From Acidocella sp. (lineage in GTDB: Bacteria; Pseudomonadota; Alphaproteobacteria; Acetobacterales; Acetobacteraceae), in NCBI GenBank assembly GCA_027451225.1, contig DAIDJU010000078.1:1-60972 (forward strand): a stretch of 60,972 bases of DNA, read 5' to 3'. The number at the start of each line of letters is the position of its first letter. The first letter of the stretch is position 1. Below, piece after piece: positions 1 through 60,972 of the stretch. Both the position numbers and the translations under genes were made by a program. The notes beneath the pieces are model-generated. The model had not been told where the DNA came from. It did not search any database and saw only the letters and a list, made by a program, of their open reading frames with translations.

Positions 1-2
1 GA

Positions 3-383
3 ATAACCAGTTTGCGCGGCGCCAAGAGCGTGGATGTGCTGGCCGTGCTGCGCGACTGGGTGGGGCATGAGCGCGCCATGCGGCTGGATAAGGACCTGCC
101 CGCCGAGCTGCGGCTGAAGCGGGGGACGGTGCGCATCGATTACAGCGGCCCGGTGCCCGTGGCCTCGGCCCGCGCGCATGTGTTTTATGGCACGGATGCC
201 ACGCCCAGGCTGGCTGGCGGCAAGGTGCCGTTGCAACTGGCGCTGCTCTCGCCCGCCGGGCGGCCCATCGCCGTTACCGCGGACCTTGCCGGGTTCTGGC
301 GCGGCGGCTGGGCGGATGCGCGCAAGGACATGCGCGGGCGCTACCCCAAGCATGACTGGCCGGAGACGCCGTGGACCGAATAG
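3..383 (+). CDS. hrpB: ATP-dependent helicase HrpB, C-terminal end (5' truncated by window)
   Basis: C-terminus LAGFWRGGWADARKDMRGRYPKHDWPETPW is typical of HrpB; frame open to window start. Confidence 0.85.
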   Translation: MTSLRGAKSVDVLAVLRDWVGHERAMRLDKDLPAELRLKRGTVRIDYSGPVPVASARAHVFYGTDATPRLAGGKVPLQLALLSPAGRPIAVTADLAGFWRGGWADARKDMRGRYPKHDWPETPWTE

Positions 384-402
384 GGCCGGTGCCGCTCCGG
401 CG

Positions 403-723
403 TCAGCCGAATTTCGAGAGCTTGCCGAAATGCTTTGCCAGCAGATAGTAAACTGTTACGCGGTTGCGGGTATGGTCGGCCTTCATGATCTGGGCCACTT
501 CGGCCAGGGCCGCGTCCAGCTCCGGCTCTGGATTGGTCAGTTCCAGCTTTTTCTTCAGGAAATGGCTCTTCACCGTCTCCAGCTCCTTCTGGTCGGAAAA
601 GGCGACCAGGGAAGAATCACGGTGCTGTAGCGCAATCCCGCAATGATGAATGATGCCGGCAATCACCTTGTCATCCGCTTGAGGCTCGTATTTTTTGACG
701 TCCGCCGCCCAATCCGTAGACAT
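403..723 (-). CDS. DUF2853 family small protein
   Basis: 106-aa ORF MSTDWAADVKKYEP...YYLLAKHFGKL resembles DUF2853. Confidence 0.65.
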   Translation of the reverse strand: MSTDWAADVKKYEPQADDKVIAGIIHHCGIALQHRDSSLVAFSDQKELETVKSHFLKKKLELTNPEPELDAALAEVAQIMKADHTRNRVTVYYLLAKHFGKLSKFG

Positions 724-922
724 GAAATATCTCCCGGTGCTGTAGTTGGTTGATCGAGGCTTTCACGCCAGACCCATCGCCAATAGCCAACGGAAGAGAT
801 TCAGTCCGGCTGGATGCAGCCTAGACGAGATGCGGAGCCAAAGCAAAAAAAACGCATGGCCTTTGAGGTCTGAGCCAGCATTCCCTGGGCGGCTGCGCTT
901 GCAGCGCCGGACGGGAAATTGG

Positions 923-993
923 AGCGGGTAGCGGGAATCGAACCCGCGCATCGAGCTTGGGAAGCTAGCAGGCTACCATTACATCATACCCGC
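923..993 (-). tRNA. tRNA-Gly (anticodon CCC)
   Basis: Reverse complement GCGGGTATGATGTAATGGTAGCCTGCTAGCTTCCCAAGCTCGATGCGCGGGTTCGATTCCCGCTACCCGCT folds as a cloverleaf; acceptor GCGGGTA/TACCCGC; loop TTCCCAA. Confidence 0.92.
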
Positions 994-1055
994 CCGTTGG
1001 GGCGTACATATCCCGAGAGCATTGACCGCGCAAGCCGGGGGAGGTACGCCTTTTG

Positions 1056-1134
1056 ACACCTCGTGATTTGTCCGGCCGGATTGCGGCGAGGCTGGCAGCC
1101 GCCAGAAGCAAAACAAGCGCGCTAAAGAGGCTAA
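1056..1134 (+). promoter_or_regulatory. SAM-II riboswitch (metA-type RNA) upstream of metZ
   Basis: CTCGTGATTTGTCCGGCCGGATTGCGGCGAGG...AAAACAAGCGCGCTAAAGAGGCTAAGG carries the conserved GTGATTTG..CCGG..TTGC and CGCTAAAGAGGCTAA blocks of SAM-II RNAs; CCTCG/CGAGG stem. Confidence 0.85.
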
Positions 1135-1192
1135 GGCGCGACCGCGCCCCAAATCTCCCGTGGCTGGACGTTTTTTTGGATAGGCCACGATT

Positions 1193-2377
1193 ATGTCCGA
1201 CACGCCGAAGACCCGTCTCGCCACTGACCTCATCCATGCCGGGCGCATCCGCACCAATCTCGAGGAAAACGCCGAGGCTTTGTTCCTCACCTCCGGCTTC
1301 ACCTATGAGAGCGCCGAGATGGCGGAGGCCGTGTTCGAAAACAAACTCCCCCATTTCCAGTACTCGCGCTTCGCCAACCCCACGGTGACGATGCTGGAGC
1401 AGAAGCTGGCGAAGATCGAGGGGGCGGATGTCTGCCGCGCCACCGCCACGGGCATGGCGGCGGTCTCTTCGGCGCTGCTGTGCGGCATCAAGGCCGGGCA
1501 GCGCGTGGTGGCGGCCCGCGCTTTGTTCGGCTCTTGCCACTGGATCGTCAGCACCCTGCTGCCGCAATACGGCGTCGAGACCGTGTTCGTGGAAGGCGCC
1601 GATCTGAACGAGTGGAAGGAAGCCCTGAGCAAGCCGACCGCTTTGGTGCTGCTGGAAACCCCTTCCAACCCGATGCTCGACATCGTGGATCTGCGCGCCG
1701 TCTCCGCCCTGGCGCATGCGGCCGGGGCGATTGTGGTGGTGGATAATGTGTTCGCCACCCCGCTGCTGCAAAAGCCGCTGGAGCTGGGCGCCGACGTGGT
1801 GGTGTATTCCGCCACCAAGCATATGGACGGCCAGGGCCGCGTGCTCGGCGGCGCCGTGCTGGGGAACAAGCAGTGGATGGAGGAGGTGTTCCAACCCTTC
1901 TTCCGCAATACCGGCCCGTCCATGTCGCCGTTCAATGCCTGGGTGATCCTGAAGGGGCTGGAGACGCTGCATCTGCGCGTCACCGCGCAGTCCCAGTCCG
2001 CCGAGGCGATCGCCAAGTTCCTGGAAAGCTCGCCGAAGATCGAGCGCGCGCTCTACCCCACCTTGGCCTCGCACCCGCAGCGCGAGCTGGCGATGTCCCA
2101 GATGTCCGGCGGCGGCACGCTGGTGGCGTTCGAGGTGAAGGGCGGCAAGGAGGCGGCGTTCCGCGTGATGGACGCCTTCCGCATCATCACCATCTCCAAC
2201 AATCTGGGCGACACCAAGTCCCTCGCCACGCATCCGGCGACCACCACGCATATGCGCATCGGGGCCGAGGAGCGCGCCAAGCTGGGGATCACCGATGGCT
2301 GCATCCGCCTCTCCGTGGGGCTTGAGGATACCCAGGACCTGATCGAGGATCTGGCCCAGGCGCTGGAAAAAGCCTGA
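1193..2377 (+). CDS. metZ: O-succinylhomoserine sulfhydrylase
   Basis: Cys/Met-metabolism PLP enzyme; PLP lysine region VVVYSATKHMDGQGRVLGGAVLG; SAM-II leader. Confidence 0.9.
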   Translation: MSDTPKTRLATDLIHAGRIRTNLEENAEALFLTSGFTYESAEMAEAVFENKLPHFQYSRFANPTVTMLEQKLAKIEGADVCRATATGMAAVSSALLCGIKAGQRVVAARALFGSCHWIVSTLLPQYGVETVFVEGADLNEWKEALSKPTALVLLETPSNPMLDIVDLRAVSALAHAAGAIVVVDNVFATPLLQKPLELGADVVVYSATKHMDGQGRVLGGAVLGNKQWMEEVFQPFFRNTGPSMSPFNAWVILKGLETLHLRVTAQSQSAEAIAKFLESSPKIERALYPTLASHPQRELAMSQMSGGGTLVAFEVKGGKEAAFRVMDAFRIITISNNLGDTKSLATHPATTTHMRIGAEERAKLGITDGCIRLSVGLEDTQDLIEDLAQALEKA

Positions 2378-2390
2378 ACCGCACCAAAGC

Positions 2391-2416
2391 GCCCCGCATC
2401 GTGGCGGGGCACTTTT
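2391..2416 (+). terminator. Rho-independent terminator after metZ
   Basis: GCCCCGC-atcgtg-GCGGGGC followed by acTTTTc. Confidence 0.7.
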
Positions 2417-2484
2417 CGACTTCAGGTTGTAAATATACCTAAATAAGCGTTTTCTGTGCGAAAATTCTTCTTTAGGTTGTAGTC

Positions 2485-3543
2485 ATGAGACGCTGGGCGC
2501 GGATGGATGGCTTGCGGGGCGTGCTGGCGGTTTACGTCATGCTTGGCCACGCCTTGCCGCTGACCAGCCTGCCCGGCTGGGCCACCGCGCCCTTCCGGCA
2601 TGGCGAGGCGGCGGTGGATCTGTTCTTCGCCCTTAGCGGGCTGGTGATCGCCAATTCCCTCGAACATTTCGGCGGACGGTTCGCGCCCTTCATGGCCGCG
2701 CGGGCATGGCGGCTGCTGCCGGTGTATTTTTTGACGCTCGCCGCCAGCATCGGGCTGACCGCGCTGGGCGATCCGCTCGCCGCCCTGCCCTGGGTGGAGG
2801 TAGAGGCGCGGAACATCATGGAAGCGGCACTGCCGCGGCCATTCCTGGCGCATCTACTGGCGCATCTCACGCTCGCGCAGGGGCTGATCCCGCAAAGCGC
2901 CCTGCCCTATGCCTATGTCACGCTGCTGGGCCCGGCCTGGAGCCTGTCCACGGAGTGGCAGTTCTATGGGCTGATCGGGCTCGTCGCCCCGCGCCGGTTG
3001 GGGGGCTTCGCCCTGGCGATGCTGGCATTGGGGGCCGCGTATCGCGCCTTGCCGCTGGGGGCGGAATTCAGCCGTGCCTTTCTGCCGGATGCAGCACCCT
3101 TCTTCGCGCTGGGGCTGGCCAGCGCCGCGGCGCTACGGGGAGGTGGAACGCGGGTTTTCTGGATTTGCCTGGCGGGAGCCTGCGCCCTGGCGCTGCCGGG
3201 CGGGGGGGGCAAAGCCTTCACCCCGCTGGCCTGGGGGCTGGCGATGCTGGCGCAACGCCAAGCCTGGGGGGCTGTGCTGGATAGCCGGATGGCGCAATAT
3301 CTGGGGGCCATCTCCTATCCGCTTTATCTGGTGAACGAGCCGGTGCAGCGCGGCTTGGCCCTGCTGCTCGGGCCTTGGGTGCGGGGGGATTCCGTCTATT
3401 TCACCGCTGCCTTCCTGCCCCTGAGCCTGACTTTCAGCCTTGGGCTGGCGGCCTTGCTCCACCATGCCGTGGAGCGCCCATTCATGCGGCGGCAAAATAT
3501 CCGCCTACCGCGCATAGAGATTGCCGCCGCCGCCCTGGAGTGA
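2485..3543 (+). CDS. Acyltransferase family 3 (OafA/YrhL-like) membrane protein
   Basis: DGLRGVLAVYVMLGHALP N-terminus, multiple TM segments, FALSGLVI. Confidence 0.85.
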   Translation: MRRWARMDGLRGVLAVYVMLGHALPLTSLPGWATAPFRHGEAAVDLFFALSGLVIANSLEHFGGRFAPFMAARAWRLLPVYFLTLAASIGLTALGDPLAALPWVEVEARNIMEAALPRPFLAHLLAHLTLAQGLIPQSALPYAYVTLLGPAWSLSTEWQFYGLIGLVAPRRLGGFALAMLALGAAYRALPLGAEFSRAFLPDAAPFFALGLASAAALRGGGTRVFWICLAGACALALPGGGGKAFTPLAWGLAMLAQRQAWGAVLDSRMAQYLGAISYPLYLVNEPVQRGLALLLGPWVRGDSVYFTAAFLPLSLTFSLGLAALLHHAVERPFMRRQNIRLPRIEIAAAALE

Positions 3544-3583
3544 GACGAAGAGGCATGGCGTTGCGATTGCACGGGGGTTTGAC

Positions 3584-4369
3584 ATGCGGCTGAAGGACAA
3601 ACGGGTTTTCATCACCGGGGCGGGTAGCGGCATTGGCCGCGCCACGGCGGAGAAATGCGCGGCCGAGGGGGCGGCGGTAATCTGCGCCGACCTGCATGCC
3701 GAGCGCGCGGAAGAGACTGTCGCGGTGATCCGCCAAGCGGGCGGGCGGGCTGTGGCGGTAATCGGCAACCTCACCCATGAAGCCGCGTGCGAAGCGATGT
3801 TCGCGGAAGGGGCGGCCGCATTCGGGGGTATCAATGTGCTGTTCAACAATGCGGGCATCTGCGCGCCGGGCGATGACGGGCCGGTGGAAACCCCGCTCGC
3901 CGTGTGGGACGCGACCATCGCGGCCAACCTCACCTCGGTGTTTCTCTGCTGCAAGGCCGGGATTCCGTATCTGCTGAAATCGGGCAGCGGCGTGATCATC
4001 AACAACGCCTCCATCGTGGCGCTGGTCGGTTCGGCTTTTCCGCAGATCGCCTATACGGCGGCCAAGGGCGGCGTGCTGGCCATGACGCGCGAGATCGCCA
4101 TCATGTACGCGCGCAAGAAGCTGCGGGCGGTGGCCATCTGCCCTGGCCCCACGGCCACGCCGTTGGTGCAGGCCTTTCTGGCCGATGAGGAAGCCTGGAA
4201 GCTGCGCCGGCGCTACCTGCCGATGGGCCGCCTCGCCCAGCCTTCGGAGATCGCCAATCTTGTCGCCTTCCTGGCCTCGGACGAAGCGAGCTTCATTACC
4301 GGCTCGGCCTATACCATCGATGGCGGGCTGACGTCGGCCTATGTGATCGACGATTCGATTCAGCCTTGA
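3584..4369 (+). CDS. SDR family oxidoreductase
   Basis: TGAGSGIGRA, NNAG, YTAAKGG motifs; start placed at MRLKDKRVFITG. Confidence 0.9.
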   Translation: MRLKDKRVFITGAGSGIGRATAEKCAAEGAAVICADLHAERAEETVAVIRQAGGRAVAVIGNLTHEAACEAMFAEGAAAFGGINVLFNNAGICAPGDDGPVETPLAVWDATIAANLTSVFLCCKAGIPYLLKSGSGVIINNASIVALVGSAFPQIAYTAAKGGVLAMTREIAIMYARKKLRAVAICPGPTATPLVQAFLADEEAWKLRRRYLPMGRLAQPSEIANLVAFLASDEASFITGSAYTIDGGLTSAYVIDDSIQP

Positions 4370-4938
4370 TGGGGCGGGCCTAGCGCATCGCGCGCCTTGT
4401 GGCGCAAATTGATGACAGCGGCGGAGAGCGTCTCCGCCAGCTGGGAGAGGATGCGGACTTCCTCCGGGCTGAAGGCGTCCTCTTCCAGCGCGTAGATCAT
4501 CAGGGCGCCGAATACCTCGCCGAATTCCTCCTTCAATGGCAGCGCGATGCTGGCCGCGTAGCCGCGCTTCAACGCCTCCTCCCGCCAGACCGCCATGCGC
4601 GCCGACGCGCTGGTGCTGTTGTTGATCTGGATCCGCCCCTCCCGAATAGCTGTGCCAGTGGGGCCGAGGCCGGTTTCCTCAGCGGACCAGGTAATGTTGG
4701 TGGCTTCCAGATATCCGCTCTCATACCCCGTATAGGCCACGGCATGGACGCTCTTTTCAGCATCGTTCTCGGCCAGGCCGATCCAGGCCATGCAGTAGCC
4801 GCCCAGGCCCACCACAACCTCGCAGACGCGCTCATACAAATCGGCCAGTTTCGCCGCGCCGTCGATCTCGACCCGCGCCTGTTTCAGCATCATCACGGCC
4901 CGGTCGTAGCGGGGCATCTGCTCTTTGGAAGGTGACAT
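4360..4938 (-). CDS. GAF domain-containing protein
   Basis: 192 aa; GPTGTAIREGR...ASIALPLKEEFGEVFGALMIYALEEDAFSPEEVRILSQLA. Confidence 0.8.
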   Translation of the reverse strand: MSPSKEQMPRYDRAVMMLKQARVEIDGAAKLADLYERVCEVVVGLGGYCMAWIGLAENDAEKSVHAVAYTGYESGYLEATNITWSAEETGLGPTGTAIREGRIQINNSTSASARMAVWREEALKRGYAASIALPLKEEFGEVFGALMIYALEEDAFSPEEVRILSQLAETLSAAVINLRHKARDALGPPHQG

Positions 4939-5119
4939 GGGGGGGCTTCTTGTAAGCGGGTGAAGTTAAACCACGTTCAAGCGCCTCGAAGGATAATTCA
5001 GCCGCAGAAACCCCACAACAAAACAATTATTTCTTTACAAAAACATCATCGCCGCGGGCAGCAGGGCTTTCCTGCCTTTCCATGCTAACCATGTCTTAGC
5101 CTTCCAACATCACGAGGAA

Positions 5120-6373
5120 TTGATGCCGGCGATCTGCCGTGACTGCGACGCCGAGGTGGGAAACGCCAGCCAATGCCCGCGTTGCGGGTCGGTGCGTATC
5201 CTGCGCCACCCCGAGCTCTTCCGGCACGCCATCGGCCATGTGGATTGCGATGCTTTCTTCGCCACCGTGGAAAAGCGCGACAGGCCGGAACTGCTGGATG
5301 TGCCGCTGATTGTCGGCGGCGGGGTGAGGGGCGTGGTCAGCACGTGCTGCTATATCGCGCGGCTTTCCGGTGTGCGTTCGGCCATGCCGATGTTCAAGGC
5401 CCGCCAGCTCTGCCCCAGCGCCGTGGTGCTGAAGCCGGATATCGCGAAATATGCCGCCGTCTCGCGCCAGGTGCGGGCGATGCTGGAGGCGCTGACGCCG
5501 CTTGTGCAGATGCAATCCATCGACGAGGCGGTGCTGGACCTCTCGGGCACCGAGACCCTGCATGGCGCGCCGCCCGCCGTGGTGCTCAGCCGCTTCGCCC
5601 GGCAGGTGGAAAAGGAGCTGGGGATTACCGTGTCCATCGGGTTGGCGCCCAACCGGCTGCTGGCCAAGCTGGCCGTGGAACGGGGCAAGCCGAGGGGGTT
5701 CTTCGTGTTCGGGGCCGAGGCCGCCGCCGTGCTGGCGCCGGAGCCAGTGGGGATTCTGCCCGGCGTGGGGCCGGTGCAGGTCAAACGGCTGGCGGCGATG
5801 GGCATCTCCCGGGTGGGGCAGCTTGCGGCGCTGGATACGCGGCAGGCCGCGGCGCTGGGGGAGGATGGCCCGATATTGGCGGCGCGGGCGCAGGGGGTGG
5901 ATAACCGGCCCGTCCGCACCGAGCGGGAGAGCAAATCCATCAGCGCGGAGACCACCTTCACCACCGATCTGACCGCGCTGGCGGCGCTGGAGGACGAGCT
6001 GTGGCCGCTCTGCGAGAAGCTGGGGCGGCGGTTGCGGCGGGAGGATCAGGCCGCCGCCGGGATCGTGCTGAAGCTGAAAACGGCGGGCTTCGCCTTGCGT
6101 ACCCGCAGCCAGCGCCTGCCTAACCCCACGCAACTGCCCGAGACGATCTTTGAAGCGGCACTCCCCCTGTTGAAGCGCGAGGCCGACGGCACCAAGTTCC
6201 GATTGATCGGCATTGGCGCCAGCCCGCTGGCGGACGCCGCGATGGCGGACAAAGGCGACCTCGCCGATACGCAAACACCGCGCCGCCTGGCCCGGCAAAG
6301 CGCCATCGACGCACTGCGCGCCAAGTTCGGCGAAGGTGCTGTGCAAAGGGGGCGAGGCTTGCGGAAATCATGA
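5120..6373 (+). CDS. dinB: DNA polymerase IV (Y-family) with N-terminal Cys-rich zinc-ribbon-like segment
   Basis: HVDCDAFFATVEKRD, SIDEAVLDLSG, IGLAPNRLLAKLA; N-terminal CRDCDAEVGNASQCPRCG. Confidence 0.9.
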   Translation: MMPAICRDCDAEVGNASQCPRCGSVRILRHPELFRHAIGHVDCDAFFATVEKRDRPELLDVPLIVGGGVRGVVSTCCYIARLSGVRSAMPMFKARQLCPSAVVLKPDIAKYAAVSRQVRAMLEALTPLVQMQSIDEAVLDLSGTETLHGAPPAVVLSRFARQVEKELGITVSIGLAPNRLLAKLAVERGKPRGFFVFGAEAAAVLAPEPVGILPGVGPVQVKRLAAMGISRVGQLAALDTRQAAALGEDGPILAARAQGVDNRPVRTERESKSISAETTFTTDLTALAALEDELWPLCEKLGRRLRREDQAAAGIVLKLKTAGFALRTRSQRLPNPTQLPETIFEAALPLLKREADGTKFRLIGIGASPLADAAMADKGDLADTQTPRRLARQSAIDALRAKFGEGAVQRGRGLRKS

Positions 6374-6394
6374 CCAGATGACTAGAGTATCGCT

Positions 6395-6904
6395 ATGAGC
6401 GAAATAGTCGCAATTGACCGTACCCAATTCCGTGAAGCCATGGCCCGCCTTGGCGCCGCGGTGAATATCGTCACCACCAAGGGCCCCGAGGGCGATGCCG
6501 GAATCACCGTGTCCGCCGTGTGCAGCGTTACCGACGATCCTGCCACCGTGATCGTCTGCATCAACCGCAGCAGCCGCCAGCACGATATTTTCAAAGCCGC
6601 CGGGGTGCTGTGCGTGAATATCCTGACGGATGAGGACGAGGAGCTTTCGCCCATCTTCGCGGGCAAGGACAATCTGCCCATGGCCGAGCGCTTCGCCCGC
6701 GCAAGCTGGACCCGCCTCGTCACCGGCGCGCCCGTGCTGGAGAGCGCTGCCGCCAGCCTGGACTGCAAGGTGGAACAGAGCATGGAGGTCGGCACCCATA
6801 CCGTGTTTTTCTGCGCGGTGCAGGCCATCCGCCTGGGCAGCAGCACCTCCGGCCTCGTGTATCACGGCCGGGCGTATCACCACCTTCACCGCCAGCCGGG
6901 CTAA
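6395..6904 (+). CDS. Flavin reductase domain protein (RutF/HpaC-like)
   Basis: AAVNIVTTKGPEGDAGITVSAVCSVTDDPATVIVCINRSS. Confidence 0.85.
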   Translation: MSEIVAIDRTQFREAMARLGAAVNIVTTKGPEGDAGITVSAVCSVTDDPATVIVCINRSSRQHDIFKAAGVLCVNILTDEDEELSPIFAGKDNLPMAERFARASWTRLVTGAPVLESAAASLDCKVEQSMEVGTHTVFFCAVQAIRLGSSTSGLVYHGRAYHHLHRQPG

Positions 6905-6930
6905 GAGACCGTTTCAGCAGTCTCTAGCCG

Positions 6931-8430
6931 CTACTTAAGAGCCGTCTCCGCTTCCAACCCCAGCATTTGCGCCAGCCGCTCCAGGCGGCGCAGCACGGCC
7001 TCGCCCGCGAACACGCCATTGGCGCCGGCGAGGCTGAGCGTCAGCCGCTCGGGCGAGAGGGAGAGCGACGTACCCGCCAGCAGATGCGGCGTGCCGGCCG
7101 AAAGCGTGTAGGCAAGGCGCAGCGCGATGCCCAATGTCTCCGCCCGGCGGGTGGCGTGCATGTCCAGCAGCGTGCGGGCCGGGGAGAGAAAGGCAGCGTC
7201 CGGCAGGGCCTCGTAACGCAGCGCGATGGTCAGGGCCAGGAAGGCGCGGGCGTGATGGTCCAGCCCGATTCCGCCCTGGCGCAGCACGCGCATGAAGGCC
7301 TGCTCGGCGCGGTATTCGGGGTGCTCGTGGCTGCCGATGTCGGAGAGCCAGCAAGCGGCCTCGCGCAACCGGGTCTGCGACGGGGTTTCCACCGTGAAGA
7401 GCGGCGCGGTCCAGTTAAGCAGCGCGGGGGGGAGGTTGGCGTCGCGGATGATGCCGCGGGCAAGGTCTCGCCCGGCGGCGAGCAGCGGGTCCTCGGCGCG
7501 GATATGCGCGGGCAGCATGCGGGTGAACCAGCCCTCGCGCAGGCCATTGGCCGAGAACACCACACGCGCCGCCCCCGTGGCGCGCAGCAGGCGGCGAAGG
7601 ATGACGGCGGCGAAGGGCAGATCCTCGATGCGTCGGCGCGGCACGCCGGGCATGCGCTCGATCAGCTTGCGCCCGGCCTCGCTGACCACGCCGGCGAGGT
7701 CGCGGGCTTCCTCGCGGCCGATGGTGTAGTGGTGCACCATGTTCAGCGGGTAGCCCGTCTGCGCGATATGGATGCGCGCGAGGGCGCGGAAAGCGCCACC
7801 GGAAACGTAGAGATCCTTGCCCGCCGCCTCATTGGCGAAGGACACGGCCTCCAGTTCGGAGCTGACGATGGCGCGGGCCTTGACCAGATCCTCGCCCGAG
7901 CGGTCAGCCAGGCGGATGACGCCCACCGGCAGCGTGACCGCCTGCCCCACCTTGCCCGCCTCCAGCCGGATCAGCTCCAGCGAGCCGCCGCCGAGATCGG
8001 CGAGGATGCCATCGGCCGCGGGGATACCGCAGAGCACGCCCTCGGCGGAGAGTTCGGCCTCCTGCTCGCCGGAGAGGATCTTGATCTGCATCTCCGGGTT
8101 AAGACGCATCATCTTGTGCACGAATTCGGCGCCGTTCTCGGCATCGCGCACGGCGGAGGTGGCCAGCACATCCAACGGCGTTGCCCCCATGGCGCGGGCG
8201 ATGGAGGCGTAGCGGTGCAGCACCGTCTCGGCCTGGGCCATGGCGGCATCGTCCAGCCGCCCGGTCTTGGTCATGCCGCGCGCCAGGCGCAGCACCGCCT
8301 TCTCGTTGAAGATCTGTACGGGGTTGCGCGCCTCGCCCTCGTAAATGACGAGGCGGACGGAGTTGGAGCCAAGATCGACGACAGCGCGGCGCAGGACCTG
8401 CTGGGCCGGAGAGGAGATCATCTGATCCAT
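6931..8430 (-). CDS. ppx: Exopolyphosphatase / Ppx-GppA family phosphatase
   Basis: VVDLGSNSVRLVIYEG, LADLGGGSLELI, ATSAVRDAENG. Confidence 0.9.
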   Translation of the reverse strand: MDQMISSPAQQVLRRAVVDLGSNSVRLVIYEGEARNPVQIFNEKAVLRLARGMTKTGRLDDAAMAQAETVLHRYASIARAMGATPLDVLATSAVRDAENGAEFVHKMMRLNPEMQIKILSGEQEAELSAEGVLCGIPAADGILADLGGGSLELIRLEAGKVGQAVTLPVGVIRLADRSGEDLVKARAIVSSELEAVSFANEAAGKDLYVSGGAFRALARIHIAQTGYPLNMVHHYTIGREEARDLAGVVSEAGRKLIERMPGVPRRRIEDLPFAAVILRRLLRATGAARVVFSANGLREGWFTRMLPAHIRAEDPLLAAGRDLARGIIRDANLPPALLNWTAPLFTVETPSQTRLREAACWLSDIGSHEHPEYRAEQAFMRVLRQGGIGLDHHARAFLALTIALRYEALPDAAFLSPARTLLDMHATRRAETLGIALRLAYTLSAGTPHLLAGTSLSLSPERLTLSLAGANGVFAGEAVLRRLERLAQMLGLEAETALK

Positions 8431-8497
8431 GGTTTACTCTCCACCGGAGAAATGTGCGGCCATAGATAATTTTCCGTGAAAGTATCTACCCACCATT

Positions 8498-8911
8498 CTA
8501 GGCCAAAACCAAATGCATTGTCAGGGCGTCGTCGCCATCGGCGTAATAGCCCTTGCGGCGGCCCGCCTGGGTGAAGCCGAATTTGGCGTAAAGCGCCTGG
8601 GCCGGGGCGTTTTTGGCGGCGACTTCCAGGTGCAGCACTTTCACCGCATAAGCGGAGATCAACTCCAACCCGGCGCGCATCAGCTCCTGGCCAATACCCT
8701 GGCGCGGGGTGGTGACGCCGATGGTGATGATCTCGGCTTCATCCAGCACGATGCGCAGGAGCAGAAAGCCGCCGCGCTCGTCGATGAGACCGAAAACGCC
8801 CGGCATGCCGAGCAGGGAGACGAAGCTGGCTTCATCCCATGGCTCGTGCGGGAAGGCCTGGGCGTGCATCGCCGCCAGGGCTGCCGCGTGAGGCAGGTCG
8901 GCGCGGATCAT
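8498..8911 (-). CDS. rimI: Ribosomal protein S18-alanine N-acetyltransferase (GNAT)
   Basis: GNAT fold IGVTTPRQGIGQELM...LEVAAKNAPAQALYAKFGFTQAGRRKGYY; start set at MIRADLP, next to tsaB. Confidence 0.85.
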   Translation of the reverse strand: MIRADLPHAAALAAMHAQAFPHEPWDEASFVSLLGMPGVFGLIDERGGFLLLRIVLDEAEIITIGVTTPRQGIGQELMRAGLELISAYAVKVLHLEVAAKNAPAQALYAKFGFTQAGRRKGYYADGDDALTMHLVLA

Positions 8912-9549
8912 ACCGGGGCCGGACGCAGCCCGGCGGCGGGGAGTTTGGCTTCGGGCGGGTCCACGTAAAGCGGCTGGGCGGGGGCTGGCGCGCGGCCAGC
9001 GGCAAGCTGAGCCATACCGGCTTTGGCCACCCAAACGGGGTCGATGGATTTGGCGTTGGTCAACAGCACCTCCGCCCCGCGTGCGGCGAGGCGGGAGGCG
9101 GCGTCATTCGCGGCGTCGCCCGCCAGAGCCACCAAGCCGGAGGGCAGCGGCAAATCTTCATCAGCGAAGGCTTCCGCCGCGCCATCCCGCAACAGGAAGA
9201 TGCGGCCACGGCGGGCGCGGACCGCCACCCAGAGCGGATGATGCAGCTGCGGAAACGGGACGTGATAAGCCTCGGCCACGCCGATGCCCCAGAGCGGCAA
9301 CCCGGCGGCGGCGGCATAGCCCTGGGCCAGGGCAATGGAGGTGCGCAGCCCCGTGAAGCTGCCCGGCCCGATGGTGACGGCGATATTGGTGATGCCGCCG
9401 TCCCTCACCGCCGCTTCCAGCAGCATCGGCAGGGTCTCGATCAGCCCAGGGCGCAGCGGCGCGAAAACCTTGTGCCGCACGGCGCCGTCCGCGCCGATAA
9501 CAGCCAGCCCGGCATGGGTGCCGGACGCGTCGATCGCCAGCCAGCTCAC
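8908..9549 (-). CDS. tsaB: tRNA threonylcarbamoyladenosine biosynthesis protein TsaB
   Basis: MSWLAIDASGTHAGLAVI, TIGPGSFTGLRTSIALAQG. Confidence 0.9.
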   Translation of the reverse strand: MSWLAIDASGTHAGLAVIGADGAVRHKVFAPLRPGLIETLPMLLEAAVRDGGITNIAVTIGPGSFTGLRTSIALAQGYAAAAGLPLWGIGVAEAYHVPFPQLHHPLWVAVRARRGRIFLLRDGAAEAFADEDLPLPSGLVALAGDAANDAASRLAARGAEVLLTNAKSIDPVWVAKAGMAQLAAGRAPAPAQPLYVDPPEAKLPAAGLRPAPV

Positions 9550-10130
9550 GCGAACTGCGCCGCCTCGTCGAAGCTCAGCCGGGGTAGGCGCGGCGGCTGA
9601 GGCTCATCCGTGGGGCGGCCGAGATTGAGCAGGAAATTGGACTTCCAGCTGCTCTGGAAGAAAAAGGCGCGGTCCAGCTTGGCACGGTCGAAGCCGGACA
9701 TCGGGCCACAGGCGAAACCCAGCGCCTGCGCCGCCTGCATGAAGTACGCGCCCTGTAGCGTGGAATTGCGGAAGGCGGTTTCCTCGGCGAGGTCCGGGTT
9801 GGCGGAGAACCAGCCCTTCACATCGGCGGTGGGGAAAAGCTGCGGAAGCTTGAGGTAGAAATGCGGGTCGTAGGCGATGACCACCGTGAGCGGGGCGGCC
9901 ATCACCTTCTCGACATTGCCCAGGCTGAGCGAGGCTTTCAGCCGCTCCTTACCCTCCGGGCTGCGGACGAAGAGAAACCGGGCCGGCGAGGAATTGGCCG
10001 AGGTCGGTCCCAGCTTCGCCAGCTCGTAGATGGCTTTCAGATCGTCGTCGGTGACGGGGGCGTCGGCAAACGCCCAATGTGTCCGCGCGTTGCGGAACAG
10101 CTCGTCGAGCGCCGCATCGTCCAATGCCAT
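9546..10130 (-). CDS. Malonic semialdehyde reductase / RutE-like nitroreductase
   Basis: RNARTHWAFADAPVTDDDLKAIYELAKLGPTSANSSPARFLFVRS; start at MALDDAALDEL. Confidence 0.85.
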   Translation of the reverse strand: MALDDAALDELFRNARTHWAFADAPVTDDDLKAIYELAKLGPTSANSSPARFLFVRSPEGKERLKASLSLGNVEKVMAAPLTVVIAYDPHFYLKLPQLFPTADVKGWFSANPDLAEETAFRNSTLQGAYFMQAAQALGFACGPMSGFDRAKLDRAFFFQSSWKSNFLLNLGRPTDEPQPPRLPRLSFDEAAQFA

Positions 10131-10150
10131 CTCCACCTCCTGCAAGCTTG

Positions 10151-10258
10151 GAGACTGTTTCAGACGCCGCGCCGGTGCGCTGTATAGGGGGATTTTTGAG
10201 CACCGGAGCGCAGAAAATCCCCCTAGGCGGCCGCCGGAGTGGCGTCTGGAATAGTCTC
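10151..10258. repeat. Long imperfect palindromic intergenic repeat, copy 1
   Basis: Outer arms GAGACTgtttCAGACGCC / GGCGTCTGgaatAGTCTC; inner perfect 12-bp TAGGGGGATTTT / AAAATCCCCCTA. Confidence 0.8.
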
Positions 10259-10813
10259 TCAGGCCGCCTGTGTAACCGAGACCACCTCGGGAATATAGTG
10301 CTTCAGCATGTTCTCGATGCCATGCTTGAGCGTGGCGGTGGAGGAGGGGCAACCCGCGCAGGAGCCCTGCATCTTCAGGCTGACCACGCCATCGCGGAAG
10401 CCGCGGAAGATGATGTCCCCGCCATCGCCCGCCACGGCGGGGCGGATGCGCGTATCCAGTAGCTCCTTGATCTGCGCCACGACCTCGGCATCGGCGGGGT
10501 CGACGTCCTCGGCCTCCAGGGTCACGTTCTCACGCAGGATGGGGCGGTTGCTGACCAGATGGTCCATGAGCAGCCCGAGCACCTGAGGCTTCAGCACCTG
10601 CCAGTCGGTGTCGGCGGTCTTGGTCACGGTCACGAAATCCCCGCCCAGGAACACACGGGCGACGCCGGGCAGGCCGAACACCGCCTCGGCCAGCGGGGAG
10701 ATCAGCGCCGCATCGGCATCGGCGAAATCGGCGGTCTTGTCGCCCAGGATCTCCCGGCCCGGCAGGAATTTCAGCGTCGCCGGGTTCGGCGTACCCTCGG
10801 TCTCGATAAACAT
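10259..10813 (-). CDS. NifU family protein (Nfu-type Fe-S scaffold)
   Basis: MFIETEGTPNPATLKFLPG; CAGCPSSTATLKHGIENML. Confidence 0.9.
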   Translation of the reverse strand: MFIETEGTPNPATLKFLPGREILGDKTADFADADAALISPLAEAVFGLPGVARVFLGGDFVTVTKTADTDWQVLKPQVLGLLMDHLVSNRPILRENVTLEAEDVDPADAEVVAQIKELLDTRIRPAVAGDGGDIIFRGFRDGVVSLKMQGSCAGCPSSTATLKHGIENMLKHYIPEVVSVTQAA

Positions 10814-10940
10814 GGTGGCTCCCCACAAAAGCGGACAAGAACAGTCCTGATAGCCCACCTAAATTGGCTGTTTTTACCGGCGTGACAAGAGGCCCCCCGC
10901 GCCGCTTGCGGGGTGAGGGCGGCTCGGGCAAGCTCGGGGC

Positions 10941-11720
10941 ATGTTGCCAACCTTGTTTCTGAGCCACGGCTCGCCCATGACCGCCGTGGAGGATACCCCG
11001 GCGCATCGCTTTCTGCGCTCTCTGGGTGGTCTCGTGCCCCGGCCGAAGGCCATTCTCGTCGCCTCCGCGCATTGGGAAACCTCGATTCCGGCCGTGAACA
11101 CCCCGGCGCGGAACAGCACGATCCATGATTTCTACGGCTTCCCCCGCCCGCTTTACGAGCTGCGCTACGATGCGCCCGCCTCGCCCTGGTTGGCGCAGCG
11201 CACGGCGGAGCTGGTGCAGGCGGCGGGGCTGCCCTGCGCGGCTGACCCGGCACGCGGGCTGGACCATGGCGCCTGGGTGCCGCTGCTGCTGGCCTACCCC
11301 GAGACGGATATTCCCGTGGTGCAGCTTTCCGTGCAGACCGAGCTTGGCGCGGCGCATCATCTGCGGCTTGGCGCGGCGCTGGCCCCGCTGCGTGAAGAGG
11401 GCGTGCTGATCATCGGCAGCGGCAGCTATACGCATGATCTGCGCCGGTTCCGCGGCGCGCGGGTGTTCGACGCGCCGGAAACCAAGGATGTGACGGAGTT
11501 CTCCGACTGGATGAACGAGAAGATCCTGGCCGGGGATCTGGCGGCGCTGGCGAATTACCGCAAGCTCGCCCCCCACGCACAGGACGAACACCCCACGGAT
11601 GAGCATCTGCTGCCGCTGCATGTGGCGATTGGCGCGGCGGGACCGGCGCCAAAGGCCGAGCTGCTGCACCGCTCGGTGGAGTTCGGCTTCCTGCGGATGG
11701 ATTCCTACCTCTTCAACTGA
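10941..11720 (+). CDS. DODA-type extradiol ring-cleavage dioxygenase (LigB/YgiD family)
   Basis: LFLSHGSPMTAVEDTPAHRFLRSL, DHGAWVPLLLAYPETDIPVVQLSVQ. Confidence 0.88.
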   Translation: MLPTLFLSHGSPMTAVEDTPAHRFLRSLGGLVPRPKAILVASAHWETSIPAVNTPARNSTIHDFYGFPRPLYELRYDAPASPWLAQRTAELVQAAGLPCAADPARGLDHGAWVPLLLAYPETDIPVVQLSVQTELGAAHHLRLGAALAPLREEGVLIIGSGSYTHDLRRFRGARVFDAPETKDVTEFSDWMNEKILAGDLAALANYRKLAPHAQDEHPTDEHLLPLHVAIGAAGPAPKAELLHRSVEFGFLRMDSYLFN

Positions 11721-13224
11721 CCAGCGCGTGCAGGCGGTGGTTGAGCCCTGCCAGCGCCGCCTGGGCGTCCTTATAGATGCCGAAGAGCTGGGTGTAGAAG
11801 TCGTGCGCCGTGGCGCCGGGCGTGGTGGTGTCCAGCAGGCGCACGCAGCGGGCCACGGCGTCTTCCGGCCCGGAGAACACCCCGGCGCCGATGCCCGCCA
11901 CCATGGCGGAGCCGAAGGAGGCGTCCGCCGCCTCGGTGCGCTCCACGGTAAGGCCGGTGGCGTCGGCGATGATCTGCCGCCAGCAGGCGCTGCGCGCCCC
12001 CCCGCCCATGAGCCGGATGCGCCCAAAGGCGAGGCCAAGCCCTTGTGCCGCCTGGAGCAGATCGCGGATGGAGAAGGCCAGGCCTTCGTACAGGGCGCGG
12101 GCGAAGTCCGGCTTGCCGTGGGAGATGGTGAGGCCGATGAAGTCGGCGCGCAGCAGCGGGTCCCAGTAAGGGGCGCGCTCGCCTTGCAGATAGGGGTGGA
12201 AGAGCAGCCCCCTGGCCCCGCGCGGCGCGGTTTCGGCCAGGGCGTCCATGCCCTCGAACCCGTCCTCGGTGAACATCAGGTCCCGCAGCCAGCGATGCGC
12301 CGAGGCGCAGGAATTGGTGCCGGTGGCAGTGTAGTACATGCCCGGCATGATGTGCGGGTAGCAGGAGATGGGCGGATTTACGCTCGGCCCCTGTGTGGCG
12401 AGGTATAGCACCCCCGCCGTGGCCAGCTTTACGCCGCCAATGCCCGGCGTGGTGGCGCCGACGCCGAAGAACTCCACCGTGGTATCGTTGGAGCCGCAAA
12501 CCACCGGCGTGCCCACGGCCAGCCCGGTGCGGGCTGCGGCGTCGGGCGTGACCGTGCCGACCACCGCCTCGGCGGGTTTGACCGGGGGGAGCAGGGCTTC
12601 ATCCAGCCCGATCAGGGCGCATAGCTCGGGGGACCAGCTCTTGGTGGCGTTGTCGGCCAGCAGGGCGCCGATGGCGTCGGAGAAATCCGTCTCCCAGCCG
12701 CCGGTGAGGCGCGAGCGCAGATAATCCTTGGCCAGATACAGGCGCTTGGCCTTGGCCATCACCTCCGGCTCATGCTCCTGGAGCCAGGCCAGCATGGCGA
12801 GCGTCCAGGTCGGGTTCACCCGGTTGAGCGAGGTGGCGATGATCTTCTCGCCCGCCCGCTCATGCAAAGCGGCGGCCTGGGCGGCGGCGCGCTGGTCGTT
12901 CCACATGATGGCCGGGCGGAGGACGTTGTCATCGGCGTCGGTAAGCACCGGGATATGCGCGCCAGCGGAGACGCCGATGCCCGCGATGGCGCTGGCGGGG
13001 ATGGCGGCGGCCGCAAGCGCCTTGGGCACGGCGGCGCAGAGAGCGGTGAACCATTCCTCGGGGTCCTGCTCCGACCAGCCGAACTGCCGCACCAAGGTTG
13101 TAACCGGATGGCTGGCCTCGCCCAGGATATGCCCGGCATCGTCGATAATCGTGGCTTTGAGGCTGCCGGCCCCGAGATCTATGCCGAGAAGGTAGTTTGC
13201 CAATGTTTTTGCCCTGGAATCCAA
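11713..13224 (-). CDS. FGGY-family carbohydrate kinase, xylulokinase-like
   Basis: LLGIDLGAGSLKATIID, WNDQRAAAQ, LMGGGARSACWRQIIADATG; TTG at 13203 is an alternative start. Confidence 0.85.
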   Translation of the reverse strand: MDSRAKTLANYLLGIDLGAGSLKATIIDDAGHILGEASHPVTTLVRQFGWSEQDPEEWFTALCAAVPKALAAAAIPASAIAGIGVSAGAHIPVLTDADDNVLRPAIMWNDQRAAAQAAALHERAGEKIIATSLNRVNPTWTLAMLAWLQEHEPEVMAKAKRLYLAKDYLRSRLTGGWETDFSDAIGALLADNATKSWSPELCALIGLDEALLPPVKPAEAVVGTVTPDAAARTGLAVGTPVVCGSNDTTVEFFGVGATTPGIGGVKLATAGVLYLATQGPSVNPPISCYPHIMPGMYYTATGTNSCASAHRWLRDLMFTEDGFEGMDALAETAPRGARGLLFHPYLQGERAPYWDPLLRADFIGLTISHGKPDFARALYEGLAFSIRDLLQAAQGLGLAFGRIRLMGGGARSACWRQIIADATGLTVERTEAADASFGSAMVAGIGAGVFSGPEDAVARCVRLLDTTTPGATAHDFYTQLFGIYKDAQAALAGLNHRLHALVS

Positions 13225-13250
13225 TGCTGGGCGAGACTAGCATCCGCCCC

Positions 13251-14260
13251 ATGCCCGACACCATACAGCTAGACTCCGCGCTGCGCGGCGCACAGATGCC
13301 GCTGGCGCGGATTCCGATCATCGATATTTCCGCCCTGCGCGGCGGGCCTGGAAAGGCGGAGATGGTGGCGCAGATCAGCCGCGCCTGCCGGGAGATCGGG
13401 TTCTTCTACGCCGTGAACCATGGCGTGAAGGAAGAGACGATCGCGCGGGTCTATGCCGAGGCGAAGCGCTTCTTCGCCCTGCCCGAAGCCGAGAAGGAGA
13501 TGGTGGCGATTGAGAAATCCTCCTGCCATCGCGGCTGGTTCCGCATGGGGGGCGAGAATCTGGACCCAGCCAAGCAGGCGGAAGGCGATCTGAAAGAAGG
13601 CTACAAGGTCGGGCGCGATCTGCCGTTGGACCATCCGCGCGTGCTGGCGGGCGTGCCGTTGCATGGGCCGAACCAGTGGCCCGATTTCCGCCCCGGCTGG
13701 CGGGAGGTGATGCAGGGCTATTACGACGAGATGGTGGAGCTTGGGCGGCGCATGATCGGGGCATTCGCCCTGGCGCTGGGGCTGGAGGAAGATTTCTTCG
13801 CCCCCTGGCTGGGCATCACCATGACCACGCTCGGCCCGCTGCACTACCCGCCGCAGAAAGGGCGGATCACCGAGGCGCAGCTTGGCGCAGGCGCGCACAC
13901 CGATTACGGCTGCCTGACCCTGCTGCACCAGGATATGTCGGGCGGGTTGCAGGTGAGGCGGCGGGATGGCGTGTGGATCGACGCGCCGCCGGTGCCCGGC
14001 AGCTATGTGGTGAATATCGGCGATATGATGGAACGCTGGACCAATGGCGTGTTCCAGTCCAACCAGCATCGGGTGATCAATCTCTCGGGCGGGGAACGGT
14101 ACTCCCTGCCCTTCTTCTTCGACCCCGATTTCTACGCGCCGGTGGAGTGCCTGCCCACCTGTCTGGCCCCTGGCGAGACGCCGAAATACCAGCCGACCAC
14201 GGCCGGACAGCATCTACTGGACATGATCAACGCCTCATTCGGCTACCACCGGGCGAAGGC

Positions 14261-14264
<4 letters not shown>
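13251..14264 (+). CDS. Isopenicillin N synthase-like 2OG-Fe(II) oxygenase
   Basis: IPIIDISALRGG, AHTDYGCLTLLHQD, QSNQHRVINLSGGERYSLPFFFDP. Confidence 0.88.
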
Positions 14265-16234
<1,970 letters not shown>

Positions 16235-16291
16235 TTTGCCTGCTCCCCAGTTCGGGGCTTAGATAGGCGCAAACCACAAGGAGCAACAGGC

Positions 16292-16627
16292 TTGGGTACA
16301 AGGCATGACGACGATCCGGCGCTTTATTTCTCCACGCATGTGTTCGTGTGCGGAAACCGGCGGCCGGAGGGGCACCCGCGCGGGTGCTGCGCCAGCAAGG
16401 GCAGCGAGAAGATCCGCGACTACATGAAGGTGCGGGTGAAGGAGCTGGGGATAGAGGGCGTGCGGGTGAATCAGGCCGGGTGCCTGGACCGCTGCGAGCT
16501 TGGCCCCTGCGCCGTGCTGTACCCCGAGGGGGTGTGGTACAAGCTGGATTCGTTCGAGGCCGTGGATGAGGTGCTGGAAAAGCACATCCAGGCCGGAGGG
16601 CGGGTGAAGGAGCGGATGCTCCCCTGA
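16292..16627 (+). CDS. (2Fe-2S) ferredoxin domain-containing protein (probable TTG start)
   Basis: TTG at 16292 with AAGGAG 8 nt upstream; YFSTHVFVCGNRRPEGHPRGCCASKGS...NQAGCLDRCELGPCAVLYPEGVWY. Confidence 0.85.
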   Translation: MGTRHDDDPALYFSTHVFVCGNRRPEGHPRGCCASKGSEKIRDYMKVRVKELGIEGVRVNQAGCLDRCELGPCAVLYPEGVWYKLDSFEAVDEVLEKHIQAGGRVKERMLP

Positions 16628-16634
16628 AAAGACC

Positions 16635-16667
16635 AAGGGCGGCACCGGAGTGCCGCCCTTGCTGTTT
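16635..16667. terminator. Terminator between convergent ferredoxin and permease genes
   Basis: AAGGGCGGCAC-cgga-GTGCCGCCCTT then gctgTTTT. Confidence 0.75.
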
Positions 16668-16671
16668 TGGC

Positions 16672-18090
16672 TTAGTACTCTTCGTCGGCCACGTAGGAGC
16701 CGATGCGGTGCACCAGATCCGGGTTACGCTTGGCCAGGATGACGCCGTAAACCAGCGCGCACACGAACAGACCAATGGCCAGCTTGGGATACAGGCTGAA
16801 CGGATAGGGCTGACCGGGCTCAACCAGGCCCCAGAGCGGGAACAGCATCAGGCCCGTGCCGACCACCGGTACGATGAGATGGCGGAAGGCGCTGAAATCC
16901 TCGCGGTGATAGCGGAACATGTAGATCGGCAGCGCGAGGTTGGTGAGCAGATAGGTCACCACGACCGGGATGGTGCCCAGGGTGCCGGTATCGCCGAACA
17001 GGGTCACCGGGTCGATGTCGTAGATGTAGCCAAACACCAGCACGATGGCGAGCGCGGCCAGGATGTACACCCACATGGCGGCATGCGGGGTCTTATGCTG
17101 CGGGTGGATCTTGCCGAAGAACGGCGGCAGCAGACCCTCGCGCGAGGAGCTGAACAGAATGCGCGCCTGCGCGTTCGTCAGACCGATGAGCGAGGAGAAA
17201 ATGCTGGTGACACCGGCCAGATAGGCGATGAGCAGCAGGCCCGCGGCGGAAGCCTTGAACGCGTCGACAAACGGGATGGAGGACGAGGTGATCGCCTGCA
17301 GATTGTTGTGGAACGCGGTCTCCGTGGCGAAGGCCAGGAACATGTAGAGAATGCCGATAGAGAGAGTACCAATCACCAGCGCGCGGGGAACGTTGCGGCG
17401 CGGGTTGGTGGTTTCCTCAGCCAGCATCGCCGAGTTTTCCCAGCCGATGAAGAGGTAGATGGCCAGCGGGAAGCCAAGGCCAATGCCCTTCCAGCCGCCG
17501 GTGACGCTGGAAAGCAGCAGCGGGGCCATGGAGATATCGTGCCGATTGACCACGAGCATGATCACGGCGCCGATGAGCAGCAGGCCCAGCTCGAAATAGA
17601 AGAAAATCGCCGCCCAGGTGGTGGAGAGGCTGATGCCGCGCGACACCAGAACGCCAACGATGACGGTGACGGCAACGCTGAGAACCTGCCAGGGGATGTT
17701 GACGCCCAGGAAAATCTGCAGCGTGCTGGCGGCCCAGCCGCCGGAGATGACCACCACGGAGGCCGCGGCGATACAGTAACCGGTGACAACGAAGAGCGAG
17801 GCGGCGGCACCCGCGGACGGCCCGAAGCCCATGCCGATGAAGGTCACGAACGAACCGGTGCTCGGGCGGTACTTGGAGAATTCCGCCAGCGTGTTCGTGA
17901 GGAAGAGCACAACCACCATCGCGGTGAGGATGGTGAGCGGCGCACCAACGCCGGCACCCGAGGCGATGAGGCCAAAACCAAAGAAGAAGCTCATGGCCGG
18001 CGCAATATTGGCCAGCGTGGCGGCGACAATTTGAGAGAGGCCGAGGCTATCCCTCTGGAGACGTTCCCCGCTCCGGGTGATTGCAGTCAT
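16672..18090 (-). CDS. APC family amino acid permease
   Basis: 472 aa, ~12 hydrophobic segments; GLSQIVAATLANIAPAMSFFFGFG, GWENSAMLAEETTNPRRNVPRAL. Confidence 0.88.
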   Translation of the reverse strand: MTAITRSGERLQRDSLGLSQIVAATLANIAPAMSFFFGFGLIASGAGVGAPLTILTAMVVVLFLTNTLAEFSKYRPSTGSFVTFIGMGFGPSAGAAASLFVVTGYCIAAASVVVISGGWAASTLQIFLGVNIPWQVLSVAVTVIVGVLVSRGISLSTTWAAIFFYFELGLLLIGAVIMLVVNRHDISMAPLLLSSVTGGWKGIGLGFPLAIYLFIGWENSAMLAEETTNPRRNVPRALVIGTLSIGILYMFLAFATETAFHNNLQAITSSSIPFVDAFKASAAGLLLIAYLAGVTSIFSSLIGLTNAQARILFSSSREGLLPPFFGKIHPQHKTPHAAMWVYILAALAIVLVFGYIYDIDPVTLFGDTGTLGTIPVVVTYLLTNLALPIYMFRYHREDFSAFRHLIVPVVGTGLMLFPLWGLVEPGQPYPFSLYPKLAIGLFVCALVYGVILAKRNPDLVHRIGSYVADEEY

Positions 18091-18266
18091 GTTTTAACCC
18101 TTCAGGTTTTATACTTTTTTGTCTGGTGGCATGATGCTGATGAATATTATCAACAGCCGAGATGCTGTCCATAAGGCAAACAAGCAGCATAATGCAATGC
18201 CCTCGTCTATGCACGATGGATTTTGCCTGCCCTGAAGTAATTTTGTGCGCCGCAGCAGAGTTTTTT

Positions 18267-18731
18267 TCAGGCTTCCGCGATCAGCCTGCCGCTCTCCTGC
18301 ATGCCAAGCGCCTGGAGAGATTGAAGCGCGGCACTCAACCCCCTGTTGAATTGTTGCGCCCGCTTATTAGCGCTGAACGAGCGCTTGGCAAACCGGGCCA
18401 GAGCGCCGCGCAGGGCCTCAGCCAGCCCGGCGGCATCCTCCTCCTGGACCTGCCGGAGCTGTTCCGCGGCCGTCATCAGGTTGGAGGCACCGAGGCGGCT
18501 CACGGTTTCGCCGATCTTGGCGAAAGTGGGAGAGGCCTCCTTGAGCGCCCATTCCACGGCGGTAGCGGCTTCCGAGATTTCATTCGGTTTGCCGGTCAGC
18601 ATCAGATCATCGAGGTCGTGCAGCCTGCTGCCAAGGGTCTCGACCAGTTCCAGGCCGCGGGTTAGCAGGTCGGAGATCGGCGAGGCGTCCAGCTGAATAT
18701 CCAGAGGGCGGAATTGGCCGGTGATGCTCAT
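18267..18731 (-). CDS. Flagellar-locus protein, FlgN-like by position (uncertain)
   Basis: 154-aa helical ORF immediately downstream of the flgM-like gene, 4-nt overlap; no clear motif. Confidence 0.5.
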   Translation of the reverse strand: MSITGQFRPLDIQLDASPISDLLTRGLELVETLGSRLHDLDDLMLTGKPNEISEAATAVEWALKEASPTFAKIGETVSRLGASNLMTAAEQLRQVQEEDAAGLAEALRGALARFAKRSFSANKRAQQFNRGLSAALQSLQALGMQESGRLIAEA

Positions 18732-19033
18732 TTGCTCGTTGCCTTCAACACGGTGGCCATTGCCTGCGCCAGATCCTCCGGCGCGACATTATAATTGCCT
18801 GAGGCCAGGGTATTGCGGATACGTGCGACCATCGCCTGGTCCACCCCGTCCGACTGTTGTGCGGCGGAAAACAGCTTGGTGGTGGTCTGCGCGGCGTCGC
18901 TCAATGTCACGGCCTCGGTTTGCGGCGCGGCCTCGGCCGTCCTGTCCTGCTTGGCGCTCATGGGTGTGTTTGAAGAGTCATTCGTGACAGCCGAAGACGG
19001 CAGCGCCGACAAAGCGGGGATGGTGTTGGTCAT
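18728..19033 (-). CDS. flgM: Anti-sigma-28 factor FlgM-like
   Basis: C-terminal VDQAMVARIRNTLASGNYNVAPEDLAQAMATVL fits the FlgM pattern; fliA present in locus. Confidence 0.75.
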   Translation of the reverse strand: MTNTIPALSALPSSAVTNDSSNTPMSAKQDRTAEAAPQTEAVTLSDAAQTTTKLFSAAQQSDGVDQAMVARIRNTLASGNYNVAPEDLAQAMATVLKATSK

Positions 19034-19404
19034 GCCACTAATGCCCCTTCAGATATTGTAGCCATGTCACGATCCAGAATCGCCAACGCTGCCTCGAAAT
19101 CATCGAGCGCTGATACGCAGTTCTCCGTATTGGCTTGGAGCAGCGTAAAACGCAAGGCGGAGTAGATGGTCATAAGCGCCTCGCCCAGCTTGCTGCCGCC
19201 ACCGGTATCAAGGATGCCGCTCATCAAATTCAAGAGCTCATCCGCCCGCGCGACCATAATGGCTTTGGTTGCCATGTCCCCGGCCTCGATAGCGGTCCTG
19301 GCCCGGCGGCCATACAGGCGGAGCCCGCGCCAGCCCTGACGCAGCCAGCCTATATCCGCCTTACCATCGAACATCGACGCCCGGTATTCGTTGATCATAT
19401 CCAT
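19030..19404 (-). CDS. fliS: Flagellar export chaperone FliS
   Basis: ARTAIEAGDMATKAIMVARADELLNLMSGILD; directly after fliD. Confidence 0.8.
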   Translation of the reverse strand: MDMINEYRASMFDGKADIGWLRQGWRGLRLYGRRARTAIEAGDMATKAIMVARADELLNLMSGILDTGGGSKLGEALMTIYSALRFTLLQANTENCVSALDDFEAALAILDRDMATISEGALVA

Positions 19405-19418
19405 GGTCTAGTTCCCGG

Positions 19419-20807
19419 CTAACCGCTCGAAGCGGACGAGCTCTTGAAGACGTTGAGGTAGGTCTGGATGATAGACGCCGAACTCGCCTTGGTTTCAGCC
19501 GCTGTGTACTCTGTTTTTAAACGCTGCAACGCCGCCGAGCTCGCCTTGGTCTGCTGTTTTATCTGGGTGTCGAGCGAGGTGACGATTGCGTTGAGGGACG
19601 TTGTCTGCGCTGAGATGAAACCGGTGACTGTTTTGGTTCCCCCGGAAGACGAAACATCAGAACCACCAATGGCGCCAACAGAAACCGTATGGAGCTTTTG
19701 ATACAAAGAGCCGACCAACTTCTCGACGGCTGTTGGGTTCTTTGCATACTCGCTGGCGAAGCTTGAGGAGTTAAAGCTGATCGACCCTGAGTTGCCGATG
19801 GACATGCCAATTGCCCCCGCGCTCACGCCGCTGGCAACAAGGCCGCTCACCGATGTCATCAACTCGCTTCTCAACTCCGTGGCCGAGAAATTTCCCAGCA
19901 AAAGACCAGCAGAGGCGGAGCCGCTCGCGGAACTGGCGGCGGTATATTTGGTTGCTGCGGTGAGCACCGAGATCGCGGCATTCAGGCTCGTGGCCACACT
20001 TTGCACGGAGGAGGAAAGATTGCTCGGGGAGGAGCTGACCGACAGAGAGGTTGAGCCAGACCCGGCCAAGGTGATGGTGACACCGGAGATGGCGCTGGTG
20101 AGGGTATTGGAGGCGCTGATGATAGGTACGCCATTGAGCGTGAAGGATGCATCCTGTGCTGTTTGTGCCAGGGTTTCGCCCGCATTAACGGAGCTGGAGC
20201 TTGGATTGAAAGCGAATTGCGCAAGAGCGCCGGTGCCCGACACCGTGAACGCCGCCGAAGTACCGGTGCCACTGCTTTCCAGCACCAGGCGCGCACCCGC
20301 CGAAGTACCGATGACGTTCGCCTTCACCCCGCCAGCTTGTTTGTTGATGGCGGCGGCGACGTCATTCAGCGTCAGACTGCCGGAGCCGATGGAGACAGTC
20401 TCACTTTTGCCGCTGCCCATCTTGAAGACCATGGCCCCCGTGCCACCGGACAGCGTGGCATTTCCGGAGCCCAGCAGTGACGAATAAACCTCCTGCCCTT
20501 TGGCCAGCTTGATATTGGTAAGATTATAGGTGGCCGACGAAGCGGAATTATCGGCTGTCAGCGTGGCGGCTGATTTGTTCGAGCTATTGGCCGATTTGTT
20601 GTTGATGGAGCTTATGTCTTTGATGCTCGAAAGTGCATCGGAGAGGCTGGAGACGACGCCGCTGATGCTCCCCCATGCCGAAATCTGAGCTTTTTCGCTC
20701 GAAACCTGCGTTTCCATCTTGGTGATCGGCGCCGCCAGCATCGTCTCGTAGGAGCTGATTTCGCTGGAAATCGCCGACGAAGTAAGCGAACTGATTGACG
20801 ACGTCAT
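19419..20807 (-). CDS. fliD: Flagellar filament cap FliD
   Basis: EISSYETMLAAPITKMETQVSSEKAQISAWGSISGVVSSL; C-terminal RLKTEYTAAETKASSASIIQTYLNVF. Confidence 0.85.
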   Translation of the reverse strand: MTSSISSLTSSAISSEISSYETMLAAPITKMETQVSSEKAQISAWGSISGVVSSLSDALSSIKDISSINNKSANSSNKSAATLTADNSASSATYNLTNIKLAKGQEVYSSLLGSGNATLSGGTGAMVFKMGSGKSETVSIGSGSLTLNDVAAAINKQAGGVKANVIGTSAGARLVLESSGTGTSAAFTVSGTGALAQFAFNPSSSSVNAGETLAQTAQDASFTLNGVPIISASNTLTSAISGVTITLAGSGSTSLSVSSSPSNLSSSVQSVATSLNAAISVLTAATKYTAASSASGSASAGLLLGNFSATELRSELMTSVSGLVASGVSAGAIGMSIGNSGSISFNSSSFASEYAKNPTAVEKLVGSLYQKLHTVSVGAIGGSDVSSSGGTKTVTGFISAQTTSLNAIVTSLDTQIKQQTKASSAALQRLKTEYTAAETKASSASIIQTYLNVFKSSSASSG

Positions 20808-20831
20808 ACATCACCTATGTGGAAGACAGGG

Positions 20832-20860
20832 TGGAAAGGCCGGAGCTTGACGCTCCGGCC
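20832..20860 (-). terminator. Terminator downstream of fliC
   Basis: Minus strand GGCCGGAGC-gtcaa-GCTCCGGCC-TTTCC. Confidence 0.7.
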
Positions 20861-20872
20861 TCACGTTTTGGT

Positions 20873-22378
20873 TTACGGCAGCAGCGAGGTGTAGGACTGC
20901 TGCAGCTGGGTGGAAGCCTTGAGCGCCGCAACGCCAGCCTGCGCCTGGATCTGCGACTGGGTCAGCTGGGTGCTGACAGCCGGGATGTTGGCGTCCTGCA
21001 CCACGCCCAGGGCGGTGGTGAGGTTGGAGCTGGTGGTGTTCATGTTGTTGATGTTGGCGGTGAGGCTCTGCTGCACGGCGCCGAGCGTGCCGCCCTGGTT
21101 GTTCAGGGTCGCCAGCGCGTACTTCACCACGTTGATCGCCGCGTTGGCGCCGCTGGTGCTGGAGACGTTGATGTCGCCCAGATCGGCGAGGTTCGAAGTG
21201 GCCTTGACGCCGATAGCCGAACCACCGCTGACGGAGAACGCCGCGGAGGACTGCAACTGCACCTGGCCCTGGATGACCGCAGAAGCCGTGCCGGCCTTGA
21301 TCACCTGAGCGCCGGACAGGGCGGCACCGGTAGAGTCCACCGCAGCCAGCGAACCGGAGCTGGCACCGGTGATGTTGATATTCTCGCCAGCCGACTGCTT
21401 CAGCACCAAGTTGCCGTTCTTGTCGAGCGAGGCGCTGATGCCGCTGGTCGAGGACTGGCTATTGATCTCGGAAACCACACCAGCCGCCGAGGACGCGGTG
21501 ATGGTCTGCTTGCTGCCGATCGTGGTGGCGCCGCTGCTCGCCGCCTGAATGCTGAAGCTATACTGACCGTTAGTACCAGCGGTCAGCTTGAAGGTGGCCT
21601 GGGTAGAGGCCTGGGCCTGCACGCCAGCCTGGCTGGAAAGATTATTGATGGTCGAAGCCAGGGACGCGGCGGATTCACCGGCCTTGGACGTTACTTTCTC
21701 GGTCTGGCCGTTAGCGCCGGTGATGGTGGCCGTACCCGCCGTGTAAGCGCCAAGCGTGGAGGCAGGCGCACCCAGCGTAACGGCGGCGCTGCCCGTCTCG
21801 CCATTCTTGGCCGTGCCATTGGTGCCGGTATAGCTGGTGGTGTTGGCCGAGGAGTGCCACATGCCAATGGCGCTGGAATTGGTGTTGGCGATGGAGAGGC
21901 TCATCGTCTGCCCCTCATTCGCGCCGACCTGGAACTGCACGCCTTGGAAAGAGCCGTCGAGCAGGTTGATGTTGTTGAACTGGGTCTGCTTGGCGATGGT
22001 GGAGACCTGGCTGGTCAGCTGGCTGGCCAGGGTCTGTAGAGACTGCGACTCAGCCGCGGTCTGGGTGCCGTTGGCGGCCTGCACGGAGATGGAGTTGAGC
22101 TGCTGCACAACGCTGATCTGCTGGGTGATGGCGCCCTGCGCCGTCTGCAGCAGGGAGACGCCCTGGTTGGCGTTGGACACAGCCTGGGTCAAGCCGTTCA
22201 GCTGCGAGGTGAAGCCCTGGGCAGTGATGTAGCCGGCCGGATTGTTGGACGGAGAATTGATGGACAGACCGCTGGAGAGCTGGGTTTCAAGGTTGTTGTT
22301 GGTCGAGGTGGTGTTGGAGAGGGAGTTCAGCGCCGACAGAGCGCCGGTGTTGGTCATAATGGAACCTACGGCCGACAT
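20873..22378 (-). CDS. fliC: Flagellin
   Basis: N-terminal TNTGALSALNSLSNTTSTNNNLETQLSSGLSINSPSNNPAGYITAQGF; C-terminal coiled region; SD AAGGAG. Confidence 0.9.
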   Translation of the reverse strand: MSAVGSIMTNTGALSALNSLSNTTSTNNNLETQLSSGLSINSPSNNPAGYITAQGFTSQLNGLTQAVSNANQGVSLLQTAQGAITQQISVVQQLNSISVQAANGTQTAAESQSLQTLASQLTSQVSTIAKQTQFNNINLLDGSFQGVQFQVGANEGQTMSLSIANTNSSAIGMWHSSANTTSYTGTNGTAKNGETGSAAVTLGAPASTLGAYTAGTATITGANGQTEKVTSKAGESAASLASTINNLSSQAGVQAQASTQATFKLTAGTNGQYSFSIQAASSGATTIGSKQTITASSAAGVVSEINSQSSTSGISASLDKNGNLVLKQSAGENINITGASSGSLAAVDSTGAALSGAQVIKAGTASAVIQGQVQLQSSAAFSVSGGSAIGVKATSNLADLGDINVSSTSGANAAINVVKYALATLNNQGGTLGAVQQSLTANINNMNTTSSNLTTALGVVQDANIPAVSTQLTQSQIQAQAGVAALKASTQLQQSYTSLLP

Positions 22379-22412
22379 GATGTTCTCCTTGAGTTGAGGT
22401 TGCCGTACCCCT

Positions 22413-22439
22413 TAATTCGCGTTTGGCGCTTAAACTTTT
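22413..22439 (-). promoter_or_regulatory. Candidate sigma-28 (FliA) promoter of fliC
   Basis: Minus strand AAAAGTTT-N11-GCGAATTA against consensus TAAAGTTT-N11-GCCGATAA (7/8 and 5/8). Confidence 0.55.
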
Positions 22440-22487
22440 CCAACAATCTCAACTTTAAATTTTAGAACGCAAAAAATTCCGCCTGCA

Positions 22488-23165
22488 TCACTGCAACTGC
22501 ACCACCGGCCCCTGCGCGGTAACTTCGGCGGAGAAGCGCCGGCCGGAGGACGGATTGGTCAGCAAAATCGTGTCCCCAATGCGTCCGGCCTGCTGCGCCA
22601 CGGCGTTGACCGAAAGTAGCACGCCACCGCTGATGACCTGCACCGTGACGGTCTGCCCGGCCTTGATGACGAGCGGGGCCTGGACTGTGTCCTGGGTAAT
22701 GACCATGCCTGCGGCCAGGGACATCATCGCGCTGGCCCCCACGAGTTGAGCGGGGTCCGCGTAGATTTGCCGGCCGGCAAAGAGCTGCACCGGCTCACGC
22801 CGCACAATCAGATCGCCCGCCGCCAGGGTTTGCCCAGCCGCCACCGGATGCGCCGTGACCACCACAGCCTCGCTCTGCGCCACGGTGACGGAGACATAGA
22901 GTGTCCAGCCAGGAGCCGGGCAATGCACTGCCGCCTGCTCGTAAGGCGCCACGCCGCTGATGCTCACCGCGAGCGGGGCGGTGCAGGCCTGCATGTATTT
23001 CGCCCCGTTCACCGGCCCCAGGCTGAGCGTCGCGTCGGGCGGCACAACCATCTGGGCGGCTTGGCGTACTGCGGCGTTCACTGCATCCGGGTCCTGCCCG
23101 GCCCAGGCCAGCCCAGGCCAGATGGCCAGCAGACAGGCCATGGCGCGGCGCGCCTGGTTTCTCAT
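22488..23165 (-). CDS. flgA: Flagellar basal body P-ring formation protein FlgA
   Basis: HPVAAGQTLAAGDLIVRREPVQLFAGRQI, VIKAGQTVTVQVISGGVLLSVNAVAQQAGRIGDTILLTN. Confidence 0.85.
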   Translation of the reverse strand: MRNQARRAMACLLAIWPGLAWAGQDPDAVNAAVRQAAQMVVPPDATLSLGPVNGAKYMQACTAPLAVSISGVAPYEQAAVHCPAPGWTLYVSVTVAQSEAVVVTAHPVAAGQTLAAGDLIVRREPVQLFAGRQIYADPAQLVGASAMMSLAAGMVITQDTVQAPLVIKAGQTVTVQVISGGVLLSVNAVAQQAGRIGDTILLTNPSSGRRFSAEVTAQGPVVQLQ

Positions 23166-26100
23166 TCCGCAGCGCTCCGCAGCCCGGCATTGCCGCCGCC
23201 AAAATTCACCCAAGGCGGCAGAGCATCTTCACTGGCAGGAAGAGCCAGCGCCGCTTCGCGGGCCTTCGCGCCACGCTTCAGCGTCGCGCTGAGGTCGGTG
23301 ACGGCGCCGTTCAGCGCCTCTTTCCATGCGGGCAGCCGGTTTTTCAGCCGCACTGCCGCCAGGCTGGACGGGATGTCGAAGCGCTCATCCACCAGCAAAT
23401 GACATCCCGCCGCCGCCGCCAGCAGCACTGGGTAATGGTCGGCATAAGCCTCCATATTGGCCGGGCGGAGCATGATCTGCGGCCCCAGCTCAACCATGAC
23501 ATGCGCCCAGGCGGCCTCGGTTTCGGGCGGCGTCAGGCGGGCCATGGCGCCAGGATAGGTCTCGCCGGGGCGTTCGACCACGATCCAGGACGCAATCTCC
23601 AACGTCGAGGAGACCAATTCCTGGAACCATTGCGGAGTGTTGCCCTCGTCCACCCACAGCACGCGCGGTTTGGTGTTCAGCCCCGTGGCGGGTTGCAGGC
23701 TGGACCAGACATGGCGCGACAAGGCCGGACGCCACAGCTCCACGGCTTGGCCGGGACGGCTCAGGCTGCGCAGCTGCGCCACCAGTCCCGGAGAGGTGGC
23801 GTAGATGCCGGCAGCTTCGGCCAGCACGGGTTTTACCGCTTCCAGATCCGCGGGCATGGCGGTGTAAACCGCGGTGTAGGCCGGGCTATGCGGAAATGCA
23901 GGTATAGCCGGATTTACCCGCACCCAGGCAGCCGGGGCGCGGCGGCCCAGCTCGGCGGCGTTGGGGCGCTCGGGGGCCCAGTCAGCCGAGCAAACGCCAT
24001 CCCGCCGCAATGTCCGCGCTGTGTTCAGTACCGCTATACCTGGGCCCGGCTCGCCGGTTACCAACAGGTCCAGCAGATCGGCAGGTGTGGCGGGCACCAG
24101 CCCGGCGCGGGCTTCATCGGCCAGCAGATCGCCATGCAGCGAAAGCGCCGGATGATGGTACGGATCGGTCCAGGACACCGCCCGCGCGGCCTTCGAGCCA
24201 TCGCGGAACTGCGCGGCCGCATCGGCCTGCACCGAACCTGCGGGCATGACGAAGGAGATATCGGGCGTCCACACCAGCCGCGCGCCCTGGGCGCGGAGCT
24301 GTGCGCCAAGGTCGATCCACAGCGCATCGCCACTTAGGGCCGGGAATTCGCAGGCGGCCAGGGCGGCTGTGCGCGCCAGCAGGCCGGGCGAGGTGAGCGC
24401 GCTGGCCTCCTGGTCCACCAGCAGCCAGCCGCCGGGGCCGGGGTCGTCGGCCATATGCCCGGCGCCCAGCCGCGTATCCGCGCCGATGACGATGGGCCCC
24501 TGCACCATGGCGAAGGTTTTATTCCCATTCTCCAGCGGCATGAGCGTGCGCGCCGCCACCATCGCCACGCCTGGATCGGCCAGACGTATCCGCAGTTCGG
24601 ACAGCCAATGCGGCATGGCGGTTTCGGCCCGCACATCCAGCACCGCCACGTGCGGCGTGGTCACCATGGCCAGGGCTTGGCGCAGCGCCTCGGCCTGGGT
24701 GAGGTCCGGGGCGGGCGGCACGGCCAGCACCTTGCCCTCCAGCGCCTCGGTCTGGCGGGTGACTTCCGTCAGGTAGTTGTGCAAACCGGGATTCAGCGCC
24801 GCACCGGCCAGAATCACCGGCCCGGTGAGCGGCTGGCTGGTGAGTAGCGTGGTGAGCCAGCGGTCGAGCGCCGGGATCTCGCCGCCATCGCACAGCATGA
24901 TGATGCTGGTGCCCGGATCGGCCACTATGCGCAGGTGATGGAACAGCCCCATATGCTGGCGGTTCTGCACCTCGGCCGGCAGCCCGGCGCGGCGCAGATG
25001 CTCCTGTACCGCCGTGGCGGCGCGCGCGCAGAAGATGTCGGCGCGGATAGCGTCGCGCTGGCTCTGCGGGCTGCGGGTGAACAGGGCCTCGGGCAGGCGC
25101 TCCACCTTGGCGCCGTCCTCGGCGATGCGGAGCTGGAAATCGAACTCCTCGGCCCCGGCGCGCGCGGGATCGAACCCGCCCAGGCGTTGCACAGCGCGAG
25201 CCCCGTACCACACCCAATCGCCCAGATAAGCGGCCTGACGCAGGCGCGTGACATCCCAACCCGGCTTGTGCCGCACCCAATGGCTGGTCTCGCGCGGCAC
25301 GGTCTCGTCGCAATACAGCATCTCCGCTCCGGTAGCCGCGGCGTGCAAGGCGAAGCGCAGGCAGGCATCGGGGGTGATTGTGTCGCCCGCATTCAGCACG
25401 GCGACGTAATCGGCCGCCGCCGCCGCTTGGTTCAGCGCGGCGCAAACGGCATGGGTCATCGCTTCCGGGGCGGCGTCCACGGCGGTCACGCTGCGGCCTT
25501 CGAGTTCCAGCGTCTCGGCGGCCAGAATGAGGACGCTGGCGGGCCGCTCCCATTGCGCATCGAGCGCCGCCAGCGTGTCGTTCACCGCATGGGCGCGCCC
25601 GCTGGGAGCGGCGACAATCACGGCCAGACGCGGCAATGCGCCAGCGGCTTCCTTCAGGCTTTGCAGCCGGATCCTCGCGCCGTCGTCGCTGCGCTCGGGC
25701 GGGCGGAGCGTGGCGACAGCACCACCAGCTTTGGTCTGCCCAACGACCTGGGTGAACGAGCCGCCCATGGCGGGGAAGGCCCGCCCACGGCTGGCGCCGA
25801 TCTCGGTGAGAAAACCGACCAGATCCTCCGTCTCCTCGGCAAACCCGTCCCAGATCTCGGGCAGGAAATCCCGCGCCTGGATCGCATCCCAGGTGCGGGA
25901 GACCAGATCGTCCAGCGGACGGCACAGCCCTTCGCGCGGCAACGGCTCGCTGCGGTTGAGCTGGGTGGTGAGGTAGCCGGCGGCCTCCTTCAGCCCGCGC
26001 GCGGGGATCGGCAGGTCCAGCTCCTCGGCGATCCGGTGGAGCTGCTTCGCGGGTTCGCCGAGCAGTTCCTGATAGGTGGTCCAGCTACGCGGCAAATGCC

Positions 26101-26608
26101 GGGCCAGACGCTCGCCGGAGGTGGCATAGGTCATCCACAGCAGCAGCGCATGGGCGCGGCTCAGCCCGTTCTTGCGCTGCTGGCTGGAGGCGGCGGTCCA
26201 CGGGTCGCGGAAGATATGCACCACATGCGGCTTATGCCCGGCCTGACGGGCGGCACGCTCATAGGCGGGCAAGGTGCGGCACAGATGCGGGTGCTTAAGC
26301 CCCCAGAGCTTGTCCGCCTTGGTGAAGCGGCGGCGGATGATTTCCTCCAGACGCGACCAGAAGGCGCTGAGATCGGCGCGCTCGGTCCATCCCGGCGGCA
26401 GGCCGCGCACATCCGTCCAATCCACGCCAAGGCGGGCGAACAATTCCACGTCGTACTGGATCAGCTCCGGGATTTCGTAGAAGCCGAGTGGATTATGCTC
26501 ATTTGGGTCGGCATCGTTATAAAATTTCACCCCAGCGCGGGTCAGCGCGCCGGAAAGCGCCGAAGTGCCGCTGCGGTAATAGCCGACAATGAAAATCGCA
26601 TCCGACAT
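23162..26608 (-). CDS. Multidomain sulfotransferase / glycosyltransferase-2-like protein (1148 aa), putative flagellar modification enzyme
   Basis: N-terminal PAPS-type P-loop IFIVGYYRSGTSALSGAL and HIFRDPWTAASSQQ; GT2-like LNAGDTITPDACL...CDETVP...GGFDPARAGAEEFDFQLRIAE; second GT2-like segment. Confidence 0.8.
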   Translation of the reverse strand: MSDAIFIVGYYRSGTSALSGALTRAGVKFYNDADPNEHNPLGFYEIPELIQYDVELFARLGVDWTDVRGLPPGWTERADLSAFWSRLEEIIRRRFTKADKLWGLKHPHLCRTLPAYERAARQAGHKPHVVHIFRDPWTAASSQQRKNGLSRAHALLLWMTYATSGERLARHLPRSWTTYQELLGEPAKQLHRIAEELDLPIPARGLKEAAGYLTTQLNRSEPLPREGLCRPLDDLVSRTWDAIQARDFLPEIWDGFAEETEDLVGFLTEIGASRGRAFPAMGGSFTQVVGQTKAGGAVATLRPPERSDDGARIRLQSLKEAAGALPRLAVIVAAPSGRAHAVNDTLAALDAQWERPASVLILAAETLELEGRSVTAVDAAPEAMTHAVCAALNQAAAAADYVAVLNAGDTITPDACLRFALHAAATGAEMLYCDETVPRETSHWVRHKPGWDVTRLRQAAYLGDWVWYGARAVQRLGGFDPARAGAEEFDFQLRIAEDGAKVERLPEALFTRSPQSQRDAIRADIFCARAATAVQEHLRRAGLPAEVQNRQHMGLFHHLRIVADPGTSIIMLCDGGEIPALDRWLTTLLTSQPLTGPVILAGAALNPGLHNYLTEVTRQTEALEGKVLAVPPAPDLTQAEALRQALAMVTTPHVAVLDVRAETAMPHWLSELRIRLADPGVAMVAARTLMPLENGNKTFAMVQGPIVIGADTRLGAGHMADDPGPGGWLLVDQEASALTSPGLLARTAALAACEFPALSGDALWIDLGAQLRAQGARLVWTPDISFVMPAGSVQADAAAQFRDGSKAARAVSWTDPYHHPALSLHGDLLADEARAGLVPATPADLLDLLVTGEPGPGIAVLNTARTLRRDGVCSADWAPERPNAAELGRRAPAAWVRVNPAIPAFPHSPAYTAVYTAMPADLEAVKPVLAEAAGIYATSPGLVAQLRSLSRPGQAVELWRPALSRHVWSSLQPATGLNTKPRVLWVDEGNTPQWFQELVSSTLEIASWIVVERPGETYPGAMARLTPPETEAAWAHVMVELGPQIMLRPANMEAYADHYPVLLAAAAGCHLLVDERFDIPSSLAAVRLKNRLPAWKEALNGAVTDLSATLKRGAKAREAALALPASEDALPPWVNFGGGNAGLRSAAE

Positions 26609-26618
26609 GGCGGCGTCC

Positions 26619-27824
26619 TTAGAGATAGTTGAACAAGCTGAGGCTTTGCACGGTGCCGAAGGTTTTCATCGCGGCCTGCAGAGCGGTCATGGTTTCGCTC
26701 AGGCTGGAGATGGCGACCGGCGTATTCACGGCGGTGGCGTTGTCCACGCTGGTTTGCGCTTGGGTGGCCTGGTTGGTGTTGTTGGTGGAAGCTGCGGAAA
26801 TGGCCTGCAAGGTCACGCCGTTCTGGGCCTGAGCCGTCAGCGTGGCCTGCTGGTACTGTGTCAGCCCCGCAAGGCTCTGATTCAGAATCTGGTTGGTTTG
26901 CGCCACTTGCGAGGACGTGCTGTTGGCGTTGGTCAGGGCGCTGTAGATATTCTGCAACAGCGTAAAGGCCGATTGCGGGCGGGCGGGCGAGAGGGTGAAG
27001 CTGTCGCCATTCGCCGGGCTGCCGGTGACTTGGTAATCCACCCCCGCAAGCTGAAGCGAAGTCCCGCTGCTGCTGGTGGAGAGCGTGCCGCTGGCGATGG
27101 TGCTGCCCCCCTGCGTGGCGGTATAGGTGTTGCCACCGCCAAAGGTGACGGTGATGGCCGAACTGCCCTGCTGAAACGCATTGGCCGTAGCGGCGTTGAC
27201 CACGCCCTGTTGCAGAATCTGGCCGCTGCCGGTGTTGCTGGTGCTGGCGGAGACGTTGGAAATACCATCGCCACTCAGGCTGGAGACAAATACATCCCCA
27301 TTGGCGATGGTGCCGGCCGTCTGGCCGGGCGCGATGGTCGCCTGGGAATTCCCGCCATCGCCGAAATAAACGACATCGCCACTGGCATTGGCCTGGAACG
27401 GCGCAAGCTGCCCGCGCGAGCCGCCGAACAGATACGTGCCATTGGAGGAGGTGGTGTTGCCAATGCTCAACAATTGTTGAGACGCCGACTTCACCTGCCC
27501 GGCCAGGGCATTCATGTTCGCCGCGCTGGTAGTGCCGTTGAGAGCTTGTTCAACAATGCTCTGCACATTGTCGAACAAGGAGGTCATCGAGGTATAGGCG
27601 TCGCTCACGCTGCCAAGCTGCGTCTGCACCTGGGCCTGGGTGGTATTGTCGTTATTCAGCTGGTTCACCATGTCCGTTCCCAGCGCGCCGGTTTCGTAGG
27701 CGGCGGGGTTCTGGTCCGGTGTCTGCACCGCAAGGCCGGAGGAAATCTGCTGTTGCAGTTGGTTGATCTGCGCTTCCTGCTGGGCAAGCGAGTTGGTGAA
27801 GCTGGTAAAAAGCGACAAGTCCAT
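26619..27824 (-). CDS. flgL: Flagellar hook-associated protein 3 FlgL
   Basis: FTNSLAQQEAQINQLQQQISSGLAVQTPDQNPAAYETGALGT; YLFGGSRGQLAPFQ. Confidence 0.85.
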   Translation of the reverse strand: MDLSLFTSFTNSLAQQEAQINQLQQQISSGLAVQTPDQNPAAYETGALGTDMVNQLNNDNTTQAQVQTQLGSVSDAYTSMTSLFDNVQSIVEQALNGTTSAANMNALAGQVKSASQQLLSIGNTTSSNGTYLFGGSRGQLAPFQANASGDVVYFGDGGNSQATIAPGQTAGTIANGDVFVSSLSGDGISNVSASTSNTGSGQILQQGVVNAATANAFQQGSSAITVTFGGGNTYTATQGGSTIASGTLSTSSSGTSLQLAGVDYQVTGSPANGDSFTLSPARPQSAFTLLQNIYSALTNANSTSSQVAQTNQILNQSLAGLTQYQQATLTAQAQNGVTLQAISAASTNNTNQATQAQTSVDNATAVNTPVAISSLSETMTALQAAMKTFGTVQSLSLFNYL

Positions 27825-27871
27825 TTTGGCCTCCTTTCAGACCATATGGCAGGGTAAATCTTAGCGTTTGA

Positions 27872-28297
27872 TTACGAAACGTCGCTGACAGCGCGGCACC
27901 AGGGCAGATCCTGCGCCGCTTTCAGCTCCGCCACCGCCAACATGCGTCGCCGGGCCTCGCGCAGGCGCTCCGCCAGCTTGCGCCGGTGCAGCTTGAGCCG
28001 CGCCAGATCGGCGATAGCCGCCTCCAGTTGCTCCTTGGCGCGAATCTCGGTCGCGGCGATCTGGCTCTCCGCCCCCAGCGCACCGGCGGCAAATTGCCCG
28101 GCCCGGCGCGCTTGTGCGGCGCTCACGACCTCACCGCCCTGCCAGCTTGCGGTCAGACGGTCTCGGTACGAGGTCAGCATGCCGCGCTGATATGCGGCTT
28201 GCTCCAGGGTTGCAGTCTGGCGGCTTATGGTCTCCAGCACCTTCGCCTCGCGTTGCGCCGCCAGCAGGTCCAGCCTGGCGAGCGTTTCAGGCTTCAC
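27872..28297 (-). CDS. fliJ: Flagellar protein FliJ-like
   Basis: Coiled-coil 141 aa directly after fliI, 4-nt overlap. Confidence 0.7.
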   Translation of the reverse strand: MKPETLARLDLLAAQREAKVLETISRQTATLEQAAYQRGMLTSYRDRLTASWQGGEVVSAAQARRAGQFAAGALGAESQIAATEIRAKEQLEAAIADLARLKLHRRKLAERLREARRRMLAVAELKAAQDLPWCRAVSDVS

Positions 28298-29634
28298 CCA
28301 GCTTCACCCAGCGCCGCGCGCAGCGCCGCCACGCTCTCGGCCAGTGTTATGCCCGCGTCCTTATCCTGGCGGAGCAGCGCCTCCATGGCCGGGGCGCGCT
28401 GGATGGCTTCATCCAGCAGCTTGTCCCGCCCTGGGGCGTAAGCGCCCAGGTCGATGAAATCCTGCTTCTCCTGCTTACGCGCCCAGAGTGCGCGAAAGCG
28501 TGAGGCAAGACGCATATGCTCCGGCGGCACCAGCCCCGGCATGGGGCGGGAGAGCGAGGCGGTGATGTCGATGGGTGGGTAGATCGCGGCCTCGACCAAG
28601 GCGCGGGAGAGCACGATATGACCATCGAGCACCGAACGCGCCGTGTCGCCCACCGGGTCGCCCACATGGTCGTCGCCTTCCACCAGCACGGTGTAGAGCG
28701 CGGTGATGCTCCCCTGCCCTTCCGCGCCGTTGCCCGCACGTTCCACATAGGCGGCGATGGCCCCGAACACCGAGGGCGGATAGCCCTTGGTGGCGGGCGG
28801 CTCGCCCACGGCCAGGCCGATCTCGCGCAGCGCCATGGCCAAGCGGGTGAGGCTGTCCACCACCAGCAGCACATGCTTGCCCTGGTCGCGGAAATATTCG
28901 GCGATGGCCGCCGCCCGGTAGGCGCCGTGCACGCGGCTCAGGGCGGTGTCGTCCGCCGGGGAGGCCACCACCACGCTGCGTGCGCGGGCATGGCCCAGGT
29001 GATCCTCGATGAACTCGCGGATCTCTCGCCCGCGCTCGCCGATCATCGCCACCACCACCACATCGGCCTGGGCGTGGCGGGAGAGCATGCCCATCAGCGT
29101 TGTCTTGCCCACGCCCGAACCCGCGAACAGCCCCACGCGCATGCCGCGCCCGAAGGTGGCGAGAGCGTTGATAGCGCGCACCCCCACGTCAAACGGCTGT
29201 TCCAGCCGGGCGCGGGTCATGGGGTTCACGCTCACGCCCATCAGTGGCCAGGAATGGGCCAAAACCGGCGGGGGAAGGCCGTCGAGCGGCGCGCCACGGG
29301 CGTCCAGCACCCGGCCGAGCAGTTCCGGCCCCACCACAGGGGCATGCGTGCCGCCTTCCACATGCACGCGCGCACCGCGCATCACGCCACGCGCGCCCTG
29401 TTCGGGCATCAGCAGCAAACCGCCTTCCTGAAACCCCACGATCTCGGCGGGGAGAGGGGCGGCGTCCTCCATGTCGATAAGACAGCGCGCACCGATGGGG
29501 GCGCGGATGCCACTGGCGTGCAGCACCTCGCCGCTGGCGCGCACGATGCGGCCAAAGCGTCTCACCGGGTCCACCGTCAGCGCGGCCCGCACACGCTCGC
29601 GCGCCTGGGCGCGGATATTATCCGTGCTAATCAC
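28294..29634 (-). CDS. fliI: Flagellar export ATPase FliI
   Basis: Walker A GLFAGSGVGKTTLMG; GTG start (VISTDNIRAQ) overlapping the fliH stop as GTGA. Confidence 0.92.
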   Translation of the reverse strand: MISTDNIRAQARERVRAALTVDPVRRFGRIVRASGEVLHASGIRAPIGARCLIDMEDAAPLPAEIVGFQEGGLLLMPEQGARGVMRGARVHVEGGTHAPVVGPELLGRVLDARGAPLDGLPPPVLAHSWPLMGVSVNPMTRARLEQPFDVGVRAINALATFGRGMRVGLFAGSGVGKTTLMGMLSRHAQADVVVVAMIGERGREIREFIEDHLGHARARSVVVASPADDTALSRVHGAYRAAAIAEYFRDQGKHVLLVVDSLTRLAMALREIGLAVGEPPATKGYPPSVFGAIAAYVERAGNGAEGQGSITALYTVLVEGDDHVGDPVGDTARSVLDGHIVLSRALVEAAIYPPIDITASLSRPMPGLVPPEHMRLASRFRALWARKQEKQDFIDLGAYAPGRDKLLDEAIQRAPAMEALLRQDKDAGITLAESVAALRAALGEAG

Positions 29635-30284
29635 AGCATGGTCTCGGGCAGGCCCAGCGCATTGCGAATGGCGTCCGCCCGCCCCTGTAAGGTAGCGTCC
29701 CATTCGATCTTATCGAGCGGATCACCTTCCGGGCTGCTGAGTTCCACCACCGCGCCGCCAGAGGCGATCTTTTCATCCGCGACCAGTTGCACCGTCTGCG
29801 ATTCAATGAGCGGCTCGATCTGGGCATGGTCTGCGGGGTTGAGCCGCAGTTGCAGGCTCTGGCGCGGACCTCGCTCCGCCGCGGCTTCCTCCAGCAGCGT
29901 CGTCACCAGCGTGTACAGCCCCTCGGCATTATTGCCCGCGCCAGCGCCGATAATGTGCCGCGCCAACAGAAAGGCCAACTCCGTGACCAGTCCGGCCAGA
30001 TCGCTCTCTTTCTTTGCCAGCGGTTCGGACAGCTGAGCCGCAGCGCCTTGCAATGCGGCCGTGGCGAAGGCCAGAGCCTCCTTGAGCGGCGTCATTTCGG
30101 CGCGCGCCGCCTGTAACCCGGCCTCGCGTGCTTCGGCCTCGGCCATCTCTCGCAATTTGGCGACTTCCTGGCGCACGCGCCGGGAAATCTCCGCTTCCTG
30201 CGCCGCCAGATCGGCGGTATCCTGCGCCAGCACTGTTTGCACGAACGCCTTGTTGCGGCTTTCAGAAACCGTAACAAAACTCAT
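29631..30284 (-). CDS. fliH: Flagellar assembly protein FliH
   Basis: FliH-like C-terminus LQLRLNPADHAQIEPLI...SGGAVVELSSPEGDPLDKIEWDATLQGRADAI; before fliI. Confidence 0.8.
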   Translation of the reverse strand: MSFVTVSESRNKAFVQTVLAQDTADLAAQEAEISRRVRQEVAKLREMAEAEAREAGLQAARAEMTPLKEALAFATAALQGAAAQLSEPLAKKESDLAGLVTELAFLLARHIIGAGAGNNAEGLYTLVTTLLEEAAAERGPRQSLQLRLNPADHAQIEPLIESQTVQLVADEKIASGGAVVELSSPEGDPLDKIEWDATLQGRADAIRNALGLPETML

Positions 30285-30541
30285 GATTCGGCTTCCTTGC
30301 CAGTGCCTATCTGCTTAATGGCGGCACCCAGCAACACTATGCCCACCCAGAACGCTGGCATAAGCATGGCCAGAATAGCCCGCACCAGCAGCGCGACGGC
30401 AATCGTCTCCAACCCCCATACGGCGATGGTGGCGGCCGAAAAAGATGCCGGCTCATTCATGGCCGCCCAAGCCGCCGCGGCGGCAACAGTCAGCATCATC
30501 GGTTTCAGAAGTTTCGGCGTCTTGTCTGCTTTGGCCATCAC
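30281..30541 (-). CDS. Small membrane protein of unknown function in flagellar operon
   Basis: 86 aa with 2-3 hydrophobic segments; overlaps fliH start, lies after motB. Confidence 0.65.
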   Translation of the reverse strand: MMAKADKTPKLLKPMMLTVAAAAAWAAMNEPASFSAATIAVWGLETIAVALLVRAILAMLMPAFWVGIVLLGAAIKQIGTGKEAES

Positions 30542-30550
30542 CCTTCCTCC

Positions 30551-31348
30551 TTATTTCTGAGCCGGATCCGGGGCGTGCACCACCACAACCACGCGGCGGT
30601 TCTGGGCGCGCCCGGCATCTGTGCTGTTATCGGCTACTGGTGAAAATTCACCGAAACCTTCTGCCGCAAGCTGACCTCCTGAAACGCCGGATGACGTAAA
30701 CAGCGCAACAACCGTAACAGCGCGCTCAGCCGACAGAGACCAGTTGGAGGGAAATTGTGCCGTGGTGATCGGTTGATTGTCGGTATAACCTTGCACAACA
30801 ATGCTGAAGCCATTTGGCAGATTGGTAAAACCGGAAGCCACTTGCTTCAGCAATGCAAAACCCGCCGGCGTTAAATCCGCCTCGCCGGACGGAAACAACA
30901 CCGAAGCGTCAAGCTGCACGGTAAGGGTCAACGGCGCACTCGTGATTGTAACCTGATGCTTTTCGATCATCGGCTGGAACAGGGCCGAAAGTTTCAGTTG
31001 CATCGCTTGCAGGGTTTGCATCGAATCGGAGAGCTGATGCGCCACGCTCTTGGGAAGTTTGGAGGGCGGCGGCGTCTCTGCCGGTTTGGGAACAGCGGAG
31101 TCCTGGTGCTGCAATACACCTCGCGAGCCGGTCGGGGTTGGTGTCATGACGGCAGGCGGCGTGCCCTGGAAAGCCGCAAGGAAGGATTTGGCGACTTCAT
31201 CCGCCTTGTGCTTGTCGCGCTGCGAAGACGCATACAGAACCACGAAGGTTGCCAATAGCAGGGTAAGCAGGTCGGCATAGGAGATGACCCAGCGCTCGTG
31301 ATTCTCTGGCTTTTGAGCTTTTGGCTTTTTCTTGGGCAGGCTTGCCAT
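30551..31348 (-). CDS. motB: Flagellar motor stator MotB
   Basis: WVISYADLLTLLLATFVVLYASS; OmpA-like NWSLSAERAVTVV...GRAQNRRVVVVV. Confidence 0.9.
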   Translation of the reverse strand: MASLPKKKPKAQKPENHERWVISYADLLTLLLATFVVLYASSQRDKHKADEVAKSFLAAFQGTPPAVMTPTPTGSRGVLQHQDSAVPKPAETPPPSKLPKSVAHQLSDSMQTLQAMQLKLSALFQPMIEKHQVTITSAPLTLTVQLDASVLFPSGEADLTPAGFALLKQVASGFTNLPNGFSIVVQGYTDNQPITTAQFPSNWSLSAERAVTVVALFTSSGVSGGQLAAEGFGEFSPVADNSTDAGRAQNRRVVVVVHAPDPAQK

Positions 31349-31353
31349 AGATG

Positions 31354-32157
31354 CTACTCCGCCGCCGCAGCCGCGCCTGCTGCTTCATCCGCCGCGCCGC
31401 CTTTGCTTTTCTTCTTGCCATGGCCATCGAGGAAGGAGCTGAGATTTTGCCTGATGACAATGCCGGGCTTACCCTCCGCCAGCAGCATGAAGCCCTGCAT
31501 CACCACATCGCGCTCGCGCTCCATCTGCTTGGCCAGCTGCTTCAGCCGGTTGCCCAGCGGCAACGCCACAAGATTGGCGAAGCCCACACCATAGACTGTG
31601 GCGATGAATGCGGTGGCAATGCCCTCACCCAGCTCGTCAGGGTGGTCGAGCCGCATCATCACGTGAATCAGCCCCATCACCGCTCCCATCACGCCGATGG
31701 TCGGAGAGTATCCACCCATCGCCTCCCACACCTCGGCCGGGACCTGCTGGTGATGGGCGGTGCTTTCGGCTGATGCACTCAGGATGGTGGCAAAATCCTC
31801 AGGCGAGGTATTGTCCACGATCATCTGCAGCCCCTGCTTCTGGAACGGGTCCGAGACATTGGGAAGTTCGTTCTCCAGCGCCAGCGTTCCCTGGCTGCGC
31901 GCCAGGGATGACCATTCGGTGATCTGATCGATGAATTTGTGAAGATCTATGGAAGGCGGCTTGAGCAGCCATATGAAGGCCTTCAGCCCCGTGAACATAT
32001 TTCCCAGGCCAAACTGCAGTGTGCAGGCCGAGAACGATCCACACAGCACGATGATAAACGCCGTGAGGTTGACCAGGGAGCTGAGGGGTACATGGTCGGA
32101 CAGCGCGCCACCGATAATGCACAGAAATCCGGCCACCAGGCCCAATAAACTCGTCAT
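31354..32157 (-). CDS. motA: Flagellar motor stator MotA/PomA-like
   Basis: GGYSPTIGVMGAVMGLIHVM...GEGIATAFIATVYGVGFANLVALPLGNRLK. Confidence 0.9.
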   Translation of the reverse strand: MTSLLGLVAGFLCIIGGALSDHVPLSSLVNLTAFIIVLCGSFSACTLQFGLGNMFTGLKAFIWLLKPPSIDLHKFIDQITEWSSLARSQGTLALENELPNVSDPFQKQGLQMIVDNTSPEDFATILSASAESTAHHQQVPAEVWEAMGGYSPTIGVMGAVMGLIHVMMRLDHPDELGEGIATAFIATVYGVGFANLVALPLGNRLKQLAKQMERERDVVMQGFMLLAEGKPGIVIRQNLSSFLDGHGKKKSKGGAADEAAGAAAAAE

Positions 32158-32720
32158 GACACCTTGTCTCCCTTGGCGGCGGCATTGATGTAGATGGCGA
32201 GACTCTCAAGCGCGCGCTTGCGGATGCGCGAGGCGTAGCCCTCGCTGATCTCCAGCACGGCGGCGATCTCGCGGTTGTTCATGTCGTTGAAGAAATGCAT
32301 GGCCAGCACTTGGTATTCCTGCGGCGGCAGGGTTTTCAGCGCTGCCACAAGCAGGCTGCGGTTATCCTCGCGCTGCAATACGGCCAGCGGGTCCTCGGGC
32401 GCGAGCCCGCTTTCCAGCGCCGCCACCTCCACGTCTTCGGGCTCGAATGACGCCTCCCCCCGGCGGCGTGCGCCATCGCGCCGCAGCCCGTCGATCATCG
32501 CGCCGCGGATGCGCCGCGAGGCGAAAGCCTGGAACTCCACACCCAGGCTGGGGTCAAAGCGCTGCGTCGCCTCCATCATGCCGATCGCGCCCCATTGCAG
32601 CAGCTCGTCCAGCTCGGCCCAGGGCATGCGCGCCCTGAGCAGCAGGGCCATGCGCTTGATCCAGTTGCCGTACAGCTTGGTCAGGGTTGCATCATCGGTG
32701 CGGGAGGCGAGTTCAAGCAT
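32154..32720 (-). CDS. fliA: RNA polymerase sigma factor FliA (sigma-28)
   Basis: WAELDELLQWGAIGMMEATQRFDPSLGVEFQAFASRRIRGAMIDGLRRDG; region 4 EYQVLAMHFFNDMNNREIAAVLEISEGYASRIRKRAL. Confidence 0.9.
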   Translation of the reverse strand: MLELASRTDDATLTKLYGNWIKRMALLLRARMPWAELDELLQWGAIGMMEATQRFDPSLGVEFQAFASRRIRGAMIDGLRRDGARRRGEASFEPEDVEVAALESGLAPEDPLAVLQREDNRSLLVAALKTLPPQEYQVLAMHFFNDMNNREIAAVLEISEGYASRIRKRALESLAIYINAAAKGDKVS

Positions 32721-34809
32721 TGGCGGCTCCCGGCTCGGCCGTGGTGATCACCTGCAACGGTGTGGTGTCGGGGATTTCCTCCAGTGCGACCACCGGGATG
32801 ATGCCCGCCACGATGCGCGCCACGGCGCGGCGCATGGTGGCTTGCACCACCAGCACCGGCTTGGCGCCCTTGCCGCGCATGCTCCGCGCCGCCTGCACCG
32901 CCGCATCGCGCAGATGCTGCGCCGTCTCGGCCTCCACCTCCGCGCCGATGCCGCCATCCTTGGCGGTGCGCAGGGATTTGCCGACCAGTTCCTCCAGCTT
33001 GGGCGGCAACACGGCCACACGCAGCGTCGGCTCGGTGCCCAGAAGTTGGCTGACGATGAAGCGCCCCAGCCGCAGGCGGACCGCCGCCAGCAGCTTCTCG
33101 GGGTCTTTCACCCCGCCATCGGCGCATTCAACCAGCGCCTCGGCGATCCGCTCGAAGTCACGCACCGGCACTTCCTCGGCCAGCAGCCCCTGCAATACCT
33201 GGCGCACCAAGCCGATGGAGAGGTTCGTGCGCAGATCCTCGGCCAGACGCGGCGTGGTTTCGGCCAAGCGGGTAAGCAACCCTTCCACCTGCGGGCGGCC
33301 AAGCAGCTCCGCGCCATGGCGTTTAAGGATTTCAGCGAAATGCGTGGCGATGGCGGAAGGAGCGTCCACCACCGTATAGCCCAGCTCCTCGGCGGCCGGG
33401 ATCGCGCCTTGCGGAATCCACACCGCCGCCTGACCAAAGGCCGGGTCCTTCACCGCACGGCCCACGGCCAGCTTCTCGGTCACCATCGGTCCTTCGATGG
33501 CCAGCCATTGGCCGGGCCACGCCTCACCACCGCCAATGGCCGCGCCACGCAGGGTGAAGCGGTAGCCATGAGCGCTCAACTCCGAGGAATCGCGAATATG
33601 CACGGCGGGCACCAGGAAGCCCATGGCCCGGCCGTAACGCTGGCGCACAGCGGTCAGGCGGTTGAGCAGACGCCCCTCGCCCGCCCCGACCAGCGGCGTC
33701 AGCGCGAAGCCGATATTCATGCCCAGCGGATCAACGCCGGAGACATCCACCAGCGAGTCCACCTTGGGCTCGGCGGGCTTGCCATCCGCCGCTGCTGCCT
33801 TGCCGGGCTCGGTGGCGGCAGACTCCTGAGCGGGGCGGGAGAGACGCCATGCCGCCGTGCCAAGCGCCGTGGCCAGCAGCAGGAAGGGGATATGCGCCAT
33901 CTCGGGAATCAGCCCGATGGCCCCGGTCAGCCCGGCGGCAATGGCCAGCGCCTGCGGATATTTGGAGAGCTGGGATTTGATCTGCCCCCCAATATCCTCG
34001 CCCGTAGCCACGCGCGTGACGACCAAGCCCGCGGCGACGGAGATGGTGAGAGAGGGGATCTGCGCGGCCAAGCCGTCGCCCACCGTGAGCAGCGTGTAGG
34101 TACGCGCGGCATCCGCCAGCGGCAGGCCGTATTGCAGCATGCCGATGATGAGCCCGCCCAGCATGTTGACGACGAGAATGATCATCGCCGCCACCACGTC
34201 GCCACGCACGAACTTGCTTGCGCCATCCATGGCGCCGAAGAAATCCGCCTCGCGCCGTAGCATCTCGCGCCGCCGCTCCGCCGCCTGAGGGGAGAGGATG
34301 CCGGCATTGATCTCGGCGTCGATGGCCATCTGCCGGCCCGGCAGAGAGTCCAACATGAAGCGCGCGGACACTTCAGCCACGCGGGATGCGCCTTTCGTCA
34401 CCACCACAAAGTTAATGATGATGAGGATGAGGAAAATGATGCCGCCAACGACGTAATTACCACCGACCGCGAACTGGCCAAAGGATTCGATAACCTTGCC
34501 CGCCGCGCCCGGCCCGGCATAGCCGTTCAGCAGAATGGCGCGCGCAGTGGCGACGTTGAGGGCCAGACGCATGAGCGTGGTGGCCAGCAGCACGGAGGGG
34601 AAAGAGGAAAACTCGGCCGGCGAAGGGATGTAGAGCGACGCACCAAGAATCACGAGCCCGGCGGAGATGTTCAGCGCGAACAGAAAAGAGATGCAGGCGG
34701 GCGGCAGCGGCACCACGAGCATCACCAGCACCAGCAGAATGACAATGGGGCCAGAGAGCTGCGTGAGGTTCAGCGCGGTGCCGCGCGGCAGGGCGGCGGC
34801 TTCAGCCAT
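32713..34809 (-). CDS. flhA: Flagellar export apparatus FlhA
   Basis: NISAGLVILGASLYIPSPAEFSSFPSVLLATTLMRLALNVATARAIL. Confidence 0.95.
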   Translation of the reverse strand: MAEAAALPRGTALNLTQLSGPIVILLVLVMLVVPLPPACISFLFALNISAGLVILGASLYIPSPAEFSSFPSVLLATTLMRLALNVATARAILLNGYAGPGAAGKVIESFGQFAVGGNYVVGGIIFLILIIINFVVVTKGASRVAEVSARFMLDSLPGRQMAIDAEINAGILSPQAAERRREMLRREADFFGAMDGASKFVRGDVVAAMIILVVNMLGGLIIGMLQYGLPLADAARTYTLLTVGDGLAAQIPSLTISVAAGLVVTRVATGEDIGGQIKSQLSKYPQALAIAAGLTGAIGLIPEMAHIPFLLLATALGTAAWRLSRPAQESAATEPGKAAAADGKPAEPKVDSLVDVSGVDPLGMNIGFALTPLVGAGEGRLLNRLTAVRQRYGRAMGFLVPAVHIRDSSELSAHGYRFTLRGAAIGGGEAWPGQWLAIEGPMVTEKLAVGRAVKDPAFGQAAVWIPQGAIPAAEELGYTVVDAPSAIATHFAEILKRHGAELLGRPQVEGLLTRLAETTPRLAEDLRTNLSIGLVRQVLQGLLAEEVPVRDFERIAEALVECADGGVKDPEKLLAAVRLRLGRFIVSQLLGTEPTLRVAVLPPKLEELVGKSLRTAKDGGIGAEVEAETAQHLRDAAVQAARSMRGKGAKPVLVVQATMRRAVARIVAGIIPVVALEEIPDTTPLQVITTAEPGAANA

Positions 34810-35065
34810 GGATCAATCCCGGAATGGCGAGGAACAGGCGCGTGGCGTAGCTTTCCACCCCGCCCAGCATCAGCCGCCCGGCGGCGGTGCTCAGCGCCGC
34901 CATCCCAGCCAGCTTCAGCACGAAGGGGATGGACGCCTCCTTCACCTGCGTGGCGGTTTGCAGCACGCCAACGGCCAGGCCGATGATGAGCATGAGCAGC
35001 ATGATCGGGGCGGCAAGCTCGGCAAACGCCACCCAGGCGCCCACGCTCACCCCGCCCGCACTCAT
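34802..35065 (-). CDS. fliQ: FliQ family export protein (paralog 1, beside flhA)
   Basis: AELAAPIMLLMLIIGLAVGVLQTATQVKEASIPFVLKLAGM. Confidence 0.85.
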   Translation of the reverse strand: MSAGGVSVGAWVAFAELAAPIMLLMLIIGLAVGVLQTATQVKEASIPFVLKLAGMAALSTAAGRLMLGGVESYATRLFLAIPGLIHG

Positions 35066-35430
35066 GCGGCGCCTCCGGCGTCTTGGTCGGTGTCTTCCAC
35101 CAATGCGGTCACGCGTACGCCGTAACAGTCATTGGCGACGGCCACCACTTCGCCGTAAGCCATCTTCTGGCCGTTGGCGTAGATGGTCAGCGGCTCGCCC
35201 ACCGTTTGGTCCAGCGCGATGATCTGCCCATGGCGCAGGGCGCGCAGGTCCTTCACGGTGATCTGCGTGCGCCCCAACTCCACCGCGAGCGCGACCTGCA
35301 CCTTGTCCAGCACATTACGGGCGGTGAGTACCGGCACGCCGCGCGGCTGCCCCTGGATGCGCTCCAGCTCTATACGCTCCGGCTCCGCGAGCCGGTCTGC
35401 CGCGCCCAAGCGGGTTTTCTGTTCAGACAT
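35062..35430 (-). CDS. fliN: Putative internally initiated free FliN (in frame within the fusion)
   Basis: In-frame ATG at 35430 (MSEQKTRLGAAD...) preceded by AAGGAG-acgtaaac-ATG. Confidence 0.55.
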   Translation of the reverse strand: MSEQKTRLGAADRLAEPERIELERIQGQPRGVPVLTARNVLDKVQVALAVELGRTQITVKDLRALRHGQIIALDQTVGEPLTIYANGQKMAYGEVVAVANDCYGVRVTALVEDTDQDAGGAA

Positions 35431-36324
35431 GTTTACGTCTCCTTCTTCCTCGAACGTCCGCACGCGGCAGCAGATATGCCCACTGTCCTGGCCGTAATCG
35501 GCCCAGAACAAATCCACATCGCCAGAAACGGCCACAGCCTCCGACCACAGCGATAAAGGCAGAATGCTGCCCACCGTCACACGCTCGAACACCGCCAGCG
35601 GCACCACGGCGCGCGCCACCTCGAAGCGCAGATCAACCTGCGTACTTTCGGTCAGGGATTCGATGGCGTTGATCCAGCCTGTATCCTCACCCCGCCCGCC
35701 AAGCAGCCCCGATTGCGAGGCGACCTTCACCTCCAGCGGCTCGAACCCCGAATACGGCGCGATGAGCTTGATGGTGCCGGAACCAAGCGCGGTCTCGAAA
35801 ATACCTGTGACGGCAATCATCCAGTCCTGGCCATCGGCGATGGCGAGCATGCCGGTGGCGTTCTCATACGCGATGGGCGCAAGATCGAGCTGCGCCAGCG
35901 GGTTTAGCGTCTCGGCAATGGTGGAGAGCGAGAGATCGATCATCTGCTTGCCGATGCGCGTCTCCAGCATCGACAGCTCATAACGCTCGAAGGGTTGCGC
36001 CGCGGTGGCGCCGCACAGCGCATCCACCACCGCGCCGATGAGATCGCCATCGATCGCCAAAAGCATGCGCCCGCGCAGCGGCGCGAGTTCAGACACGCCG
36101 GCCAGCATCACCTCGGGCAGCGAGGACATCGCCGCCTCGTGGCTGATGACGTTGTTGATGCAGGAGAGAAGCTGCACCGAATGGCGCATGCGCTGGAAAA
36201 GCGCAAAAGCGATCTGCCGCATGAAACGGTCCGACAGATTCTCCATGAGCACCGACCGCAACTGCGGGGCGCGCATGGGATCGAGCAGATCAATAACCTC
36301 CGCGTCCATCGGGTCCTCAAGCAT
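35062..36324 (-). CDS. Flagellar motor switch FliM-FliN fusion
   Basis: One 420-aa ORF: FliM-like residues ~1-290 (LRGRMLLAIDGDLIGAVVDALCG...), then C-terminal FliN/SpoA domain (VPVLTARNVLDKVQVALAVELGRTQITVKDLRALRHGQIIALDQTVGEPLTIYANGQKMAYGEVVAVANDCYGVRVTALV). Confidence 0.85.
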   Translation of the reverse strand: MLEDPMDAEVIDLLDPMRAPQLRSVLMENLSDRFMRQIAFALFQRMRHSVQLLSCINNVISHEAAMSSLPEVMLAGVSELAPLRGRMLLAIDGDLIGAVVDALCGATAAQPFERYELSMLETRIGKQMIDLSLSTIAETLNPLAQLDLAPIAYENATGMLAIADGQDWMIAVTGIFETALGSGTIKLIAPYSGFEPLEVKVASQSGLLGGRGEDTGWINAIESLTESTQVDLRFEVARAVVPLAVFERVTVGSILPLSLWSEAVAVSGDVDLFWADYGQDSGHICCRVRTFEEEGDVNMSEQKTRLGAADRLAEPERIELERIQGQPRGVPVLTARNVLDKVQVALAVELGRTQITVKDLRALRHGQIIALDQTVGEPLTIYANGQKMAYGEVVAVANDCYGVRVTALVEDTDQDAGGAA

Positions 36325-37693
36325 AAGCGCTCACCCCGCTATTATCCTGGCGGGAGGTTTCCGATGTGTTTCGCTGTGGCGTGCTCGTGCCGCCGCCACG
36401 CCAATTCTGGGCATTCTGCCCGCCTTGCCCGGCGCTCTGGCCAAACTGCCCGCCTACCTGCGCCTGACCCAGCGTAAGGCCGGACTGCGCCATCGTCTGG
36501 GACAAGCCATTCAGCCCGGATTGCAGCGCCTGCGCCCCCGCCGATGTATCCGGCACAAACAGCACGTTCACCTGCCCTTGCTGGCCAAGCCCTACATGCA
36601 CCGAGAGATTGCCCAAGCCCGGCGGATCAAGCCGTAGCACCGCGCCGCTCTGCCCGGCCTGATGCATGGCGGTGACGGTGGCGGCCAGAGCCGAGGCCGA
36701 ACTCGCGGTCACGCTTCCGCTATCCGCCGTGCTGGACGTTGCCGCCACGGTGCTGGCGGCGGTTGACGCCGTGGCCGCTGCGGCGCTTGCCGGTGTCGCG
36801 ACGCTCATCTGTGCAACGGCGTTTATTGACGAAGCATCCTTATGTTGCGGCACCAGCACTGCCTTGCTGCCGGTGTTAGCATCCGCCGCCACAGCTTGCT
36901 GCGCCGCGCTGCGTGCCAACAAGCTAGCCGCCGTGCTGACGGTCGTGGTTTTGGCCGCTGACGTCACCGAGGCCGTGGTCGAGGCCGAGTCCTGGGTGCT
37001 CTGGTTGACATCGGCCGCCGCAACCACATTAGCAGCCTGAGCCTGGGGCGGTTGAACGGTCACGCTCGTCACCTGCGCCGTTACAGCCGTTGCCGTTGGC
37101 GTAACTTGTGTGCTTGCCGATGCAGCCGGCGTTGCGCTTGCTGCAATTTTGGTATCGGCGGTGGATGCCCCGGCAACATTGCCCGTGGCCACGCTGGCGG
37201 GCGTTGCGACCGGAACCGTGGTGGTAAGCTGCTCTTTAACCGCTTGCCCCACCTGAACCTTGCTTGGCTCCACGGTTGTTTTTGCCGCAGGCTGCGCAGT
37301 TTGTTCCGGCGTGGTGCTATTGTTCAACAGCATCGCCGCGAACGGGTTCACCGTCTGCTGGCTGGTGCCGGTGCTCCCCGTCTTGGCCGTATCCGCAAGT
37401 TGCAACCCCACGGCCGAAGCCTCCCGTTTTTCAGACTTCTTCTCCGCAGGTGCCGCAGCCGTGGCGTCAGATGCCGTTCTGCTCTGACTGCTGGTCTCGG
37501 AGGTGCCATCTGCCGTTTTGGTATCGGCCGCGGCGTTATTCGCACCCGTGCTGGCCGGTGCGCTGGCTTGCTGCTGGGGGGCAGCGTTGGCTGCGGCCAA
37601 AGCGTCTGACCATGTCGCCGTATCCGGCTGCGTGGCGCTATCGGTCTGGGGCGCGGTAGCTTGCGTAACAGAGGTGATTGCGGGAAGAGCCAT
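36317..37693 (-). CDS. fliK: Flagellar hook-length control protein FliK
   Basis: Ala/Thr/Val/Ser-rich N-terminus; C-terminal core GAVLRLDPPGLGNLSVHVGLGQQGQVNVLFVPDTSAGAQALQSGLNGL. Confidence 0.8.
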   Translation of the reverse strand: MALPAITSVTQATAPQTDSATQPDTATWSDALAAANAAPQQQASAPASTGANNAAADTKTADGTSETSSQSRTASDATAAAPAEKKSEKREASAVGLQLADTAKTGSTGTSQQTVNPFAAMLLNNSTTPEQTAQPAAKTTVEPSKVQVGQAVKEQLTTTVPVATPASVATGNVAGASTADTKIAASATPAASASTQVTPTATAVTAQVTSVTVQPPQAQAANVVAAADVNQSTQDSASTTASVTSAAKTTTVSTAASLLARSAAQQAVAADANTGSKAVLVPQHKDASSINAVAQMSVATPASAAAATASTAASTVAATSSTADSGSVTASSASALAATVTAMHQAGQSGAVLRLDPPGLGNLSVHVGLGQQGQVNVLFVPDTSAGAQALQSGLNGLSQTMAQSGLTLGQAQVGGQFGQSAGQGGQNAQNWRGGGTSTPQRNTSETSRQDNSGVSAYA

Positions 37694-38724
37694 CAGACCA
37701 TCTCCTCTGTTGCGCTGATTGTAATTCGTCCTTCGCCGGCAAGCTTGAGTGCCGCATCGACGATGTCGCTCTGCGCCGCCAATGCGTCGGCACGGCGGAT
37801 GGGCGGGCCGGAACGCAGCTCCTCCTTGAGAATTTCCACCTGCCGGGCCGAAAGGTTCTGGAAGAACCTGTTTCGCAACGTTTCGTCCACCAGGCGCAGC
37901 GCCGGGGCCAGCTTTTCGCCAGGAACCTCGCGCAGCAGAATTTGCAGCGAACGGTCGGTAAGCTTGCCAAGATCGATAAAGGTAAAAAGATTCTCGCGGA
38001 TTTTTTCCGCCGTCTTGGCATCCCGCGTGTCGATTGCGCTCAGCACCATGTCCGACATGCCTGTTTGGAAATGATTTAGAATATCAGCCGTCTGTTTCGC
38101 ACCACCAAGATTGGTGACACGCCGCGATGTCGTACCGGTTGCGCTGGTCATTTCCTCCAGCATGTCACGCAGTTCCGCCACCACATTCGGCGAGACAACG
38201 TCAAGCGTGGAGAAGCGGTACAGAGATTCGATCGCCAATGGCTCCGGCAGAAAGGTGAGCATGTTTGCTCCCAGTTCGTGGGGGATATGCGCCAAAAGCA
38301 ATGCGATGGTCTGCGGCCGTTCGTTAGCCATCTGCATGGCGAGCGTGCGGGCATCGGTGTTAGGAGGCAACTGGAAGGCCGAACGGCGCTCCACGCGGGT
38401 TAACCGGTCTATGATTTCCTTTGCCTGAGCTTCACCTAAAGCGGAAACCAGCACACGGTTAAGAAATTTGATGCTGTCGCCACCAACACCGGTCAATCCT
38501 AGATCGCTGGCAAAAGACAGCATGACGTCCTCGCGCAGCTGTGGCGGTACCATTTTCAGCGCCGTCATCGCCGCTGAAATGCGATTAACGCTAGCTTCGT
38601 CCATCTCGCGCAGTACGGCGGCAGCAGTTTCTTCGCCCAGTTCACGCAGCACCATCGCCGCGCGCTCCGGCCCACTCAGTTGCGCCGTGCCAGGTGCTGG
38701 AAGTTGTTTCTGCACTTCACTCAT
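37693..38724 (-). CDS. fliG: Flagellar motor switch protein FliG
   Basis: LSGPERAAMVLRELGEETAAAVLREM; NERPQTIALLLAHI; LREVPGEKLAPALRLVDETLRNRFFQNLSAR. Confidence 0.93.
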   Translation of the reverse strand: MSEVQKQLPAPGTAQLSGPERAAMVLRELGEETAAAVLREMDEASVNRISAAMTALKMVPPQLREDVMLSFASDLGLTGVGGDSIKFLNRVLVSALGEAQAKEIIDRLTRVERRSAFQLPPNTDARTLAMQMANERPQTIALLLAHIPHELGANMLTFLPEPLAIESLYRFSTLDVVSPNVVAELRDMLEEMTSATGTTSRRVTNLGGAKQTADILNHFQTGMSDMVLSAIDTRDAKTAEKIRENLFTFIDLGKLTDRSLQILLREVPGEKLAPALRLVDETLRNRFFQNLSARQVEILKEELRSGPPIRRADALAAQSDIVDAALKLAGEGRITISATEEMV

Positions 38725-40267
38725 TTTCTTCGACCCAGCTTTGAAGCAAACGGGCTACGCCAGGAATATTCTCCGCTGCTTGATCACGGAGCTCGGAGAA
38801 ATCCCGAGGCGGCAGCACCACCGGTATCGGGCGCGGAGGGGGAGGCGGCAGCAGCGCCTGAATATTTATGTTCGCCAAGCGCCTGCCCACAGGTAAAGCC
38901 AAGCCAAAAAGCAACGCAGCAGCAGCCATCACCTCCAGCAATGCGTGAGCCAGCGGATTAGCCTGCGCGACCAATGGAGCAGCGGCAATGCCTGTCGCTG
39001 GCTTCTGGAAAGAGGCTTCCAGCACATTCACAGTCACGTTCGGATAGGCAAATGCACCGGCGATCGCGGCCTTCACCTGATCGACTGTTATAACACTCCC
39101 TAACGCCGCCTTATTCACCACCACCGAGACGGCGATAGACTTCACAGACCAATCTGGATTTGTGATGTCGTTTTCACTCTGATCGGTGACGTAACTCTGG
39201 TCGAGGTTGGAGTTGCTCTGCGAAGGCTGCTGTGGTGCTGACGGTGCAGCACCACCAGTGCTAGCGCTTGTATTCGAACTTGCCCCGGAACCTGCGGCAG
39301 GCTGTGCGGACGCTGCATTGGCTGATGCCGTGGTGGGAGATGGCGGCTCATTCGACAATGCACCAGGAATCCCAATCGCAGCATTACGGCTACCATATTG
39401 CGTGGATTGCGAGCTTGTCTGGTGATCAATAAGATGCCCAGGGCCATAGGCGATCTGATGGATATGCTCTTGGGTAAAATCCAAGTCCGCAGACACATTC
39501 GCCTGAAAGTTTCCCGCTCCTACAAGAGGTATCAACAAGCCTGCAACTCGGGCGGTGGCTTGTGCTTCCACCTGCGCCTGGGTAGAAAGCTGTTGGCCTG
39601 TGGCCATGGCGCCATTCACAGGAAACACGGTAACGCCGGAAGTTGTTTCTACCGTTACGCTATTGGCAACCAGTCCCGGCACAGCACCAGCCACGAGATT
39701 AGCGATAGCCTCTCCCTGAGCCTGTGCCGCCGCGGCATCAGCATCGATCACTACAGAACCCGTGGGTTTAGGCTGATCCGCAAGGAACGGCGTATCCGGC
39801 GGCATGGCAAGAAATACCTGGGCGCTACGAATACCGCTCATGCTTTGTATAGATTGCTGCAACGACAACTGTAACGCCTGCACAGCCATTGTTGACTGCG
39901 CGAGGTCCGATGCCGTCATCGGCGCATTCTCAAGCTGTGACCAGGCAGTTTGCACATCCGAACCTGGAACTTGCGCCTGGCCCAGTTGCAGCCGCGCCTG
40001 CGCCAGCTGCGGAGAAGGCACCAAAATGATATTGCCCGCCGCCTGAAGCTGATACGGTATACCAAGCTTTTGCAACTGCGCGATAACCTTGCCGCCATCA
40101 GCGGGGGAAAGCCCCTCGCTCAGCACGGCATAAGGCGGGCCTGACATTTCCAGCCACAACACCGCCCCGAACGAGACCAGGATAACCCCCGCCGCCGCCC
40201 AAATAATCTTGGGCAGCTTTGCCGCCCACTCCCGCAGCCGGGCCAGATGTTGTCGCCAGTCTTGCAT
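38717..40267 (-). CDS. fliF: Flagellar MS-ring protein FliF
   Basis: YAVLSEGLSPADGGKVIAQLQKLGIPYQLQAAGNIILVPSPQLAQARLQLGQAQVPGSD; YVTDQSENDITNPDWSVKSIAVSVVVN. Confidence 0.92.
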   Translation of the reverse strand: MQDWRQHLARLREWAAKLPKIIWAAAGVILVSFGAVLWLEMSGPPYAVLSEGLSPADGGKVIAQLQKLGIPYQLQAAGNIILVPSPQLAQARLQLGQAQVPGSDVQTAWSQLENAPMTASDLAQSTMAVQALQLSLQQSIQSMSGIRSAQVFLAMPPDTPFLADQPKPTGSVVIDADAAAAQAQGEAIANLVAGAVPGLVANSVTVETTSGVTVFPVNGAMATGQQLSTQAQVEAQATARVAGLLIPLVGAGNFQANVSADLDFTQEHIHQIAYGPGHLIDHQTSSQSTQYGSRNAAIGIPGALSNEPPSPTTASANAASAQPAAGSGASSNTSASTGGAAPSAPQQPSQSNSNLDQSYVTDQSENDITNPDWSVKSIAVSVVVNKAALGSVITVDQVKAAIAGAFAYPNVTVNVLEASFQKPATGIAAAPLVAQANPLAHALLEVMAAAALLFGLALPVGRRLANINIQALLPPPPPRPIPVVLPPRDFSELRDQAAENIPGVARLLQSWVEENE

Positions 40268-40268
40268 C

Positions 40269-40568
40269 TTAGAACTGCATATTCATGATCGACTGATACG
40301 CCGAGACAACCTCGTTGCGCACAGCCACGGTTGCGTTCCACGCCACTTCCGCCCGATCACTTGCCACCAGAGCCTTGCCCAGTGTGGCGCCAGGTACACC
40401 GGCAGCATACCCAGCTTCGGCGGATGTTGCACCGCTCTGTGCGGCACTGACGTTCTGCAAGGCCGTATTTACCAAATCAAGAAAATCGCCTTTCGGCGCG
40501 CTTCCTCCGGAAATACCTCCGGCTCCGGCAATTGCACCAGCAGCCTGCACCGCCATATTTGTTAACAC
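40269..40568 (-). CDS. fliE: Flagellar hook-basal body protein FliE
   Basis: KGDFLDLVNTALQNVSAAQSGATSAEAGYAAG...VRNEVVSAYQSIMNMQF. Confidence 0.88.
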   Translation of the reverse strand: MLTNMAVQAAGAIAGAGGISGGSAPKGDFLDLVNTALQNVSAAQSGATSAEAGYAAGVPGATLGKALVASDRAEVAWNATVAVRNEVVSAYQSIMNMQF

Positions 40569-40778
40569 GACAATACCTCCATTAACACAGTGCTGCGGCT
40601 CTCATACTTTATGCCTTCATCTATACTCATCTTTATTTGCCATTCATCCGTTAATGAAACTTTACTGCTGTTTACCAAACCAGCCGCAACATCTCCGCCT
40701 AGAGGCAAAAATGCAGAAAATTTTATGACCAGAGGAAAACTTCTGATGTGAGTTACGAATACCGTCGTAATTTCTAAT

Positions 40779-40859
40779 GAATTCTTAAAAACGGGCGGAT
40801 GATGCGGAAATGTTAATATGCCAAATGAAATCGCATGTGCGAATAGGTTTTAAGAATTC
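40779..40859. promoter_or_regulatory. 12-bp perfect inverted repeat enclosing a small palindrome in the fliE-cheY divergent region
   Basis: GAATTCTTAAAA (40779-40790) and TTTTAAGAATTC (40848-40859); TCGCA-tg-TGCGA at 40831-40842. Confidence 0.5.
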
Positions 40860-40950
40860 TATCCATCTTGTCATTTTAACCATATTTCAACATTTCTATG
40901 ACACCATGGGTGCGAGCCGTATAAAGACTAGCGGAATGGAGCCTATATAG

Positions 40951-41319
40951 ATGCCTACGATCCTTGTTCTCGACGACTCGGCCACGATGGTCATGAGTCT
41001 GTCGCACGTCTTGAAAGGCGCCGGCTATGACGTTGAAACCGGCGCAAATGGCCGTGAGGGTATCACCAAGATATCAGACGGCGTGAAACCTTCCGTCGTT
41101 CTCACGGACCTCAACATGCCCGAGCTGGATGGTATTGGCTTTATCAAGGAAGCCCGCAAAATTCCGTCTATGCGCTCTACACCAATCATCGTACTCACCA
41201 CAGAAGCGAGCGGTCGTAAGCGCGATGAAGCCAGGGCTGCGGGCGCCTCCGGCTGGCTGACAAAGCCGGCTGAACCGAACCAGCTTCTCTCTGTCGTCAA
41301 GCAGCTCTGCCCTCGCTAA
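40951..41319 (+). CDS. Single-domain CheY-like response regulator
   Basis: ILVLDDSATMVMSL, VLTDLNMPELDGIGFI, GWLTKPAEPNQLL. Confidence 0.9.
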   Translation: MPTILVLDDSATMVMSLSHVLKGAGYDVETGANGREGITKISDGVKPSVVLTDLNMPELDGIGFIKEARKIPSMRSTPIIVLTTEASGRKRDEARAAGASGWLTKPAEPNQLLSVVKQLCPR

Positions 41320-41745
41320 GCACGACGCTGCGGCTAGAGAGACGCCGAATTACAGCATAAAGCCACTTACCAGTACGCCTCCATTACACCGCTTTACACA
41401 AGCCCGCGATACATCATGTATCCGGGCTCGTGTGCGTTGGCTGCCCCTCGTCTTTTAAGCGCGCATTATAAGCATTAAGCTTTGCCATCTATTTTTTAAA
41501 ACATCTTCGGATATCAGAGCGGTTAACACTTAATAAAAACTCTTCGCGCTGACCTCATCTTTAATGAGCCTCACTCCAAAGTGTCAGCCTGAAATCCGCA
41601 GAAATCAAACGAAAAATATAAGCCACAATCCCCGGTACCAGCTGTCTTATTCATATTTTTATTTACGAGTTTTTAACATCGTCACTCTACAACCTCCACA
41701 TGCAAGCAACGCGGCACCAACCGCAACAAGAGGCGCAGAGTGGTC

Positions 41746-42093
41746 ATGCAGATCGGATTTCTGGATTTCTACAGTGGCGTTCTGAACGTCAGGCAGGAGC
41801 GTTCAGACCTGATCGCCAACAACATCGCCAATTCGGATACGCCGAATTACCTGGCCACGGATGTCTCTTTCAACTCCGCCCTGAGCTCCGAAATGGGAAA
41901 TTCAGAAGGCAGCACAGCTCCGCAATATCGTACTGACGGTGTGGTTGGATTGAATGGCAACGACGTTTCGCTGGACACGGAGCGTGTTGAAGCGGCCGCG
42001 AATGGCGAGGCAATGCAGGCCTCTGCCACGTTCCTACACCAGTCCACAGCCGATCTGATGACGGCGCTGCGCCCCAACCCTTCTGGCATCTGA
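41746..42093 (+). CDS. flgB: Flagellar rod protein FlgB
   Basis: RSDLIANNIANSDTPNYLATDVSF. Confidence 0.9.
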   Translation: MQIGFLDFYSGVLNVRQERSDLIANNIANSDTPNYLATDVSFNSALSSEMGNSEGSTAPQYRTDGVVGLNGNDVSLDTERVEAAANGEAMQASATFLHQSTADLMTALRPNPSGI

Positions 42094-42111
42094 ACACGCA
42101 AAGGCTAACGC

Positions 42112-42564
42112 ATGAGCTCCGACATTTTCAGCATCGTTGGCAGCGCCCTAGACGCCCAAAACATGCGCATGGGGGCCATCGCTTCCAACCTGGCCAATGT
42201 CGACTCCATTACGCCACCCGGCCAGCAGCCTTACCGCGCTCACGAGCTAGTATTCTCCGCCTCTCCCGTGGCGGGAAGCGATTATAATGGCACCGGCACC
42301 GCTCTTGCCGAAGGAACGGATAGTGCAGATCTCGGCGTACAGGTTGTGGATACGGTGCAGAGCAATACCGAGCCAACACAAAAATACGATCCCGGAAATC
42401 CTTATGCGAATGCTCAAGGGTACGTAACCGGCTCCAACGTTTCTCAGGTTGATGAAATGGTCAACCTGATCGACAGCACCAACTCCTATTCGGCTTCTGT
42501 AGCGATGCTGCAACAAACCAGCCGTATCGACCAACAGATCATCTCCAGCTTCCAGGTGTCGTGA
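42112..42564 (+). CDS. flgC: Flagellar rod protein FlgC
   Basis: ALDAQNMRMGAIASNLANVDSITPPGQQPYRAHELVF. Confidence 0.92.
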   Translation: MSSDIFSIVGSALDAQNMRMGAIASNLANVDSITPPGQQPYRAHELVFSASPVAGSDYNGTGTALAEGTDSADLGVQVVDTVQSNTEPTQKYDPGNPYANAQGYVTGSNVSQVDEMVNLIDSTNSYSASVAMLQQTSRIDQQIISSFQVS

Positions 42565-42565
42565 T

Positions 42566-43252
42566 ATGACAAACTTATCCACCACCAACTCAACCACTAC
42601 AGCTTCGGTTGCGGCTTCAACCACCGCGTCAACATCGGCGGCCAGCTCCAGCTCCGCCGCCAGCCTCACGCAGTCTGACTTTCTTCAGCTCCTCACAGCA
42701 CAGTTGAAGTATCAGTCGCCTACCTCCCCTGCCGACCCAACGCAGATGGCTTCCGAATTTGCCGCCATCTCCACGGTCAATGGCATCGACTCGCTCAATA
42801 CCAAACTCTCTAACCTCTCCACCAGCACCGGGGCCGCGCAGATCGCTCAGGCTTCATCTCTGGTCGGCAAACAGGTGGCGGTATCGGGCAATACACTTAT
42901 CACCGGCACAAATGGCACCGCCGATGGCGCCTTCAACCTGGCCGGCGCCACAAAGAACACCACCGTCACAATCATGAATTCTGACGGCAGCATCGCCACC
43001 ACGCTCAACCTCGGCGCGCTCTCCGCCGGGCAGCAGAGCTTCTCCTGGAGCGGTGGCACTGCCGGCACCAGCTACACCTACAACGTTACTGCAACGAATA
43101 GTTCCGGCGCTGCCGTCACCGCCACGCCATATACCGTCTATACCGTACAGGGCGTGAATCTCTCCAGCACCTCGCCCACGCTTAACGTAGCTGGTTCCGC
43201 CACCACCATTCCCGTTTCTTCCGTTCAAACTGTTCTTGGAGCTTCCTCATGA
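42566..43252 (+). CDS. flgD: Flagellar hook assembly protein FlgD
   Basis: QSDFLQLLTAQLKYQSPTSPADPTQMASEFAAISTVNGIDSL. Confidence 0.9.
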   Translation: MTNLSTTNSTTTASVAASTTASTSAASSSSAASLTQSDFLQLLTAQLKYQSPTSPADPTQMASEFAAISTVNGIDSLNTKLSNLSTSTGAAQIAQASSLVGKQVAVSGNTLITGTNGTADGAFNLAGATKNTTVTIMNSDGSIATTLNLGALSAGQQSFSWSGGTAGTSYTYNVTATNSSGAAVTATPYTVYTVQGVNLSSTSPTLNVAGSATTIPVSSVQTVLGASS

Positions 43253-44454
43253 CTCTGCAAACCGCCTTGTCAGGCTTGCTCGGCGCGCAAACCGGCCTTA
43301 ACACCGTCTCCAACGACCTGGCCAATGCCAGCACCACAGCGTTTAAGAGTCAGACCGCGCTGTTCGAGGACGTGTACCCCGCCAATGCGACGAATACGCC
43401 TGGCATCGGCACTGCAACCGAAGGGATCTCCTCGGACCTCACCCAAGGCAATCTTACCTCCACCGGCAATTCGCTGGATGCTGCGATCCAGGGCAATGGT
43501 TACTTCATCGTTAGCAACAACGGCACGCAGCAATACACGCGTGACGGTGCCTTTCAGCTCAGTTCCAACGGCACGCTGGAAACTCTGAGCGGCGCCACCG
43601 TGGAAGGCTACGCCGCCGCCACAGGTGGCGGACTCTCCGGCACGCTCGGCCCCGTCACCATCAATACTGGCTCGATGGCCGCGAATCCATCGAGCAATTT
43701 AGGTGTCACACTCAGCCTCAACTCCGGCGACACCACGCCCACCACCACGCCTTTCAGCGCGTCGAACTCGACGAGCTATAACGAAACCACCTCGGTGGTC
43801 ACCTATGACTCGCTCGGCAACGCCAACAAGACACAGCTTTATTTCGTCAATAACGGCTCCAACAACTGGACCGTATATGCCCAACCTCAACTGGCCGACG
43901 GCACCAATGTCGGCACACCGCAGACGCTAACGACGCTGGGCTTCACCTCCTCGGGCGCGCTCTCCTCCGGCAGCCCCGCCACGCTCAGCGTGAACTGGGG
44001 CAATGGCGCCGCCACCTCGAACATCAATGTCAACTTCACCGGCAGCACCCTGGCGGCGCAAAGCTTCTCGGTCGCGGGCCTGACCAATAATGGGTACTCT
44101 GCCGGCAGCTATAGCGGCACCACCATCTCCAGCGATGGCTCCATCAAATCCACCTACTCCAACGGCCAAACGGTAAGCGCCGGCAAGCTGGCCCTCGCCA
44201 ACTTCATCAATGCCGAGGGCCTGACCCCGGCAACCGGAAATCTGTACACGGCCTCCTCCACCTCGGGGCAGCCCGTGGTCAGCACGCCCGGCGTCGGGCT
44301 TGCCGGGACGCTTTCGGGCGGCGAGCTGGAAGCCTCCAACGCCTCCACCTCTTCACTGCTTGTGTCCCTTATCCAGTATCAGCAGGCGTATCAGGCCAAC
44401 ACATCGGTCATCCAGACCGAGCAGACCGACTCCCAGCGCCTGGTACAGATCTAA
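43249..44454 (+). CDS. flgE: Flagellar hook protein FlgE
   Basis: ALSGLLGAQTGLNTVSNDLANASTTAFKSQTALFEDVY; C-terminal SNASTSSLLVSLIQYQQAYQANTSVIQTEQ. Confidence 0.9.
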   Translation: MTLQTALSGLLGAQTGLNTVSNDLANASTTAFKSQTALFEDVYPANATNTPGIGTATEGISSDLTQGNLTSTGNSLDAAIQGNGYFIVSNNGTQQYTRDGAFQLSSNGTLETLSGATVEGYAAATGGGLSGTLGPVTINTGSMAANPSSNLGVTLSLNSGDTTPTTTPFSASNSTSYNETTSVVTYDSLGNANKTQLYFVNNGSNNWTVYAQPQLADGTNVGTPQTLTTLGFTSSGALSSGSPATLSVNWGNGAATSNINVNFTGSTLAAQSFSVAGLTNNGYSAGSYSGTTISSDGSIKSTYSNGQTVSAGKLALANFINAEGLTPATGNLYTASSTSGQPVVSTPGVGLAGTLSGGELEASNASTSSLLVSLIQYQQAYQANTSVIQTEQTDSQRLVQI

Positions 44455-44457
44455 CCC

Positions 44458-45201
44458 ATGCAGACGGACTCCCTCTACACCGGCATGGCCGGGCTGCAAG
44501 ACATCACCGCGCGCATGCAGGCGATGGCCAGCAACCTGGCCAACGCACAAACCCCAGGTTACGCTGCGGTGCAGGCGATGACGGAGGCCTCTCTCTACCA
44601 GGGCACCAACGCCCCGGCGGGCGGGGACGCCACAGCCCTCACCCCTGGGCCGGACCTGACCCAAGGCGCGCTGAACCACACAGGCGACCCTATGAATGTC
44701 GCGCTCAGCGGCAATGCTTGGTTGCAGGTGCAAACCAGCAACGGCACCGCACTGACACGCAACGGCACGATGCAAATCTCGGCCGACGGTATCCTGACCG
44801 ATTCAGCTGGCAACCCGATCCTCAATACCAGCGGGCAGCCCATCAGCCTACCGCAGCTCTCCAAGTTGGAGATCGGCACGGACGGCACCGTGTCCGGCGT
44901 GCCGCTCTCCAACCCATCAGGACCAGCACAGACTTACGGGCAAATCGGTCTGATCTCCACGCCTTCCGGCACGCTCACGCCACTCTCCGGCTCGCTCTAC
45001 AGCCCGCCCACGGGCATTGCACTCACGCCTTCGGCCGATGGCGCGCTGCATCAGGGCTATCTGAACGACAGCAACGCCGACCCCACGCAGAGCATGATCG
45101 ACATGATCGATTCCAGCCGCTCCTACCAGCTGCAAACCGACATGATGAAAACCCAATCCACCGCGGACCAGGGGTTGAACACCTTGCTGGCGCAGGGATG
45201 A
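44458..45201 (+). CDS. flgF: Flagellar rod protein FlgF
   Basis: SLYTGMAGLQDITARMQAMASNLANAQTPGYAAVQA. Confidence 0.88.
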   Translation: MQTDSLYTGMAGLQDITARMQAMASNLANAQTPGYAAVQAMTEASLYQGTNAPAGGDATALTPGPDLTQGALNHTGDPMNVALSGNAWLQVQTSNGTALTRNGTMQISADGILTDSAGNPILNTSGQPISLPQLSKLEIGTDGTVSGVPLSNPSGPAQTYGQIGLISTPSGTLTPLSGSLYSPPTGIALTPSADGALHQGYLNDSNADPTQSMIDMIDSSRSYQLQTDMMKTQSTADQGLNTLLAQG

Positions 45202-45241
45202 TGAAACCCATGCCCGCCCTCATTGCCAACGGAACAACCGC

Positions 45242-46036
45242 ATGAACCACGCGCTGGATACGATCGCCACAGGCCTGACCGCGAGCCAGACGATGATGGA
45301 CACAATCGCCGACAACCTCGCGAACGTGAACACGACGGGCTTCAAATCCGAGACACCGGAATTCCAGACCCTGCTGTACCAGGACGGAATCCAACCCGGC
45401 GCCAACTCCACCAGCCAGACCGTCTATCCCTCGGGCCTGGAGCTGGGCACAGGCGTAAAGGTCGCCTCGATCAAGGACACGCTGACCCAGGGTACCCTGA
45501 CCAGCACCGGCAATCCTCTCGATCTCGCCATCAACGGCACCGGCTATTTCCAGGTGCTGCAGCCCAATGGCCAAACCGCCTACACGCGTGACGGCTCCTT
45601 CCAGCTCAACCAGTCCGGCCAGCTCGTCACCTCCTCGGGCTATCAGGTCATTCCCGGCGTCACCATTCCGTCCAACGCCACCTCTGTCACCATCGGCACC
45701 GATGGTACGGTCTCCGTCACCACGCCGGGTTCCTCCACCGCCACCCAGATCGGCCAGATCCAGCTCGCCAGCTTCGTCAATCCGCAGGGCCTGCAGCCGC
45801 TGGGGCAGAACCTGTACGCCAACACCACCTCCTCGGGTAACGCCATCACCGGCTCGCCGCAAAGCAACGGGCTGGGCTCCGTTAACCAGAGCTATCTGGA
45901 ATCCTCGAACGTGGACGTGGTGCAAAGCATGGTGAACATGATCTCGGCTGAGCGCGCCTACCAGCTTGGCACGCAAGCCGCCAGCGCCATCGACAACCAG
46001 CTCAACTATCTGGCCCAGGCCGCCGCCGGCGCATGA
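45242..46036 (+). CDS. flgG: Flagellar distal rod protein FlgG
   Basis: TGLTASQTMMDTIADNLANVNTTGFKSETPEFQTLLYQ. Confidence 0.93.
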   Translation: MNHALDTIATGLTASQTMMDTIADNLANVNTTGFKSETPEFQTLLYQDGIQPGANSTSQTVYPSGLELGTGVKVASIKDTLTQGTLTSTGNPLDLAINGTGYFQVLQPNGQTAYTRDGSFQLNQSGQLVTSSGYQVIPGVTIPSNATSVTIGTDGTVSVTTPGSSTATQIGQIQLASFVNPQGLQPLGQNLYANTTSSGNAITGSPQSNGLGSVNQSYLESSNVDVVQSMVNMISAERAYQLGTQAASAIDNQLNYLAQAAAGA

Positions 46037-46716
46037 AGCCCCTGCCCGCCCTCACTGCGCTGCTGGCGCTTGCCGCCTGCACCACCAAGCCGCCGGGGCC
46101 GCCCGCGCTGGTGGCTCCTGCCTCGTTCCCCGTGGACGTGCAGCCGCAGCAGCAGGTTACCGATGGCTCGGTATTCCCGGTCGCCACCTCCGGTTCGCTC
46201 TACGAGCCCCGGCGCGACTGGCGGGTGGGCAATCTCGTCACCATCAACATCGTCACCAGCAGCACGGCCAATAACGTTGACGATGCCGCGCTGAAGCGCA
46301 CCGGCAAACTCGCCGATTCCATGACCAGCTTCATGGGCGTGCCGATGAGCTTCGGCCACATCAATGGCGGCAGCCTACAGCCCGAGGTCAACGCCAATTC
46401 CGACCAGGAATATACCGGCGCTGGCACCAACACGGCCGCCAACAACATCAGCGGCCAAGTGGAAGCCGTCATCACCCAGGTTGATCCCAACGGCACCCTC
46501 GCGCTGTCTGGCCGTACCAATGTGAACATCAATGGCAATGTCATCAGCATTGTTGTCACCGGCTATGCCAGCCCCGAGGACATCACCGCCAACGCCACCA
46601 TCAGTTCCAATCAGGTGGCCGACATGAACGTGCAATATGTCGGCAACGGGCCGATCAACGGCGCGCACGACGTCCCCTGGCTCCACCAGATCCTTAACAA
46701 GGTCTCGCCATTTTGA
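46033..46716 (+). CDS. flgH: Flagellar L-ring protein FlgH
   Basis: Lipoprotein-like LLALAACTTK; GSLYEPRRDWRVGNLVTINIVTSSTANN. Confidence 0.9.
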   Translation: MKPLPALTALLALAACTTKPPGPPALVAPASFPVDVQPQQQVTDGSVFPVATSGSLYEPRRDWRVGNLVTINIVTSSTANNVDDAALKRTGKLADSMTSFMGVPMSFGHINGGSLQPEVNANSDQEYTGAGTNTAANNISGQVEAVITQVDPNGTLALSGRTNVNINGNVISIVVTGYASPEDITANATISSNQVADMNVQYVGNGPINGAHDVPWLHQILNKVSPF

Positions 46717-47828
46717 AACCGCACATCCTTCTGACCGCCCGCATCATGGCGTATTGCGGACTAGCCCTGGCAGCGCCAACGGCTTTGGCTGACAGCACAA
46801 CCATCGGCCAACTCGTCACCGTGGCGGGTGCGCCCACCAACCAGCTTTACGGATACGGTCTGGTTGTAGGCTTGGCAGGCACGGGCGACCAGACAACCCA
46901 GGTGCCGTACACGCAGCAGACCATCCTGAACATGCTGCGCAACATGGGCATCTCCATGACCAACGTGACGACCATGCAGCCTTACGACGTCGCCTCGGTG
47001 ATGGTTACGGCCGAGGTGCCGGCCTTCGCCCATGCCGGGCAGCATGTCGATGTGACGGTCTCCGCCATCGGTAACGCCACCTCCATCGCCGGCGGCGTAC
47101 TACTGCCCACGCCGTTGCGGGGTGGCAATGGGCAGGTTTATGCCCAGGCGCAAGGTCCGCTTCTGGTCAGCGGCTTCGCCACCTCGGCTGGCGGCAACAC
47201 CACCAGCGTCAACGTACCCACGGTGGGTAATCTTCCCGGCGGCGGCATTCTCTCCAACACCATCCAGGCCAATTACAACATCAACGGCAACTCGGCCCTG
47301 CTGCTCGACACGCCAAGCTTCGAGACAGCGCAACGCATCAGCGATGTCGTCAACGCCGCCTATGGCGGCAATGCGGCCTCGGCCGTCTCGCCCGGCGAGG
47401 TCGACATCAACGCCAAAGGCCAGGACCCGATGCGCTTCATGGCCAACGTCCTGTCCTTGCCCATCACCACGCCGCAACAGCCCCCCACCATCATCGTGGA
47501 CGCACAGAGCGGTACCATCGTGATGAACGCGGGCGTGAGCCTCGGCCCCGCCGTGGTCAGCCACGGCGACCTGACCGTGAACATCCAGACGCAAAATGCC
47601 GTGAGCCAGCCAAGTCCGTTCAGCAATGGCACCACGGTCGGCGTGCAGAACACCGTGGTCAGCGCCAAGCAGGGCAAGGCCCAGATTATCAACCTGCCGC
47701 ATGCGGCCACGCTGCAAGATGTGGCGGCGGCGCTGAACGCGGTCGGAGCCACGCCGTCCGATCTCATCGCCATCATCGAAGCGCTGAAGCAGGCCGGCGC
47801 GATCAACGGCAACATCAAGGTGATCTGA
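46713..47828 (+). CDS. flgI: Flagellar P-ring protein FlgI
   Basis: NQLYGYGLVVGLAGTGDQTTQVPYTQQTILNMLRNMGI. Confidence 0.95.
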   Translation: MKPHILLTARIMAYCGLALAAPTALADSTTIGQLVTVAGAPTNQLYGYGLVVGLAGTGDQTTQVPYTQQTILNMLRNMGISMTNVTTMQPYDVASVMVTAEVPAFAHAGQHVDVTVSAIGNATSIAGGVLLPTPLRGGNGQVYAQAQGPLLVSGFATSAGGNTTSVNVPTVGNLPGGGILSNTIQANYNINGNSALLLDTPSFETAQRISDVVNAAYGGNAASAVSPGEVDINAKGQDPMRFMANVLSLPITTPQQPPTIIVDAQSGTIVMNAGVSLGPAVVSHGDLTVNIQTQNAVSQPSPFSNGTTVGVQNTVVSAKQGKAQIINLPHAATLQDVAAALNAVGATPSDLIAIIEALKQAGAINGNIKVI

Positions 47829-47829
47829 G

Positions 47830-48714
47830 ATGCTTCTCTCAACCACCCATGCTTTGGGCAGCAGCACACCCCAAAAACCAAGCCTCTCCACCACGGTGCA
47901 GCATATGGCTGGCATGTTGTGGTACGAGATGCTCTCCGCCATGAACGAAAACGGCATGTCGCCCGAAGCGCTTGGCGCTGGCGGCAGCGATTTCCAGAGC
48001 ATGTTTTTGTGGAATCTTTCTCAGAACGATTTCAGCAAATACGATTCCGCCCTGCTGGCCGCCACCACGCGCCAGATCGGTGGCGCCACCAGCGCGGCCC
48101 CGGCCACCATCGCCGCCGCCGCGCCGCCACCGCTCGCTACCCCCCTGTCCAACAACGTGAGCACCAGCGCCGCCATCCAGACCGAAGCCCTGGTAGCGGT
48201 CCCGGAAGCCGCGCCGCCTGCCTCGGATCTGACAACCCAGGCCAAGAACTTCGCCAAATCAGTTTGGCCGCAAATCACACAGGCGGCGCAGGCCCTGGGC
48301 GTACCGCCCATCGCGGTGCTGGCACAAACGGCGCTGGAAACAGGCTGGGGCGCCTCCTCGCCTGGCAACAATATTTTTGGCGTAAAGGCAAGCGGCGGCG
48401 AGTCCGGCACCACCCGCGCCACGCATGAAGTGATCGACGGCGTGCTGACCCCGCAAACCGCAAGCTTCCGAAACTATCCCGATCTGGCGGACAGCATTTC
48501 CGATTATGTCGGGCTTATCCAGTCCGGCTTCTCCACCGCCATGGGGCAGAATACGGTCGCGGGATTCGCCCAGGCACTGCAATCCGGAGGCTACGCCACC
48601 GACACGAATTACGCCTCCAAGATCGTCAATATCGCCCAATCTCCGCTCATGGCCCAGGTTCTGCAGGCCATCGGTGGCACGTCTTCAACCGCAAGCACGG
48701 CAGGCACAAAATGA
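47830..48714 (+). CDS. flgJ: FlgJ-like: rod-binding region plus C-terminal glucosaminidase/muramidase domain
   Basis: N-terminal AGMLWYEMLSAMNENG; C-terminal AVLAQTALETGWGASSPGNNIFGVKASGG. Confidence 0.85.
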   Translation: MLLSTTHALGSSTPQKPSLSTTVQHMAGMLWYEMLSAMNENGMSPEALGAGGSDFQSMFLWNLSQNDFSKYDSALLAATTRQIGGATSAAPATIAAAAPPPLATPLSNNVSTSAAIQTEALVAVPEAAPPASDLTTQAKNFAKSVWPQITQAAQALGVPPIAVLAQTALETGWGASSPGNNIFGVKASGGESGTTRATHEVIDGVLTPQTASFRNYPDLADSISDYVGLIQSGFSTAMGQNTVAGFAQALQSGGYATDTNYASKIVNIAQSPLMAQVLQAIGGTSSTASTAGTK

Positions 48715-50648
48715 GCGGCATCACCAGCGCCATCTCCACCGCCCTTTCAGGGATCGATCTGTTCGAGGCTGGAATCTCCACAGTCTCCAACAATATCGCC
48801 AATGCCACCACCTCGGGCTACGCGGCGGAGACCGTGAATTCCACCACCTCCGTGGGCGCGCCAAACCAGCCGGGCAATGGCGTGCAAACGGCGCAAATCG
48901 TGCGTGCCTCCAGCGGTTTTGCCGCGGCGCAGTTGCGTAACGCCAACACCGCCAGCACCGCCGCCTCGGCGCAATCCACTGCGCTCACCAGCCTCTCCAA
49001 CGCGCTGACCAATAACGGCGACGTGCAAACCGCCCTCAACCAGTTCTTCCAGGATGTCAGCACGCTGGCCTCCAACCCCACCAGCACCGCGCAGCGCCAG
49101 ACCGTGCTTTCGGACGCGCAAACCGCCACCAGCACGTTCCAGAGCGCGGCGCAGAATATCGCCACCACCAACGCCTCGGCGACCGAATCCCTCTCCACCG
49201 GCATTACCACGGCCAACAACCTGCTCGGCCAGCTTGCCACCATCAACAAGGGCTTGGCGCAAACGCCCAATGCTCCCTCCTTGCTCGACCAGCAGGAATC
49301 CGCCCTGAACTCGCTCTCCCAGCTCCTGCCCGTGAGCACCTTGCCGCAAAGCAATGGCTCGGTGATCATCACCACTGGCGGCACAGTGCTGCTCGACCAA
49401 AGCGGCCCGCAGACTCTGGCAACAAGCACCACGAATTCCGGCACACCAACCGTCACCGCAGGCACCAATGCCGTGCCTGTCACCCTCACCGAGAACGACG
49501 GCAGCCTCGGTGCAGCCATCGGCAACGTCCAGGCAGGCAATACGGCGCTGCAATCCCTGAACGCATTGGCCGCCATCTTCGCCGGCAAGGTGAACAGCTC
49601 GCAGGCCGAGGGCCTCACCCCCTCCGGCACGCAGGGCCAGGCCTTGTTCTCGGTTCCCTCTCCCAGCGTGGCCGCAAGCAGCAGCAACACCGGCAGCGCG
49701 ACCGTCACCGCCGCCATCAGCAACACCAGCGCCCTGCCCACCGATGGCGGGCCCTTCCTGCTCAGCTACAGCGCCACCAATGGCTGGACGGCAACCGACC
49801 AAGCCAGTGGCCAAAGCTACACCGCCAGCGGCACCCCGCCGACACTCGCGGGCATGGCGCTCACCATCACCGGCACGCCCGCCAATGGCGACCAGTACAC
49901 GCTCAACCCCGCCCCCAACGCCGCCGCGGGCATCGGCGTCGCCGCCACCCAGACAAGCGACATCGCCGCTGCCGATCCCTACGTTCCCACAGCCGGTGTA
50001 TTGCAGAGCGACGGCTCAATCCTCGACAGCAACGCCGGCAGCGTCACCACCGGCACCGACACCGTAACCAGCACCCCCGCCAGCAATGCGGCCGTGATTC
50101 CCGCCAGCTATTACGGGCAGAATCTGCAAATCAACTTCACCTCCTCCACCAGCTACACGGTGACCACCGCCGCCAATACCAGTACCGTCATCGCCAGTGG
50201 CACGCTGGGCAGCAATGGCGGCAATATCGCCATCGCCTACCCCAGCTCCGGCGCGGCGTTGGGCCAGTATTGGCAATTACCCATCACCGGCACGCCCGCC
50301 AGCGGCGACACCCTCACCATCTCCCCTGGCAACAGCTCAAGCGGCAGCAATGCCCAGCGCATGGCCACGCTCTGGACCACGCCAAGCGCCACCACCTCCG
50401 GCACGCTGGAACAAGCCGTCATCGGCCTGTCCACCGGGCTTGGCGCCAAAGCCTCCGCCGCGCAGAATCTGGCCACCACCACGGCCACGCAGGTTTCAAC
50501 CGCCACCACCAATCTGCAAACCGTGGCCGGGGTAAACACAGACCAGCAAGCCGTGCTGCTCACCACCTATCAGCAAGCCTATCAGGCCGCCGCTCAGGTC
50601 ATCAGCGCCTCGCGCACGATGTTCGACTCCCTGCTCCAATCCGTCTGA
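48711..50648 (+). CDS. flgK: Flagellar hook-associated protein 1 FlgK
   Basis: ISTALSGIDLFEAGISTVSNNIANATTSGYAAETVN; C-terminal NLQTVAGVNTDQQAVLLTTYQQAYQAAAQVISASRTMFDSLL. Confidence 0.92.
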   Translation: MSGITSAISTALSGIDLFEAGISTVSNNIANATTSGYAAETVNSTTSVGAPNQPGNGVQTAQIVRASSGFAAAQLRNANTASTAASAQSTALTSLSNALTNNGDVQTALNQFFQDVSTLASNPTSTAQRQTVLSDAQTATSTFQSAAQNIATTNASATESLSTGITTANNLLGQLATINKGLAQTPNAPSLLDQQESALNSLSQLLPVSTLPQSNGSVIITTGGTVLLDQSGPQTLATSTTNSGTPTVTAGTNAVPVTLTENDGSLGAAIGNVQAGNTALQSLNALAAIFAGKVNSSQAEGLTPSGTQGQALFSVPSPSVAASSSNTGSATVTAAISNTSALPTDGGPFLLSYSATNGWTATDQASGQSYTASGTPPTLAGMALTITGTPANGDQYTLNPAPNAAAGIGVAATQTSDIAAADPYVPTAGVLQSDGSILDSNAGSVTTGTDTVTSTPASNAAVIPASYYGQNLQINFTSSTSYTVTTAANTSTVIASGTLGSNGGNIAIAYPSSGAALGQYWQLPITGTPASGDTLTISPGNSSSGSNAQRMATLWTTPSATTSGTLEQAVIGLSTGLGAKASAAQNLATTTATQVSTATTNLQTVAGVNTDQQAVLLTTYQQAYQAAAQVISASRTMFDSLLQSV

Positions 50649-50657
50649 GGTTTCATC

Positions 50658-51122
50658 ATGAAAAAAATCATCCTCATTGCAACCGGCGCCGTGGTGCTGT
50701 TGGCGGGCGGCATTGGCGGCACAATCGCCTTTCTTACCCTGGGTCACCATAACGGCGCGGCAAGCCATGCAGCGCCACCGCCCAAGCCCATCTATTTCGC
50801 GCAGCTGAACGACATCGTCGTCAGCGTTCCTGCCGATACCAATGATTCGACGACAAGCTATATCGAGATCACACTGCAATTCTCGACCTTCGACCAGAAC
50901 GCCCTGGCGACCTTCACCAATCTGCAACCCATCATCAAGGCGCAAATTATCAACCTGCTGATGGCGCAGACGGCCAAATCCCTCACCGATCCCAGCACAC
51001 ATGACACGTTGAGCAAAAACTGCCTCGACATCGCCAACAAGGTGCTGAACGCCTCAGCCAATTATACCCCTCCCAGCCCGTTCACCGCCGCCTACATCAC
51101 CAACCTCGTCGAGCAGAACTAA
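50658..51122 (+). CDS. fliL: Flagellar basal body-associated protein FliL
   Basis: Single N-terminal TM; YIEITLQFSTFDQNALATFTNLQPIIKAQIINLL. Confidence 0.8.
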   Translation: MKKIILIATGAVVLLAGGIGGTIAFLTLGHHNGAASHAAPPPKPIYFAQLNDIVVSVPADTNDSTTSYIEITLQFSTFDQNALATFTNLQPIIKAQIINLLMAQTAKSLTDPSTHDTLSKNCLDIANKVLNASANYTPPSPFTAAYITNLVEQN

Positions 51123-51126
51123 GACC

Positions 51127-51405
51127 ATGGACACGGCAAGCCTGAGCGGCGCGGCATCCAGTATCGCGGCCCTGCTCGCCATCCTGTTTACGCTGGCGGG
51201 GGCGGCGTTCCTGCTGCGGCGGCTGCGCGGCACGGCCTGGGGGCAAAAGCTCAACGCCGCCGCCCAACCCATCAACGTGCTGGCCACCCGTCCACTTGGC
51301 GGTCAGCACAGTCTGGTCATCGCCGAAGCCGAAGGTCAGCGCTTCCTCATCGGCATCAGCCGCGGCAATATCACCACCATTGGTCGGCTCAACGCCCATG
51401 ACTAG
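51127..51405 (+). CDS. fliO: Flagellar biosynthesis protein FliO
   Basis: N-terminal TM then GGQHSLVIAEAEGQRFLIGISRGNITTIGRL; before fliP. Confidence 0.8.
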   Translation: MDTASLSGAASSIAALLAILFTLAGAAFLLRRLRGTAWGQKLNAAAQPINVLATRPLGGQHSLVIAEAEGQRFLIGISRGNITTIGRLNAHD

Positions 51406-52087
51406 CCCAGCCGCCCTTACCATCGTCAACGCCCTGGCCGCCAATGGGGGAGAGGCCTACTCGCTCAACGTACAGAGCCTTCTGGTCATCACCACGCTGG
51501 CCTTCCTGCCGGGGCTGCTTCTGTTGATGACCTCCTTCACCCGCATCATCATCGTGCTCTCGGTGCTGCGCCAAGCCCTGGGCATGCAAACCACGCCACC
51601 TAACATGGTGTTGGCGGCACTAGCGCTGGCGATGACCGTCTTCGTGATGCGCGGTGTCGTTCAGCAGGAGCAGGACAAGGCGCTGAACCCGTATCTCTCC
51701 GGGCAGATCACCTTCTCCCAGGCCGTGCAGGCCGCCGAACCGCCGATCCAGGATTTCATGCTCGCGCAAACCCGCAAGGCGCCGCTGCATTTGTTCGTCG
51801 ATCTCTCCGGCGGGCATTACGACGATCCGAAATCCGTTCCCTTCACCGTGCTGGTCCCGGCCTTCGCCACCTCCGAGCTGGAAACCGCGTTCCAGATCTC
51901 CTTCCTCATCTATATCCCATTCGTCCTCATCGATCTCGCCGTCGCCTCCATCCTCATGTCGCTCGGCATGATCATGGTCTCGCCAACACTCATCTCGCTG
52001 CCGCTGAAGCTGCTGATGTTCGTCTCCATCCACGGCTGGGTTCTGGTTCTAGGCACGCTCGCCAACAGCTTTGCCGTGGGGCACTGA
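51398..52087 (+). CDS. fliP: Flagellar export protein FliP
   Basis: TSFTRIIIVLSVLRQALGMQTTPPNMVLAALALAMT; SILMSLGMIMVSPTLISLPLKLLMF. Confidence 0.95.
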   Translation: MTSPAALTIVNALAANGGEAYSLNVQSLLVITTLAFLPGLLLLMTSFTRIIIVLSVLRQALGMQTTPPNMVLAALALAMTVFVMRGVVQQEQDKALNPYLSGQITFSQAVQAAEPPIQDFMLAQTRKAPLHLFVDLSGGHYDDPKSVPFTVLVPAFATSELETAFQISFLIYIPFVLIDLAVASILMSLGMIMVSPTLISLPLKLLMFVSIHGWVLVLGTLANSFAVGH

Positions 52088-52089
52088 CC

Positions 52090-52365
52090 ATGCCGCTCTA
52101 CATCAAGCTTCTGCACGAGGCGATGAGCACCGCCTTCAATGCCACGGCGCCAATCATTCTCATCCTGGTGCTCATCGGTCTGGTCACCGCCCTTCTACAA
52201 GGTGCCTTGCAAATCGAGGACGCCACCTTCGCCCTGCTGCCCAAAACCTTCGCCATGGTCATCCTGGCCCTCACAGGCGGTTTTGGCGCTCTCAATATGT
52301 TCGAGACTCTGGCAACGCTTTTCATCACCCATGCCCCAGAGCTGGTCCGGCAGGCATGGTACTAG
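52090..52365 (+). CDS. fliQ: FliQ family export protein (paralog 2, in fliP-fliR context)
   Basis: NATAPIILILVLIGLVTALLQGALQIEDATFALLPKTFAMV. Confidence 0.88.
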   Translation: MPLYIKLLHEAMSTAFNATAPIILILVLIGLVTALLQGALQIEDATFALLPKTFAMVILALTGGFGALNMFETLATLFITHAPELVRQAWY

Positions 52366-53123
52366 ACCAAGCCCAGATCATGCTCTGGCTCGGTCATTTC
52401 CTGTGGCCGTTCCTGCGTATCACCGGGCTTCTGCTCACCGCGCCGCTTTACGGCTCGAACCTGATCCCCTCGATGGTCAAAGCCATACTCGCCGCCACCT
52501 ATGCCGCCGCATTGGCCATGTGGCTGCCCAACCTCCCGCCCTTTCCGGCCGACCCATTCAGCGCGTTTTACGCGGGCATCGTACAAATCGCCTATGGCGC
52601 GTTGCTGGGCATGGTCATGCAAATCGTCATCACCAGCATCGCCTGCGCGGGTGAAATCGCCGGCCTCTCCATGGGCCTCTCCTTCGCCGAGCTGCAATTC
52701 CGCGAATCCTCAGGCATCACGCCCGTGCTTTACGATGTCATGCTCTGGGCCGGACTGCTTGGCTTCATGGCCGCGGGCGGACCGCTCTGGCTGTTCTCCG
52801 CCCTGGCCCATTCCTTCGGCCACGGCATCGGTGTGGCCCCGCTCTCCTCCTGGGCCAGCCTCGCCGGGCTGGGCGGCACATTGATCAGCACCGCTCTCGG
52901 GCTGGCGCTGCCTGTGGTGGCGGTGTCGCTCTGCGTCAACCTCACCGTGGGCCTTACCACCATCTTCGCCCCGAGCATGAACCTGCTCTCCATCGGCTTC
53001 CCGCTGCTCATCCTGGCCGGGCTCTGGGTCGTTACCGCCAGCCTTCCTGCCATCGGCCCAACAGCGGCGCATCTTACCACCACCTGCATGGACGCTGTCA
53101 CCGCGCTGCTGCCCCATGGCTGA
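52356..53123 (+). CDS. fliR: Flagellar export protein FliR
   Basis: MVLDQAQIMLWLGHFLWPFLRITGLLLTAPLYGSNLIPSMVK; EIAGLSMGLSFAELQFRESSGITPVL. Confidence 0.92.
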   Translation: MVLDQAQIMLWLGHFLWPFLRITGLLLTAPLYGSNLIPSMVKAILAATYAAALAMWLPNLPPFPADPFSAFYAGIVQIAYGALLGMVMQIVITSIACAGEIAGLSMGLSFAELQFRESSGITPVLYDVMLWAGLLGFMAAGGPLWLFSALAHSFGHGIGVAPLSSWASLAGLGGTLISTALGLALPVVAVSLCVNLTVGLTTIFAPSMNLLSIGFPLLILAGLWVVTASLPAIGPTAAHLTTTCMDAVTALLPHG

Positions 53124-54234
53124 GGATAGCGGCGACAAACGCCACGCCCCAACCGAGCGCCGCCTGGCCCAGGCGGCTGAGCGCGGCGATGTGCACCGCT
53201 CCGCCGACCTGCCCAAAGCCGCCGGCGTGGTCGTCGTCACATTGCTAAGCCTGGGGGCCGCCGCGAGCATCGGCGTGCATCTACAGGACGATGTCGCCGC
53301 CTGGCTCGCCACCGCCGGCACGTCGGACGGTTCCGCCGCCGCAGGTTGGAGCCGCGAGATGTTCCAGGCCATCTTCCCGCTACTGGTCCTCATCGCCGTC
53401 ATCGCGCTTGCCGCCAGCTTTGCCTCCGGCGGCTGGGTCTTTGCGCTGCAATTGCTGAAATTCGACGCCTCGAAGCTGACGCCCCAGACCGGGCTCGGCC
53501 AGATCGTCTCCAAAACCAGCTTCATCGAAACCGGCAAATCCATCGTCAAATTCGCCGTCATCGGCGGGGTTGGGGCGCTGTCCATCTGGCTACGAGAGGA
53601 CGATTTCATCGGCCTCGGCTTCCTGCCCTTCCCCTATGCCGGGCCTGTCATCGGCGTCACGTTGCAGGTCATCACCGCCATCTGCGTGGTGCTGTCGCTG
53701 TTCGCGGCGGGCGATCTGGGGCTGCAATACTGGCTGCACCGGCAAAAACTGCGCATGTCGGACACCGAAATCCGCGAGGAAATGAAGGAAGCCGCCGGCA
53801 ACCCGCATGTAAAGGGCCGCCAACGCCAGCTCGCGCGCAAGATGGCCCGCGCCAGACAGATGCAGCGCATCCCCGAGGCGTCGGTCATCGTCACCAACCC
53901 CACGCATTACGCCTGCGCCATCCGCTACCGCCGTGGGTCGGACCAAGCCCCAATGCTGCTGGCCAAGGGCGTGGGGCTGCAAGCGCAGGAGATCGTCTCG
54001 CGCGGCCGGGGCTTAGGGATTCCGGTGGTGGAGGCTCCGCCTCTGGCCCGCGCCGTGTACCGGCATGTCGAGCCCGGCGAGCATGTGCCGGTGGCCGTGT
54101 ACCGCGCCTGCGCCGAGGTGCTGGCCTATGTGTGGCGCATGCAGCAATGGCGCTCGCAAGGCGGCGCCAAACCGACCCCGCCCCCTATTCGAGAGGGCGA
54201 GATCGAGGTTTCACGCTGGACGCCTGAAAGTTAA
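53116..54234 (+). CDS. flhB: Flagellar export protein FlhB
   Basis: EDSGDKRHAPTERRLAQAAERGDVHRSADLPKA; autocleavage motif VTNPTHYACAIRY. Confidence 0.95.
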   Translation: MAEDSGDKRHAPTERRLAQAAERGDVHRSADLPKAAGVVVVTLLSLGAAASIGVHLQDDVAAWLATAGTSDGSAAAGWSREMFQAIFPLLVLIAVIALAASFASGGWVFALQLLKFDASKLTPQTGLGQIVSKTSFIETGKSIVKFAVIGGVGALSIWLREDDFIGLGFLPFPYAGPVIGVTLQVITAICVVLSLFAAGDLGLQYWLHRQKLRMSDTEIREEMKEAAGNPHVKGRQRQLARKMARARQMQRIPEASVIVTNPTHYACAIRYRRGSDQAPMLLAKGVGLQAQEIVSRGRGLGIPVVEAPPLARAVYRHVEPGEHVPVAVYRACAEVLAYVWRMQQWRSQGGAKPTPPPIREGEIEVSRWTPES

Positions 54235-54836
54235 TTCTTCGGGTCGAAACCCAGGAAGCCAGCCTGCGGATTGGGCGTGCCCTTATCCCCCGTGACTGCG
54301 GGAGCCGTGCGGTGCGGCACCGGCTTGGGTGCCACGGCGTGGGGCGCGGAAACAGGAGCCGAATGCGTCTCCTTCGTCTTGCCCTTATGCACCGGCGCGG
54401 GCGTCGCGCCGCCCAGGCTCCAGGTCTGCCCAACCGGACCAGACACCCCACCCATCTCGTTGCGCGTCTGCAGGAGCAGGAAGGTGATGGTATTGCGGTT
54501 CAGCGCAATCGAGAGATCCAGCGGCGTTTCTCCAAACTGGTTCTTCGCGCCCAGGTCCGCACCACGGCTCAGCGCATCCTGCGCGGCGCTGTAATCCCCC
54601 TTATTCACCGCCGCGAACAAAGCGGCAGTCGGATCGCCCGCTGACGATTGCTGCATTTTCGGGCCCGTAGCCAGGGGCGCTCCGGTGCCGACACCCGGCA
54701 CTGCGGGGGGCGCTATATCGGGGGTGCGGGCCTGCGGCTGGGGCGCGCCACCACCGCCCATCGATATCTGCGCCAAAGCAGGTCCGGCCCCCAAAAACAG
54801 GACCAGACCGAGGGCCGTAGAACGAAAATGTCTCAT
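54231..54836 (-). CDS. Secreted ankyrin-repeat-like protein
   Basis: Signal peptide MRHFRSTALGLVLFLGAGPALA; ALFAAVNKGDYSAAQDALSRGADLGAKNQFGETPLDLSI. Confidence 0.75.
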   Translation of the reverse strand: MRHFRSTALGLVLFLGAGPALAQISMGGGGAPQPQARTPDIAPPAVPGVGTGAPLATGPKMQQSSAGDPTAALFAAVNKGDYSAAQDALSRGADLGAKNQFGETPLDLSIALNRNTITFLLLQTRNEMGGVSGPVGQTWSLGGATPAPVHKGKTKETHSAPVSAPHAVAPKPVPHRTAPAVTGDKGTPNPQAGFLGFDPKN

Positions 54837-54898
54837 ACTCAGATTCTCTAGCCGATGCTCCCAGGGCCGTCCATGCGGCCCCAGGGCCAGAATAAGCC

Positions 54899-55495
54899 TT
54901 ATTTGCTCTGACCGCGCAGGGCCGCCAGCTCCGTCTGCAACCGTTCCACCTCGGCGCGCAGACTGGTGATTTCCTCCTGGGCCTCCTGGGGGGCTTCCTT
55001 TGCCGGTGCCGGAGCCTGTTTTGCTTCGCCTTCGCGGTAGAAAGGCGAGAACAGCGCCATGGCGCGCTCCATCATCTCCATGTTCTTGCGGCCGACCTCC
55101 TCCATCCCCGGCGGCATGAAGGGCCCGAGCGTCTTGCTTACCGTCGCGCGCACGTTCTCCTGCTGGCGGGCAAGGTTTTCCATCGCCTGTTCAAAATAGC
55201 GGGGCAGCAGGTTAGGCACGTTGCTGCCGTACACACCAATCAGCTGGCGCAGAAAATTCGTCGGCAGCAGGGCGTTGCCCTTGCCTTCCTCTTCCACGAT
55301 GATCTGCGTCAGCACGCTGCGGGTGATATCCTCGCCGGATTTCGCGTCGTAAACCACGAAATCACGGTCCTTGCGGACCATTTCCGCCAGATTGTCCAAG
55401 GTGATGTAGCTTGAACTTTCGGTGTTATAGAGCCGCCGATTGGCGTATTTTTTAACAACCACGGGTTGCGACTTGGAATCGGCGTTTTCGGTCAT
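54899..55495 (-). CDS. phaR: Polyhydroxyalkanoate synthesis repressor PhaR
   Basis: VVVKKYANRRLYNTESSSYITLDNLAEMVRKDRDFVVYDAKSGEDITRSVLTQIIVEEE. Confidence 0.93.
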   Translation of the reverse strand: MTENADSKSQPVVVKKYANRRLYNTESSSYITLDNLAEMVRKDRDFVVYDAKSGEDITRSVLTQIIVEEEGKGNALLPTNFLRQLIGVYGSNVPNLLPRYFEQAMENLARQQENVRATVSKTLGPFMPPGMEEVGRKNMEMMERAMALFSPFYREGEAKQAPAPAKEAPQEAQEEITSLRAEVERLQTELAALRGQSK

Positions 55496-55658
55496 GAATT
55501 TTTTTCTTCCATCCCATTGTCGCCGGTTCCCGGCGAGACGTTTTTATTCAAACACGAATTTTGTGCGTTGCACAGTGTCTTGGCGCGTTACACTTATGGC
55601 GGATCTCCCCGGGCCGCGCTAGGAGTCGCCCGGCGGGCAAGCAGGGACCGAATGTACG

Positions 55659-56000
55659 ATGGACGACAACCTTGCCAGGGATTTTATAGTCCTGTGGCAG
55701 AGCGAGCTGACCGCCATGGCAGCGGACCGGGAGCTGCGCGAGACCTGGGCCGCCACTCTGGCGCTATGGGCGCAGGCCGCAAACGCCGCCGCCGCGTACC
55801 TGCCGCATGACCACTCGCCGGCCGGAAGCTCCCGCGCCACTCAGCCGGCGCGGGCCTCGTCCCCTGATGCTGCATCTCAGCCTGGCCTGGATGAAGTCGA
55901 GCAGCTTAAGCGCCGCGTCGCTGAACTGGAGCAGCGTCTGGGCGAATTCCTCGCCGGACAATCCCCCAAGCCCGGCGGCCCAGCAGACGGCGCTCGATGA
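55659..56000 (+). CDS. Coiled-coil N-terminal ORF of PHA-synthase-like gene (PhaE-like or 5' part of a frameshifted gene)
   Basis: MDDNLARDFIVLWQSELTAMAADRELRETWAATLALW...DEVEQLKRRVAELEQRLGEFLAGQSP; overlaps the next ORF in another frame. Confidence 0.6.
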   Translation: MDDNLARDFIVLWQSELTAMAADRELRETWAATLALWAQAANAAAAYLPHDHSPAGSSRATQPARASSPDAASQPGLDEVEQLKRRVAELEQRLGEFLAGQSPKPGGPADGAR

Positions 56001-56997
56001 GATCCTGCGCCGGGACCGGGCGCTGATTGCGGGCATCGCCGCCTATCGCAGCTCCCCCTATATGCGTGAGCTGCGCAACCCACCCGCCATCTGGGAGGAA
56101 GAAGAAACCCAGCTGCTGGATTACGGCGGCACCGGCCCGGCCGTGCTGTTCGTCCCCAGCCTGATCAACCGCGCCTATATTCTGGACCTGATGGAAGGCG
56201 GCTCCATGCTGCGTTTCCTCAGCACCCAGAACCTGCACCCGTATTTGCTGGACTGGGGCTGGCCCGGCGAGGTCGAGCGACAGTTCTCCCTTACCGACTA
56301 CATCGCCGGGCGGTTGGAACGCGCCCTGGCCGCCATTCCCGGCCCGGTCATTTTGGCCGGATACTGCATGGGCGGGCTGCTGGCCCTGGCCTCGGCGCTG
56401 CGTGCCCAGCAATCGGGCACCAGCAAGGTCCGCGCTTTGGCCCTGTTCGCCACGCCGTGGGACTTCCACGCCGCCGACGCCACCCTGCCCAAGCGCGTCA
56501 GCGAGGCGATGCCCGCCATCGAGATGATGCTGCAATTCTCCAGCACCCTGCCCATCGACGCGCTGAACACCCTGTTCGCCATGGTCGACCCCTACGGCGT
56601 GGGCGACAAATACCGGGACTTCGCCGCGCAGGACCAAACCCTGCCCCGGGCGCAACGTTTCGTGGCCATGGAGGACTGGCTGGCCGACGGCGTGCCTCTG
56701 GCCGCCCCCGTGGCGCGCGAGACGCTCGGCGGCTGGTACGTGGCCAACACCACCGCCCGCAACCAATGGCGCGTGGCGGGCCAGGTGGTGGACCCGTCCC
56801 AGCTCACTTTGCCCGCCTTTTGCGCCATTCCGGCGCGAGACAGGCTGGTGCCCGCCGTTTCCGCCCAGGCCCTGGCGGCGCAGTTGGCCCAGGCCACGAT
56901 CATCCAGCCCAAGGCAGGGCACATAGGCATGGTCGCGGGCTCTACCTCTGAAACTTCACTCTGGCGGCCTTTCGCGGATTGGGTCCACAGCCTATGA
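55807..56997 (+). CDS. PhaC-like alpha/beta hydrolase (class III/IV-like PHA synthase); true N-terminus uncertain
   Basis: Cys lipase box GYCMGG, Asp in IPARDRLVPA, His in PKAGHIGMVAGS. Confidence 0.75.
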   Translation: MTTRRPEAPAPLSRRGPRPLMLHLSLAWMKSSSLSAASLNWSSVWANSSPDNPPSPAAQQTALDEILRRDRALIAGIAAYRSSPYMRELRNPPAIWEEEETQLLDYGGTGPAVLFVPSLINRAYILDLMEGGSMLRFLSTQNLHPYLLDWGWPGEVERQFSLTDYIAGRLERALAAIPGPVILAGYCMGGLLALASALRAQQSGTSKVRALALFATPWDFHAADATLPKRVSEAMPAIEMMLQFSSTLPIDALNTLFAMVDPYGVGDKYRDFAAQDQTLPRAQRFVAMEDWLADGVPLAAPVARETLGGWYVANTTARNQWRVAGQVVDPSQLTLPAFCAIPARDRLVPAVSAQALAAQLAQATIIQPKAGHIGMVAGSTSETSLWRPFADWVHSL

Positions 56998-57051
56998 TCC
57001 GGTAGCGCACAGAATGTCCGCGCAACGCGTGCCAACCAGAAGGAACAAACA

Positions 57052-58224
57052 ATGGAAGACATCGTCATCGTCTCGGCCGCCCGCACCGCCGTCGGCAGCT
57101 TCAACGGCGCTTTCAGCTCCACCCCCGCGCATGTTCTCGGCAGCGTGGCGCTCAAGGCCGCCATCGAGCGCGCAGGGCTCTCTCCCGCCGATATCGACGA
57201 AGTCATTCTCGGCCAGGTGCTGAGCACCGCCCAGGGCCAGAACCCCGCCCGCCAGACCGCCCGCCTCGCCGGCATCCCTGACGACAAGACCGCCTTCGGC
57301 ATCAACCAGGTTTGCGGCTCGGGCCTGCGCGCCGTGGCGCTGGCGGCCCAGCAGGTGCTCTCCGGCGAGTCCAAGATCGTCGCCGCCGGCGGGCAGGAGA
57401 GCATGAGCCTCTCGCCGCACGCCACCTATCTGCGCTCCGGCACCAAGATGGGCGACACCAACCTGATCGACACCATGATCAAGGACGGCCTGTGGGACGC
57501 CTTCAACGGCTACCACATGGGCGTCACCGCCGAAAACGTGGCCCGGCAGTGGCAGATCAGCCGCGACGAGCAGGACGCCCTGGCCCTGGCCTCGCAGCAG
57601 AAGGCCGCCGCCGCGCAGAAGGCCGGCAAGTTCAAGGATGAGATCGCCCCGGTGACCCTGACCACCCGCAAGGGCGAGGTCGTGGTGGACCAGGACGAGT
57701 ATATCCGCCACGACGCCTCCCCCGAGACCATGGCCAAGCTCAAGCCCGCCTTCACCAAGGACGGCACCGTGACCGCCGGCAACGCCTCCGGCATCAACGA
57801 CGGCGCCGCCGTGCTGCTGGTGATGAGCGCCAAGGAAGCCGCCGCCCGCGGCCTCACCCCGCTGGCCCGCATCGCCAGCTTCGCCACCGCGGGCGTGGAC
57901 CCGGCGGTGATGGGCTCCGGCCCGATCCCCTCCTCCAAGAAGGCCCTGGCCCGCGCGGGCTGGTCGGTGGCGGATCTCGACCTGATCGAAGCCAACGAGG
58001 CTTTCGCCGCCCAGGCCTGCGCGGTGAACAAGGATCTCGGCCTCGACCCGGCCAAGGTGAACGTGAACGGCGGCGCCATCGCCATCGGTCACCCCATCGG
58101 CGCTTCGGGTGCCCGCATCCTCACCACCCTGCTGCACGAGATGAAGCGCCGCGACGCCAAGAAGGGCCTCGCCACGCTGTGCATCGGCGGCGGCATGGGC
58201 GTTGCCCTGTGCGTCGAGCGCTAA
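57052..58224 (+). CDS. phaA: Acetyl-CoA acetyltransferase (thiolase)
   Basis: [54 protein letters not shown]. Confidence 0.93.
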
Positions 58225-58263
58225 CGCTCACCCGAGAGACTAAACGGTAACGCTCAGTGTCTG

Positions 58264-58297
58264 GCCCGGAACTGGCAACGGTTCCGGGCTTTTTCTT
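58264..58297 (+). terminator. Rho-independent terminator after the thiolase gene
   Basis: GCCCGGAAC-tggcaacg-GTTCCGGGC-TTTTTCTTT. Confidence 0.85.
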
Positions 58298-58388
58298 TGC
58301 CGCAACGGCAGCTTGACAGCCACGCCCCTTCGCGGGGATGAAAGCTGTGGCGATCCGTTGAGGCAAACCACGCAACAAGCGAGGAAAC

Positions 58389-59099
58389 ATGGCCGTAAGT
58401 AAAGTTTACCCCAACGCCACCGCGGCCCTCACCGGGCTGCTCCGCGACGGCATGACGATCATGTCCGGCGGGTTTGGCCTGTGCGGCATCCCCGAGACGC
58501 TGATCGCCGCGATCAAGGCGTCCGGTGTGAAGGATCTCACCGTCATCTCCAACAATGCGGGCATCGACGGCGTGGGCCTCGGCGCGCTGCTGGAAACCCG
58601 GCAGATCCGCAAAATGGTCTCCTCCTACGTGGGCGAGAACGCCACCTTCGCCAAGCAATACCTCTCCGGCGAGCTGGAGATCGAGTTCAACCCCCAGGGC
58701 ACGCTGGCCGAGCGCATCCGCGCGGGCGGGGCGGGCATCCCCGCCTTCTTTACCGCCACCGGCTACGGCACGGCCATCGCCGAGGGTAAGGAAACCCGGG
58801 AGTTCAACGGCCGCCATTACGTTATGGAAACCGGCCTGTTCGCGGATCTCGCCATCGTCCACGCCTACAAGGCCGATACCGAGGGCAACCTGATCTTCCG
58901 CAAGACCGCCCGCAATTTCAACCCGATGATGGCCACCGCCGCCAAGGTCACCGTGGCCGAGGTCGAACATCTGGTGGAGCCCGGCGAGATCGACCCGGAC
59001 CACATCATCACCCCTGGCATCTTCGTCAAACGCATCGTCAAGCTCGACCATGTCGAGAAACGCATCGAACAGCGCACCGTGCGCAAGAGGGAGGCGTAA
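58389..59099 (+). CDS. 3-oxoacid CoA-transferase subunit A
   Basis: [43 protein letters not shown]. Confidence 0.93.
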
Positions 59100-59101
59100 T
59101 C

Positions 59102-59743
59102 ATGCCCTGGACACGCGATCAAATGGCCGCCAAGGCCGCCGCCGAGTTGCAGGACGGGTTCTACGTCAATCTCGGCATCGGCATCCCCACGCTCGTGGCC
59201 AACCACATCCCCGCGGGCATGACCATCCAGCTGCAGTCCGAGAACGGCATGCTGGGCATGGGCCCCTTCCCCTATGAGGGCGAGGAGGACGCGGACCTCA
59301 TCAACGCCGGCAAGCAGACGGTCACCGCCCTGCCCACCACCAGCTTCTTCGACTCCGCCGCCAGCTTCGCCATGATCCGCGGCGGGCACATCAACATCTC
59401 CATCCTCGGCGCATTACAGGTGGCCGAGAATGGCGACCTCGCCAACTGGATGGTTCCGGGCAAAATGGTGAAAGGCATGGGCGGGGCCATGGACCTTGTG
59501 GCCGGCGTGCCGCGCGTGGTGGTGCTGATGGAGCACACCGCCAAGGGCGAGCCGAAAATCCTGAAACAATGCACCCTGCCGCTCACTGGCAAGGGCGTGG
59601 TCAGCAAAATCATCACCGACCTCGCCGTGTTCGACGTGGTGAAGGACAGCTCCCCGGGCCTCGTGCTCGTCGAGCACGCGCCGGATGTGACCATCGAGCA
59701 GATCCGCGAACTCACTCAGGCGGACTTCATCGTCGCCAGCTAA
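59102..59743 (+). CDS. 3-oxoacid CoA-transferase subunit B
   Basis: [46 protein letters not shown]. Confidence 0.93.
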
Positions 59744-59884
59744 GAGATTGTTTGAAAAGTCGCTCTGGTAAGTCGTCCAGGGGGATTTTCCAGCACCGGA
59801 GCGGAGCGTACTCCAATACGTGAGGACCGGCGCTCAGGAAATCCCCTCTGGACGGCCGCCAGAGTCGAGTTTGCAAACAAACTC
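59744..59884. repeat. Long imperfect palindromic intergenic repeat, copy 2
   Basis: Arms GAGATTGTTTG..CTCTGG / CCAGAG..CAAACAAACTC; shares GGGGATTTT...GCACCGGAGCG core with copy 1. Confidence 0.8.
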
Positions 59885-60069
59885 CAAGGGAGCCTCCTCC
59901 CTTACCTACTGTAACCCTTACCCCGCTTGACGTTTCGGGCCGAAGGCACCATTAGAGTGCCAGGCCGTCCGTGCCGGGTGCCGCCCATCGTCCAGGGTTG
60001 GCGCAATCTCTCATATTCCTATCCGTGCCGCGGCAGCCCTGTCGTGGCGACTCCATCGATCGGATCCCC

Positions 60070-60972
60070 ATGCATCTCGCCGAATTAAAGGCAAAAACCC
60101 CCACCGACCTCCTGGCCCTGGCCGAGGAGCTGGAGGTCGAGAACGCCTCCTCCCTGCGCAAGCAGGACATGATGTTCGCCATCCTGAAAGCCTGGGCCGA
60201 GACCGACCAGGCCATTCACGGCGATGGCACGCTCGAAATCCTTCCCGATGGCTTCGGCTTCCTGCGCAACCCTGAAGCCAACTTCCTCCCCGGCCCCGAG
60301 GACATCTACGTCTCCCCCGCCCAGGTGCGCCGCTACGGCCTGCGCACGGGCGATACGGTCGATGGCGAGATCCGCGCGCCGAAGGAAGGCGAGCGCTATT
60401 TCAGCCTCGTGCGCGTGGACAAGATCAATTTCGAGTCCCCCGAGGCGGTGAAGCACCGCATCAATTTCGACAACCTGACCCCGCTCTACCCCACCTCCCG
60501 CCTGAAGATGGAAGTGGAGATCGCCGAGCCGACCGTTAAGGGCCAGCAGAAGGACTACACCTCCCGGGTCATCGACCTGGTCGCCCCCATCGGGAAGGGC
60601 CAGCGCGCTCTGGTCGTCGCACCGCCGCGCACCGGCAAGACGGTGATGCTCCAGAATATCGCCGCCTCCATCACCGCCAACCATCCGGAAGTCTTCCTGA
60701 TGGTGCTGCTGATCGACGAGCGCCCCGAGGAAGTGACCGACATGTCCCGCTCCGTGCGCGGCGAGGTCGTGGCCTCCACCTTCGACGAACCGGCAACCCG
60801 CCACGTGCAGGTGACCGAGATGGTGCTGGAAAAGGCCAAGCGCCTCGTCGAGCATAAGCGCGACGTGGTGATCCTGCTCGACTCCATCACCCGCCTCGCC
60901 CGCGCCTACAACACCGTTGTGCCCTCGTCCGGCAAGGTGCTCACCGGCGGTGTGGACGCCAACGCCCTGCAG
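60070..60972 (+). CDS. rho: Transcription termination factor Rho (3' truncated by window; absent from ORF track)
   Basis: [78 protein letters not shown]. Confidence 0.95.

Follow-up and report, generated by a model that had tools for sequence, protein, structure and literature searches.

A single gene in the flagellar locus of an Acidocella sp. very probably supplies two proteins from two translation starts, a ~45-kDa FliM::FliN fusion and a ~13-kDa free FliN, which together would build the C-ring. This reading is based on a stretch of 60,972 nucleotides (GenBank assembly GCA_027451225.1, contig DAIDJU010000078.1), referred to below as the window, and on comparison with related genomes. The positions of the features are listed in Table 1.

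Table 1. Features of the fliM::fliN region in the window
Feature	Position	Strand	Description	Basis
fliQ	34802..35065	(-)	start overlaps fliMN stop (ATGA)	PF01313; sequence
fliM::fliN fusion gene	35062..36324	(-)	420 aa, ~45.4 kDa	open frame; orthologues intact
Free FliN, putative product	35062..35430	(-)	122 aa, ~13.1 kDa	
SpoA2 = FliN domain	35098..35310	(-)		PF01052, 76.8 bits
Linker, residues 291-336	35317..35454	(-)	predicted disordered, sequence-variable, houses internal start	pLDDT < 50; alignment
Internal start ATG (Met299)	35428..35430	(-)	homologous to stand-alone FliN start of type 2	linker ATG + SD in 29/29 type-1 fusions
Internal Shine-Dalgarno AAGGAG	35439..35444	(-)	8 nt upstream of ATG	AGGA/GGAG-type SD in 29/29 type-1 fusions
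SpoA1 = FliM C-terminal domain	35458..35649	(-)		PF01052, 28.3 bits, above cut-off
FliM middle domain, residues 26-198	35731..36249	(-)		PF02154; AlphaFold2/Foldseek match to FliM middle domains
fliK	36317..37693	(-)	3' end overlaps fliMN start by 8 bp	PF02120; sequence
fliG	37693..38724	(-)	rotor partner of FliM	FliG_N/M/C
CheY-like single-domain response regulator	40951..41319	(+)		PF00072

FliM and FliN domains lie in one open reading frame

An earlier note on this DNA had described a FliM-like region followed by a FliN-type SpoA domain in one unbroken 420-aa frame, and both Pfam and a profile search of the window's own genome confirmed this. The FliM middle domain scored 60.6 bits with PF02154 (cut-off 27, E 2e-16), and FliMN_C/FliN matched residues 339-409 of the fusion in two stretches (E 3e-28). 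In the genome search, SpoA1 was located directly C-terminal to the FliM middle domain, as in FliM, and SpoA1 and SpoA2 formed part of a single ORF. With TIGR01397, the equivalog model for full-length FliM, the fusion reached 123.9 bits, which is under the cut-off of 219.6; judged by this score, the FliM of the fusion is divergent, extended, and non-standard. The score with the FliN model TIGR02480 (77.1 bits) was slightly under the cut-off of 84, and that with the SctQ model TIGR02551 (58 bits) under the cut-off of 100.8; the locus is flagellar and not an injectisome locus.

In the AlphaFold2 model of the fusion (mean pLDDT 70), the FliM middle domain and the SpoA domains were mostly predicted at pLDDT 70-90 and the stretch 291-336, within which the internal start lies, was disordered, while the overall domain placement is unreliable at a pTM of 0.44. 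Foldseek matched the FliM part and the SpoA pair to Salmonella C-ring FliM and to the engineered FliM(SPOA)::FliN construct 4yxb.

The earlier note described the canonical CheY-binding motif LSQDEIDALL as at best degenerate in the fusion. This is correct in itself, but a D-L-L core at residues 12-14, near the middle domain, is invariant in all 25 fusions aligned (alignment A1). The GGxG motif of canonical FliM binds FliG. At the position of this motif (residues 104-107, window 36004-36015), the fusions of the same alignment read CGA[TNS] or CGST. From these sequences, FliG and CheY binding by the Acidocella motor may differ in detail.

The gene order in the window is fliK-[fliM::fliN]-fliQ-flhA. 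These genes belong to a near-complete flagellar locus that carries fliF, fliG, fliK, the fusion gene, fliQ, flhA, a fliA-like sigma factor gene, motA, motB, fliH, and fliI on one strand and flg genes, fliP, fliR, and flhB on the opposite strand, and that also includes genes for flagellin and a CheY-like protein.

Distribution of the fusion

When the genome to which the window belongs (2.6 Mb, ~97% complete) was searched with the FliMN_C and FliM profiles, nothing else scored above the cut-off. This extends to the genome the observation of the earlier note that no separate fliM or fliN was present, and a hidden second copy of either gene was rejected. Most Acidocella genomes carried the intact fused frame, among them those of A. 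aromatica DSM 27026, A. aquatica, A. aminolytica, and A. facilis, and the closest named match to the window's fusion was that of A. aromatica DSM 27026 with 91% identity. As the frame is open in many independent Acidocella genomes, an assembly error or missed indel is excluded.

Among the genomes sampled (200 of the family, 289 of the class, and 398 of the phylum), Acidocella and one sister genus were the only groups with full-length fusions, and the possibility that the fusion is a widespread arrangement was rejected. The Acidocella genomes that do not contain the fusion are mostly incomplete, are devoid of FlhA, too, or possess a different, canonical flagellum (G019, G028); in G029, whose assembly is 85% complete, FlhA is present and the fusion absent. 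Two genomes, G004 (L107, L108) and G236 (L109, L110), contain two flagellar clusters each; the second fusion copies are very divergent, and both fusions of each genome retain the internal start. In the sister genus, a 351-aa two-SpoA protein is encoded near an FlhA-like gene (G185:C59:242970-243449), and is possibly an injectisome SctQ.

A Shine-Dalgarno sequence and a start codon are conserved within the linker

At the junction of the FliM and FliN parts, the window reads gaagAAGGAGacgtaaacATG, with the ATG at 35430 representing Met299. The earlier note had regarded this site as a strong in-frame Shine-Dalgarno (SD) sequence with start codon and had proposed searching related genomes for it and for the fused frame; both are kept across the genus, the site at the nucleotide level. 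For the comparison, fusions located within the fliK-fliQ operon were designated type 1, and 29 such sequences were examined. In 29/29 of them the linker contains an ATG in frame, preceded by an SD at the distance expected for a start; this is a count of non-independent events, as these proteins (~44-91% identical to the window protein) are related and in some cases near-identical.

The SD-anti-SD duplex energy at the internal start of the type-1 fusions had a median of -9.5 kcal/mol and was -6 or lower in all cases, compared to a median of -2.25 for 438 other internal Met codons, of which 5% reached -7. The codon for the glycine within the SD was GGA in 25 of 26 sequences, although GGA accounts for only 10% of the glycine codons. 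In 22 further columns of conserved glycine, which come from the same sequences and share the same history, GGA was used in 0 to 4 of the 29 sequences. The SD was retained also where the amino acids differ, for example in L022, L024, L025, and L110. The duplex energies, the GGA codon bias, and the presence in 29/29 sequences led us to reject a chance SD, and the pattern of conservation indicates that the internal start is under selection. The RNA at the internal start was also predicted to be open, the median site being less structured than 98% of the windows of the same gene.

A role of the conserved AAGGAG as a ribosome-pausing signal or as an aid to fliQ coupling, with no start involved, appears extremely improbable. 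SD-like codons can slow ribosomes, but the ATG is kept along with the SD at the distance expected for a start, the surrounding RNA is unstructured, the fliQ start is located ~365 nt downstream, and the homologous position is the start of a gene in the type-2 genomes described below.

No part of the fusion varies more than the linker surrounding the internal start, which differs both in length and in sequence, and the ERVELE stretch that follows the internal Met is present in nearly all type-1 fusions. Being predicted as disordered, the linker could be cut, and the fusion might thus be a precursor from which a protease releases FliM and FliN, with a minor role for the internal start. This explanation is very unlikely, as no conserved cleavage motif was found in the linker, which varies except for the start and ERVELE, and as cleavage would leave the conservation of the SD bases and of the rare codon unexplained.

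In the window, the predicted SD strengths of the primary start (-9.8 kcal/mol) and the internal start (-9.7 kcal/mol) are alike, and the relative output of the two starts is therefore unpredictable. Across type 1 the SD of the primary start is weaker, with a median of -5.9 kcal/mol.

Relocated fusions without the internal start and separate fliN genes

Six further fusions (L027-L030, L097, and L098), which share about 45-47% identity with the window protein, were designated type 2. They are located outside the operon and adjoin cheY, the product of which is a relative of the CheY-like protein of the window. The internal start was looked for in the six type-2 fusions and was absent from all of them. 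In five of the six genomes, a separate fliN is located exactly between fliK and fliQ. The sixth, G031, yielded neither a separate fliN nor FlhA, and since FlhA is missing, too, the operon is absent from this assembly. The metagenome-assembled genome G031 is rated 100% complete and has a type-2 FliM (L106) beside cheY and no detectable FlhA.

The separate FliN of the type-2 genomes starts at a Met homologous to Met299, and the separate FliNs share the ERVELE stretch, which occurs in none of the type-2 fusions; the long type-2 protein retains a second, diverged SpoA2. In a FliN tree, computed without L143 (a wrongly framed row), the separate FliNs clustered with the FliN parts of the fusions and apart from other alphaproteobacterial FliNs, and were joined with the two G004 fusions with a support of 98/99. 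In the FliM and FliN trees type 2 groups with the two fusions of G004, with moderate support in the case of FliM. As five of the six genomes lacking the site have a separate fliN, a long FliM-FliN protein and a source of free FliN appear to be the constant feature and their encoding by one gene or two the variable one. The type-2 genomes thus provide evidence beyond the earlier note that agrees with its two-product reading, with a separate fliN beginning at the homologous Met.

Origin of the fusion

Two genomes of another alphaproteobacterial family, G773 (L153) and G800 (L154), have clusters of the same order in which fliM and fliN are separate genes that overlap in different frames. In the other genomes sampled, adjacent fliM and fliN have a stop between them. 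By comparison of the gene order, the overlapping genes of G773 and G800 likely represent the arrangement before the fusion. Joining of overlapping fliM and fliN into one frame would have created the fused protein and left the fliN start inside it. As to whether one gene or two came first within the Acidocella group, an operon tree rooted with the separate-gene family had a basal polytomy, and two changes were needed.

Because such separate, overlapping fliM and fliN clusters exist, a leftover start is to be expected directly after the fusion event, and the internal SD and ATG might be an unused relic of the old fliN start in a gene from which the full-length fusion alone is made. We consider this improbable. 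A relic is expected to decay, yet SD and ATG have been kept at ~50% protein identity or less, a rare codon is held at the SD glycine, and only the relocated type-2 copies lack the site, a separate fliN being present in five of their six genomes.

Proposed mechanism of C-ring assembly

According to the two-start reading, which we favour, ribosomes initiating at 36324 would synthesize FliM::FliN, composed of the FliM middle domain, SpoA1, the disordered ~46-residue linker, and SpoA2, whereas those initiating at 35430, using the SD and ATG in the linker-coding stretch, would synthesize free FliN of 122 aa. The FliN domain of the fusion would pair with a FliM SpoA, and dimers of free FliN would occupy the remaining FliN places, resulting in the usual FliM:FliN domain ratio of ~1:3 from one gene.

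In Salmonella, a FliM-FliN fusion as the sole source led to few and fragmented C-rings, a defect complemented by FliN and not by FliM (Kihara 1996, as reported in PMC4832279). The internal start would meet the need for free FliN exposed by this mutant. In the injectisome, full-length Spa33 or YscQ binds two copies of its own internally started C-terminal fragment (PMC4832279, PMC4295842). In view of this 1:2 unit and the FliN requirement of the Salmonella mutant, a fusion with two free FliN molecules would fit the known unit.

Comparison with known systems

For the SctQ family (YscQ, SpaO, Spa33, and HrcQ), formation of a full-length protein and an internally started SctQ-C is established (PMC4832279, PMC4295842, PMC8553256). 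The Acidocella fusion resembles SctQ in carrying two SpoA domains in one chain, in the conserved internal start that precedes SpoA2, and in the putative free copy of the C-terminal SpoA. It differs in that the gene is part of a flagellar locus that is nearly complete and includes genes for MotA/MotB, FliG, flagellin, and the hook, that a true FliM middle domain makes up the N-terminal part, and that the linker between SpoA1 and SpoA2 comprises ~46 residues predicted to be disordered. Since the nearest relatives of the fusion are flagellar fliM and fliN, the likeness to SctQ is probably convergent, and the two-product solution has apparently arisen a second time.

Canonical C-rings, such as those of Salmonella and Thermotoga, contain the same domains encoded by two genes, and the T. 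maritima complex has FliM and FliN at a ratio of 1:3 (PMC4832279). In Acidocella, by contrast, one gene encodes a chain in which one FliN is covalently attached to the FliM SpoA. The domain order of the Acidocella fusion is the same as in the Salmonella fusion mutant and in the crystallised engineered FliM(SPOA)::FliN construct 4yxb (PMC4443714). However, the former is a mutant that requires added free FliN and the latter is engineered, whereas the Acidocella fusion is natural, genus-wide, and appears to supply its own free FliN.

Two further systems share parts of this design. FliY of Bacillus and Thermotoga, in which a FliN domain is joined to a CheC-like phosphatase part, resembles the Acidocella fusion in having a C-terminal FliN domain on a larger switch protein, but differs by the phosphatase part and by the coexistence of a separate FliM, and the score of the fusion with the NCBIfam FliY model was far under the cut-off. 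In Pseudomonas syringae, SctQ is split into HrcQA and HrcQB, the latter being a C-terminal SpoA protein encoded by a separate gene. The type-2 Acidocella genomes are similar in that their C-terminal SpoA protein is separately encoded, but differ in that the long protein still carries a second, diverged SpoA2.

Engineered and mutant FliM-FliN fusions are already known, as is the internal start of SctQ, which is well established. In the literature searched, which covered few subscription journals, neither a naturally fused FliM-FliN of a flagellum nor an internal start of this kind in a flagellar gene was found to be described. It is likely that Acidocella represents a natural, rotating flagellar C-ring built from a covalently joined FliM SpoA-FliN SpoA chain, in which the internal start adds the remaining FliN, as a convergent version of SctQ/SctQ-C whose products relatives would have split into two genes. 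The formation of pods in the injectisome and of a ring in the flagellum has been explained by the covalent SPOA1-SPOA2 joint of the injectisome (PMC13059759). If our reading is true, this linkage alone would not preclude a continuous ring, contrary to the pod explanation (PMC13059759), and the long disordered linker predicted by the model may permit a ring in Acidocella. The C-ring is thought to have a shared building unit, formed by a long two-SpoA protein and a SpoA2 dimer in the injectisome versus FliM and three FliN in the flagellum. Acidocella offers natural flagella with the joint, close relatives with two genes, and a related separate-gene cluster, and these arrangements make it possible to test, in environmental acidophiles, the stoichiometry, the closure of the ring, and whether free FliN is needed.

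Further genes of the flagellar locus

Between motB and fliH, the window encodes an 86-aa protein (30281-30541, minus strand) that is present in most of the related clusters compared and has no Pfam match. A protein of 1148 aa that weakly matches sulfotransferases and glycosyltransferases is encoded between flagellin and a flgL-like gene (23162-26608, minus strand) and, from these matches, is possibly involved in flagellin modification.
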